A program made the position numbers and the translations under genes. 44,243 nucleotides of DNA, from assembly GCA_903850745.1 (NCBI GenBank), contig CAINMH010000095.1, positions 1 through 44,243 on the forward strand, given 5' to 3'. The stretch's first letter is position 1. Every line of letters begins with the position of its first letter. Origin of the DNA: an uncultured bacterium (GTDB lineage: Bacteria > Actinomycetota > Actinomycetes > S36-B12). The notes under the pieces are model-generated. The model made no database searches. It was not told the origin of the DNA and was given only the letters and a program-made list of their open reading frames with translations. This document shows positions 1-44,243 of the stretch, in pieces.

Positions 1-306
1 CGTGACGTCGAACGTGCCCATGCTTGACCATGTCGTCGTGGCAATGTCGTAACTGGCAATACCGTCCACGGTTACGCCATCAATCGCGGTGAAGTTGCCG
101 ACTGCAAAGGCAGTTGTGCTGGTAGCCGCCATCGAGAACACGCCCTCATTGGCACCAGCGCCCATGGCGGAGATAGTGGCCGCGAAGTCTGTCGCGGCAG
201 CCTGGCTGGCGGGCAGCGTCGTCAGGCTTACAGCGACTACAGCAGCAGCGGCGCTGGCGGCAAGAATGCGGCGAGCATTGCGCCGGACGGACGTTGCTGT
301 AGACAT
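1..306 (-). CDS. Secreted protein, N-terminal fragment, possibly beta-propeller
   Basis: This is the first 102 codons of a gene that runs off the left edge. The ATG at 306 is preceded by a good GGAGG ribosome binding site about 7 nt upstream. The protein starts with a basic stretch (TSVRRNARR) and an Ala/Val-rich hydrophobic segment ending near ASQAAA, a typical Sec signal peptide. The mature part contains GVTVDGIASYDIATTTWS. This resembles the NGVxVNxIAxYDxxTxTWS repeat of secreted kelch or galactose-oxidase-like beta-propellers, where a named value is followed by 'the state of data that produced it'. The fold assignment is inference from one repeat-like segment; export is well supported. 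The gene points away from the DUF1801 gene to its right, with both on the minus strand. Confidence 0.6.
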   Translation of the reverse strand, partial: MSTATSVRRNARRILAASAAAAVVAVSLTTLPASQAAATDFAATISAMGAGANEGVFSMAATSTTAFAVGNFTAIDGVTVDGIASYDIATTTWSSMGTFDVT

Positions 307-397
307 GTGGCCTCCGAAAAAATTTTGCATAAAATAGCAAATCAAAGAGGTCGAAATGGTGTCGAGGGTCTAATTGCTCCGAGAATTCACTTTCTCG

Positions 398-766
398 TTA
401 GCGACCTCGTGCCGAGATCTCCTCGAGCCGCGTTTTCACGAGCTTCTTAACGAGGGCGGCTGGTAGTGGAGTGCCGTGCGGAAAGTGAAGCGCGCTCTTG
501 GTCTGGCTGAATCCCGCTAAGTCCGCGGCTAACGTCGAAAGCACCCCGCCGCTGCATGGGTAGTACGAGCAGAAGTCCTTGTTTGCAGCCACAGCGGCGA
601 CCGACACGCCCATGATCTTGATGGTGGGAATCCCGTACGAGATGCACTCCTGAACTTTCACTCCCTTGGGCAGCGCAGCAAGCACACGTTCGACAACCAC
701 TAAAAGGGTCGTGCGTTGTGGTTCAGGCGCCGACTCCAAGACTGCACGGAAGTCAGATTTCGACAT
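398..766 (-). CDS. DUF1801 (YdhG/iron-chaperone-like) family protein
   Basis: A 122-residue cytoplasmic protein with no signal peptide. The pattern (residues about 30-50 with the ISYGIP motif, a central hydrophobic strand, then YYPCSGG and a C-terminal KLVKTRLEEI helix) matches the small DUF1801 domain. That domain is also called YdhG_co and is related to the Bacillus Fra iron chaperone. Molecular function is unknown for most members; an iron-binding role is known only for a few and is not shown here. The ATG at 766 has no obvious Shine-Dalgarno. A CACACT box lies 7 nt upstream and could serve as a -10 for a leaderless transcript. The 139-nt space to the divergent sulfatase gene would hold both promoters. 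Confidence 0.75.
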   Translation of the reverse strand: MSKSDFRAVLESAPEPQRTTLLVVVERVLAALPKGVKVQECISYGIPTIKIMGVSVAAVAANKDFCSYYPCSGGVLSTLAADLAGFSQTKSALHFPHGTPLPAALVKKLVKTRLEEISARGR

Positions 767-873
767 GACCGAGAGTGTGGCAGGGATTGGTCTTGACCGA
801 CATATTCGGTTTTTGCGTCCGATCTTGGTCCCTATTGTGTCTTCGGCTGCCCGCAGGCCCTAGGGTCCATCTA

Positions 874-890
874 GGCGCCCTTTCGGCGCC
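874..890 (+). other. Hairpin just upstream of the sulfatase ribosome binding site
   Basis: Two GGCGCC arms (874-879 and 885-890) flank a five-base loop and end 2 nt before the GAGGAGG Shine-Dalgarno at 893-899. The stem is strong for its length. It could affect access to the ribosome binding site or stabilise the 5' end. A second palindrome, CCCTAGGG, lies nearby at about 858-865. Function is inferred only from position. Confidence 0.4.
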
Positions 891-905
891 ACGAGGAGGA
901 TCGCA

Positions 906-2843
906 ATGACCGAGGAAAATCAGGGCATGAATCGCCGTCGGATGCTCCAAGGCATAGGCGCTGTTGGGCTCCTCGCTGGTGCCGCAACGGTCGTGGGCGC
1001 CTCAGTGCCGGCTCAGGCCGAGACCCTGCCGAGGTTCACTCCCCGTGGCAAGCTCAAGCGTCGCCCCAACTTCCTTGTTGTTGTTGTTGACGAACAGCGG
1101 CACGCGCCGGTCTACGAGAGCACTGCCCTCGGCCGTTGGCGGGATGCCAACCTGCCGTCGCAGAACTTCCTGCGTTCTAAGGGCATGTCCTTCGACAACC
1201 ACCACATCATGGCTTCGGCGTGTGCTCCGAGCCGCGCATCGTTCTTCACCGGTCAGTACCCCTCCCTGCATGGCGTGACCCAGACATCGGGAATCGCGAA
1301 GAGCGCAGTAGAAGAGGACCTGTACTGGCTCGATCCCACCACCGTGCCGACGATGGGTGCCTGGTTCCGCTCGGCCGGTTATGACACGTTCTACAAGGGC
1401 AAGTGGCACGTCTCCGATGCAGATCTCTACCAACCAGGCAGCTTCAACGCCCTGCCGTCATATGACGACAATGGCCTTGCTGATCCGCGTCTGGAGCAGG
1501 TCTACCTAGAAGCCAACCGACTCGGCGCCTACGGCTTCGACGGCTGGATCGGGCCTGAGCCCCACGGCAGCAACCCGCTCAACTCCGGGTCTTCTGGCCC
1601 CGGTGGTCGTGGTCGCGATCGCGTCTACGCGCGTCAAGGTGCAGATCTTCTCAAGGACCTGAAAGACCACGAACGTCCGTGGCTAGTGGTGACGTCCTTC
1701 GTTGACCCACACGACATCGTGCTGTGGGGTCAGTTGTCGCTGGCGCAGCAGAACCTCTATCTCGCTCAGCAGTTGCAGGGCTCGAATGTCCCGATGGACC
1801 TCTTCACAGATGACTATGACGTCACGTCGAATGAGGACCTGTCCGCGAAGCCGACGGCACAGGCGAGTTACCGGGACACCTACCCGCTTGCCTTGCAGCC
1901 GACGAAGAACAACACGGCCTACCACCGCTTCTACTACCAGTTGCAGAAGAACGTGGACGAGAACATCGCCAAGGTACTCGCCGCATTGCAGAGCGACGCA
2001 GCTGAATACCGCGACACCATCGTTGTTTACCTCTCTGATCATGGCGAGTTGCTCGGTTCGCATGGTGGCATGTTCCAGAAGTGGCACGTTGCCTATGACG
2101 AGGTCCTTCGCGTGCCGTTCGTGTTCCATAACCCGCGTTTGTTCCCCACCGCGGAATCCACCGACATGCTCACGAGCCACGCCGATCTTCTGCCGACGAT
2201 GCTGGGACTTGCCGGTCTCGACGAAGAGACTCTGCGTGGACGTCTTCGCGAGTCGCATACGCAGGTCCGCAAGCTGCCTGGCCGCGATCTCTCGGGCTTC
2301 TTGCTCGGTGAAGTCACCGAAAACCAGATGGCGGATGCGCCGGTCTACTTCATGACCGATGACGAGCCCATGCGTGGCCAAACGCAGGTCGCGTGGAACG
2401 GCACGATGTATCCGGCCGTTGCTTCTCCGGCCAATCTGGAGACCGTCGTGGTCAACCTGCCGACAGGCGCCGGTGGTGCCAAGGAGCGGTGGAAGTACAC
2501 CCGCTACTTTGACAACACTCAATTCTGGTCGAGCCCCGGCTCCAAGGATGTACAGACGATCGTGTCGGGCAATGTCAATCAAGGCGGCAGCAAGACTGCT
2601 ACGACAACCGTCAAGGTGACCAATCCGCGACCTGGGCAGACGGGCCCTGAGCCTGATCAGATTGAGGTCTACAACCTCACTCAGGATCCGCTGGAGCAGA
2701 CCAACCTCGCCAAGGTGCGCCGCCACCGGAACACGGTGGCAGAGCTCAAGGCGTTGCTGAAGGAGCAGGCTGAGAAGAAGCGGCTCACCCCCACGCAGCA
2801 GCCGTGGTCTGACGGAGTACCAGGGCGGTTTGTGTATTCGTGA
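906..2843 (+). CDS. Tat-exported sulfatase (formylglycine type)
   Basis: A 645-residue alkaline-phosphatase-superfamily sulfatase that would hydrolyse a sulfate ester outside the membrane. The N-terminus carries a Tat signal (NRRRMLQGIG at residues 9-18, then a hydrophobic run ending PAQA near 38). The metal-binding strand NFLVVVVDEQR is at about 55-65. The catalytic signature CAPSR at 106-110 provides the Cys that is converted to formylglycine, and is followed by ASFFTGQYPSLHG. A later YLSDHGELLGSHG segment gives further metal ligands. The substrate cannot be read from sequence; arylsulfatase or choline-sulfatase-like enzymes are closest in layout. GAGGAGG 6 nt before the ATG supports the start. 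A formylglycine-generating enzyme is required and is not in this window. The gene is convergent with tRNA-Lys, 8 nt away. Confidence 0.9.
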   Translation: MTEENQGMNRRRMLQGIGAVGLLAGAATVVGASVPAQAETLPRFTPRGKLKRRPNFLVVVVDEQRHAPVYESTALGRWRDANLPSQNFLRSKGMSFDNHHIMASACAPSRASFFTGQYPSLHGVTQTSGIAKSAVEEDLYWLDPTTVPTMGAWFRSAGYDTFYKGKWHVSDADLYQPGSFNALPSYDDNGLADPRLEQVYLEANRLGAYGFDGWIGPEPHGSNPLNSGSSGPGGRGRDRVYARQGADLLKDLKDHERPWLVVTSFVDPHDIVLWGQLSLAQQNLYLAQQLQGSNVPMDLFTDDYDVTSNEDLSAKPTAQASYRDTYPLALQPTKNNTAYHRFYYQLQKNVDENIAKVLAALQSDAAEYRDTIVVYLSDHGELLGSHGGMFQKWHVAYDEVLRVPFVFHNPRLFPTAESTDMLTSHADLLPTMLGLAGLDEETLRGRLRESHTQVRKLPGRDLSGFLLGEVTENQMADAPVYFMTDDEPMRGQTQVAWNGTMYPAVASPANLETVVVNLPTGAGGAKERWKYTRYFDNTQFWSSPGSKDVQTIVSGNVNQGGSKTATTTVKVTNPRPGQTGPEPDQIEVYNLTQDPLEQTNLAKVRRHRNTVAELKALLKEQAEKKRLTPTQQPWSDGVPGRFVYS

Positions 2844-2851
2844 ATCGTGGG

Positions 2852-2924
2852 TGCGCCGCGTAGGACTTGAACCTACAACCCGCGGATTAAGAGTCCGCTG
2901 CTCTGCCAGTTGAGCTAGCGGCGC
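2852..2924 (-). tRNA. tRNA-Lys (CTT)
   Basis: A complete 73-nt cloverleaf on the minus strand. The acceptor arms are GCGCCGC and GCGGCGC. The anticodon stem GCGGA/TCCGC closes loop CTCTTAA with anticodon CTT (reads AAG), and the TTC-containing T loop is intact. The discriminator base is A. The 3' CCA is not encoded (the positions read CCC), so CCA must be added by nucleotidyltransferase, unlike the tRNA-His in this window. Confidence 0.96.
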
Positions 2925-2965
2925 GCGGGAGAAACGCTACCACCGGGCTCCCTGAGGAGACCGCA

Positions 2966-2971
2966 TAGGGT
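2966..2971 (+). promoter_or_regulatory. Candidate -10 box (TAGGGT) for the DUF2252 gene
   Basis: TAGGGT fits TANNNT and ends 7 nt before the ATG at 2979. The same spacing occurs before several other genes here, suggesting a leaderless transcript that starts at or next to the ATG. Confidence 0.45.
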
Positions 2972-2978
2972 GGCAGGC

Positions 2979-4304
2979 ATGGATGACCTCGCGGCACTCA
3001 ACCTGACGGACCGGCCCGACCCGATTTCGCTACTGGAGGAACAGGCCGAGAGTCGTCTCGCGGAGCTTGTGCCTATCCGTTATGGGCGCATGGTTTCCTC
3101 TCCCTTCTCGTTCTATCGCGGGGCCGCACTGGTGATGGCTTCGGACCTGGCGCGCGGGCCGCGCACCAACCTCATCGCGCAACTCTGCGGTGACGCGCAC
3201 CTCGTCAATTTCGGCATGTACGGCTCACCGGAGCGTCGTCTCGTCTTCGACATCAACGACTTCGACGAGACTCTGCCCGGGCCGATCGAGTGGGACGTCA
3301 AGCGCCTCTGTGCGAGCATCGAAGTCGCCGCTCGTGATCGCGGCGACAAAGGCAAGGAGCGCCGGGCCGCAGTGCGCACCGCGGCAGCGCGGTATCGCAC
3401 CGCGATGCTTCAGTTTGCGGGCATGAACACACTCGACGTCTGGTACGCGCTTGCTGATGTGGAGAATCTCCTGGCGGAGATCCAACTCGCGGCACCAAAG
3501 GCAAACGTGACCAAGGCCAACAAAATGGTGACCAAGGTGATGAGTCGCAATTCCGTTCAGGCGATGAAGAAACTTACGGTGATGGAAGGCGGCCGCCTTC
3601 GAATTGTGAGTGAGCCACCGTTGGTCGTCCGCATTGAAGACGTTATTCAGTCACAAGGGATCGAATACATTCAGCATCTGCTGTCTTCAGTGGAGAGCGA
3701 CTACGCCAATACTTTGAGTGCGGATCGTCGGCATCTATTTGCTCAGTACACCCTTCGCGATGCTGCACGCAAGGTTGTGGGCGTGGGAAGCGTCGGCACG
3801 CGCTGCTGGATCGCGCTTTTCACGGGCAAAGATGACAGCGACCCGCTCTTCTTGCAGTTGAAAGAGGCCCAAGCCTCTGTTCTCGAGCGATTTACTGCAC
3901 CGAGCGAATACTCCAACCACGGCGAACGAGTCGTGCAAGGTCAGCGCATCATGCAGGCGGTGAGTGATGTGTTCCTCGGTTGGGAAAAGATCGCAGACGT
4001 CAATATCGTCACGCGCGATTTTTATGTGCGTCAGTTGCGCGACTGGAAGGGTTCGGTCGATGTCACCGGTCTCGTTCCCGAGGTCTTCGGCTACTACGGA
4101 GCCGTGTGCGCGTGGACGCTCGCCAAGGCACATGCGCGTTCGGGAGACCGCTTCGCAATTGCGGAATACCTCGGCACAACGACCGACTTTGAGGATCAGA
4201 TGGTGGAGTTCTCTACTGCATACGCAGACCAAAACGCGCTAGATCATCAAGCGCTCGCGGATGCAGTCGCGTCTGGGCGGCTCACTGCTCAGGTTGGGGT
4301 CTGA
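2979..4304 (+). CDS. DUF2252 family protein
   Basis: A 441-residue protein recognisable as DUF2252. Early blocks include VPIRYGRMVSSPFSFYRGAA and LCGDAHLVNFGMYGSPERR. The DINDFDETLPGPIEWDVKRL block resembles the acidic catalytic segment of aminoglycoside-phosphotransferase/kinase-like folds, with which DUF2252 is thought to be related. No biochemical function is established. There is no signal peptide. Two starts are possible: a GTG at 2970 with a GGAG-type site 10 nt upstream, or the ATG at 2979, which I prefer because a TAGGGT box lies 7 nt before it. The 3' end overlaps the convergent GNAT gene by 23 nt. Confidence 0.85.
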   Translation: MDDLAALNLTDRPDPISLLEEQAESRLAELVPIRYGRMVSSPFSFYRGAALVMASDLARGPRTNLIAQLCGDAHLVNFGMYGSPERRLVFDINDFDETLPGPIEWDVKRLCASIEVAARDRGDKGKERRAAVRTAAARYRTAMLQFAGMNTLDVWYALADVENLLAEIQLAAPKANVTKANKMVTKVMSRNSVQAMKKLTVMEGGRLRIVSEPPLVVRIEDVIQSQGIEYIQHLLSSVESDYANTLSADRRHLFAQYTLRDAARKVVGVGSVGTRCWIALFTGKDDSDPLFLQLKEAQASVLERFTAPSEYSNHGERVVQGQRIMQAVSDVFLGWEKIADVNIVTRDFYVRQLRDWKGSVDVTGLVPEVFGYYGAVCAWTLAKAHARSGDRFAIAEYLGTTTDFEDQMVEFSTAYADQNALDHQALADAVASGRLTAQVGV

Positions 4305-4833
4305 CGAGTCGCCATTCGACGCTCTCGTCGAACTGCGTCATGCCGCGTGCCGCGTAGTGTGCGAGCGCAGCCGGAGCATCAAGGCTGCAGGTGTGCACCC
4401 ACACTCGGGTGGTGTCGGGCAAGCGCCAAGCATGAGTCAGTGCCTCGGTGAGCAGCCAGCCGCCGATGCCTTGACCCATGGCGGCCACAGTGACCCCGAA
4501 GTAGGAGATTTCCACAGCTCCGGCCTGCTGCTCGAGTTCGTAGTAGCCCACCAGGTTGTCGTCGATCCATGCGGTCACGATGTGGTGTTCGGGTCGATCG
4601 GTCCAAGCCTGCCATTGGTCAAGAGTCCAGTCGGCTCGATCGACCCAGTGCCACGGAGCGCCGATAGCGGCGTAACAGCCGCGGCTCGTGCCTGCCTCGT
4701 CGTCGTGGCGAGTGCGCAGTTCGGGCAGAGGCGCGGGCACTCGCCCAGAGCGCATCTGGCTCGGCGACGTCATTTCCAGCGACCAGACGGTCACCGCGGT
4801 AGCACCATCGGTGGGGCCGGGGAGCAGGGTCAC
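4282..4833 (-). CDS. GNAT-family N-acetyltransferase
   Basis: A 183-residue acetyl-CoA-dependent acyltransferase. After a variable N-terminus, the strand VGYYELEQQAGAVEISYFGV leads into the acetyl-CoA pyrophosphate-binding motif AAMGQGIGGWLLTEA (a Q/RxxGxG/A type loop). A helix and the VWVHTCSLDAPAALAHYAARG segment typical of the GNAT C-terminal half follow. The acceptor substrate is unknown. A TAGTCT box 7 nt before the GTG at 4833 suggests a leaderless mRNA. The gene is divergent from the thiolase and overlaps the DUF2252 gene tail-to-tail. Confidence 0.85.
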   Translation of the reverse strand: MTLLPGPTDGATAVTVWSLEMTSPSQMRSGRVPAPLPELRTRHDDEAGTSRGCYAAIGAPWHWVDRADWTLDQWQAWTDRPEHHIVTAWIDDNLVGYYELEQQAGAVEISYFGVTVAAMGQGIGGWLLTEALTHAWRLPDTTRVWVHTCSLDAPAALAHYAARGMTQFDESVEWRLVRPQPEQ

Positions 4834-4840
4834 GTCGCTC

Positions 4841-4846
4841 AGACTA
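4841..4846 (-). promoter_or_regulatory. -10 box (TAGTCT) for leaderless GNAT mRNA
   Basis: On the minus strand TAGTCT lies exactly 7 nt before the GTG at 4833, with no Shine-Dalgarno between. This matches the spacing of leaderless actinobacterial promoters. Confidence 0.55.
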
Positions 4847-4854
4847 GTGCGGCC

Positions 4855-4860
4855 TAGAGT
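4855..4860 (+). promoter_or_regulatory. Candidate -10 box (TAGAGT) for the thiolase gene
   Basis: TAGAGT fits TANNNT and would start transcription near 4867. That gives a leader of about 35 nt carrying the AGGAGG site before the ATG at 4902. It sits back-to-back with the GNAT -10 box. Confidence 0.4.
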
Positions 4861-4901
4861 GGCCCTGATTCATTGCGCGCCCACCGAGCAGGAGGTTCCT
4901 A

Positions 4902-6098
4902 ATGTCCACAGATGCGTATCTTGTCGGCGGCGTACGTACGCCGGTCGGTCGATATGGAGGTGCGCTGTCGACGGTTCGTCCAGACGATTTGGCTGCCTTG
5001 GTGCTCGGTGAAGTGATCGCGCGTGCTGGTCTTACGGGTGAAGATATTGACGAGGTCGTGTTCGGTGCGGCGAATCAAGCCGGCGAAGACAACCGCAACG
5101 TCGCGCGAATGGCTGTGTTGCTCGCGGGACTTCCGCAGAGTGTGCCTGGGTTTACGGTCAACCGACTGTGTGCATCGGGGCTCCAAGCGATCATGTCTGC
5201 GGCTTCTTCCATTCGTACCGGTGACGCCGAAATTATCGTTGCTGGCGGTTGCGAATCGATGACTCGAGCCCCATGGGTGATGGCCAAGCCCGGCACACCG
5301 TGGGCCAAGCCTGGTGATGTGGCCGATACGTCATTGGGCTGGCGACTGGTCAATCCGCGAATGCGCCCCCTTGATGAGGGCGACGCGACGATGGGTCTCG
5401 GCGAAGCGGTTGAAAAGCTCGCTCGACGTGAAGGCATAACTCGAGCAGATGCAGACGAATATGCGTTGCGATCTCAATTGGCCGCCGCTGCATCGTGGGA
5501 GTCTGGATTTTTTGACGAGGAAATCGTCGCGGTGCAGCCGGCAAAGGGTGCACCCGTCCAGCGCGATGAGACCGTGCGTGCAGACACAACTCGCGAAGGA
5601 TTGTCTGCGCTCAAGCCGTCTTTCGTGACCGACGGTGTCGTCACAGCGGGCAACGCATCACCACTCTCCGATGGGGCATCGGCAGTGATCGTTGCTTCTG
5701 GCGACGCAGTGAAGAAGTACGGCTTGAAGCCACGAGCACGAATCGTCGGATCAGCGGCTGCTGGAGTCTCACCCAGCCTCTTTGGCATTGGACCCGTCCC
5801 GGCAATCTCGAAGGTTCTGGCTAAAACGGGGACCGCTCTGGCTGATGTGGGTGCGATTGAGATCAACGAGGCCTTCGCGGCTCAGGTGATCGCGTGTGAA
5901 CGTCAGCTCGGGCTTGATCGCGATCGCGTGAATGCAGCCGGTGGAGCAATTGCGCTGGGGCACCCATTGGGATCGAGTGGAGTACGCATCACACTCACCC
6001 TTCTCAATCGGATGCAGCGCGAGGGGATTGATTTCGGTTTGTCATCGCTGTGCATCGGTGTTGGCCAAGGTGCGGCAATGTTGGTCGAGCGCGTCTAG
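4902..6098 (+). CDS. Acetyl-CoA acyltransferase (thiolase)
   Basis: A 398-residue thiolase that would cleave 3-ketoacyl-CoA with CoA, or condense acetyl-CoA. The acyl-accepting Cys lies in VNRLCASGLQAI (about residue 89). The NEAFAAQ motif, GGAIALGHPLGSSG (catalytic His) and CIGVGQGAAM (second catalytic Cys) are all present. The N-terminal RTPVGRYGGALSTVRPDDL and NQAGEDNRNVARMA are especially like the PcaF/PaaJ (beta-ketoadipyl-CoA) branch. Substrate assignment from this resemblance is tentative, and a general beta-oxidation role remains possible. AGGAGG lies 7 nt before the ATG. A strong hairpin follows the stop. No ring-cleavage genes are nearby. Confidence 0.93.
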   Translation: MSTDAYLVGGVRTPVGRYGGALSTVRPDDLAALVLGEVIARAGLTGEDIDEVVFGAANQAGEDNRNVARMAVLLAGLPQSVPGFTVNRLCASGLQAIMSAASSIRTGDAEIIVAGGCESMTRAPWVMAKPGTPWAKPGDVADTSLGWRLVNPRMRPLDEGDATMGLGEAVEKLARREGITRADADEYALRSQLAAAASWESGFFDEEIVAVQPAKGAPVQRDETVRADTTREGLSALKPSFVTDGVVTAGNASPLSDGASAVIVASGDAVKKYGLKPRARIVGSAAAGVSPSLFGIGPVPAISKVLAKTGTALADVGAIEINEAFAAQVIACERQLGLDRDRVNAAGGAIALGHPLGSSGVRITLTLLNRMQREGIDFGLSSLCIGVGQGAAMLVERV

Positions 6099-6114
6099 AG
6101 GTCGCCACTAGACC

Positions 6115-6139
6115 CGGCAAAGTAGAGTCCTCTTTGTCG
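6115..6139 (+). terminator. Hairpin between thiolase and nuclease genes
   Basis: CGGCAAAG (6115-6122) pairs with CTTTGTCG (6132-6139) over 8 bp with one G-U pair and a 9-nt loop. It starts 16 nt after the thiolase stop. No U-tract follows, and the GGGGGG of the next gene's ribosome binding site comes directly after. It could be a U-less terminator or a structure that influences translation of the nuclease. Confidence 0.4.
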
Positions 6140-6150
6140 AGGGGGGAAGT

Positions 6151-6744
6151 GTGGCGAGGGCGCGGTCTAGATCGATTACGTGGGTGATCACGGGGGCAAC
6201 CGTGGTCGTCATTTCCATTTTTGCCTTCAGCCGCAATTCGCCGAGTGTGCCCACGCCGACGATCAGCAATCCGCCCACTGCGACCATGGGGCCCGCGCCG
6301 AGTGCGAGTGCGCTAGTGCCCGTGCAGGAACTTCAGGGCCCGTACCCGGTCACTCGAGTAGTGGATGGCGACACGATTCATGTCCAGACTCCGAGCGGCG
6401 ATGTGACCGTGCGGTTCATTGGCATTGATACGCCAGAGACGGTTGCCCCGAATAGACCGGTGGAGTGCTTCGGGCCAGAATCCTCCGCCGAGGTCCGGCG
6501 GTTGCTTGATGGTCGTAGCGTCTATCTCGAGCCGGACTCTTCGCAGGATGCAGTAGACAAATACGGCCGCACATTGGCGTATGTCTGGCTTACGCCGACT
6601 GACTCCGTCAATCTCGATCTCGTGGCAGCTGGCTTCGCGACGGAGTATCTCTATCGGACGCCTTACCACCATCGCGACGCGTTTGTGGCAGCGCAGGCCT
6701 CCGCACAAGCCGCTGGACTAGGGATGTGGTCGGCGTGCGGTTAA
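6151..6744 (+). CDS. Membrane-anchored or secreted SNase-like nuclease
   Basis: A 197-residue thermonuclease-family protein. Residues about 8-26 form a hydrophobic signal or anchor, followed by a Pro/Ser/Thr-rich linker. The SNase (OB) domain then begins at PYPVTRVVDGDTI. Catalytic positions equivalent to staphylococcal nuclease are present: Asp in VDGDTI, Arg/Asp/Glu in VRFIGIDTPE, and Arg in DKYGRTLAYVW. It should hydrolyse DNA or RNA outside the membrane in a Ca2+-dependent way. The GTG at 6151 follows a G-rich site (GAGGGGGGAAGT). It overlaps the NERD gene by 19 nt, which suggests translational coupling. Confidence 0.9.
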   Translation: MARARSRSITWVITGATVVVISIFAFSRNSPSVPTPTISNPPTATMGPAPSASALVPVQELQGPYPVTRVVDGDTIHVQTPSGDVTVRFIGIDTPETVAPNRPVECFGPESSAEVRRLLDGRSVYLEPDSSQDAVDKYGRTLAYVWLTPTDSVNLDLVAAGFATEYLYRTPYHHRDAFVAAQASAQAAGLGMWSACG

Positions 6745-7784
6745 TCCCAGAGCAGCCACTTTTTCGCACCGCCAGCGAGAGGCTGGTGTGGAACGCGATT
6801 CGCGAGCAAATGCGCGAGGGCGATGTGCTCATCTCCAGCCTGCGATTCACTGATCAGCAGGCCGGTGATGTCGAGGCAGACCTTGTCTTGTTGATGCCCG
6901 ATCGCGGCATTGCAGTGATTGAGGTCAAGGGTGGCCAGGTTTCCTACGCTAACGGCGAGTGGACGACGACTAACGGCGGCGGCAAGCGTCGGATTCATCC
7001 GGTGGCGCAAGCCCGAAGGGCCAAGCATGCAGTGCGCAACTTCCTGTCGCGGCAGGAAGGCTGGCCGCACGGTCTGCCGCACGCGGAGTGGTTTATCGCG
7101 ATGCCGTTCACTGACGTCGATGGCGATCTTGGACCGGAAGGCCGTCGTGCCCAACTCATCGACCGAGTGGATTTAGCGCAGGCCTCGCAACTGGTCAGTG
7201 CCGTGTTGGCTGCGAGCCCAGAAGCGGAGCGATTGCCCGCGGGGCCGTGGGTGGATGAAGCCGTTGATCTGCTGCTTCACGCGCCTGGAGCGACGACGGC
7301 AGTCGAGGGTGAAGGTCGCGCGACTGATTCGCGAACTGGCACGGCGCTCGCCCTTGTCGGTGTCGGGCTTGTCTCCGCAATCGTCTGTGCGTTGCTCGCC
7401 TGGCTATTGGGGTGGATTGGCGTTGTGGTGGGCGTGGGGGCAGCCGCCCTCTTGACCGCGGGAGCTGTGCTCCTGGCCCGCACTAAGCGCGTGAGCCACC
7501 CGGTCGTCCTTATCGGGCTGGCGGTGATCACCGCTGCCGCTGGGGGAGTTATTGCCACGGTTGCAATCCAGAGCAATCAGGCACCTGCCCCGACGTTGGT
7601 CGTCACCGAATGCAATAACAACTACGACCCCTGCGTCCCGACTGACTCGACGGTGACCTGCTCAGAGGTGGGCGTGCGGGTGCGGGTCGTGGGCACCGAC
7701 GAGTACGGCCTAGATCGTGATGGCGATGGCGTGGGCTGTGAGTCGATGCCGGATCCGGGCAGTCAGACTCCTACGGCACAGTGA
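6726..7784 (+). CDS. NERD-domain membrane protein with extracellular Excalibur motif
   Basis: A 352-residue protein. The N-terminal about 130 residues are a nuclease-related (NERD) domain: ASERLVWNAI, then DVEADLVLLMPDRGIAVIEVKGG, which has the acidic and EVK residues of the restriction-endonuclease-like core. Three hydrophobic segments occupy about 200-282. The C-terminal tail carries an Excalibur-type Ca2+-binding motif, DRDGDGVGCES, with other Cys residues. Three membrane passes put NERD inside and Excalibur outside. GTG at 6726 is used here; GTG at 6735 is also possible. It overlaps the SNase gene upstream and precedes sbcD by 4 nt, so all four genes are probably one transcript. The exact function is unknown. 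Confidence 0.82.
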   Translation: MVGVRLIPEQPLFRTASERLVWNAIREQMREGDVLISSLRFTDQQAGDVEADLVLLMPDRGIAVIEVKGGQVSYANGEWTTTNGGGKRRIHPVAQARRAKHAVRNFLSRQEGWPHGLPHAEWFIAMPFTDVDGDLGPEGRRAQLIDRVDLAQASQLVSAVLAASPEAERLPAGPWVDEAVDLLLHAPGATTAVEGEGRATDSRTGTALALVGVGLVSAIVCALLAWLLGWIGVVVGVGAAALLTAGAVLLARTKRVSHPVVLIGLAVITAAAGGVIATVAIQSNQAPAPTLVVTECNNNYDPCVPTDSTVTCSEVGVRVRVVGTDEYGLDRDGDGVGCESMPDPGSQTPTAQ

Positions 7785-7788
7785 GCAC

Positions 7789-8943
7789 ATGCGATTCCTG
7801 CACACCTCCGACTGGCACCTAGGTCGTACCTTCAACACCCGGTCGCGCTACGACGAGCAGGTCGCATTCATCGATTGGTTCGCGGCGCAGGCTGATGCAC
7901 TTGACGTAGATGGCATCTTCATCGCCGGCGACGTATACGACCGCAGTGCGCCGAGCGAGGAGTCGGTCGGGCTGCTCAACGGTGCTTTGCGGCGGCTAGT
8001 GGAGATCTGTCCGGTTGTGCTGATCTCGGGCAATCATGATTCCTCGCATCGCCTTGCTTATGGCGGGTGGGCCTTTGAAAGCGCGGGTCTGCATGTGCGC
8101 TCATCACTCGACATGGTGGACACGCCTGTGCTGTTCGTAGATGACGCCGGCAATGAAGTAGCCGTCTACGGCATTCACTACCTCGACCCCGATCAGAACT
8201 ATCGACCGCTCGAAACTGGGCGCACACATGCGCAGGTGCTTTCTGCTGCGATGGACAAGGTGCGCACTGACCTAGCGGCACGGCCGAAGGTGCGAAGTGT
8301 TGTTCTTGCACATGCGTTCATCGCAGGTGGTGAAGAGTCGGAGTCTGAGCGTCAAATCTCTGTTGGGGGAGCGGCCGAAGCGCCCGTCAGTGTCTTCGAA
8401 GGAATTGACTACCTTGCTTTGGGTCATTTGCACCGGCCACAGCGGGTTTCATCCGGCGGTAAACACCCGCTTGCGCACTACTCAGGCTCACCGCTTGCGT
8501 ATTCGTTCTCTGAAGAACACGCCAAGTCGATCCTCGTAGTCGATGTGCCGGCGCAGGGCGAGGTGAGCGTCGAAGCCATCGCGATCCCAGTAGGTCGACC
8601 GGTTGCGACACTCATTGGCACAGTCGACGAACTCCTTGGTGCGGCCAATGCGCACCATCGTGAGTCATGGGTGCGCATCAGTTACGTCAATGATTCGCGC
8701 CTCGATGATGCATTCGGTCGGTTCGAGCAGTGTTTTCCATACCTGCTCGCATGCGAGCGGGTCGTGCCTGGCCGCGCAGACAACGAGCGAGACAGTCGAC
8801 ATGTCGATCCGAGCGTCGATGCACCCATTGACGTACTCCATGCATTCCTCGAAGACGTGTCGGAGGATGGTGTTCGTCCGGGCGACCTCGAAGCGCTTGA
8901 AGACGTCATCAATCAGGTCCGACGTGAGGCTGGTGTCGGATGA
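7789..8943 (+). CDS. sbcD: Exonuclease subunit SbcD (Mre11 homologue)
   Basis: A 384-residue Mn2+-dependent nuclease subunit that works with SbcC to open hairpins and process blocked DNA ends. Metallophosphoesterase motifs appear in order: SDWHLG, AGDVYDR, SGNHD, LAHAF and GHLHRPQ. The ATG at 7789 gives the canonical MRFLHTSDWHLG start; upstream in-frame codons belong to the end of the NERD gene. The stop overlaps the sbcC start as ATGA, typical of coupled translation. Length and motifs are normal. Confidence 0.96.
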   Translation: MRFLHTSDWHLGRTFNTRSRYDEQVAFIDWFAAQADALDVDGIFIAGDVYDRSAPSEESVGLLNGALRRLVEICPVVLISGNHDSSHRLAYGGWAFESAGLHVRSSLDMVDTPVLFVDDAGNEVAVYGIHYLDPDQNYRPLETGRTHAQVLSAAMDKVRTDLAARPKVRSVVLAHAFIAGGEESESERQISVGGAAEAPVSVFEGIDYLALGHLHRPQRVSSGGKHPLAHYSGSPLAYSFSEEHAKSILVVDVPAQGEVSVEAIAIPVGRPVATLIGTVDELLGAANAHHRESWVRISYVNDSRLDDAFGRFEQCFPYLLACERVVPGRADNERDSRHVDPSVDAPIDVLHAFLEDVSEDGVRPGDLEALEDVINQVRREAGVG

Positions 8944-11693
8944 GACTTCACCGGCTGGTCTTGCAGGGTATTGGTCCATTTAGGGACCGCCAAGAGGTCG
9001 ATTTTGATCGACTTAGTGAGTCATCACTGTTTTTGATTGATGGCAAAACCGGCTCGGGCAAGTCCACAATCATTGACTGCATCACGTACGCGCTGTTTAA
9101 CACTATGGCCGGATCCTCGGCTGTCAGCGATAGCGATCGCATGCGATCAGATGCCTGCCTCGCTGACGACGACTCGTTCGTGGAGTTGACCTTCAGCGTG
9201 GATGGCCGCACTTATGTCGTCACGCGATCCCCGGAATACCAAGTACCCAAGCAGCGAGGTGAGGGCACGACCAGGAAGGCCGCAGCCGCCAGTGTCATCA
9301 TCACCAACGCAGACGGAGAGCAACTACCTGCGCCCACGAGGTCCAACGACATTGTGGCCCGCATCGAGACCGACCTTGGCATGACTGCGGATCAGTTCCG
9401 ACGACTAGTAGTGCTGCCACAGGGGGAGTTTGCGCAACTGCTCACAGCAAACTCCAGTGATCGGCAAAGAGACCTTGAGCCGTTGATCTCTGATCCGCTC
9501 TATCGATCTATTCAGGTTGCGCTGAAGAATCGTGCAGATACTGCTCAAACAAAGCGTGCTGCTGCTGATGATGCGGTGCGTACCGCAGCGACAAAGGTGA
9601 TTGGAGATCTCGAAGGTATCGAATCGGCGGATCGAGAGGGTATTGACGATACGCTTTTCCTCGATGAACGCGCAGAAGATGCCACCCGCATCGCGGCCAT
9701 GCAAGCAGGGATTGAGCACGTAGACACACTGCGCGCGGGGGCGAACCGCATCGCCCTCGAAGGCTCAGCCGAGGCTGCTCGCGACCGGCAGGCGGCGAAA
9801 ACGGCACACGAAGTTGTGCAAGTCGCTGAGTCGTTGATCGAGGCGCGCGCCGCAGTGGTCGCAGCGGAGCAGGCGGTGCCAGCAGAAGATCGGGAGTTGA
9901 ACACAGCGGAGTTGACCGCGCAGATCGAGGCGATCAGCACCTCGCGAGGTCGACTCGAGGCCTTCATCCGCTGGGAGGCAGCGGCTGCTGAGCGTGAGGT
10001 AGCCCGAAAGACACTCGCCGATAAACAGTCTGAGCTAGAGGCTGAGGCGAACACCTTGCGACTCGTCGAGGCCGAGGCCCCCGGGGCGCGTACAGAGCTA
10101 GAGACAGACCTCGAACTCGCGCGAGAGGCCGCAGCACAACTCCCGCACCTGCAAGAACGCACCGACCAGGCTCAGGCGCGGTTGAAGGCTGCTACGTCGC
10201 GAGATGCGGCGGCCACCAGAGTTACGGCAGCGAAGAGGACACTTGGCGAGAGGCAGGACGCCGAACTCGCAGAGCAGCGTGAGGTACGTGATTCCCTCAC
10301 CTATGCCACCGATCTCAGGGGCGAACAGCGTGATCAGATGGCCGCGCTTCTTGCCTCGCAACTCGCCGCGGGAGAAGCGTGCCCAGTCTGCGGCGCGACA
10401 GAGCACCCGACACCGGCTGGTCTTCTTGACGACCAGACGTTGATCAGTGATGACGTAATTGCAGCAGCTGATGCCGTGGTCATCACGAAAGAGCAACGGT
10501 TGTCGAAGGCCAAGGAGTCCGTTGCATTGGCCGTCGCTGAAGTGACGGCCGCTGAATTGGAACACGCGAAAGCGTTAGGCGAACTAGGCGAACATGCGGA
10601 CTTGAGTGCGGCGGATTTGACGGTGCGTCAGGTAGAGGCCGCGCAGGCGCTCTCGGATGGCCAGAAGCGCGCCTCGACTGTCGAGGCTCTCGGCACTCGG
10701 CTCGCCTCACTCGCGGCGGAGGCCGAGGAACGTCGGGTGCGTCTGGGCCAGATCGACAGTGAGCTCGCCACGAATGCAAACACAGCACACATGACGACGT
10801 CTGAAATCAGTCGCATGTTGGCCGAAATCGCGGCGGAGGTTGGCGAGGGCTCAAGTGCCACCGATGCAGATGCTCGCTTACTTGATCGGCACCAAATGCT
10901 CGATGCCCTGAGAACCGCTCGTATCCAGCTACATGATCTGGCTGCGGGCAATAGTGCAGCGTCAGATGCTGACCTCGAGCAAGCGCGTCTGCAAGCAGCC
11001 CAGTTCGACGCAGTCGCCACTGACTCTGAGCGGATCGCTAAAGATCTCGCAGATCGAGCTGCTGCCCTGAGTTCTCGTCACGACTCACTCACGGCTCATG
11101 TGGCCGAATTCCGAGACCAACTCGAAGCAAGTGCAGATGTTCGGGCGCAGACCGCCACCGATATCCGGCTGGGCGCCCTGGCAACAGGCAAGACGGGCAA
11201 TATCCGCAGTACGGATCTGGCGACGTATGCCCTGCAACGCAAGTTCGCGGCTGTCCTCGCCGCGTCATCTGAACGGCTGCTGCGAATGACGGGACGCTAC
11301 GAATTTGAGCTCAATGCCGATAAGTCGCGCGGTCTTGCTGGGCTTGGCATCGCAGTGTTCGACTCTCGGCACGGCAATGCACGTGACCCTAAGACCCTCT
11401 CCGGTGGCGAGAAGTTCCAGGCCTCTCTTGCACTCGCGCTGGGTCTGGCGGAAGTGGTTCAAGCCGAAGTGGGTGCGGCCAAACTTGAGATGCTCTTTGT
11501 TGATGAGGGCTTTGGTTCACTTGACGCCGACACTTTGTCAGTGGTCATCGAGCAGCTAGAGAAACTGCAAGACACTGGTCGCATCGTGGGCGTGATTAGC
11601 CACGTTGCGGAGATGAAGTCGGCAATCACCGACAAAATCGAAGTCATCTCCAACGGTGATGGCACGAGCCGCATCGAGTGGCCAGGCGCCTAA
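8940..11693 (+). CDS. sbcC: Exonuclease subunit SbcC (Rad50 homologue)
   Basis: A 917-residue SMC-like ATPase, the partner of SbcD. The Walker A is DGKTGSGKST near residue 35, and the Q-loop region is LPQGEFAQLL. Two long Ala/Glu-rich coiled-coil arms flank a zinc hook, CPVCGATEHP, near residue 481. The ABC signature LSGGEKFQASLALALGL, Walker B LFVDEGFGSLD and ISHV switch His follow at the C-terminus. The layout is complete for the family. The 3' end overlaps the convergent prepilin peptidase gene by 4 nt. Confidence 0.96.
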   Translation: MRLHRLVLQGIGPFRDRQEVDFDRLSESSLFLIDGKTGSGKSTIIDCITYALFNTMAGSSAVSDSDRMRSDACLADDDSFVELTFSVDGRTYVVTRSPEYQVPKQRGEGTTRKAAAASVIITNADGEQLPAPTRSNDIVARIETDLGMTADQFRRLVVLPQGEFAQLLTANSSDRQRDLEPLISDPLYRSIQVALKNRADTAQTKRAAADDAVRTAATKVIGDLEGIESADREGIDDTLFLDERAEDATRIAAMQAGIEHVDTLRAGANRIALEGSAEAARDRQAAKTAHEVVQVAESLIEARAAVVAAEQAVPAEDRELNTAELTAQIEAISTSRGRLEAFIRWEAAAAEREVARKTLADKQSELEAEANTLRLVEAEAPGARTELETDLELAREAAAQLPHLQERTDQAQARLKAATSRDAAATRVTAAKRTLGERQDAELAEQREVRDSLTYATDLRGEQRDQMAALLASQLAAGEACPVCGATEHPTPAGLLDDQTLISDDVIAAADAVVITKEQRLSKAKESVALAVAEVTAAELEHAKALGELGEHADLSAADLTVRQVEAAQALSDGQKRASTVEALGTRLASLAAEAEERRVRLGQIDSELATNANTAHMTTSEISRMLAEIAAEVGEGSSATDADARLLDRHQMLDALRTARIQLHDLAAGNSAASDADLEQARLQAAQFDAVATDSERIAKDLADRAAALSSRHDSLTAHVAEFRDQLEASADVRAQTATDIRLGALATGKTGNIRSTDLATYALQRKFAAVLAASSERLLRMTGRYEFELNADKSRGLAGLGIAVFDSRHGNARDPKTLSGGEKFQASLALALGLAEVVQAEVGAAKLEMLFVDEGFGSLDADTLSVVIEQLEKLQDTGRIVGVISHVAEMKSAITDKIEVISNGDGTSRIEWPGA

Positions 11694-12403
11694 CTCGCGA
11701 CGAACCACTCGATGGCTGCGGTCCCGATCAGTAGGCCGATGAGAGCGCCCACAATCATGAAGGGGCCAAAGGGAATCGCCTGACGTCGACTTCGGCCCAT
11801 AAGCAGCAACGCGAGACTGAACATGCCACCGACTACGAATGCCGCGAGCAGCCCAAAGATGGACGCGCCCCAACCGAACCAGCCCAAGACTGCGCCCAAC
11901 ACGGGAGCGAACTTCACGTCGCCCAAGCCCATGCCCTTACCGAGTGACGCGACGTAGACGATGCCAAAGAACACCGCCCACACAGCTGCCGACCCCAGCA
12001 CCTGACCTAAGCGCCAGTCCGCGGACATGACCCCCGCAAAGGTGAGTGTCACGGCGATCAATGGATAAAGCGGATAGACGATCGCATTGGGCAGGCGATG
12101 ATGCCGTAGGTCGATGAGCCACAGGGCGAGGCAGGCTGAGGAGATCAGCCACAAAGTCGGCACGATGGATACGGCTTCGGACGTGAAGTAGATGCCGAGA
12201 AGTGCGGCCTCCCACAAAATGATGTTGACCAAGACGAGAAGTGATGTACGTACGCGTGCCGTCACAGCGAGACGAAGTGCAGCCGAATCGCGAAGCGGGC
12301 ACAGGCCAGCAGGAACAGCGACGACTGCGGCGCTCACGAGGAGACCTACGCACGCCCCGCCGGCAGCCGTGAAGGCAATGAGCAGTGGCGGGAGATCAGT
12401 CAC
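11690..12403 (-). CDS. Prepilin peptidase (A24 family), short form
   Basis: A 237-residue multispanning aspartic protease that would cleave type IV pilin-like or Tad/Flp leader peptides at the inner face of the membrane. It has about seven hydrophobic segments. Both catalytic Asp residues are in the expected contexts: IDLRHHRLPN and GKGMGLGDVKFAP (the GxGD motif). The cytoplasmic Cys-rich methyltransferase domain of classical PilD is absent, so it may not N-methylate its substrates. GTG at 12403 has only a weak ribosome binding site. No pilin or secretion genes are seen in the window, so its substrates lie elsewhere. Confidence 0.88.
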   Translation of the reverse strand: MTDLPPLLIAFTAAGGACVGLLVSAAVVAVPAGLCPLRDSAALRLAVTARVRTSLLVLVNIILWEAALLGIYFTSEAVSIVPTLWLISSACLALWLIDLRHHRLPNAIVYPLYPLIAVTLTFAGVMSADWRLGQVLGSAAVWAVFFGIVYVASLGKGMGLGDVKFAPVLGAVLGWFGWGASIFGLLAAFVVGGMFSLALLLMGRSRRQAIPFGPFMIVGALIGLLIGTAAIEWFVAS

Positions 12404-12463
12404 TGCAGCAGTATCAGGCGAACCCCGTGGCTATGTCGCGTTAACAAAGCCAGATGTGGACGG

Positions 12464-13444
12464 CTAGCTGGTCGTGCGCGCGGGTGAGTCGCCGTAGGAA
12501 TGGGCGCGCCCATAGCGGCCGCCAGCGACCTGACTCATGAGGTCGCCGACCTCGGCCGCCTGCGCAGGACTGAGCGATACATCGGCGGATGCTGCGTTCT
12601 CCACGAGGTAGGCCCGACGCTTCGTGCCCGGAATCGGCACAACATCGGGACCCTGCGCTAACAGCCACGCGAGCGCGAGTTGCCCAGGTGTGCACCCGAT
12701 GTTCTCGGCGTAAGCAGCGAACTGTGCAACGAGATTCTTGTTGTGCTCGAAGTTGTCGCCGCTGAAGCGTGGGGTGTTCTGGCGATGATCGGTCTCAGGC
12801 ATCTGATCGAGATCAGTGATCTTGCCCGTCATGAGGCCACGCCCGAGCGGGCTGTAGGGCACGATGCCGATGCCTAACTCGCGGGCGACACCGAGAACTT
12901 CGGCTTCAATGTCACGCGTCCACAGCGACCACTCGCTCTGCAACGCCGCAATCGGGTGTACGGATGCTGCACGGCGCAGGGTGTCTGCGCTTGCCTCCGA
13001 CAGGCCGATGTAACGCACCTTGCCCTGAGCCACGATGTCGGCCATCGCGCCGACGGTGTCTTCGATCGGGACCTCAGTGCTGACGCGGTGGAGGTACCAC
13101 AGGTCAATGTGGTCGACCTGGAGTCGCTGGAGACTGCCGTCAATCGCTTCGTACGCGGCCTCCGGCGTGCCGGTGAATACGTAGTTGGGGAGCACGCCGA
13201 ACTTCGTAGCGATGACGATCTTGTCGCGATTGCGCTTGAGGACCGGTCCGATGAGTGACTCGTTGTGGCCCTCACCGTAAACCTCGGCGGTGTCCCAGAA
13301 GGTCACGCCGAGATCGATCGCGAGCTCGAGCGCTGCCTCGGCTTCAGGGATGTCGCGCTCGCCATAAAAGGCCGACATGGGCATACAACCCAGGCCGATG
13401 GCGCTGACTTCGAGACCGGATGTGCCGAGCATGCGCGTGTGCAT
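12464..13444 (-). CDS. Aldo/keto reductase
   Basis: A 326-residue NADP(H)-dependent (beta/alpha)8 oxidoreductase. The catalytic tetrad is Asp51 and Tyr56 in WDTAEVYG, Lys81 in ATKFG, and His119 in LWYLHRV. The cofactor-binding region includes VPYSPLGRGLMTG and PIPGTKRRAYLVENA. It is closest in feel to the AKR13/YakC-type group. The physiological carbonyl substrate is unknown. GGAGG before the ATG supports the start. It lies 38 nt downstream of the ABM monooxygenase gene on the same strand, so the two are probably co-transcribed. Confidence 0.93.
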   Translation of the reverse strand: MHTRMLGTSGLEVSAIGLGCMPMSAFYGERDIPEAEAALELAIDLGVTFWDTAEVYGEGHNESLIGPVLKRNRDKIVIATKFGVLPNYVFTGTPEAAYEAIDGSLQRLQVDHIDLWYLHRVSTEVPIEDTVGAMADIVAQGKVRYIGLSEASADTLRRAASVHPIAALQSEWSLWTRDIEAEVLGVARELGIGIVPYSPLGRGLMTGKITDLDQMPETDHRQNTPRFSGDNFEHNKNLVAQFAAYAENIGCTPGQLALAWLLAQGPDVVPIPGTKRRAYLVENAASADVSLSPAQAAEVGDLMSQVAGGRYGRAHSYGDSPARTTS

Positions 13445-13482
13445 AGAGATCCTCCGCGGTCGTGGGGCGATGGGGGAGAGGG

Positions 13483-13788
13483 TTAGGAGAGAGTGCCCTT
13501 GACGCCGCCACTGATGGTGGACAGGAATCGCAAGGTGGTGGGCGCAGCCAACTTGCCCTCAAGTAGCGGGCCGAGAGCAGTGAGGGCCGGCGCCTTCATG
13601 TGTACCTTCAGCGCATCGCGATCGCTCCACTGCTCGACGAAGACAAAGACTTCTTCGTCTTCGTGGAGGGTGTAGAGCTCACAGCCGGGCTCATCGTGGA
13701 CCACCGGGATTGCGGCCAGTAGTGCCTCACGCACAGCGTCGCGGTCTTCGGGGTTTGGTGTGACGGTGGCAACGATGACGAGGCTCAT
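13483..13788 (-). CDS. ABM-domain quinol monooxygenase-like protein
   Basis: A 101-residue antibiotic-biosynthesis-monooxygenase (YgiN-like) ferredoxin fold: VIVATVTPNPEDRDAVREAL, then HDEPGCELYTLHEDEE and FVFVEQWSDRDALKVHMKAP. These cofactor-free dimers act on quinols or related aromatics, or on reactive carbonyls. Pairing with an aldo/keto reductase suggests a redox detoxification unit, which is inference. AGGAG lies 7 nt before the ATG. Confidence 0.85.
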   Translation of the reverse strand: MSLVIVATVTPNPEDRDAVREALLAAIPVVHDEPGCELYTLHEDEEVFVFVEQWSDRDALKVHMKAPALTALGPLLEGKLAAPTTLRFLSTISGGVKGTLS

Positions 13789-13849
13789 TTAGGGCTCCTA
13801 AGTAGCGGCGAAACTTGCGCCTTCGCGGAATGGGTGCGAGCCTAGTACC

Positions 13850-13941
13850 CGCAAGGGGAGTATCCCGCTATCTCGTGGTCGTCAACACGGCTGAAGAGCC
13901 CGGTCACGAGGCCGACATTGTCGGTGGGCAGAGACCTTGTG
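13850..13941 (+). ncRNA. yybP-ykoY (Mn2+) riboswitch aptamer
   Basis: The sequence carries the conserved blocks of this class in order. AAGGGGAGTA is in the 5' half (13853-13862). GGTCGTCA is near 13877. A central hairpin arm, AGCCCGGTCA, comes next, followed by GGCCGACA. GAGACCTTG in the 3' half (13931-13939) completes the set. P1 is formed by GCAAGG (13851-13856) with CCTTGT (13935-13940). In known members the two loops dock and bind Mn2+. It lies directly upstream of a TerC-family gene, the classical partner of this riboswitch. Confidence 0.9.
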
Positions 13942-13979
13942 CCATTGGCGGCGCCTGCTGCCCTGACACAAGGAGTGCC
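13935..13979 (+). promoter_or_regulatory. Riboswitch expression platform with anti-Shine-Dalgarno
   Basis: CCTTGTG (13935-13941), which forms the 3' side of P1, can instead pair perfectly over 7 bp with CACAAGG (13967-13973). That second segment overlaps the AAGGAG ribosome binding site of the TerC gene. P1 and the sequestering stem are mutually exclusive. Mn2+ binding, which favours P1, would therefore free the site and turn translation on. No intrinsic terminator is visible, so translational control is the simplest reading. Confidence 0.7.
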
Positions 13980-14897
13980 GTGAACGTACCGTTGTGGGTC
14001 TGGATCGTCCTGCTAGGCGTCATTGTCGCCATGCTCACCGTCGATCTTCTTCTCCATCGACAGGCCCACGAAATCGCGCTTCGCGAAGCAGCCATCTGGT
14101 CGTCTATCTGGGTCAGCATTGGTCTGATCGCTGGTGGAGTCATCTGGTGGTTCTACGGGGCCGACTTCGGATTGCAGTACTACTCCGGTTACATCATCGA
14201 GAAGTCGCTGTCGGTCGACAACGTCTTCGTCTGGGCGGTCATCTTCACCTTCTTTGCTGTGCCCAAGCAGTATCAGCATCGGGTGTTGTTCTTTGGCGTC
14301 ATCGGGGCGTTGGTTCTGCGAGCGATCTTCATCGCTGGCGGATCTGCATTGATCTCGAGCGCGTCATGGGTGCTCTACATCTTTGGTGCCTTCTTGATCT
14401 TCACCGGCATCAAGATGCTCGTTCAGCGCGACAGCCATGTGGACCCATCAAAATCCAAGACATTGCGAATCTTTAGACGTTTCATTCCCATGACTGACGA
14501 CTTAGTGGGCCAGCGATTCTTGGTGCGTCGCAACGGCATCTTGATGGCGACCCCGCTACTTGCGGTTCTCGTGGTCATCGAAGTAACAGACGTCATTTTC
14601 GCGGTCGATTCGATCCCAGCGGTATTTGCTGTCACGAGTGAGCCGTTCATCGTCTTTGCCAGCAATGCGATGGCGCTGCTGGGCCTGCGGGCGATGTACT
14701 TCCTGCTCGCCGACCTCATGCATCGCTTCATCTACCTGAAGATCGGCCTAGCACTGGTTCTGGTCTGGGTCGGCATCAAGATGGTGGTCGGCCACGCCTG
14801 GTTCGACATCCCGACCCTCGTGAGCCTGGGCGTCGTGGTGCTTCTGCTGGCGTTGAGCGTCGTCGCCAGCCTCGTGGCCACTAGAGAACGGAAGTGA
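13980..14897 (+). CDS. TerC-family membrane protein, probable Mn2+ exporter
   Basis: A 305-residue integral membrane protein with eight or so hydrophobic segments. The paired acidic motifs of the TerC family are present: KSLSVDNVFVWAVIF near 80 and IFAVDSIPAVFAV near 200. TerC/Alx/MeeF members export or buffer Mn2+, often loading exported metalloenzymes. The Mn2+ riboswitch upstream makes this role likely here. I take GTG at 13980 (MNVPLWVW), 4 nt after AAGGAG; a longer upstream reading frame would translate the riboswitch and is rejected. The 3' end overlaps the convergent alkB gene by 17 nt. Confidence 0.93.
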   Translation: MNVPLWVWIVLLGVIVAMLTVDLLLHRQAHEIALREAAIWSSIWVSIGLIAGGVIWWFYGADFGLQYYSGYIIEKSLSVDNVFVWAVIFTFFAVPKQYQHRVLFFGVIGALVLRAIFIAGGSALISSASWVLYIFGAFLIFTGIKMLVQRDSHVDPSKSKTLRIFRRFIPMTDDLVGQRFLVRRNGILMATPLLAVLVVIEVTDVIFAVDSIPAVFAVTSEPFIVFASNAMALLGLRAMYFLLADLMHRFIYLKIGLALVLVWVGIKMVVGHAWFDIPTLVSLGVVVLLLALSVVASLVATRERK

Positions 14898-16230
14898 AGT
14901 CGATCTTGTCTCGGACACCGCAGTCAGGGCAGCACCACGACTCAGGAATGTCGGCCCACGCTGTGCCGGGGGCAAAACCTTCGCGCATGTCGCCCACCGC
15001 AACGGCGTAGGTGTAGCCGCAGCCAGGACAGGAATAGCTGCTCGCTGGGGCAGCGGCGCTTGGCGCAGTAGTTGCGTATGCGGGTACGTGCTGGAGTGAG
15101 GGTGGCGTGGGGAACTTTTCTAGCATGTGCGCGCGCTTACGTGGGCTGATATTTGCGCGCGAAACGTCACCGTGGAAGTGTGTAAGAACTCTGGGGTCCA
15201 TCACCCGGTTCCACGCTGGGGGCACGAGTGCCAGCAGGATCATCCCGGCATAGCCGGTTGGCAGCACCGGGGACTCGGCATAGTCCTGCAGAGCCTGATA
15301 GCGCCGGGTCGGATTCGCGTGATGATCACTATGTCGCTGCAAGTGATAAAGCAACACATTTGTCGCGAAGTTATTGGAGTTCCAGCTATGCGTGGGGTCG
15401 ACGCGTTCGTAGCGGGTGCCGACCCACTGACGCAGCATGCCGTAGTGCTCGAGGTAGTTCACCGCCTCAAGCAAGGTGATTGCGATGAGCGCCTGCAGGA
15501 TCAAGAAGGGCAGGATCCCCACGCCGAGCCAGAGCACCATCGCACTCCACAATGCGAGAGTCATCAACCAGGAGCTGACAACGTCATTGCTCAATCTCCA
15601 TGGCTGCTTTCGGCTTCGCGCAAGTCGCTTCGACTCTAGCCGCCAGGCGCTGCGGGCTGAGCCGAAGACCGTGCGTGGCCAGAACGCATAGAACGATTCG
15701 CCGAGCCGACTGCTCGCTGGATCTTGGGGCGTAGCGACTCGCACGTGATGGCCGCGGTTGTGCTCGATATAGAAGTGGCCGTAGCCGCTTTGCGCGAGTG
15801 CGATCTTCGCGAGCCAACGTTCAACCTTTTCGCGTTTGTGCCCGAGTTCGTGAGCGGTGTTTATGCCGAGCCCGCCAATGAATCCCACGGTGATTGCGAG
15901 TCCAGCTTTGTCGGAGATGCTGAGGTCGCCATGGGCAAGGTAGTAGAACGCAAAGGCGAATCCGGCGTACTGCAGTGGAAGAAAGAGGTACGTGATCCAG
16001 CGGTAGTAGCGCACCTGCTCAAGCGCGGCGATGTAATCAGTAGGCGGGTTATTCGCGTCAGGACGGGTTGCGACATCAAGCAGGGGTACGACGCCGAGAA
16101 TCACGATGGGCCCCAACCACAGCCAGACGCCCCATTGCGTAGTCGTGTGAAGGATGACTGCAAGAAAGGGCAATAAAGGCATAAGGAGCGCGCTGAGCCA
16201 CCAGAACCGCTTGCGGTCGCGCCACTCCAT
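14881..16230 (-). CDS. alkB: Alkane 1-monooxygenase AlkB fused to rubredoxin
   Basis: A 449-residue fusion. Residues 1-about 380 are a membrane di-iron hydroxylase with all four AlkB signatures: HELGHK 127-132, EHNRGHH 156-162, NYLEHYGM 258-265 and LQRHSDHHA 297-305. About six hydrophobic segments are present. A Pro/Ala/Ser linker leads to a C-terminal rubredoxin with Cys401/404 and Cys434/437 (CPGCGYTY and CPDCG). AlkB hydroxylates the end carbon of n-alkanes; the fused rubredoxin delivers electrons, and only a rubredoxin reductase is then needed (not in the window). TAAGGT lies 6 nt before the ATG, so the mRNA is probably leaderless. A palindrome upstream may bind a regulator. Confidence 0.96.
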   Translation of the reverse strand: MEWRDRKRFWWLSALLMPLLPFLAVILHTTTQWGVWLWLGPIVILGVVPLLDVATRPDANNPPTDYIAALEQVRYYRWITYLFLPLQYAGFAFAFYYLAHGDLSISDKAGLAITVGFIGGLGINTAHELGHKREKVERWLAKIALAQSGYGHFYIEHNRGHHVRVATPQDPASSRLGESFYAFWPRTVFGSARSAWRLESKRLARSRKQPWRLSNDVVSSWLMTLALWSAMVLWLGVGILPFLILQALIAITLLEAVNYLEHYGMLRQWVGTRYERVDPTHSWNSNNFATNVLLYHLQRHSDHHANPTRRYQALQDYAESPVLPTGYAGMILLALVPPAWNRVMDPRVLTHFHGDVSRANISPRKRAHMLEKFPTPPSLQHVPAYATTAPSAAAPASSYSCPGCGYTYAVAVGDMREGFAPGTAWADIPESWCCPDCGVRDKIDFTSVL

Positions 16231-16236
16231 GGCGAC

Positions 16237-16242
16237 ACCTTA
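16237..16242 (-). promoter_or_regulatory. -10 box (TAAGGT) for leaderless alkB mRNA
   Basis: On the minus strand TAAGGT lies 6 nt before the ATG at 16230, and no Shine-Dalgarno is present between. The fit to the other leaderless promoters in the window is good. Confidence 0.5.
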
Positions 16243-16276
16243 GAACTCTGTGGCGGGATCTCGCGGCGGATTGTGA

Positions 16277-16289
16277 TTGCGCTGCGCAA
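16277..16289. promoter_or_regulatory. Palindrome in the alkB/ClC divergent promoter region
   Basis: TTGCGCTGCGCAA is a perfect 6+1+6 inverted repeat. Its centre lies about 40 nt upstream of the alkB -10 box and 40 nt before the ClC start codon. It is a candidate operator for a dimeric regulator, for example of the TetR type that often controls alkane hydroxylase genes. The regulator family is inference. Confidence 0.45.
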
Positions 16290-16322
16290 ATATTGGGCTT
16301 CGGGATGCCATAGTCGTGTTTC

Positions 16323-17624
16323 GTGAGTACTCCAGCCGCCCCTGACGCCCTACAACCGAAAGCCTTCGTGCTTGCTGCCGGCATCGGCGTGCTTGCTGCA
16401 GTGGGGGCCGCCGTCTTCTTGCAAGTGGTGCACTCGGGTGAAAGCTGGATCTTCTCCGACCTGCCGAAAGCGTTTGGCTGGAATGAAGTTCCGCTGTGGT
16501 GGTACATCGCCATGCTCGCTGTCGGCACCGTCGTGGTGCTCATCTCGCAGCGCCTGCCAGGGCACACCGGCAAAGGTCCGCTGACGGGATTTCACTTCGA
16601 AACGCCGCTGTCGTATGCGCCGGCAATTCTGCTTGCAGCGCTCGGTTCGCTGCTCTTCGGGTTTGTGCTCGGCCCTGAGGCGCCGCTCATCATTCTCGGC
16701 ACCACGATCGGCGGACTGGTGGTCCGCAGGGCAGATCCGAAGGTACGCATGCTCGCGGGTTTGCTCGGTGGCGTTGCGGCGGTCGGCGCAGTCTTTGGCA
16801 ATCCATTTGTGACGGCGTTCATGATCTTGGAGTTTGCGGCCATGGGTCTGATGCCGGCAGTGGTCCTCTTGCCGGCGCTCGTGGCACTAGGCAGTGGCTA
16901 CCTCGTGCAGATTGGCATCGGGGAGTGGACTGGCTTTGGCGTGCACTCCCTCTCCGTACCGGGTCTTCCGGTCTATACGTCCCTGCAGTGGGGTGACTTA
17001 CTCGCCGCGTCGGTAGTCGCGCTGGCCGCGGCTGGAGTGGCGATGTTTGCGCGTGAGGCGGGCGAGAGGTTCGAAGGACTCGGCAAGGGACGGCCTTGGC
17101 TCATGCCGATTCTGGGTTTTGCGGTTGTCGCTGTTGTGCTGGTGATTGCGGTGCTCGTGTGCGGTGTGCCCGCGGAAATGATTCTGTTCTCTGGCCAAGG
17201 CTTGTCCATGACGTCACTGGTGGGTGAGACAGCGCTTGGAGCTGTCATTGCCATTGTGGTGCTGAAGTCTGTTGCCTACGCGGCATCACTCGGTGGAGGA
17301 TTCCGCGGTGGTCCGATCTTCCCGGCCACCTACTTAGGTGTGGCCGTGGGCGTAGTCGCCGTGCTCGTGCTCCCCGGCTTGTCAATCAGCGCCATGGTGG
17401 CTGCCGGCATTGCGGCCACTGCCACCGTCATGACGCGCTTGCCATTCACGTCAGGGCTGCTGGCGATGTTGCTCGTAGCCAGTGCAGGCGTGCAGGTAGC
17501 ACCGTTCGCAATTGTCGGAGCGGTGATTGGTTTTGCCGCGCGCCAACTCCTTGATCGAGTCGACGCAAAGCGGGCTACAGGCCTAGCGCCTTCGCCTTCG
17601 CTGCAGCAAACTCGTCATCCGTGA
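16323..17624 (+). CDS. ClC-family chloride channel or Cl-/H+ antiporter
   Basis: A 433-residue polytopic membrane protein with about ten hydrophobic segments. Family hallmarks are FVLGPEAPLIILG near 116-128, which corresponds to the GxEGP helix with the gating Glu, and GGGFRGGPIFPATYLG near 324-339 (the GxFxP anion-binding loop). It would move Cl- or another small anion. No CBS domains are present at the C-terminus. The start is GTG at 16323, without a clear ribosome binding site. The last 50 nt overlap the convergent SHOCT gene. Confidence 0.88.
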   Translation: MSTPAAPDALQPKAFVLAAGIGVLAAVGAAVFLQVVHSGESWIFSDLPKAFGWNEVPLWWYIAMLAVGTVVVLISQRLPGHTGKGPLTGFHFETPLSYAPAILLAALGSLLFGFVLGPEAPLIILGTTIGGLVVRRADPKVRMLAGLLGGVAAVGAVFGNPFVTAFMILEFAAMGLMPAVVLLPALVALGSGYLVQIGIGEWTGFGVHSLSVPGLPVYTSLQWGDLLAASVVALAAAGVAMFAREAGERFEGLGKGRPWLMPILGFAVVAVVLVIAVLVCGVPAEMILFSGQGLSMTSLVGETALGAVIAIVVLKSVAYAASLGGGFRGGPIFPATYLGVAVGVVAVLVLPGLSISAMVAAGIAATATVMTRLPFTSGLLAMLLVASAGVQVAPFAIVGAVIGFAARQLLDRVDAKRATGLAPSPSLQQTRHP

Positions 17625-17817
17625 GGATGCCCTGTGAGTGCAAGTCAGCGAGCTGCTTGAGCTTGGTTGCTGTCTCGTCTTCGGCTGGGGCGGCGGGAGC
17701 GGCCGGTGCTGCATTGGCGGCGTGGGCAGCAGCCTGACGGCTCGCTACGCGACCGGACACGGCCGTTGCTGTGCCGGAGATGACTGCGGTGCGTGCGGCT
17801 ACGCGAAGAATTCCCAT
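17575..17817 (-). CDS. Small SHOCT-domain protein
   Basis: An 80-residue protein. An Ala/Arg/Val-rich N-terminal half (MGILRVAARTAVISGTATAV) and an Ala/Pro linker precede a C-terminal SHOCT motif, KLKQLADLHSQGILTDDEF followed by AAAKAKALGL. SHOCT is a short C-terminal oligomerisation motif. ATG at 17817 is chosen because GGAG precedes it; the longer upstream reading lacks a site. It follows the DUF6325 gene by 28 nt, and this pairing is common in actinobacteria. It overlaps the ClC gene by 50 nt. Confidence 0.85.
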   Translation of the reverse strand: MGILRVAARTAVISGTATAVSGRVASRQAAAHAANAAPAAPAAPAEDETATKLKQLADLHSQGILTDDEFAAAKAKALGL

Positions 17818-17845
17818 GGTGACTCCTAAGGTCTGGAAGCGGTGG

Positions 17846-18259
17846 TCAGGCGGTGAGTGCGGCGTTGACGACGTGCGCGGGGATGCGGATCTGATCAATG
17901 ACGACCGCGTCTGCTTCGTTGATGGCGGCGACGAAGCGCCCGGCCCACACGTTTTCGTAGGCGACCATCAGTGCGGAGCTATTTGCTGTGAGGTCCTCTT
18001 CGAGCTCCTCTGCATCGGCATGATCGAGGATGCCCGCGTGGTGAATGTCGATTGACAGAAAGCCGGGGACGAGGCTCGCGTCGAGGTCCTCGATGCGCAA
18101 GGACGTGACGGTGCCATCGGCTGACTTGCTGACGAAGAGCAGATCGAGAATGCGCACAGTGCCACTGGCTACGAGATCGGCCACGGCCGGTGCGATCTTG
18201 CCGGTGAACTTATTGCCAGGGAATCCGATGATGATGACATCGACTGGACCGACGACCAT
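17846..18259 (-). CDS. DUF6325 family protein
   Basis: A 137-residue protein starting MVVGPVDVIIIGFPGNKF. It continues with VADLVASGTVRILDLLFVSK, an acidic middle (HADAEELEEDLT), and ENVWAGRFVAAINEADAVVIDQIRIP. This pattern matches actinobacterial DUF6325 proteins, which are usually encoded next to SHOCT proteins, as here. No function is established; a soluble alpha/beta fold is likely. AGGAG precedes the ATG at 18259. An inverted repeat, CGAACTT/AAGTTCG, in the upstream region may be part of its control. Confidence 0.8.
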   Translation of the reverse strand: MVVGPVDVIIIGFPGNKFTGKIAPAVADLVASGTVRILDLLFVSKSADGTVTSLRIEDLDASLVPGFLSIDIHHAGILDHADAEELEEDLTANSSALMVAYENVWAGRFVAAINEADAVVIDQIRIPAHVVNAALTA

Positions 18260-18301
18260 GAGTGCTCCTAGATGTGAGTGCGCGTGTGAGGTGAGGTTAC
18301 T

Positions 18302-18326
18302 CGAACTTCAGGCATGAAAAAGTTCG
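18302..18326. promoter_or_regulatory. Inverted repeat upstream of the DUF6325-SHOCT pair
   Basis: CGAACTT (18302-18308) and AAGTTCG (18320-18326) form a 7-bp inverted repeat with an 11-nt spacer, about 45 nt before the DUF6325 start. It could be an operator or a short hairpin. Confidence 0.35.
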
Positions 18327-18337
18327 GGCAGTCAGGA

Positions 18338-18353
18338 GTAGGGGCAACCCTAC
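18338..18353 (-). terminator. menB: Hairpin downstream of menB
   Basis: GTAGGG and CCCTAC pair over 6 bp around a 4-base loop, 10 nt after the menB stop codon. There is no U-tract, which is common for actinobacterial terminators. It probably separates menB from the DUF6325 operon. Confidence 0.45.
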
Positions 18354-18362
18354 GTAAGTGAC

Positions 18363-19205
18363 TCAGGCGCGACGCGGGAACTGCGTGAAGTCCGGAGTGC
18401 GACGTTCCTTGAAGGCGTCGCGACCTTCTTGCGCTTCGGCTGTGCCGTAGAACAGCAAGTTGGCGTCGTGCGCGAGTTGTTGGATGCCGGCGTAGCCGTC
18501 CTCGGCTGCGTGGAAGCTGGCCTTGAGTAGGCGAAGTGCGAACGGAGACATCTGCAACATCTCGCGGCACCACTTGACGGTCTCGGCTTCGAGATCAGCG
18601 AGCGGCACGATTGTATTGATCATCCCCATATCGAGTGCCTGCTGTGCGTCGTACTGACGGCAGAGGAACCAGATCTCCTTGGCCTTCTTCATGCCCACGA
18701 GTTGGGAGAGCGAACTCGCGCCGAACCCGCCGTCCCATGAACCGACCTTCGGACCGACCTGGCCAAAGCGTGCGTTGTCAGCAGCGATCGTGAGGTCACA
18801 CACAATGTGGAGCACGTGACCGCCGCCGATTGCCCAGCCAGCGACCATCGCGACGATGGGTTTGGGACAACGGCGCATCTGCACCTGCAAGTCAGTCACA
18901 TGGAAGCGACCGGTGGCCGACTCGTCGGTTTTGTAGCCGGAGTCACCGCGTACGCGCTGATCACCGCCAGAGCAGAACGCCTTGTCGCCAGCACCGGTGA
19001 GGATGATGACGCCAATGCGCTCATCTTCGCGTGCGATCTCTAGGGCTTTCGACACCTCGATGAGTGTTTGCGGACGAAACGCGTTATGCACCTCGGGACG
19101 GTTGATCGTGATCTTGGCGATGCCGTCGGCCGTGGTCGAGTAGATGATGTCGTCGTAGTCGCCGCTGTCGAACCACACTGTCTCGGGGCTGGCCTGCTCG
19201 CTCAT
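18363..19205 (-). CDS. menB: 1,4-dihydroxy-2-naphthoyl-CoA synthase
   Basis: A 280-residue crotonase-fold enzyme of menaquinone synthesis that closes the ring of o-succinylbenzoyl-CoA. MenB hallmarks are [16 protein letters not shown], the oxyanion region [30 protein letters not shown] and the very characteristic [16 protein letters not shown]. The C-terminal [13 protein letters not shown] tail is also typical. A Gly-rich active site (lacking the acid found in other crotonases) fits the bicarbonate-independent or -dependent split, but I cannot assign which. The gene lies alone, with no other men genes nearby. The ATG at 19205 follows a CACAATGGAGAC segment. Confidence 0.96.
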
Positions 19206-19311
19206 GTCTCCATTGTGCCGCGTACGCGTTTTCGCGCCTGCCAGACCCGAGGTTTGCGCGATTTTGCGGGTTTAACCGTCGAAATCCAGCAAAGTTCGTA
19301 CTTGTAAACAA

Positions 19312-19388
19312 TGGGGTGAGTGACGGGACTTGAACCCGCGACGTCCTGGACCACAACCAGGTGCTCTACCAGCTGAGCTACACCCACC
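19312..19388 (-). tRNA. tRNA-His (GTG), with encoded G-1 and CCA
   Basis: A complete cloverleaf on the minus strand. The acceptor arms are GTGGGTG and CACTCAC (one G-U), the anticodon stem is CCTGG/CCAGG with loop TTGTGGT (anticodon GTG), and the T arm is GCGGG/CCCGT. The extra 5' G-1 opposite discriminator C, the histidine identity element, is in the DNA at 19388. The 3' CCA is encoded at 19314-19312. The body without G-1 and CCA is 19315-19387. Confidence 0.97.
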
Positions 19389-19392
19389 GCGT

Positions 19393-19419
19393 ACGCCGGG
19401 AGTGCGATGCTCCCGGCGT
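19393..19419 (-). terminator. Strong GC-rich hairpin after oligoribonuclease gene
   Basis: CGCCGGGAG (19394-19402) pairs with CTCCCGGCG (19410-19418), a 9-bp stem extended by one A-T pair, with a 7-nt loop. It lies 12 nt after the orn stop and 5 nt before the tRNA-His 5' end. It lacks a U-run but is well placed to end the orn transcript. Confidence 0.6.
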
Positions 19420-19430
19420 GCCGACCGAGT

Positions 19431-19991
19431 CTAGCGGGTGGGCTCCACCATCACGGAGTCGCGGTAGTAGCGCAGTTCGGCGATTGAATCGCGAATATCG
19501 CCCAGTGCGCGATGGTTGCCAGTCTTGGCCGGGGCAGCGAAGTAGGTCTTGGGGTACCAGCGTCGGGAGAGTTCCTTGAGCGAAGACACATCGACGAGGC
19601 GGTAGTGCAGGTGCGCGTCTAGGTCAGGCATATCGCGCGCGATGTAGCCGCGATCGACGTAGACGCTCGAGCCGCACAGTGGCGCTTTGCGCTGCTCGGG
19701 CACATGTTGCTTCACGTATGCGAGGACAGCCGCCTCGGCATCAGCGAGTGCGACGCCCTCGGGGATGAGGGGGAGTAGGCCGGACGCGGTGTGCATGTCT
19801 ACGACGACCTTGTCCATGCCCTCGAGACAGGTGAGGTCTGCGGGTCGGATCACTAGGGAGATGCCCTCATCGATTTCGGTGAGGTCGGCCTCGGTCACGA
19901 TGCACGCGATCTCCACGAGTTGATCGCGCTCAAGACTCAAGCCCGTCATCTCGCAGTCGATCCAGACCAGTCGATCCTGCTTCTCCGCCAT
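19431..19991 (-). CDS. orn: Oligoribonuclease
   Basis: A 186-residue DEDDh 3'-5' exoribonuclease that degrades 2-5-mers (and pGpG) to mononucleotides. Catalytic residues are visible in LVWIDCEMTGL (Asp and Glu), DRGYIARDMP and HRALGDIRDSI (His and Asp). YRLVDVSSLKELSRRWYP is a family signature. Length is normal. TAGCCT lies 6 nt before the ATG, so it should be transcribed from its own leaderless promoter, even though a glycine-rich protein gene ends only 33 nt upstream on the same strand. Confidence 0.97.
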   Translation of the reverse strand: MAEKQDRLVWIDCEMTGLSLERDQLVEIACIVTEADLTEIDEGISLVIRPADLTCLEGMDKVVVDMHTASGLLPLIPEGVALADAEAAVLAYVKQHVPEQRKAPLCGSSVYVDRGYIARDMPDLDAHLHYRLVDVSSLKELSRRWYPKTYFAAPAKTGNHRALGDIRDSIAELRYYRDSVMVEPTR

Positions 19992-19997
19992 GTGGCA

Positions 19998-20003
19998 AGG
20001 CTA
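19998..20003 (-). promoter_or_regulatory. -10 box (TAGCCT) for leaderless orn mRNA
   Basis: TAGCCT on the minus strand, 6 nt before the orn ATG, lies inside the 33-nt space after the upstream gene's stop codon. Confidence 0.5.
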
Positions 20004-20024
20004 GAGGGTCAGTGTGACGAGGCG

Positions 20025-22232
20025 TCAGACGCTATCTCCGCCGTCGCCGCCATTGCCGCCCACACCGTTCGCGCCGCTTCCTGCGCCACCGTTGCCGCCT
20101 GCACCACCAGCACCACCGTTTGCGCCTGATGCACCCGTGCTTCCGTCAGTGCCACCACCGCCGGACCCTGCCCCTGCCTTACCTGCCGGACCCGCCACTC
20201 CGTAGTTGACACCGCCACCAATGATTCCGTCACCACCTCGTCCACCATGGCCACCATTGGCACCTGCACCGGAACCTCCGGCCGGGCCGGAGGTTCCGCC
20301 GGTGCCCGCAGCTCCACCCGCGCCAAAGCCGGTACCGCCATTGCCCCCATCGCCACCGGCTGAGCCGTCGTGCGTCGCATCACCGTCGAAGCCACGCCCA
20401 CCGTTGCCGCCATTGCCCGTCTTGCCGCCATCGCCGCCATCGCCGTTTAAGCCGGGGCTTCCGCTCGTGGCAAATCCACTATTGCCACCTGCACCGCCAA
20501 TTCCACCTGCACCGCCATTGCCACCGTTGCCGCCCGCGACGCCGGCCGCAATGCTGTCGGCACCGTTGCCACCGGTGCCACCGTTGCCACCGACTCCGCC
20601 CTTGCCACCGTTGCCGGCTACGCCAGAGGTTGCGGAACCGCCATTGCCGCCGTTGCCCCCTGCGGCTCCGGGGACTCCGACATATCCCGCCGACCCGGAG
20701 AACCCGTCGAAACCGGGGGCACTTGATCCGCCTGCGCCACCGTCGCCGCCATTTCCGGCGTTGCCCCCCGTGGCGGCGCCGCCATGGCCACCCGCACCAC
20801 CTTTACCGCCATCAGTACCACTGGATCCCATAGACGCAGTCGAGGCGCCCGCGCCGCCATTGCCACCGTTGCCACCGTTGCCGAATGCGCCCGTTGCTCC
20901 ATGGACGTCACCCTTACCGCCAGCGCCTTCGACGCCTGCCTTGCCGCCGTCACCGCCATCGCCACCGGGGCGATCGGTGACCATGCCAGTGCTGATTCCA
21001 GCTCCACCGTCGCCACCCACACCTCCGTTGCCCGCATTGCCGCCGTTGCCACCTACGCCGTCAACACCTGCCTTGGCACTGGATCCACCGGCTGCGCCCC
21101 CGAGGCCGCCCGCGCCGCCCACGCCACCGTTGCCGCCCGCGCCACCATCGGTGCCCAGCCCTGCGCTGGACATGAATAGAGCATCGCTCCCGTCTGCGCC
21201 AGCACCACCGTTGGCGCCTTTTCCACCTTTGCCGCCAGCACCGCCAGCACCGCCCCGTCCGTCGATGCCGGTGCCGGTAGCCGCGCCGCCCGCGCCACCA
21301 TTGCCGCCCACACCGCCATTGCCGCCCGCACCGCCAGCACCGCCCGCGTTGCCGGCCGTTGCATCGGCAGGTACCGAACCGGATTCTCCGTTGCCACCGT
21401 TGCCGCCCGCGCCACCATGGCCACCATCGCCAGAGACAGTGCCGCCAGCACCACCGTTGCCGCCGTTGCCGCCCGCGAAACCTGAGGACGCCCCGATGAC
21501 TCCACCAGCGCCTAGTCGTCCGGTACTACCGTCGCCACCGTCGCCACCGTCGCCGTTCTTGCCCGCGCTTCCGCCCGCGCCACCGCGACCGCCACGTCCA
21601 TAGAAGAATGCCGCGCCACCATCGCCGCCATCGCCACCATCACCGCGAATCAAGCCACCCCGTCCGCCGGCTCCGCCACGGTGTCCGGCTACGCCAGCGC
21701 CACCGTTGCCACCGTTGCCGAATCGTCCCGCGCGCCCACCGTCACCACCGCGACAATCAGCATCGGTGCATCCCCCCACTGCATCGCTACCATCTCCGGC
21801 AATACCGCCGTACCAACCCGCATTGCCGCCGCTTCCACCGTTGTAGCCGTCGCCGCCGTTGCCGATGAGTCGCCCGCCATGACCACCCGTGCAGACTCCG
21901 ACGGTGCAGTTGTCGGCGTTGTAGGAGAACCCGTTGCCGCCCAACAGCCCCGCATTGGGGTACTTCGAATCTCCATCTTTGAAGAGCAGATCAAGGCAAG
22001 CGGCTGAGTTCTCTTTGATCTTCGCGATCACAGCTTCGACTCCGCGCACACGCGCCGAACCGGCTTGGTCCGTCGATCGAAGAAGCGGCCGCGCCATCTC
22101 GATCGCTTGCTGAACGCAATCAGTGGGGAGCGACACCGCGGCACTGGCCGGACTCGCGCTGAGTGCCGCACCGGCGAGGGCAGAGGCCCCCAGGGCGGCT
22201 ACGACAACGTTGTGTTTGCGCGAAGATGACAT
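20025..22232 (-). CDS. Exported glycine-rich PGRS-like protein 1
   Basis: A 735-residue protein. Residues 1-32 are a Sec signal peptide ([19 protein letters not shown], cleavage near SPASA-A). The next about 140 residues form a domain shared with two other proteins here: a helical part containing GSARVRGVEAVIAKIKENSA, then NAGLLGGNGFSY. Six Cys are at 39, 79, 109, 114, 155 and 160. From about 160 to the end it is almost pure GGX repeat (GGNGGAGG type). Such repeats can form polyglycine-II helices, as proposed for mycobacterial PGRS. No PE domain, LPXTG motif or C-terminal membrane anchor is present. ATG at 22232 follows AAGGAG; an earlier in-frame start would lose the signal peptide. Surface location is inferred and function is unknown. 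Confidence 0.88.
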   Translation of the reverse strand: MSSSRKHNVVVAALGASALAGAALSASPASAAVSLPTDCVQQAIEMARPLLRSTDQAGSARVRGVEAVIAKIKENSAACLDLLFKDGDSKYPNAGLLGGNGFSYNADNCTVGVCTGGHGGRLIGNGGDGYNGGSGGNAGWYGGIAGDGSDAVGGCTDADCRGGDGGRAGRFGNGGNGGAGVAGHRGGAGGRGGLIRGDGGDGGDGGAAFFYGRGGRGGAGGSAGKNGDGGDGGDGSTGRLGAGGVIGASSGFAGGNGGNGGAGGTVSGDGGHGGAGGNGGNGESGSVPADATAGNAGGAGGAGGNGGVGGNGGAGGAATGTGIDGRGGAGGAGGKGGKGANGGAGADGSDALFMSSAGLGTDGGAGGNGGVGGAGGLGGAAGGSSAKAGVDGVGGNGGNAGNGGVGGDGGAGISTGMVTDRPGGDGGDGGKAGVEGAGGKGDVHGATGAFGNGGNGGNGGAGASTASMGSSGTDGGKGGAGGHGGAATGGNAGNGGDGGAGGSSAPGFDGFSGSAGYVGVPGAAGGNGGNGGSATSGVAGNGGKGGVGGNGGTGGNGADSIAAGVAGGNGGNGGAGGIGGAGGNSGFATSGSPGLNGDGGDGGKTGNGGNGGRGFDGDATHDGSAGGDGGNGGTGFGAGGAAGTGGTSGPAGGSGAGANGGHGGRGGDGIIGGGVNYGVAGPAGKAGAGSGGGGTDGSTGASGANGGAGGAGGNGGAGSGANGVGGNGGDGGDSV

Positions 22233-22269
22233 GCGGACTCCTTGAGGAAAGCCGAGAAAACTTGGGGTG

Positions 22270-22275
22270 AACGTA
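22270..22275 (-). promoter_or_regulatory. Candidate -10 box (TACGTT) for PGRS-like gene 1
   Basis: TACGTT on the minus strand would start transcription near 22263 and give a leader of about 30 nt carrying AAGGAG. The 118-nt space is shared with the divergent glycosyltransferase gene. Confidence 0.35.
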
Positions 22276-22350
22276 CCACCGAACTGGGGGACATCTCCGA
22301 AAAAGAGTCTCGTGGGGGCGGGCCTATCAACGGTGCACCACAATGGGCCT

Positions 22351-24021
22351 ATGACGGCGCAGGCAGGGGAGAAGACCACTATCTGCCTGACCATGATCGT
22401 GCGCGACGAGGCCCACATCGTGCACGAGGTGATTGAAGCGACGGCGCCGTTTATCGACTGCTGGGTCATCGTCGACACCGGGTCAAGCGATGGCACTCAG
22501 GATGTGATCCGCCGGCTCATGGCCGAACGCGGGATCCCGGGGGAGTTGCACGAACGACCTTGGCGCGACTTCGGCCACAATCGCTCTGAGGCGCTGGAAT
22601 TAGCGCAAGGTCACGCCGACTACATCTGGATGATGGACGCCGACGACACCATCACGGGCACGATCGACTTCAGCGGGCTGAGTGCCGACGCCTACTTCAT
22701 GCGCATTCGAGATGGTCTCACGTACTGGCGCGTCATGCTGTTTCGCAACGGAGTGCCGTGGCGTTACGAGGGTGTGTTGCACGAAGTTGCACGTTGCGAT
22801 GTGCCGCATACGCAAGAACGACTTCAGGGTGACTATCAGGTGCACTCGCGACGACTCGGCGCTCGCAGCAAAGACCCGCGCAAATACGCGCGTGACGCCG
22901 AAGTGCTGCAGGCATTTGTGGATAGCAATCCTGATGACTCCCGCTCAACGTTCTATCTGGCGCAGAGCTATCTGCATTCGGGTGACTTTGCGAATGCGCG
23001 ACGTTGGTACGAACGCCGCGCGCAGATGGGCGGCTGGGACGAAGAGATCTTTCAGTCACTCCACCGAGCAGCTGAGGCCATGGAAAAACTGGGGGAGCCG
23101 TGGCCGCTCGTGCAGCAGGCGTATCTCGCTGCGTGGAGTTATCGTCCCACTCGTGCTGAGTCACTGCACGCGATTGCGCGCTGGTATCGCATCAATGAGC
23201 AGTACGTACTTGGTCATCACTTCGCGCAGGCGGCCGCGCGGATCCCACTGCCGGTTGAGGACGCCCTGTTCGTGATCGAGAGCGTCTATCAATGGCAGGC
23301 GCTTGATGAGCAAGCAGTATGTGCGTCGTGGATCGGCAAGTCAGCGGAGTCTTTTGCGATCTGTCGACAATTGCTGAGTCAGCCGGAGATTCCTCATGAG
23401 GATCGCCAGCGCATTGCGGCCAATCGCGATCTTGCGGTGCCGCACATGCTGGAGCGTGCAGCAGCGCGACCGTCCGAAGAGGTGGTGCAGTCTCTTTTCG
23501 GGCCGGGCGCTGATGTGATGGTCACGCTGGTTGCGGGTGCGGATCTCGCGAGTGCGGAGCTGTCGATTAATTCGTTCATAAATTGCTGCCTCGACCGCGA
23601 ACGGATCAGTCGATTTGTTGTGGTGTGCGCGGACTTGTCCACGACCGATCAGGCGCGACTGCTGCAGCACTATCCGTTTGTGGAGTGTGTCGATGCACCT
23701 AGTGTCGGTGACTCGCGCTACTGGTTGTATCTCGCGAAGGATTACCGGTTTTTTGCTCCGGAGGCGTATCTCACTCGCATGATCACGGTGCTCGAAGCGG
23801 AGCCCGAGATTGCGCAAGTGGGCGTCAACTTTGACGATGCCTCGACTTTAAGTGGCACATGTGCACCAGAAGAATCGGTGCGCCGTACGGCACTTGGACA
23901 GCGCTACGTCATTGCAGGCACTGAGATAACTGGCCCCGTCATGATCGACACAGTTCGTTTCGATGACCAAGTCGCCTCAGCCGCCACGCTCGACGAAGTG
24001 TTGTGCGTGGCGGCTGAATGA
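22351..24021 (+). CDS. Family 2 glycosyltransferase with TPR-like region
   Basis: A 556-residue protein. Residues 10-110 are a GT-A fold: CLTMIVRDEAHIVHEVI, VIVDTGSSDGTQDVI, then HNRSEALELAQGHADYIW and the DAD metal/nucleotide-sugar motif at 96-98. A helical middle (STFYLAQSYLHSGDFANARRW and following) looks like TPR or SEL1 repeats. A C-terminal about 170 residues of uncertain fold includes FVVVCADLSTTDQARLLQHY and may be a second glycosyltransferase-like domain. No signal peptide or membrane segment is seen. ATG at 22351 is used; no ribosome binding site is evident. It is divergent from PGRS-like gene 1, and its stop directly abuts that of gene 2. This suggests it modifies surface proteins or glycans of this locus, but the acceptor is unknown. 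Confidence 0.85.
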   Translation: MTAQAGEKTTICLTMIVRDEAHIVHEVIEATAPFIDCWVIVDTGSSDGTQDVIRRLMAERGIPGELHERPWRDFGHNRSEALELAQGHADYIWMMDADDTITGTIDFSGLSADAYFMRIRDGLTYWRVMLFRNGVPWRYEGVLHEVARCDVPHTQERLQGDYQVHSRRLGARSKDPRKYARDAEVLQAFVDSNPDDSRSTFYLAQSYLHSGDFANARRWYERRAQMGGWDEEIFQSLHRAAEAMEKLGEPWPLVQQAYLAAWSYRPTRAESLHAIARWYRINEQYVLGHHFAQAAARIPLPVEDALFVIESVYQWQALDEQAVCASWIGKSAESFAICRQLLSQPEIPHEDRQRIAANRDLAVPHMLERAAARPSEEVVQSLFGPGADVMVTLVAGADLASAELSINSFINCCLDRERISRFVVVCADLSTTDQARLLQHYPFVECVDAPSVGDSRYWLYLAKDYRFFAPEAYLTRMITVLEAEPEIAQVGVNFDDASTLSGTCAPEESVRRTALGQRYVIAGTEITGPVMIDTVRFDDQVASAATLDEVLCVAAE

Positions 24022-27000
24022 CTACACGCCTGCCGCACCAGTGCCGCCGGGGATCGCGGTGCCGAAGCCGATTGCCGATGCCGCTCCGCCGCTAGCACCG
24101 CCTGGGCCTGCAGTGCCGCCTTGGGAATCGCCACCAGTGCCACCCGTGCCACCCGCTGCGGTTGAGCCGGCCGTGCTGTTGACGAGTGCGGCACCACCTT
24201 GGCCGCCGATGGCTCCGGTGCTGCCGGCTCTGCCATTGCCACCCTTGCCACCACTGCCCCCGGTTGCCAACGTTCCGGTGCCGCTGGTTGCGCTCGCCGA
24301 GCCACCCACGCCTCCCGCGCCCGCTATGCCCGAAGTTCCGGCTCGGCCGCCTTGACCGCCATCGCCGCCCTTAGCCGTGCTTGCCGCACCTGCACTGGCT
24401 GCTGACGTTGCGGCACCACCACTGCCACCAGTGCCACCCGTGCCACCCGTGCCACCGCCACCAACACCACCCGTGCCACCAACACCACCCGTTGCAGTCG
24501 AACCTGCAGTGTCCGCGTTTGCAGCGCCACCTGCGCCACCTCGGCCGCCCAGGCTGTTGGTACCGCCTGCGCCACCTACGCCACCTACGCCACCCTCGGC
24601 CATGCCAGTGGCGCCAGTGAGTGTCGCAGCGCCGCCAGCTCCACCATCGCCGCCGATGGTCTGACTCGATCCACCCGCGCCACCCGCGCCGCCAATAGCC
24701 TTTGTAGCGCTGCCAGAACCGGTTGCGCTGCCGCCAGCGCCACCCGTGCCGGGGTTTCCGGCGCCCATAAAGACGACGCCACCGGTGCCACCTGCGCCAC
24801 CGGTCGGAGTACCCGTTGTGTCAGTGGCTGCACCGCCCGCACCGCCGGCACCAGCGTTGCCGCCGTTGAAGGCGTTGCCACCGCGACCACCTACGCCGCC
24901 CACCGTTGTGCCACTGCCGCCAGTGCCACCATTGCCACCATTGCTACCCGCACCGCCGGTGCCGCCATGGCCACCATCGGAACCAGCCCCAGACGCATTG
25001 TTGAATCCAGCGCCTCCGTTGCCACCGACGCCGGAGATACCCACTGCGCCGGTGCTCCCCGCGATGCCTATCGCTCCACCGGCCGCTGCGCCAGCAGCGC
25101 CAGCAGCGCCAGCAGATCCGCCGCCTGCACCGGCTGCACCGGCGCCGCCCTTACTACCTGCCACACCGGATGTACCGCCGTTACCGCCGCTAGCTCCATT
25201 GCCACCGGTGCCACCATTGCCACCGGTGCCACCTGTGGTGCCAGCACTATTGCCAGCGCCACCAGCGCCACCAGCGGCGCTACCGCCGCCTGCGCCACCA
25301 GTAAATCCGAGGCGCGCTGCTCCGCCGCTCGCGGCGGAGCCAGCATTGCCGCCTGCGCCGCCGTTGCCACCACGGCCGGGCACACTGTTTGTGAACGCTC
25401 CGACTGTGCCGCCTTCGCCGCCTGGCGCACCAACCCCGCCAGCGCCTGCCCCGCCACCAGCTCCTCCAGTGGCTGCAAGACCGCCATTGCCGCCGTTACC
25501 GCCGGCGGAGGCGTCACCTCCGTTGCCGGCTGTGCCTGTCGCACCGCCTACCGCACCGCCAGCGCCACCCTTACCGCCCAGGCCACCCGCTCCACCTGGA
25601 GCGCCGTCAGGCTGGTCGCCCGCAGCGAAGCCGTTGCCGCCATTGCCACCGGCACCCGCAGCACCGCCAGCACCGCCAGCACCGGCCGTGCCACCTAAGG
25701 TATTGAGGCCGCCCGCGCCACCAGCGCCGCCGTTGCCGCCGGCCGAGCCCTGCTGGGCGGCGACTCCGGTGGTTGCGTTGTTGCCGTTGTAGCCCGCGCC
25801 ACCAGCGCCGCCCTTGCCGCCTGCGCCAGCTGTACCGGTGATTGAGTTGCCGCCGGTGCCGCCCGCGCCACCCGAGGTGCCAGCGACACCGAGACTGCCG
25901 GCAAGACCCGCACCACCCGCACCACCCGTGCCACCGTTGGATCCGGAACTGTTCGCGCCCGTGGTGCCTGCCGTTAAGCCGGTGCCACCTGCGCCACCGG
26001 ATACACCCGCAACACCTGCACCACCGGCGCCACCTGTGCCGCCGGCAACCGCGGCAGGTGCGTCTCCGCCGGCTCCGCCTGCGCCACCGGCACTCGACAG
26101 ACCAGCTGCGCCACCGGTGCCGCCGGTGCCGGCATTGCCACCGGACCCGCCGGTGCCACCGGCGCCACCGAGGCTGCCGGTCGCGCCATTGCCGCCTGTG
26201 CCGGCGCCACTGCCTGTGCCGCCTGCGCCTGCTGCTCCCGCATTGCCACCTGCGCCACCGACGCCAGCGATGCCGACCACCGTCGCGCCGCCAACACCAC
26301 CTGCGCCACCCTTGCCGCCTTGAGATCCATCCGTGCCGGTACCTCCGACCGCCCCTGTTCCACCTTGGCCGCCTGTGCCACCTACTCCTGCGGCTCCGTA
26401 GAAGGAGTCGCCACCGTTGCCACCTGCGCCGCCAGCACCGCCCGCGACACCAGTCGTGTCAGAGGCCCACCCAGCACCGCCCGCGCCACCGTTGCCACCG
26501 TTGCCTACGTTGCCTGAAATTGCAGTACCGCCGCCTGAACCGGCAATACCCGCTTCGCCACCCTTTCCGCCGGTTGTGCCTGCCGCATTGCCACTCGATG
26601 AGCCGGCGCCACCTGTGCCACCGGCGCCACCATTGCCCGCGTTGCCACCGTTAGCGTCTGTGCCACTCGTAGCACTGCCTGCTCCTGTGCCACCGATGCC
26701 ACCGTCGCCACCGCGCCCCGCATTGCCCCCGTTGCCACCAGCAAGAGCAGTGACCGCATCGCCGCTGCCACCAGCACCGCCGTTGCCACCAGCACCGCCA
26801 GCGGCGCCGTTGCCGCCATTGCCATCGGATCCCGTCGAGCCACCAGTGCCGCCAGCTGCGCCACCGAGGGCACCGGCGCCACCATCGCCACCGTTGCCAC
26901 CCTTGCCACCTGTCGAGCCGTTCTCGCCTGAAGCCGAACTGCCGGCGTAGCCCATGCCGCCGGTGCCACCGCCGCCGGCGTTGCCGCCATTGCCACCGGT

Positions 27001-29598
27001 GCCACCGTCGCCATCTGTGCCGCTACCTGCGTTGCCGGCGCTTGCTCCACCCGCTGCGCCTGCTCCACCCGCTCCACCACTACCGGCATCGCCGCCGTTG
27101 CCACCGGTGCCGCCTGCGGTCGTGGGACTCGAGCCCATTGCGCCGTAGAGGCCCGCGCCACCGTCTGCGCCGTTGCCACCTGCACCGCCGTTGCCGGCGT
27201 TACCGCCCGCAGCGTCAGTACCGGCTGCCGCGCCCTTGCCGCCTGCTGCGCCACCTGCGCCCCCGCTGCCGCCCGCACCTGCCGCGCCACCGACACCACC
27301 GTCGCCGCCATCAGTTCCTGATTCGCCGGCAGTCGCTCCGGCAGTGCCTGTGACTCCGTCGCCTGCGTTGCCGCCATTGCCGCCATTGCCAGCCGTGCCG
27401 CCCGCACCACCATTGCCAGAAGTGGGCGTGCCGTCACCCATACCGGGCATGCCTCCGTTGCTGCCCGCACCACCGTTGCCGCCTAGTGCGCCCGCACCGC
27501 CAGCCTGGCCGTTGGGGCTCACCGACGACGTGCCGTCTGCACCGTCTGCACCGTTGCCGCCATTACCGCCCGCACCACCGGCTGCACCATTGCCGCCATT
27601 GCCTGCCAGGCCCCCGGATCCGCCATGGTTGCCGACGCTTGCGCCGCCGAAGCCGCCTTGACCGGCATTGCCGGCTGTGCCGCCATCGCCACCAGCCGAG
27701 CCACTCTCGCCGGGAGTCGTCGCGGTGTAGCCATCGCCACCGTCGCCACCTGCACCTGCGTTGCCCGCGGTGCCGCCATTGCCACCATTGCCACTCGAAC
27801 CGTCAGCTGCTGTGCCACCACCGGCTCCGTAGGCCCCAGCTGTGGCGCCTAAGCCGCCGTTGCCACCGTTGCCACCTGTGCCGCCGGTGGTGCCTGGTGT
27901 GGCTGAATCCGTACCGGCAGATCCACTGGCACCCTTGACACCATCTCGGCCATTGCCGCCGTTGCCACCGTTGCCACCGTTGCCACCGACCGAGTCAGCG
28001 CCTGTCGATGAACCCGTGCCGCCTACGCCGCCGTCGCCCCCGGCACCCGCCGCGCCACCGCTACCGCCGCTGCCACCGTTCAAGCCGAAACCTGTGGCGC
28101 CGAAGCCACCCGTGCCACCGTTGCCACCGTTGCCGGCCGCACCCGCATCTCCACCGGCGCCAGCGGTGCCGACCCCGCCTGAACCGTAACCCGGTGCGCC
28201 GCCTGTGCCACCGTTGCCGGCGTTGCCCCCATCCCGGCCCGCACCACCGGTGCTACCAGCCGAACCGAACACTCCACTGCCGCCATTGCCGCCGTCGCCG
28301 CCCGTTGCACCCTTGCCGCCGTCGCTACCAGAACCCCCTTTGCCCGAGACGCTGCCGGAACCAGCTGCGCCGCCGTAGCCACCTGTGCCACCGGCTCCGC
28401 CGTTGCCACCGTCGGTGCCGGGAATTCCATTGTTTGCCCCTGTTGCGCCACCAGTGCTGCCGTCTTTACCGACGTATCCGTCGCCACCCACGCCACCATC
28501 GCCGCCCACACCACCGTTGCCGGCATTGCCGCCGACACCGTCGAGCGATTTGCCTGAACCTTCGCCGGACTGGCCGCCCGCGCCACCTGCGCCACCCCAG
28601 CCTGCTGCTCCGCCATTGCCGCCGTCGCCTCCGGCAACACCCGCGGTAGTGGAATCTGCACCCGCTGCACCATCGCCACCCGCGCCACCAGCGCCACCTG
28701 CGCCACCAGCGCCACCGTTGCCCGCGAGGCCTTCTGTGCCGACTCCCGGTGCGCTGCCACCGTTGCCACCGTTGCCACCGGAAGTGCCTGAACCGCCTGT
28801 GCTGCCCGCGGTGCCGTTGCCCCCAGGCACTGCTGCGTCGACGCCCGCAGCGCCTGTTACGCCGTAAGCACCCGCACCGCCTACGCCGCCCGCGCCACCA
28901 TCACCGGTGATGGAGCCACCCGCACCACCATTGCCACCGTGTCCACCGCGACGTCCGGGGATGCCTTCACCACCATCGCCGCCTTCACCACCATCGCCAC
29001 GCAGTAGTCCGCCGTGGCCACCGTTGCCACCGCGATGTCCTTCGACACCTTCGCCACCTGCACCACCGGTACCCATGCGTCCGGCGCGACCACCGTTGCC
29101 GCCACGACATTCGTTGTTGGTGCAACCGACAGCTGCATCGCCACCATCGCCTGCGACGCCGCCGTACCAGCCTGCGTTGCCACCGGTGCCACCGTTGTAG
29201 CCGTCACCGCCATTGCCAGTGAGCTTTCCGGCGTTGCCACCATTGCATGCGGCGACTCCAGGACACGTGCCAGAGTCGTAAGAAAATCCATCGCCACCGA
29301 GCAGACCTGCATCAGGATTGTCTGCAGTGCCATCTCGAAAGAGAACGTCAACGCACGAGGCGGATTTGTCTTTGATACGAGCAATAACTTGCTCCACACC
29401 ACGCTTGCGTGCAGATCCCGGAGTAGTGATCGTCTCCCGCAAATTGCGCGACATGTCTAGTGCTTCATCCACGCAATTAGCTTGATCCGCGTCGGCTGCT
29501 CCCGCTGTGGAAGTTGAACCGGCGACGAGTGCTGCACCTGTCAGCGCAGAGGCGCTAAGTGCAGCAACGATGAGACCACGCTTGCGGGGAGACGACAT
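24022..29598 (-). CDS. Giant exported glycine-rich PGRS-like protein 2
   Basis: A 1858-residue paralogue of the proteins at 20025 and 29738. The signal peptide is [20 protein letters not shown] and onward, with cleavage near residue 35. The N-terminal domain holds six Cys at 42, 82, 112, 118, 159 and 164, exactly the spacing of protein 3. It includes [31 protein letters not shown] and [12 protein letters not shown]. About 1690 residues of GGX repeat follow, with no anchoring motif at the C-terminus ([14 protein letters not shown]). The repeats are unusually rich in Ala/Asn/Thr at X, with scattered Asp that could bind Ca2+. ATG at 29598 follows AAAGG. The length makes it one of the largest genes in a compact region. 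It is probably a surface or matrix protein; this is inference. Confidence 0.88.
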
Positions 29599-29642
29599 GA
29601 AAAACCTTTCGAGCAGTACTAGGGACGTCCTAGATATTCTGG

Positions 29643-29648
29643 ACGTTA
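29643..29648 (-). promoter_or_regulatory. Candidate -10 box (TAACGT) for PGRS-like gene 2
   Basis: TAACGT on the minus strand would give a start near 29636 and a 38-nt leader. A near-palindrome, CTAGG-GACGT-CCTAG, at 29619-29633 would overlap the start of the transcript. Confidence 0.35.
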
Positions 29649-29688
29649 CCTACATCTGATCGAATAGCAAGAGGGGCGCGAAAACTGC

Positions 29689-29726
29689 TTCACACGTGTG
29701 AATTTTTGCCGTGCTCCACACGTGTT
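29689..29726. promoter_or_regulatory. Tandem ACACGTGT palindromes upstream of PGRS-like gene 2
   Basis: TTCACACGTGTGAA (29689-29702) is a perfect 14-bp palindrome. A second CACACGTGT core lies at 29717-29725, centred 26 bp away, or about 2.5 helical turns. Both are in the 139-nt space before gene 2, about 60 and 85 nt upstream of its likely transcription start. They look like paired binding sites for a dimeric regulator. The first could also act as a hairpin after gene 3. Confidence 0.45.
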
Positions 29727-29737
29727 AATCATTTCAG

Positions 29738-31849
29738 CTATCCGGCACCTTGCGAAGCACCCGTTGTTCCGGGAGAGCCGCCGAAACTTGTGCCCCCAGC
29801 GCCACCGACTCCATTCGGTAAGCCGCCATTGCCACCGTTACCGCCATTGCCGGTGCCTGCTGTCGCACCGCCGCCCGCGCCCCCGTTGCCGCCGGTAGAC
29901 GTAAGAGCTCCCGTCGCACCGCCGCCGTTGCCGCCCGCCCCGCCGCTGTTGTAAGTGCCACTGCTCCCGGTTCCACCGGCACCGCCGTATGCATCGCCAG
30001 CAGCTGTGGCATTGCCTCCCGTACCTCCGATGCCTGCTAACCCGCTGAAGCCGCCGCCACCGCCATCTCCGCCTGCACCACCGTTACCGGCCTGCGCATC
30101 AGCGCTTGAAGCCATATTCATAGCTTTTGCGCTGCCACCGGCGCCACCGTTGCCCGAGGCCGGTCCGCCGTATCCACCATCGCCACCGTTGCCGCCCTGG
30201 GCTTCGATTGAGGACACTTCAGCCGCAAGGGACTCTGCCGCGCCTCCGTTGCCGCCCGTTCCGCCTTGGCACATTGAACAGTTGCCGCCCTGACCGCCCT
30301 CGCCGCCTGTCGCGACGTAATCACTACTACTAGCTGCGCCGCCGTTGCCGCCGTTGCCGGGGCCGGTGACCGGACTTTTGCCGCCGTCGCCGCCGTTGCC
30401 GCCGCTTGCAATGGCGCTCCCTGGTGCCGTCGTAGTCGCGGCACCGCCGTTGCCACCGTTGCCGCCAGTGGCATTGAAATTACTGCTGTCGCCACCAACG
30501 CCGCCGTGTCCGCCCACCGCATCGCCGCCGGTACTCGTCGCGCTGCCGCCATCGCCGCCGTTGCCGGCTGATCCTGTGCCGAAGGCGCCTGGGTTGCCAC
30601 CGTTGCCGCCGTTGCCACCTGTGATCGCTATGACGTCGGTTGAACTAGCACTTCCGCCAGCGCCACCTGCGCCACCACTGCCGATAGTACCGGCGTTGCC
30701 ACCGTCGCCACCGTTGCCACCATCACCCTTGGCGTTGGAGTAGCCAGCGCCACCGGCTCCGCCGTTGCCGCCGGAGTTTGCAGAAGCGCCACCCTTACCG
30801 CCACTACCGCCGGTTGAACCACTGCCTCCCGATCCGCCAGCGCCCGCGGTGCCTGGATTGCCGCCGTTGCCGCCGTGGCCGCCGTCTGGCGTGAGCGCAT
30901 TTCCTGCCGCTCCTTTGCCGCCGTTGCCACCGGGGCCTTCAGCACCACCATTTCCGCCGTCGCCACCTGCACCAGATGCGCCTTCGCCTCGAGCGAGTCC
31001 ACCGTTGCCACCGTTGCCGCCATTGGATCCGTTGCCGCCAGTTGCGCCATTAGCGCCCGATGAGTCAGGTCCAGTGCCCCCGATGCCATCTGCGCCATTC
31101 GCGCCCGTGGCACCGTCACCACCTGCACCACCGTCACCACCTGCGCCACCGTCGCCGGTGAGAGTGCCACCTAAACCGCCATTGCCGCCATGGCCGCCCC
31201 GGTCACCGGCGCCGCCAGCTCCGCCGTCGCCGCCAATGCCACCATTGCCGCGCAGCAGACCGCCGTCGCCGCCGGTGCCACCACGGTGGCCGTCAATTCC
31301 GTCGCCACCTGCGCCGCCGGTGCCGTAGCGCCCTGCGCGACCACCCGCGCCACCGCGACATTCGGCGTTGGTGCATATCTCACCGCCATCACCACCGTTG
31401 CCTGCGACACCGGCATACCAGCCCGCGTTGCCGCCTGTGCCCCCGTTCCAGCCGTCGCCACCGTCACCTTCGAGCTTGCCGGCGTTGCCGCCGTTGCAGG
31501 GTGCAGTGCCGCCGCATGTGCCTGCGGTGTAGGAAAACCCGTCACCGCCGAGGATTCCGGCGTTAGGGCTCTTCGCCGTGCCATCACGGAAAAGTATGTC
31601 AACACATGCAGCGGACTTTTCCTTGATACGTGCAATCACCCGTGCAACGCCGCGTTCACGCGCAGAGCCTGGTGTCTCCACCGTTTGACGAAGATAACGC
31701 GACATCTTCATCGCTTGGTCGATGCACGCATCCACCACGGGATCTTGCGCAGACACAGCAGACGCGGGAGCGGCCACGAGTGCGGCACCTGTCAGCGCCG
31801 AAGCGCCTAGTGCAGCAACGATCACACCGCGCTTACGGGGAGCAGACAT
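29738..31849 (-). CDS. Exported glycine-rich PGRS-like protein 3
   Basis: A 703-residue paralogue. The signal peptide is [20 protein letters not shown] and onward, with cleavage near PASA-V. The shared N-terminal domain has Cys at 42, 82, 112, 118, 159 and 164. It includes [32 protein letters not shown] and [12 protein letters not shown]. The GGX repeat domain runs to the C-terminus. Unlike its two relatives it has an extra CxxC pair (CSMC, Cys524/Cys527) in the middle of the repeats. Several stretches are less regular and Ser/Ala-rich (for example [17 protein letters not shown]). GAGG lies about 8 nt before the ATG. It is 71 nt downstream of a methyltransferase gene on the same strand. Function is unknown and surface location is inferred. 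Confidence 0.88.
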
Positions 31850-31875
31850 AACAGAACCTCACTTCGACGCGGACA

Positions 31876-31888
31876 CCCTCAATGAGGG
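31876..31888. promoter_or_regulatory. Inverted repeat at the PGRS-like gene 3 transcription start
   Basis: CCCTCAATGAGGG is a 6+1+6 inverted repeat, 27 nt before the ATG on the minus strand. It covers the position where transcription would start from the TAGTGT box at 31895-31890. A protein bound here would block RNA polymerase. The role is inferred from position. Confidence 0.4.
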
Positions 31889-31889
31889 G

Positions 31890-31895
31890 ACACTA
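31890..31895 (-). promoter_or_regulatory. Candidate -10 box (TAGTGT) for PGRS-like gene 3
   Basis: TAGTGT on the minus strand fits TANNNT and lies just upstream of the inverted repeat. It would allow gene 3 to be expressed apart from the methyltransferase gene. Confidence 0.35.
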
Positions 31896-31920
31896 TCTGA
31901 ACCTCGAAGAAGGCGCTGTC

Positions 31921-32961
31921 CTAGATCGATTTGCGGTAAACCAACCAACGCATCTCGATAGGGGAGTCCTGGCGAGGCACATCGAATACGTCCTGACCAC
32001 TCACCCAGCCCTCATACCAACTCGTGGGCGGCCACGCAGTCGCCGGCAGGTGAGCCTTCTCAAAATCGTAGACGGATTCGTCCGAGTCGAGTTCGAGTGA
32101 AAGCCCTGCACTGGCGGCGGCAACCTCCGCAGGCGTGTACATGCCCGTATAGGCCTGCTGCCCGAGTTCGCGCGCGGCTGCGTCGGGCGTGTAACCCGTT
32201 CGTGACACAAACACATTGAGCACGAGACGCCCACCTGGTGCCAGTGTGTGTGCGGCGATCTCAAAGACGGTGCGCAACTGATCTTGAGTACGGAAGTCGG
32301 AAGTCACCTCAGACACGACGATCAAGCCGTAGTCGCGACGAAGATCACCGATAGTCGCAAACACATCACGCTCGAGCACGCGCAACGGAAGTCCTTCGCG
32401 TGCTGCATCAAGTCGCAACGACTCTGCAAACTTCGGAGTCATCTCCACTGCATCAACGGGATGACCTCGTCGCGCGAGAGCCAACGAGTTGCGGCCGGTG
32501 CCTGCGCCGACATCGAGCACCGGACATTCGGCTGGATCAACGGCGTCGACAGCGAGGGCGAGTACTCGCGCGTCAGGCTCGGTGCCGAAGTAGGGCGCCT
32601 CGCGCGTCGCGACCCAGTTGTCGTACGCCTGATCAAGGCTCGCCCAGTGCGCGTGCACGTTGTAGTTGACGGTGAGGCCAGTGGGGGAGTCGTACGTGAT
32701 GACAATGTCGGAGCGCGGCGACGCGGCGAACGCTTCAGCGAGTTGGCCCGCGATCACTTCGCGCAAGTGCGTGAGTTGGTCGGGCGTGAAGTTGACGCCA
32801 ATAGCCGCAAACGCGCGGTCGCACATGGCGACGTAGTCCTCGAGCATTCCAGGTACGGCCGGCACGACGATGCGCCCACTTGCGACGGCGCGGCGATGAA
32901 GCCGGCGAAGCATGGCGTCGTGCAGGGCTGACTCCGGCAGAACCACAGCAGGCTTTTCCAT
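31921..32961 (-). CDS. Class I SAM-dependent methyltransferase
   Basis: A 346-residue protein with an N-terminal helical region (residues 1-about 145, including ESALHDAMLRRLHRRAVASG and VNYNVHAHWASLDQAYDNW). A Rossmann methyltransferase domain follows: motif I VLDVGAGTGRNSLALARRG, acidic VDAVEMTP, then LPLRVLERDVFATI and LAPGGRLVLNVFVSRTG. The acceptor is not identifiable. The C-terminal part has TSWYEGWVSGQDVFDVPR. It lies 25 nt after the usp gene and 71 nt before PGRS-like gene 3, on the same strand, so it may be co-expressed with them. A role in modifying surface proteins is possible but unproven. Confidence 0.85.
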   Translation of the reverse strand: MEKPAVVLPESALHDAMLRRLHRRAVASGRIVVPAVPGMLEDYVAMCDRAFAAIGVNFTPDQLTHLREVIAGQLAEAFAASPRSDIVITYDSPTGLTVNYNVHAHWASLDQAYDNWVATREAPYFGTEPDARVLALAVDAVDPAECPVLDVGAGTGRNSLALARRGHPVDAVEMTPKFAESLRLDAAREGLPLRVLERDVFATIGDLRRDYGLIVVSEVTSDFRTQDQLRTVFEIAAHTLAPGGRLVLNVFVSRTGYTPDAAARELGQQAYTGMYTPAEVAAASAGLSLELDSDESVYDFEKAHLPATAWPPTSWYEGWVSGQDVFDVPRQDSPIEMRWLVYRKSI

Positions 32962-32986
32962 AGGCGGTACTCAACCACCCCGGCTG

Positions 32987-33868
32987 TTAGCGGTGCACCA
33001 CTGCCACTGGAATCTTGGCTTTGTGTAGGACCGACTGGCTGACCGAGCCCAGAACTGCACCCGCCAGTTCGCCGCGGCCTCGAGAACCAACGACGATCAG
33101 CGCGGCATTCTTCCCTGCCTCCACAATGGCCTTCGCCGTATTGCCTTTGATGAGATGTTCTTCCACGTCAACATCGGGGTAGCTACCCCGGAAGCCTGCG
33201 AGCGCCTCCGAAGCCATGCGCTCCTCGTCCGCGCCGAGTTCTTGCAAATTGGGCACCGGCATGGTCGCGGTGGTCCCTAGGACGTCGTGCGTGGAGATGT
33301 CCCACGCGTGTACGGCAAGAAGCCGCAAGCCGTGTCGACTAGCGAAGTCGAAAGCGAACTCAAGCGCGGGAGCGCTCAGCGGGGAGTTATCGATGCCGAC
33401 GACAACACAGTCTGCAGATGGCGAGGGCTCGCCGCGAAGAACCACTGTCGGACACTGTGAATGTGTAGCGACCTGCACGCCGACCGATCCGAGAATCAAT
33501 CCGCGAAAGCCACCCAGCCCGCGTGAACCCACTACTAGAAGTGTCGCGTCGTTGCTTGCTTCGATGAGTGCTGCTGACGGGCTTGCGACAAGAACTTGAT
33601 GTCGCACGTCTAGCTGGGGATGCGCTGCTGCGAGGGCGGCCACCATCTCGAGAAGTGACGCGTCTGCGCTCTCTTGCATCGTCGCGACAACGTCGGCGCC
33701 GACGCTGCTGATGTAGCCATCAGAAAATCCACCGATGGGCGGAGTGAACGCATGCGCCAACACGAGCGGCAATCCACGGGCAACGGCCTCGCGAGCCGCC
33801 CAGTGCGCCGCTGTCTGCGACATCGTCGAACCGTCGTACCCCACCATGACTGCACCGGTGTTACCCAT
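32987..33868 (-). CDS. Universal stress protein with two Usp domains
   Basis: A 293-residue tandem UspA protein, as in actinobacterial Rv2005c/Rv2623-like proteins. The first domain runs from VMVGYDGS to VVGSRGLGGFRGLILGSVG. The second runs from CVVVGIDNSPLSAPAL to VVGSRGRGELAGAVLGSVS. Both have the G-2x-G-9x-G(S/T) ATP-binding loop. Such proteins bind ATP and help dormancy or stress survival in mycobacteria. ATG at 33868 is preceded by GGAGG at proper distance; the longer upstream reading is unlikely. First gene of the minus-strand series usp, methyltransferase, PGRS-like 3, PGRS-like 2. Confidence 0.92.
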   Translation of the reverse strand: MGNTGAVMVGYDGSTMSQTAAHWAAREAVARGLPLVLAHAFTPPIGGFSDGYISSVGADVVATMQESADASLLEMVAALAAAHPQLDVRHQVLVASPSAALIEASNDATLLVVGSRGLGGFRGLILGSVGVQVATHSQCPTVVLRGEPSPSADCVVVGIDNSPLSAPALEFAFDFASRHGLRLLAVHAWDISTHDVLGTTATMPVPNLQELGADEERMASEALAGFRGSYPDVDVEEHLIKGNTAKAIVEAGKNAALIVVGSRGRGELAGAVLGSVSQSVLHKAKIPVAVVHR

Positions 33869-33995
33869 AACTCGCCTCCTGACTCTGCAATTCCCTCTCC
33901 AGTGTGGACCCATTTCGCGCGCATGCGACCCATATCGGTAGGTAAGTCCGGTCATTTCCCGGTCGGGCCACAATGTCGGCAAGCCGCCGCAGGGG

Positions 33996-34001
33996 TACCC
34001 T
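33996..34001 (+). promoter_or_regulatory. Candidate -10 box (TACCCT) for the small Cys-rich gene
   Basis: TACCCT fits TANNNT and would give a leader of about 30 nt with a GAGGAG ribosome binding site before the ATG at 34038. Confidence 0.35.
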
Positions 34002-34037
34002 CGACTTGAGTCTTGGCCAACCGATGAGGAGTTTTCG

Positions 34038-34154
34038 ATGTGTAGCCCTGTCCCCTGTTCTGGTTGCGGCAAGACCACGTGGTCGGGTTGCGGAGATCAT
34101 GCCGATGAGGTTATGGCCAACGTTCCGCTGGAGAAGCGCTGCACGTGCCACTAG
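34038..34154 (+). CDS. 38-residue Cys-rich putative zinc-binding protein
   Basis: A very short gene with a convincing GAGGAG site 8 nt before the ATG. The product has Cys at 2, 7, 10, 18, 35 and 37, and His at 21 and 38. Its core CSGCGKTTWSGCGDH, followed by VP..KRCTC, resembles a widespread family of about 40-60-residue proteins with a CxxCGKxTWxGCGxH core. I take it as a small zinc-ribbon-like protein; the role of this family is unknown to me. A GT4 glycosyltransferase gene starts 19 nt downstream. The six Cys in 38 residues and the good ribosome binding site argue against chance. Confidence 0.78.
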   Translation: MCSPVPCSGCGKTTWSGCGDHADEVMANVPLEKRCTCH

Positions 34155-34160
34155 GCCCGG

Positions 34161-34166
34161 TATCGT
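34161..34166 (+). promoter_or_regulatory. -10 box (TATCGT) for leaderless GT4 mRNA
   Basis: TATCGT lies 7 nt before the GTG at 34174, with no Shine-Dalgarno. The gene may thus be transcribed independently of the small Cys-rich gene. Confidence 0.45.
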
Positions 34167-34173
34167 CGCGTAG

Positions 34174-35484
34174 GTGACTATCGATCCCGGAGCGGCGCTG
34201 TATGACGCCATGCCAGCGGGAGTTCCATGGCGTATTCCTTCGATCGCGCCACTCGAATCTTGCATCGCCAATCGCGGACTACACGTGTTGCATTGGTCTC
34301 GCCCGGACACGTCAAATGGCTACGCGGTCCGCGCGCACGGGCTGCTCACGTCGCTTCGACGAGCGGACTGGGATCCCATCGGCGTCACGCGGCCTGGCTA
34401 TGACCAGCCTGCCGCGGAAGTAGACGGCATTTCCTATCTGCGGTTGGGTGGCCAAGACTCTGCTGATCGCACCACGATCGCCTACCTTGACATTTATCGC
34501 GATCGGCTGATCGAGTTGGCTCGAGAATTGCGCCCGTCCGTCATCCACGCTGCATCTGAGGCCTCCAACGCAGTTGCGACGATTGAAGCAGCGCGCGCGC
34601 TTGATCTCCCGTCCATTTATGAACTTCGTGGCCTGTGGCCGCTTACCCGTCTGGGCCGCGTGCCGGCATCAGTAGGCGAGCCTGACTTCGGCACTTCCCT
34701 ACGACTCGAAGTGGAAGCCGCAAAGGCGGCGGACGGAGTTGTCGCCATCAGCGATCAATTGGCGAACTGGCTCGTTCGACGTGGTGTGTCGAAAGACAAG
34801 ATCATCGTCGTGCCCAACGGGGTTGACACGGAACGATTCACCCCACAACCACGAGACGAAGCACTTGCCGCCGAGCTCGGCGTAACTGACAAGGTAGTTA
34901 TCGGATACGCGGGGTCCATCGTGGAGTACGAAGGCCTCGAAAATCTCTTGCTCGCCACGGCGCGATTGCGACACCTGAAGTCCCGCATGCACGTGCTCAT
35001 CATCGGACATGGCTACCAACTCGATGATCTTCGCCGAATGTCTGCTGGCTTAGGGCTCACTGACCTGGTCACCTTCACCGGTCGCGTGCCACACGAGGAC
35101 ATTGAGCGCTACTACTCCTGCATCGATATCGCGCCCTTCCCGCGCCTGAACCGCCCGCTCACCGACTTGGTGAGTCCGCTTAAACCACTCGAAGTTATGG
35201 CGCAGCGCAAGGCGGTCGTCGTGTCCTCGTGCAAGGGGCTAAAGGACATCGCGTCGGCTGGTGTTGCCCGGTCTTTCCCCGGGACGAGCTATGTGGAATT
35301 GGCCAAAGTCCTTGAGGAGTTGGTCACTGACGACTCTGCTCGCGATGCCCTCGCCCAAGCAGGTTACGAATGGGTGCAGGCAACTCGCCGGTGGGACGAT
35401 GTGACCGTCCCTCTCTATGCCATGCTCACCACATTGTCGGGACAGCAGAAGTCGTCCGCACCGAGCCGAGGAGAAGTCGCGTGA
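34174..35484 (+). CDS. Family 4 (GT-B) glycosyltransferase
   Basis: A 436-residue retaining glycosyltransferase of GT4 type. The N-terminal Rossmann half has LHVLHWSRPDTSNGYAVRAH and YELRGLWPL. The linker IIVVPNGVDTERF is a GT4 hallmark. The C-terminal donor half has VVIGYAGSIVEYEGLENLL, VTFTGRVPHEDIERYYSCID and PLTDLVSPLKPLEVMAQRKAVV, which carries the conserved acidic and Glu residues contacting the nucleotide sugar. No signal peptide; it should act at the cytoplasmic face. The GTG at 34174 is supported by the -10 spacing. The stop overlaps the next gene's start (GTGA), so the coiled-coil protein is a likely partner. Confidence 0.9.
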   Translation: MTIDPGAALYDAMPAGVPWRIPSIAPLESCIANRGLHVLHWSRPDTSNGYAVRAHGLLTSLRRADWDPIGVTRPGYDQPAAEVDGISYLRLGGQDSADRTTIAYLDIYRDRLIELARELRPSVIHAASEASNAVATIEAARALDLPSIYELRGLWPLTRLGRVPASVGEPDFGTSLRLEVEAAKAADGVVAISDQLANWLVRRGVSKDKIIVVPNGVDTERFTPQPRDEALAAELGVTDKVVIGYAGSIVEYEGLENLLLATARLRHLKSRMHVLIIGHGYQLDDLRRMSAGLGLTDLVTFTGRVPHEDIERYYSCIDIAPFPRLNRPLTDLVSPLKPLEVMAQRKAVVVSSCKGLKDIASAGVARSFPGTSYVELAKVLEELVTDDSARDALAQAGYEWVQATRRWDDVTVPLYAMLTTLSGQQKSSAPSRGEVA

Positions 35485-35816
35485 CGCAAGACAGCGAAGC
35501 TCTGGAGATATTGGCGCGTGAAATCGACGTGCTCACCAGAATGCTGCGCAAACGTGAAGAGCAGGTCAACGAATACGCCCAATCCGCCCTGCGAGTCGCC
35601 GAGGCCAATGCCGACCTAGCAGCGCGCACGGCGCGTGCTGAGGATGGGGTGAAACAACTTCGTGACGAGGTCAAGCAGGTTCGGAGTGAGATCTCGCAGG
35701 TTCGTGGCGAGCTGAAGAATGCCAAAGAACAACTCGGCAAGGCCAACTCTCGGGTGAAGTCCATGGAAAGCAGTAGATCGTGGCGTTGGACTCGCTTCCT
35801 CCGCCGCGGGAAATAA
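35481..35816 (+). CDS. Small coiled-coil protein coupled to the GT4 enzyme
   Basis: A 111-residue protein. Residues about 5-95 are a nearly continuous heptad-like coiled coil (LRDEVKQVRSEISQVRGELK and neighbours). The C-terminal ESSRSWRWTRFLRRGK is a basic tail. The S-x-SWR-x-T-x-x-LR motif is frequently seen near the ends of glycosyltransferase-associated proteins. GTG at 35481 overlaps the GT4 stop. It may scaffold or localise the glycosyltransferase; this is inferred from position and shape only. Confidence 0.78.
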   Translation: MTQDSEALEILAREIDVLTRMLRKREEQVNEYAQSALRVAEANADLAARTARAEDGVKQLRDEVKQVRSEISQVRGELKNAKEQLGKANSRVKSMESSRSWRWTRFLRRGK

Positions 35817-35821
35817 TCATC

Positions 35822-36493
35822 GTGACTGATTCGCGTCATGCCGCTTTCGCTTCAACCACGCGGAGTTTCTATCCCCTTCTTGTCGGCCTATTCGTCGGCC
35901 TTCTGCTCATCTCTAATGTGGGTGCAGTCAAGCTCATCACCTTTGGGCCGATCATTGTCGACGGAGGCGCGTTCCTCTTCCCGCTGGTCTACATCGTGGG
36001 TGACGTACTCAGTGAGGTCTACGGATTCAAGGCGACCCGACGCGCGATCGTGCTGGGTTTCGCCGTGTCGATTCTCGCGGCGTTGGTCTTCTGGCTGGTC
36101 CAGATCTCACCTGCAGCAGATGGCTGGGAAAACCAAGCCGCATTCGAATCGATCCTCGGCTTCGTACCTCGAATTGTGCTTGCCAGTGTCTGCGGGTTCC
36201 TTGTCGGCCAGCTACTCAATTCGTACGTACTCGTCAAAATCAAGGAGCGCACGCAGGAAAAGGCCCTGTGGCTTCGACTCCTTGGCTCCACTGTCGTGGG
36301 GGAGTTCGCTGACACGGTTGTCTTCTGCACGATCGCATTCCTTGGCGTGATCACCGGCACCGAGTTCTTGCTCTACGTAGTGATCGGCTATTTCTATAAG
36401 ACGCTCGTTGAGGTCATTCTCTTGCCGGTGTCTTATCGGGTGATTGCTTACGTCAAGCGCAAGGAACCGACCTACGAAGTCGTCCCGGCGTAG
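35822..36493 (+). CDS. yhhQ: Queuosine precursor transporter (YhhQ/VUT family)
   Basis: A 223-residue membrane protein with about six hydrophobic segments. It has family features such as LLISNVGAVKLITFG, FPLVYIVGDVLSEVYGFKATRR (the acidic D-x-x-x-E-x-Y-G motif) and STVVGEFADTVVFCTIAF. E. coli YhhQ imports preQ0/preQ1, and other members import queuine. The gene is convergent with tRNA-guanine transglycosylase and overlaps it by 22 nt, which supports a queuosine-salvage role. GTG at 35822 is chosen as the start, 6 nt after the coiled-coil gene. No strong ribosome binding site is visible, so translational coupling is likely. Confidence 0.9.
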   Translation: MTDSRHAAFASTTRSFYPLLVGLFVGLLLISNVGAVKLITFGPIIVDGGAFLFPLVYIVGDVLSEVYGFKATRRAIVLGFAVSILAALVFWLVQISPAADGWENQAAFESILGFVPRIVLASVCGFLVGQLLNSYVLVKIKERTQEKALWLRLLGSTVVGEFADTVVFCTIAFLGVITGTEFLLYVVIGYFYKTLVEVILLPVSYRVIAYVKRKEPTYEVVPA

Positions 36494-37686
36494 TAGCGGC
36501 CTTCGAACTCGGTGCGATACGCATCGAAGTCCCCGTTCTCGATGCTTGCGCGAATTCGGTCGACCAGAGTCACGATGAAGTGCTCGTTGTGAATTGTCGC
36601 CAGCGTCGAGGCGATCATTTCTTTGGCCTTAAATCCGTGATGGAGATACGCGCGGGTGTAGTGAGTGCATGTGTAGCACGAACAGTCTGCGTCGATTGGC
36701 TCGAAACGTCGACGATTGGCGCTGGTCAGTAGATTGTATCGGCCCGCTGTCGAATACACCGCGCTATTGCGGGCGACCCGTGATGGAGAGACGCAATCGA
36801 AGGTGTCTGCCCCCTGCTCAATCGCAGCGAAGAGGTCATCAGGTTCGCCGATGCCCAGCAGGTGGCGCGGTTTGTTCTCGGGAAGTTCCTCAGTCACCCA
36901 GCCCACGATCGTTCCCAGCTGACTTTTCTCCAGCGCGCCGCCGATGCCGAAGCCATCAAACTCCAACGCCCCGAGGTCGCCAGCCGCCTTGCGCCGCAAG
37001 TCCTCGTACTGAGCGCCCTGAACTACGCCGAAGAGTGCTTGGTATGGCCGATGCGTCCGCGCCAGTGTGAGCCGTTGGTGTTCGGCGATACACCGCAACG
37101 CCCACTCATAGGTGCGATCAAGGGAACGCTCTTGATAGCCGCGGGTGTTCAGCAAGGTCGTGCACTCATCGAAGGCGAACATGATGTCGGCGCCGATTTG
37201 ATGCTGCACCTGCATCGACACCTCAGGTGTGAACCGATGCATGGAGCCATCCAGATGTGACTTGAATGTCACGCCGTCGTCGTCCACGTGCGCGAGTCGA
37301 TCCTTGCCCTCGGCCATCACGTCGTCGTTTTGGTGTCCAGTCACGTCCATCGCGAGGACCTTCTTGAACCCGACTCCGAGCGAGAGCACCTGAAAGCCGC
37401 CACTGTCCGTAAACGTCGGTCCGGGCCAGTTCATAAAGGCACCCAAACCGCCCGCTTCGTCCAGAATGTCTGGGCCCGGTTGCAGATAGAGGTGGTAGGC
37501 ATTTGCGAGCAGCGCCTGCGCACCTAAGTCGGTCATCGACTCTGGCAGCACGGACTTCACGGTGGCCTTTGTGCCCACCGGAATGAAAGCTGGCGTTCGG
37601 ATCACGCCATGGGGGGTCGTGATCGTGCCCGTACGACCGAGGCGACCCTCGAGTCGATGATTGACGTCGTACGCGAATCCAGACAC
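36472..37686 (-). CDS. tgt: Queuine/preQ1 tRNA-guanine transglycosylase
   Basis: A 404-residue TIM-barrel enzyme that exchanges guanine-34 in tRNAs with GUN anticodons for a deazaguanine. Signatures include ITTPHGVIRTPAFIPVGTKA, the first catalytic Asp in FTDSGGFQVLSLG, LFGVVQGAQYEDLR, the nucleophilic Asp region FDCVSPSRVARN, and zinc ligands in DCSCYTCTHYTRAYLHH. GTG at 37686 gives a normal N-terminus; longer readings are possible but lack support. The window contains tRNA-His(GTG), one of the natural substrates. No queuosine biosynthesis genes are present, so salvage of imported base fits. Confidence 0.95.
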   Translation of the reverse strand: MSGFAYDVNHRLEGRLGRTGTITTPHGVIRTPAFIPVGTKATVKSVLPESMTDLGAQALLANAYHLYLQPGPDILDEAGGLGAFMNWPGPTFTDSGGFQVLSLGVGFKKVLAMDVTGHQNDDVMAEGKDRLAHVDDDGVTFKSHLDGSMHRFTPEVSMQVQHQIGADIMFAFDECTTLLNTRGYQERSLDRTYEWALRCIAEHQRLTLARTHRPYQALFGVVQGAQYEDLRRKAAGDLGALEFDGFGIGGALEKSQLGTIVGWVTEELPENKPRHLLGIGEPDDLFAAIEQGADTFDCVSPSRVARNSAVYSTAGRYNLLTSANRRRFEPIDADCSCYTCTHYTRAYLHHGFKAKEMIASTLATIHNEHFIVTLVDRIRASIENGDFDAYRTEFEGRYYAGTTS

Positions 37687-37727
37687 CACGCCATCCAAGC
37701 AGACGGGCAACATCGGCCCAGTCGACC

Positions 37728-37733
37728 TAGACT
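37728..37733 (+). promoter_or_regulatory. -10 box (TAGACT) for leaderless molybdo-protein mRNA
   Basis: TAGACT lies 6 nt before the GTG at 37740 without a Shine-Dalgarno. It sits in the short region shared with the divergent tgt gene. Confidence 0.5.
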
Positions 37734-37739
37734 CGCAAC

Positions 37740-38474
37740 GTGTCCCAATGGCCTGAAGCTGACAACGAGACTCCATGGCGTCCCGATGAGCGCCGCTTTA
37801 GTCGCCGTTCGCTCCTGGGTGTCGGACTCGGTGTTGTCGCCGCAGGTGGCCTCGGGGCATTGGTCTGGCAGGCGACCTCATCGCAGTCGACCTCATCACA
37901 GTCACCGACGGCGATACCGCAACTCGACTCTTCCGATGAATTCGAGTACTACTCAGTCATCGAACCGGTTCCTGTCGTTGCAGCGGCTGACTGGACGATG
38001 ACGGTGGGTGGTCTCGTGGGAGCAGCGAGCACGCTCTCGATGGCAGACTTGCGTGGATTGCCACAGACGGGACTCACCCGCGACTTCCAGTGCGTCACCG
38101 GATGGCGAGTGTCGCAAGTGCCGTGGTCAGGTGTTCTGGTGCGCGATCTGCTGCGCGAGGTCAAGTCCGACTCCAATGCAGGCGCACTGCGCATCACGTC
38201 GTTCGATGGTGTCTATGACGAATCTCTGACGATGGATCAGGCAAAGCGCGACGACATCCTCATCGCTACATCGATGTACGGCAAGCCGGTCTCTCACGAA
38301 CGTGGCGGTCCGGTGCGACTGCTCGTTGCGCCGATGTACGGCTACAAATCGTTGAAGTGGCTAGGCGGCATGGAAGTACAGGCAGAAGTCACGCCCGGCT
38401 ACTGGGAGCGGCGCGGATACGACGTGGATGCCTGGGTGGGGCAGAGCAACGGTCGGAGCGATCAACCCACGTAA
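37740..38474 (+). CDS. Exported molybdopterin (sulfite-oxidase-fold) oxidoreductase
   Basis: A 244-residue protein. A Tat-like signal, FSRRSLLGVGLGVVAAGGLG, is followed by a Ser/Thr-rich linker. The Mo-cofactor domain of the sulfite oxidase/MsrP (YedY) superfamily has the Mo-ligating Cys118 in RDFQCVTGW. ERGGPVRLLVAPMYGYKSLKWLGGMEV and a closing GYWERRGYD are both typical. The substrate is unknown. MsrP-like proteins usually receive electrons from a cytochrome-b membrane subunit, and none is encoded next to it. GTG at 37740 is supported by the adjacent -10 box. Confidence 0.88.
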   Translation: MSQWPEADNETPWRPDERRFSRRSLLGVGLGVVAAGGLGALVWQATSSQSTSSQSPTAIPQLDSSDEFEYYSVIEPVPVVAAADWTMTVGGLVGAASTLSMADLRGLPQTGLTRDFQCVTGWRVSQVPWSGVLVRDLLREVKSDSNAGALRITSFDGVYDESLTMDQAKRDDILIATSMYGKPVSHERGGPVRLLVAPMYGYKSLKWLGGMEVQAEVTPGYWERRGYDVDAWVGQSNGRSDQPT

Positions 38475-38479
38475 AGATT

Positions 38480-39841
38480 TTAGTTGGCGTACTGATCCGC
38501 AACCGTGAGTGCCTCATCAAGAATCACCATGGCCGCTTCGACTTCTGACGCACTCACATTGCACGGTGGAACGACGTGGAGTCGGTTGCCTGCCGGGAAC
38601 AGCAGCAGCCCGCGCTTCTTTGCCTCGGCGAACGCCTTAGCCACTGCGTTGTCGCCACCGTTGAAACTCAGCGGCGCGGCGTACGGCAGTGCTGGTTCGC
38701 GAGTGTCGCGATTCTTGACTAGGTCGAGTCCCCAGAAAACACCCAAGCCGCGTACGTCGCCCACGATGGGGTGTCGTTCGGCAAGGCCGCGCAACGCTGG
38801 CCCAATTGCATCTTGCCCAATTTTGGTGGCGTGCTCCATGGTGCCTTCTTCGTGCATTGCGTCAATCGCGGCACAGATAGACGCCATCGCGACCGGATGT
38901 CCTGAGTAAGTAAGGCCACCCGGGAACACGCGATCCTGGAAGGTCGCCACGATCTTTTCAGAGATGATGACGCCACCTACGGGGATGTAGCCGGAGTTGA
39001 CGCCCTTGGCGAAAGTAACAAGATCTGGGCTCACGTCGTAGTTCTGGTAGGCAAACCACTTGCCTGTGCGACCGAAGCCCGCCATGACTTCATCGCAAAT
39101 CATGACGATGCCGTGCTTATCGCAGAGGTCGCGAACGCCATTGAGATAGCCCGGTGGTGGGGGAATGATTCCGGCAGTGCCAACAACGGTCTCCATCAAG
39201 ATTGCCGCGATCGTGGCCGGACCTTGAAGCACAATCGTCTGCTCTAGGTATTCAAGCGCGCGCTGGCATTCCTCTGCTTCTGATGTGGCGTGGAATGCTG
39301 ATCGGTACAGGAACGGACCGAAGAAATGGACATGGTCTGGGGCAATTTCATTGGGCCAGCGTCTGCTGTCTCCAGTCGCAGCGATCGCTGTGCTGGTGTT
39401 GCCGTGGTAGCTGCGGTAGTAGGAGAGCACCTTGCGCCTACCCGTATGGAGTCGTGCCATCCGAATCGCGTTCTCGACCGCTTCAGCACCGCCGCCAGTA
39501 AAGAAGACTTGAGTGAAATTGTCATTGGATACATCGATGATGCGCTTGGCCGCTTCGCCGCGCACAGCGACGGCATGCTGCGGCGCAACTGTGGCGAGAC
39601 GACCAGCTTGTTCTTGAATCGCCGCGACGATTTTTGGATGTTGGTGGCCGAGGTTGGTGTAGACGAGTTGTGACGAGAAGTCGAGGAGACGGTTGCCGTC
39701 GTAATCCCAGATGTAGGAGCCCTCTGCGCCCGCGATAACCATCGGGTTAAGCGTCGCTTGGGCGCTCCAGGAGTGGAATACATACTTTCGGTCGAGGTCG
39801 AATGCGCGCTTGCCCTCTTCGGGGTTTGCGGTGACGGACAT
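38480..39841 (-). CDS. Class III (omega-type) aminotransferase
   Basis: A 453-residue PLP enzyme of the acetylornithine/omega-aminotransferase class. PLP Lys279 lies in TFAKGVNSGYIPVGG, Asp250 in MICDEVMAGFGRTGKWFAY binds the pyridine nitrogen, and FFTGGGAEAVENAIRMAR binds phosphate. The N-terminal HSWSAQATLNPMVIAGAEG resembles beta-alanine/taurine-pyruvate-type aminotransferases, but the exact substrate cannot be set. ATG at 39841 has GGAG 6 nt before it; a start at 39859 is less likely. The aldehyde dehydrogenase gene ends 61 nt upstream on the same strand. The pair could degrade an omega-amino compound through its semialdehyde. Confidence 0.92.
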   Translation of the reverse strand: MSVTANPEEGKRAFDLDRKYVFHSWSAQATLNPMVIAGAEGSYIWDYDGNRLLDFSSQLVYTNLGHQHPKIVAAIQEQAGRLATVAPQHAVAVRGEAAKRIIDVSNDNFTQVFFTGGGAEAVENAIRMARLHTGRRKVLSYYRSYHGNTSTAIAATGDSRRWPNEIAPDHVHFFGPFLYRSAFHATSEAEECQRALEYLEQTIVLQGPATIAAILMETVVGTAGIIPPPPGYLNGVRDLCDKHGIVMICDEVMAGFGRTGKWFAYQNYDVSPDLVTFAKGVNSGYIPVGGVIISEKIVATFQDRVFPGGLTYSGHPVAMASICAAIDAMHEEGTMEHATKIGQDAIGPALRGLAERHPIVGDVRGLGVFWGLDLVKNRDTREPALPYAAPLSFNGGDNAVAKAFAEAKKRGLLLFPAGNRLHVVPPCNVSASEVEAAMVILDEALTVADQYAN

Positions 39842-39902
39842 GGCGTCTCCAGTTCTCATCGGCGGCAGTGTCGAGTGTAGGCGTCCAGTCCGAGGGTGGG
39901 GG

Positions 39903-41324
39903 TCACGGTCGGCCGATGGACTTCAAGGACAGGTACTCGTCCATACCTGCGGCACCAAGTTCGCGGCCATAACCGGACTTCTTGTAGCCGCCAAAGGGAG
40001 CGATCGGGTTGTAGGCCGCGCCATTAATGTCGACCGACCCGGTGCGCATCCGCCGCGCAACCGACATTGCTCGATCGATGTCAGCAGACCAGACGCCACC
40101 GTGCAGGCCGTAGTCGGAGTCGTTGGCGATGGCAACAGCCTCATCGTCACCGTCGTACGACATGACTGCAAGCACCGGACCGAAGACTTCGGTTTGGGCA
40201 ATCGTCGAGTCCGGACGTACGTCAGCAAGAACTGTGGGACGTACGTAGTATCCGACGGGCAAATCATCTGGAGCTGCTGATCCGCCGGTCACGACGCGTG
40301 CGCCTTCACTCACCGCCGTATCTATCAACCCGCGCACCTTGTCGCGCTGAGCCTTGCTCGCGAGGGGCCCTAGTTTGGTTGTCGTCAACGTGGGATCGCC
40401 CATGATGTAGGACTCGGCAAATCCTGTAGCGAACTGCAGTGCCTCTTCGTACATGTGAGACGGCACGAGCATGCGCGTCCACGCAGTGCACGTTTGACCA
40501 CAGTTGAGGAACGCCTTAGCGATGCCGATCTTGACTGCGAGTTTAAGGTCGGCGTCGTCGAGAATCACGTTGGCAGATTTGCCGCCAAGTTCGAGTGTGA
40601 CGCGGGTGATGTTGGGTGCTGCGGCTTCTGCCACCTTGGCGCCGGATGCCACTGACCCGGTAAACGATGCGACATCGAGCCCGGGGTGCCCGGCGAGCGC
40701 GGCACCGACCTCGGATCCATATCCGGGCACGAGGTTGACGACGCCGGGGGGAAGCCCGAGTTCGTGCAGCACGTCGAAGAGCAGGTATGCAGACAGCGGA
40801 GTGAGCTCGCTCGGCTTGAGCACGAACGTGCAGCCCGCTGCAAGCGCGGGGCTGAGTTTGCAGATGATCTGATGAAGCGGGTAGTTCCATGGCGTGATCG
40901 CGCCGACAACTCCGGCTGCCTCACGTGCCACGAGTGTGTTGCCCACTTCGTAGGACCACTCGAAGTTTTCGAGAATGTCGACGTAGGAACGTACGATGGT
41001 TTGGGGGAGTGGGGCTTGAATCGCCGCGGCGATGCCAGCGGGAGCGCCCATCTCTGCCGTGATGGTCTCCGCAAACTCCTGCGTGCGGGTCGCCATACCG
41101 TCAGCAAGAGCCTGCAGGACATCACGGCGATATGCGGGGCTCGTCTGCGACCACGCAGGGAATGCGTCTCGCGCAGCGGCTACGGCTCTGTCGACATCCG
41201 CCGCGGTTCCCTCAGGCACGTAGGCGAAGGTGCTTTCTGTCGCGGGGTTCTCCACTGCAATGCGTCCATTGCCAGCAGGGGCGGTCCACTGCCCATTGAT
41301 GTAGACGCTCGTACGGTCGCTCAT
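39903..41324 (-). CDS. NAD(P)+-dependent aldehyde dehydrogenase
   Basis: A 473-residue ALDH oxidising an aldehyde to its acid. Key residues are Asn147 in TPWNYPL, Lys170 in VLKPSELTPLS, Glu245 in TLELGGKSANVI and the catalytic Cys279 in NCGQTCTAWTR. The C-terminal PFGGYKKSGYGRELG is typical. ATG at 41324 gives the standard MSDRTSVYINGQW start; the longer upstream reading runs into the divergent acyl-CoA dehydrogenase promoter. Upstream of the aminotransferase and divergent from the acyl-CoA dehydrogenase. Candidate substrates are an amino-derived semialdehyde or the fatty aldehyde following AlkB. Confidence 0.93.
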   Translation of the reverse strand: MSDRTSVYINGQWTAPAGNGRIAVENPATESTFAYVPEGTAADVDRAVAAARDAFPAWSQTSPAYRRDVLQALADGMATRTQEFAETITAEMGAPAGIAAAIQAPLPQTIVRSYVDILENFEWSYEVGNTLVAREAAGVVGAITPWNYPLHQIICKLSPALAAGCTFVLKPSELTPLSAYLLFDVLHELGLPPGVVNLVPGYGSEVGAALAGHPGLDVASFTGSVASGAKVAEAAAPNITRVTLELGGKSANVILDDADLKLAVKIGIAKAFLNCGQTCTAWTRMLVPSHMYEEALQFATGFAESYIMGDPTLTTTKLGPLASKAQRDKVRGLIDTAVSEGARVVTGGSAAPDDLPVGYYVRPTVLADVRPDSTIAQTEVFGPVLAVMSYDGDDEAVAIANDSDYGLHGGVWSADIDRAMSVARRMRTGSVDINGAAYNPIAPFGGYKKSGYGRELGAAGMDEYLSLKSIGRP

Positions 41325-41382
41325 GGTGATCCCGACTTCTGGGGGTAGATTTCGCACCAGTCTAGTGAGCGGGCGGTGTGCG

Positions 41383-42534
41383 ATGGGGGACTTGAGTCCC
41401 GAAGAGACCGAGATGGTCGCCACGGTTGCCCGGTTTGTCGACGACGAGGTCCGTCCCCGGGTCCGCGACGTCGAGCACGCGAATGAATACCCAGAAGCGT
41501 GGATCGAGACCATGAAGGCGCTCGGTGTGTACGGGTTGGTCATCCCGGAGAACTACGGCGGCAGTGCGGTCTCCACATCGTGCTTCGCAGTGATCACCGA
41601 GGAACTCGCGCGCGGATGGATGTCGTTGGCGGGGGCGATGGGTGGCCACTCCGTCGTTGCGCAGTTGATCGTTACCTACGGCACGCCTGCACAAAAGGAC
41701 CGCTATCTGTCGCGCCTGGCCACGGGTGAGATTCGCGCGACCATGGCACTCACCGAGCCAGGTGGCGGGTCTGATCTTCAAGCGATGACCACTGTCGCTC
41801 TTCGGTCGGGGGATTCTTACGTCGTCAATGGCACCAAGACATGGATCAGCAATGCGCGGCGCGCGGGGCTCATTGCGTTGTTGTGCAAGACCGATCCGGC
41901 GGCCGAACCGGCGCACACGGGCATGAGCATCCTGCTCATCGAACCCGGCACGGGGATGAGCATCTCGGATGACCTACCCAAGCTCGGCTACAAGGGCGTG
42001 GAGAGTTGCGAGGTCGTATTCACCGACTATCGCGCGCCGCTCGACAGTGTCTTGGGCGGTATCGAAGGCTCGGGCTTTGCGCAGATGATGCGAGGTCTCG
42101 AGATTGGGCGCATTCAGGTGGCCGCTCGAGCCACGGGAGTTGCGCGGGCCGCCTTTGACGATGCACTCTCCTACTCCCAGCAACGTGAGTCCTTCGGCAA
42201 ACTGATCTGGGAGCATCAATCCATTGGCAATTACCTCGCCGACATGGCCACAAAGATCACTGCCGCTCGGCAACTCCTGCTGCATGCTTCACGGGTCTAC
42301 GACTCGGGCGCTCGCGCCGACGTTGAGGCCGGCATGGCCAAACTTTTCTGTTCCGAGGTAGCGATGGAAGTTGCACTCACGAACATTCGCATCCATGGTG
42401 GTTATGGCTATTCGACTGAGTTTGATGCCGAACGCTTCTTCCGCGATGCGCCGCTCATGATCGTGGGTGAGGGCACCAACGAAATTCTGCGAACGGTAAT
42501 CGCGGGTCGGCTCATCGCCCGTGGTGGCTTGTGA
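41383..42534 (+). CDS. Acyl-CoA dehydrogenase
   Basis: A 383-residue FAD flavoprotein introducing the alpha-beta double bond into acyl-CoA. Features are VIPENYGGSAVSTSCFAVITEEL, FAD/substrate motif ATMALTEPGGGSDLQAMTT, GTKTWISNARRAGL, and RESFGKLIWEHQSIGNYLADM. The C-terminal GGYGYSTEFDAERFFRDAPLM is followed by EGTNEI, with the likely catalytic Glu363. Chain-length preference cannot be read. ATG at 41383 is used. The 3' end overlaps the convergent polysaccharide deacetylase by 23 nt. Confidence 0.94.
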   Translation: MGDLSPEETEMVATVARFVDDEVRPRVRDVEHANEYPEAWIETMKALGVYGLVIPENYGGSAVSTSCFAVITEELARGWMSLAGAMGGHSVVAQLIVTYGTPAQKDRYLSRLATGEIRATMALTEPGGGSDLQAMTTVALRSGDSYVVNGTKTWISNARRAGLIALLCKTDPAAEPAHTGMSILLIEPGTGMSISDDLPKLGYKGVESCEVVFTDYRAPLDSVLGGIEGSGFAQMMRGLEIGRIQVAARATGVARAAFDDALSYSQQRESFGKLIWEHQSIGNYLADMATKITAARQLLLHASRVYDSGARADVEAGMAKLFCSEVAMEVALTNIRIHGGYGYSTEFDAERFFRDAPLMIVGEGTNEILRTVIAGRLIARGGL

Positions 42535-43276
42535 CGCTTTTTTGCTGGGGTGCTGGGCGCCTTAGGTAGTCAGCCAAGTTCGCAGGCTTCAGACCTGACC
42601 ACCTGCCGCGTTCGACAAGTGCGGCGAGTTGATCACGTAGACCTGGCACGAAGTGCAGAAGCACAATGTCGCCGGCTTGAATGCGGTCAGTGCCGTTCTG
42701 GCTCGCGAACTCTCCCTCATTGCTGACGAGCGCAGACCAGTTGACGACGTACTTGATCCCGCAAGGACCCACCGCCGAAGAAATGCGGTCACGTTCGGAG
42801 CGGGGTGCCGTCGGCCATCCACCATTGCCGTACGGCGGACGCAGCATCCACGGCCGCTCGCCGTAGCGCTTGGCGTAGGTGCTCTGAATCCTGCACACCT
42901 CGTCGTTGACATCAGTGCTAGAAGAGGTCAGGTACTTATGCGTACGCGTGTGGTTCTGGACGCTGCCGTATCGAGACACGGTGCGGAAGAAGTCTGAGGT
43001 GTCTTCCGGATTGGCGACGGCAGTCAGGAACACGGTGATGGGGGTACGGGTCTGTCGCACCCACTTCGCGACCGCAGGGTCCTTGGTCCACCCGTCATCA
43101 ATGGTGATGAAGAAGACCTTGTCGGTGGTCTCGATCTGAGGGATGAAGCGCACCTTATTGGGTTGGATCTCGCGCCACTTTTGCACTTGTAGTGGCATCG
43201 AGTGGGCAGAAGTGCTGACACCCACCACTGAGGAGGCCAGGAGTGCGCCTGAAACCAGGCTGAGGGCGAGTTTCAC
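42512..43276 (-). CDS. Secreted polysaccharide deacetylase (NodB/CE4)
   Basis: A 254-residue exported enzyme. A signal peptide (MKLALSLVSGALLASSVVGV, cleavage near AHS) precedes the NodB domain. Motif 1 is FFITIDDGW with Asp60/Asp61. Motif 2 has metal His109 and His113 in QNHTRTHKYL. Motif 3 is RPPYGNGG, and a late ILLHF-like DIVLLHFVPG supplies the final His. It should remove N-acetyl groups from peptidoglycan or another surface glycan. TAGGAT lies 9 nt before the GTG at 43276, so the leader is very short. It is divergent from the heliorhodopsin gene (94-nt gap). Confidence 0.9.
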   Translation of the reverse strand: MKLALSLVSGALLASSVVGVSTSAHSMPLQVQKWREIQPNKVRFIPQIETTDKVFFITIDDGWTKDPAVAKWVRQTRTPITVFLTAVANPEDTSDFFRTVSRYGSVQNHTRTHKYLTSSSTDVNDEVCRIQSTYAKRYGERPWMLRPPYGNGGWPTAPRSERDRISSAVGPCGIKYVVNWSALVSNEGEFASQNGTDRIQAGDIVLLHFVPGLRDQLAALVERGRWSGLKPANLADYLRRPAPQQKSVTSHHGR

Positions 43277-43285
43277 GAGGACATC

Positions 43286-43291
43286 ATCCTA
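43286..43291 (-). promoter_or_regulatory. Candidate -10 box (TAGGAT) for the deacetylase gene
   Basis: TAGGAT on the minus strand lies 9 nt before the GTG at 43276. It is placed for a leaderless or nearly leaderless mRNA. Confidence 0.4.
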
Positions 43292-43370
43292 TCTATTGGG
43301 CGCGTTGGCTTGACGGTTGCCATTTGCGGGCGACACTTAAGGAACACCGGGGACCATAAGGAGCGCAGAC

Positions 43371-44162
43371 ATGAGCCAAGTCATCGACGTGAAAGCGGCA
43401 ATCGCGGCGGAGCCGCGACTAGGTCGCCTACGAGCATGGAACATCGGCGCAGGCATCTTCCACCTCGTTCAGGCGGTCTTGGTGCTGATCCTCGCCAACG
43501 ACTTCTCAATCCCGATCTTGACCTCCTACATGGATGGCCCGCCTGGCACCACGCCGAGCGCACCGGTGACCCTCCTGGACGTTCCACTTGCGATTGGCGT
43601 TGCGCTCTTCTTCCTGCTGTCGGCTCTCTTCCACTTTGTCGTGAGCATCCCGCCGTTCTACGCGCGTTATATCGGGGGTCTCGCGCAGGGCCGCAACTAC
43701 TTCCGCTGGGTCGAATACTCGATCTCAAGCTCGGTGATGATCGTGTTGATCTGCCAGATCTGCGGCGTCTCGGAAGCGGCTGCTCTCATCGCAATCTTTG
43801 GTGTCAACGCCTCGATGATTCTCTTTGGCTGGTTGCAGGAGAAGTACGAGAAGCCAGGCGAGGGCCGAATGCTGCCCTTCCTCTTCGGCTGCATCACCGG
43901 TGTCGTGCCGTGGCTGATCATCGCGCTGTATGTGATCGGGCCGAACAACCAATCAACTGTCACGACTCCCGGATTTGTCTACGGAATCATCGCGAGTCTC
44001 TTCATCTTCTTCAATTGCTTCGCCATCGTGCAATGGCTGCAGTACAAGAAGAACCCGATTAGCTACCTCTCCGGCGAAAAGGCATACATCATCTTGAGCC
44101 TGGTCGCGAAGTCTGCGCTCGCGTGGCAGATCTTCACAGGAACGCTCGTCCCTGCGAGCTAA
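43371..44162 (+). CDS. Heliorhodopsin
   Basis: A 263-residue seven-helix retinal protein of the heliorhodopsin family, which sits inverted in the membrane (N-terminus in the cytoplasm). Retinal Schiff-base Lys247 is in LSLVAKSALAWQIF, and the counterion Glu115 is in FRWVEYSISSSVM. His31 (AGIFHLVQ) and His88 (ALFHF) match the conserved His pair. SAPVTLLDVPLAI, FGVNASMILFGWLQEKY and PGFVYGIIASLFIFF are diagnostic and quite unlike type-1 pump rhodopsins. Members show slow photocycles and no clear ion pumping; the role is debated (signalling, or regulation of partner enzymes). AAGGAG lies 7 nt before the ATG. No carotenoid or retinal genes are adjacent. Confidence 0.96.
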   Translation: MSQVIDVKAAIAAEPRLGRLRAWNIGAGIFHLVQAVLVLILANDFSIPILTSYMDGPPGTTPSAPVTLLDVPLAIGVALFFLLSALFHFVVSIPPFYARYIGGLAQGRNYFRWVEYSISSSVMIVLICQICGVSEAAALIAIFGVNASMILFGWLQEKYEKPGEGRMLPFLFGCITGVVPWLIIALYVIGPNNQSTVTTPGFVYGIIASLFIFFNCFAIVQWLQYKKNPISYLSGEKAYIILSLVAKSALAWQIFTGTLVPAS

Positions 44163-44164
44163 AC

Positions 44165-44226
44165 CGTGATTTAACAGTGATGTCCATCCCATGTTCGGCG
44201 GCTGTCGGGTGGGGTGCGGGTCACGG
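44165..44226 (+). terminator. Possible long imperfect hairpin after heliorhodopsin
   Basis: CCGTGA (44165-44170) can pair with TCACGG (44221-44226), and inside it CATCCCA (44186-44192) can pair with TGGGGTG (44211-44217). The structure is loose and lacks a U-tract. It begins 3 nt after the stop, so it may help end the transcript. Confidence 0.25.
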
Positions 44227-44243
44227 GTGTTAGCGTCCGAAGA

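What the first reader, a model, noticed from the sequence alone, without database searches (positions are those of the whole stretch)
20025..31849. A three-member family of exported PGRS-like proteins with a six-cysteine head domain instead of a PE domain
Three paralogues (735, 1858 and 703 aa) share a signal peptide, a helical segment with GSAR-RGV--VIA-IK, an AG(L/I)LGG-GFSY motif and six Cys. In proteins 2 and 3 the Cys are at identical positions (42, 82, 112, 118, 159, 164), and protein 1 follows the same order. Then come hundreds of GGX repeats. Mycobacterial PGRS proteins have a similar helical head plus Gly-rich body, but their head is PE, exported by ESX. Here export should be Sec-dependent and the head disulfide-bonded. 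I know of no described family with this head, but I cannot search.
Basis: partly seen in the sequence, partly recalled or inferred. Interest (0 to 1): 0.88.

Follow-up and report, generated by a model that had tools for sequence, protein, structure and literature searches.

The report
Exported disulfide-capped PGRS rods outside mycobacteria
Three neighbouring genes in an uncultured actinobacterium encode exported, glycine-rich rod proteins of the PGRS type best known from mycobacteria, but with a signal peptide and a small disulfide-pinned helical head in place of the mycobacterial PE export domain.

Summary
In detail: three paralogues (735, 1858, 703 aa; a fourth copy on another contig) carry a signal peptide, six Cys and a GGX body. 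The 'six-cysteine head' is composite. Residues ~37-86 form a short helical domain pinned by C42/C82; it matches no Pfam, NCBIfam or PDB entry, occurs in 12 of 166 genomes of the order and a few Acidimicrobiia, and every hit examined sits on a PGRS protein. Residues ~88-165 are not new: they are the N-terminal cap of a PGRS domain, equivalent to GRPLI in PE_PGRS proteins and shared with many PE-less, mostly mycobacterial PGRS proteins. In 67 proteins each Cys site holds zero or two Cys, never one, so the predicted disulfides are 42-82, 112-118 and 159-164. AlphaFold folds the cap and first repeats as a polyglycine-II bundle matching springtail antifreeze proteins. p2 has full-length orthologues in two other genera; heads are under purifying selection. 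The genome shows no PE domain or recognisable ESX ATPase. A methyltransferase gene directly upstream of p3 recurs upstream of PGRS genes in three other loci. Best reading: Sec-exported, disulfide-stabilised surface or secreted PGRS rods, a new variant of a known kind. Cellular role is inferred.

The parts
20025..22232 (-). p1, 735-aa PGRS protein with signal peptide and six-Cys N-terminus
   Evidence: ATG at 22232 with AAGGAG ribosome site
24022..29598 (-). p2, 1858-aa PGRS protein; orthologues of 1822 aa (L027) and 2266 aa (L157) in two other genera with conserved C-terminal third
29738..31849 (-). p3, 703-aa PGRS protein; start lies about 70 bp after the methyltransferase gene, same strand
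31757..31849 (-). p3 signal peptide (about residues 1-31; KR-rich start, Ala-rich hydrophobic core, PASA cleavage-like end)
   Evidence: sequence; cleavage site inferred, no predictor available
31592..31741 (-). p3 helical head, residues 37-86: helices 37-58, 68-78, 80-86 in the model; holds C42 and C82
   Evidence: AlphaFold2; alignments A3/A4
31355..31582 (-). p3 PGRS N-cap, residues 90-165: [12 protein letters not shown] motif, C112/C118, GGNAGWY, C159/C164
29738..31354 (-). p3 GGX body (from residue 166, stop codon included), polyglycine-II bundle predicted for its first about 75 residues
29341..29490 (-). p2 helical head, residues 37-86
   Evidence: alignment A3
29104..29331 (-). p2 PGRS N-cap, residues 90-165
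21984..22133 (-). p1 helical head, residues 34-83
   Evidence: alignment A3
21750..21974 (-). p1 PGRS N-cap, residues 87-161
31921..32961 (-). class I SAM-dependent methyltransferase directly upstream of p3 on the same strand; the same pair occurs in L023/L172, L060 and L067
22351..24021 (+). family-2 glycosyltransferase with TPR-like part, divergent from p1 and convergent with p2; adjacency not seen in relatives

Best explanation
These are PE-less PGRS proteins, exported by a signal peptide (Sec most likely). After export three disulfides form locally: 42-82 ties the short helical head together, and 112-118 and 159-164 lock the N-cap of the glycine-rich domain. The cap starts a polyglycine-II bundle in which GGX triplets run in antiparallel left-handed helices, giving a long, flat, rigid rod or sail with variable X residues and loops along its faces and edges. 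The head stands where the PE domain stands in PE_PGRS proteins and most likely serves as terminal cap and/or wall contact, while the rod acts as a non-catalytic surface spacer, shield or adhesive. Shown here by computation: export-type signal, Cys pairing pattern, cap homology, predicted fold of the first about 240 residues, purifying selection on the head, absence of a detectable PE domain. Inferred: oxidation, surface location, and the adhesive/shield role.
For: Signal-type N-termini in the window proteins and in relatives with complete starts; Candidatus Microthrix-type relatives L060/L067 carry a VSAC lipobox-like start, so they look membrane-anchored. 67 proteins: each of three Cys sites has 0 or 2 Cys, never 1 (with/without: 23/44, 67/0, 22/42). 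Cys-type caps versus mycobacterial PE_PGRS caps: hhalign probability 97%, E 6e-11, four body-segment controls 4-26%; intermediates L142/L149/L150 combine SNG...AGLLIGNG with the PE-type continuation. AlphaFold2 pLDDT about 82-97 from residue 71 to about 240; VIA-align to springtail antifreeze 7jjv_B Z 14.0, 1.9 A over 112 residues, and snow-flea 2pne Z 10.6, 1.2 A over 78. Head dN/dS 0.07-0.33 where measurable; p2 orthologues. No PE domain in the genome, and the only EccC match is a partial 104-bit hit far below the 509-bit cutoff, of a kind also seen in 9 control genomes.
Against: No protein, expression or localisation data. No sorting motif or C-terminal anchor was seen, so surface retention is unexplained; they may simply be released. 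AlphaFold confidence falls below 50 at residues 245-274 and 290-300 of p3, and the bodies beyond residue 300 were not modelled. Disulfide geometry could not be measured (no coordinates). The head may instead bind a ligand. PE and EccC absence rests on one 99%-complete draft genome, and the PE search had no mycobacterial positive control.
Confidence: 0.6

Rival explanations
1. Ice-binding or cryoprotective secreted proteins: the polyglycine-II bundle presents a flat ordered-water face, as in springtail antifreeze proteins.
For: The closest solved folds are exactly the springtail antifreeze proteins; some relatives come from lake metagenomes (record titles).
Against: The same fold is modelled for PE_PGRS domains (PMC9436101, PMC10216338) in warm-host pathogens, so the fold does not predict ice binding; X residues are mainly A, N, D, T and S, with no ice-face pattern tested; relatives also come from other habitats.
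Confidence: 0.07
2. Host- or predator-directed surface effector, acting like mycobacterial PE_PGRS in immune contact.
For: Shared PGRS cap and body type.
Against: No PE domain or ESX-type export detected; no sign here of a host-associated life; fewer hydrophobic foot motifs (0.8-1.9 per 100 aa in the four paralogues versus 2.0-3.1 in the five least hydrophobic PE_PGRS bodies; the six more hydrophobic PE_PGRS rows score 0.5-1.8), so mycomembrane docking is not indicated.
Confidence: 0.06
3. Low-complexity expansion with little function: GGX tracts grown by replication slippage behind a conserved exported head.
For: Many short DNA tandem repeats of 9 and 18 bases; lengths vary widely (360-2266 aa).
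Against: Open frame over 5.6 kb; p2 orthologues in three genera keep non-Gly residues in register in the C-terminal third at 57-76% identity; a predicted fold matching a real one.
Confidence: 0.1
4. The head is a specific ligand- or wall-binding module and the GGX part is only a stalk, with an upstream methyltransferase that modifies the exported protein or its ligand.
For: Head under strong constraint and always on PGRS in the hits examined; methyltransferase-PGRS pair in four loci across two classes; methyltransferase in 6 of 166 genomes, 4 of which have the head (hypergeometric P 2e-4, ignoring relatedness).
Against: Four of eight methyltransferase loci have no PGRS neighbour; the methyltransferase family is unassigned; the head is short with no obvious pocket.
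Confidence: 0.15

Closest known systems
PE_PGRS proteins of Mycobacterium (PGRS domain, Pfam PF21526, GRPLI motif)
   Same: Glycine-rich PGRS body; N-cap in register with GRPLI-GNG...GG.GG.L.GNGG; polyglycine-II fold as modelled by Berisio and Delogu (PMC9436101).
   Different: No PE domain or ESX export detected; signal peptide; cysteines in the cap (the aligned PE_PGRS caps have none); extra helical C42-C82 head; sparser hydrophobic foot motifs; PF21526 scores below its cutoff.
PE-less PGRS proteins of Mycolicibacterium, Williamsia and related MAGs (L029-L078)
   Same: Signal-type start, GTA..PNAGLLxGNGFSY cap, Cys at +22/+28, sometimes +69/+73.
   Different: They lack the helical C42-C82 head and have a long disordered-looking linker instead; some carry extra C-terminal domains.
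Springtail (snow flea, Granisotoma) antifreeze proteins
   Same: Predicted polyglycine-II helical bundle, Z 14.0 and 10.6.
   Different: Eukaryotic, 81-126 residues; convergent GGX fold is likely; no evidence of ice binding here.
Candidatus Microthrix-type and Acidimicrobiales PGRS proteins (L060, L067, L045)
   Same: Same architecture: Cys-flanked helical head (-45/-9 or -51/-9), cap, GGX body; L060/L067 also share the upstream methyltransferase.
   Different: L060/L067 have a lipobox-like start and no third Cys pair; head identity to p3 only 25-26%.

Membership tests
PE_PGRS proteins | N-terminal PE domain | tested here: not met
   No Pfam PE hit in the three proteins; none in the genome
PE_PGRS proteins | GRPLI motif at the start of the PGRS domain | tested here: not met
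   Replaced by NAG(L/I)LGG(N/D)GFSY in the same register
PE_PGRS proteins | Export by ESX-5 | tested here: inconclusive
   EccC model gives only a partial 104-bit match, cutoff 509 bits; similar sub-cutoff matches in 9 control genomes
PGRS domain (PF21526) | Score above Pfam cutoff of 27 bits | tested here: not met
   Best 16.2 bits in p3, 21.0 in the genome scan; the Acidimicrobiales relative G751/L045 passes at 31.0
PGRS-type domain (broad sense) | Cap homologous to the PE_PGRS cap, followed by GGX repeats | tested here: met
   hhalign 97% against four body controls at 4-26%; intermediates L142, L149, L150. The head-type caps alone give 78% against PE_PGRS caps
Polyglycine-II bundle fold | Predicted fold matching solved PG-II bundles | tested here: met
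   Z 14.0 and 10.6, rmsd 1.9 and 1.2 A; modelled for p3 residues 33-300 only
Antifreeze proteins of springtails | Ice binding | not testable with these tools
   Fold only; no activity data
Sortase-anchored surface proteins | C-terminal LPXTG-type motif, hydrophobic stretch and basic tail | tested here: not met
   None at the C-termini, although the genome has two sortases

The most novel reading that the evidence does not exclude
PGRS domains are an old actinobacterial invention that began as exported, disulfide-capped rods; mycobacteria later lost the cysteine locks and coupled the rod to PE for ESX export. The helical C42-C82 head would then be a separate head type for Sec export, with a methyltransferase partner in some lineages.
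Probability: 0.3. Interest if true: 0.75.

Novelty: new variant of a known kind. Interest (0 to 1): 0.58.

Why it matters
Papers in the literature call PE/PPE/PGRS proteins exclusive to Mycobacterium (for example PMC6016250, PMC8430768). PGRS-type rods with a signal peptide and a conserved disulfide cap in other actinobacterial lineages separate the rod from PE and ESX, offer a possible outgroup for how PE_PGRS arose, and may give disulfide-locked, Sec-exported constructs that are easier to make and solve than PE_PGRS proteins, whose structures have resisted experiment (PMC9436101).

Tried and rejected
A single six-cysteine head domain: rejected, because Cys 112-164 belong to the cap shared with proteins that lack the helical part. 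PE domain or ESX substrate: no PE hit, no above-cutoff EccC. Sortase anchoring: no C-terminal motif. Phage or plasmid origin: no tblastn matches with a head-and-cap query in phages or a mycobacterial cap query in plasmids; no viral structure match at E 0.001 or better. Known fold for the helical head: Foldseek best E 4, VIA-align best Z 5.3 over a 71-residue model of mean pLDDT 75, so no claim either way. Solved relatives by sequence: none credible. The adjacent glycosyltransferase as a conserved partner: not found beside PGRS in relatives, apart from a 25% match in L045. Direct HMM match of the window caps to the PE cap in the GRPLI register: not significant; homology rests on the profile comparison and intermediates. 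The first body controls for hhalign were stale output and were redone, where two of six controls failed for lack of an alignment. No paper found on PE-less or non-mycobacterial PGRS proteins in the open library searched; subscription journals are not covered.
Full report
What is there. Three paralogous genes lie on the minus strand at 20025-22232, 24022-29598 and 29738-31849, encoding 735, 1858 and 703 aa. All start with a signal-type N-terminus, carry Cys at 39/79/109/114/155/160 (p1) or 42/82/112/118/159/164 (p2, p3), and continue as a 44-47% glycine GGX body with a clear period of three. p3 has two further Cys at 524 and 527. A fourth copy lies on contig C2 of the same 2.57 Mb, 201-contig genome.

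Real genes. Head-and-cap dN/dS between paralogues and with the same-genus genome G001 is 0.07-0.33 in the pairs where dS is not saturated. p2 has full-length orthologues in two other genera of the family, L027 (1822 aa) and L157 (2266 aa); over the last third of p2 the three proteins agree at 57-76% per 60-residue block, including non-glycine residues in register. This argues against a simple slippage product, although short 9- and 18-base tandem repeats are plentiful in the DNA.

The head is two things. An alignment of relatives and a scan of public genomes split it. First, residues about 37-86: three short helices in the model (37-58, 68-78, 80-86) bounded by C42 and C82. This part is found in 12 of 166 genomes of the order, in no other genome of 395 in the class, and in one other of 396 in the phylum, an Acidimicrobiales genome; Candidatus Microthrix-type records L060 and L067 also have it, with altered spacing. 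Every genomic hit lies in an open frame that also holds the GGX cap or repeats; L018/L120 is cut by its contig end just after the cap motif begins. Second, residues about 88-165: GTA..PNAGLLxGNGFSY, C112/C118, GGNAGWY, C159/C164. This part is widespread, mostly in Mycolicibacterium, other mycobacteria and Williamsia, on PE-less proteins whose complete N-termini look like signal peptides.

The second part is the PGRS N-cap. Aligned with mycobacterial PE_PGRS caps, AGLLxGNG sits on GRPLIGNG, and the following GG.GG.L.GNGG.G pattern is kept. Profile comparison of 58 caps of the Cys type with 11 PE-type caps gives 97% probability, E 6e-11; four sets of body segments from the window proteins give 4-17% against the same profile and 7-26% against the wider one. 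The caps of the helical-head proteins alone give 78%, aligned in the later part only, and the window proteins alone do not match the PE-cap HMM in the GRPLI register. The link therefore rests on the mycobacterial Cys-type caps and on intermediates L142, L149 and L150 in mycobacterial genomes, which join the SNG..AGLLIGNG start to the PE-type continuation and match the PE-cap HMM at E 2.3e-10 or better from about GLLIGNG onwards. Berisio and colleagues assign GRPLI a locking role at the start of the PGRS sandwich (PMC10216338); here disulfides may do that job (inference).

Disulfides. Over 67 proteins with a recognisable cap, the upstream site holds two Cys in 23 and none in 44; the middle site two in 67; the third site two in 22 and none in 42 (three cut off by contig ends). 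No protein has one. The motif used to select them does not require Cys. In two mycobacterial proteins (L061, L072) the upstream pair is a differently spaced C-x6-C and is probably unrelated. The pattern supports pairs 42-82, 112-118 and 159-164.

Fold. AlphaFold2 on p3 residues 33-300 with 26 sequences gave mean pLDDT 80, with block means of about 82-97 from residue 71 to 240 and below 50 at residues 245-274 and 290-300. The glycine-rich part matches solved polyglycine-II bundles: Granisotoma antifreeze protein 7jjv_B, Z 14.0, 1.9 A over 112 residues, and snow-flea antifreeze 2pne, Z 10.6, 1.2 A over 78 residues. This is the fold Berisio and Delogu propose for PGRS domains (PMC9436101). The helical head alone gave a moderate model (pLDDT 75) and no significant structural match; nothing can be claimed about its fold. 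Bodies beyond residue 300 were not modelled.

Export. No PE domain was found in the genome (the control set holds no mycobacterium, so sensitivity is not proven). The only EccC match is a partial 104-bit hit against a 509-bit cutoff, of the kind also seen in nine control genomes. Sec export is therefore the simplest reading; Tat is possible in relatives with RR-type starts. There is no sortase motif at the C-termini although the genome has two sortases. Microthrix-type relatives have a VSAC lipobox-like start and may be lipoproteins.

Neighbours. A class I methyltransferase gene at 31921-32961 lies about 70 bp upstream of p3 on the same strand. The same pair occurs in G027 (L023/L172; methyltransferase 65% identical) and in the Microthrix-type loci L060 and L067 (58% and 56%). 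In four other genomes of the order the methyltransferase has no PGRS neighbour. Co-occurrence in the order is 4 of 6 against a base of 12 of 166, hypergeometric P 2e-4 without correction for relatedness. Its substrate is unknown. The glycosyltransferase at 22351-24021 was not found beside PGRS genes in relatives, apart from a 25% match in L045.

Function. Best reading: exported, disulfide-stabilised rods at or beyond the cell surface, with a non-catalytic spacer, shield or adhesive role; the head caps or anchors. The rods have fewer hydrophobic foot motifs than PE_PGRS bodies of pure PGRS type: the four paralogues have 0.8-1.9 per 100 aa against 2.0-3.1 in the five least hydrophobic mycobacterial rows. 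The comparison is mixed: six more hydrophobic mycobacterial rows, probably with other C-terminal domains in the 400-residue slice, score 0.5-1.8, and relatives L020 and L024 reach 2.0 and 2.5. Ice binding is a live but weak rival because the closest solved folds are antifreeze proteins.

Known or new. The PGRS body and cap are known kinds, although PF21526 itself scores below cutoff here. The helical Cys head was not found in Pfam, NCBIfam or, by sequence, the PDB. PE_PGRS membership fails on the PE domain and on GRPLI. I found no paper on PE-less or non-mycobacterial PGRS proteins; the library is open-access only. Filed as a new variant of a known kind.

Taxonomy. I did not place it more closely.

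Noticed in passing
window 43371-44162: A heliorhodopsin gene (PF18761, E 9e-95) near the right end. In the same-genus genome G001 (L154) the matching gene is followed about 1.2 kb later by a PGRS gene, so the window contig may end at another PGRS copy (assembly break); contig C2 carries one near its own end.
   Followed up: partly
L067: Record titled Bifidobacterium breve MAG carries a methyltransferase-PGRS locus and flanking genes very like the Candidatus Microthrix locus L060; the label is probably wrong.
   Followed up: no
L172:2241-6595: Two ABC transporters, the first with a C39 peptidase domain as in peptide export, lie upstream of the methyltransferase-PGRS pair in G027.
   Followed up: partly
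L021 and L022, protein C-termini: Both bodies contain a similar VSTSxP...PDGxFTYTPT insert although they come from genomes of different families (f1 and f6).
   Followed up: no
L031, L036, L039, L040, L044, L051, L058, L071: Several PE-less PGRS proteins end in similar non-GGX C-terminal segments (AFM/LxxWQxxxYxxxxV).
   Followed up: no
L045 about residues 576-643: The Acidimicrobiales protein has an internal stretch that matches the PE-cap HMM at 36.7 bits and PF21526 above cutoff, far from its own Cys-type cap.
   Followed up: no
G000 control: The Pfam PE model rang above cutoff in the E. coli control genome, which is unexpected for a mycobacterial domain.
   Followed up: no
G096 and G132 (L012, L017, L091, L096, L099, L101): Two genomes of one genus in another family of the order hold mycobacterial-type PGRS caps (NGYSW); both are fragmented with 7% contamination, so true presence or mis-binning is open.
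   Followed up: no
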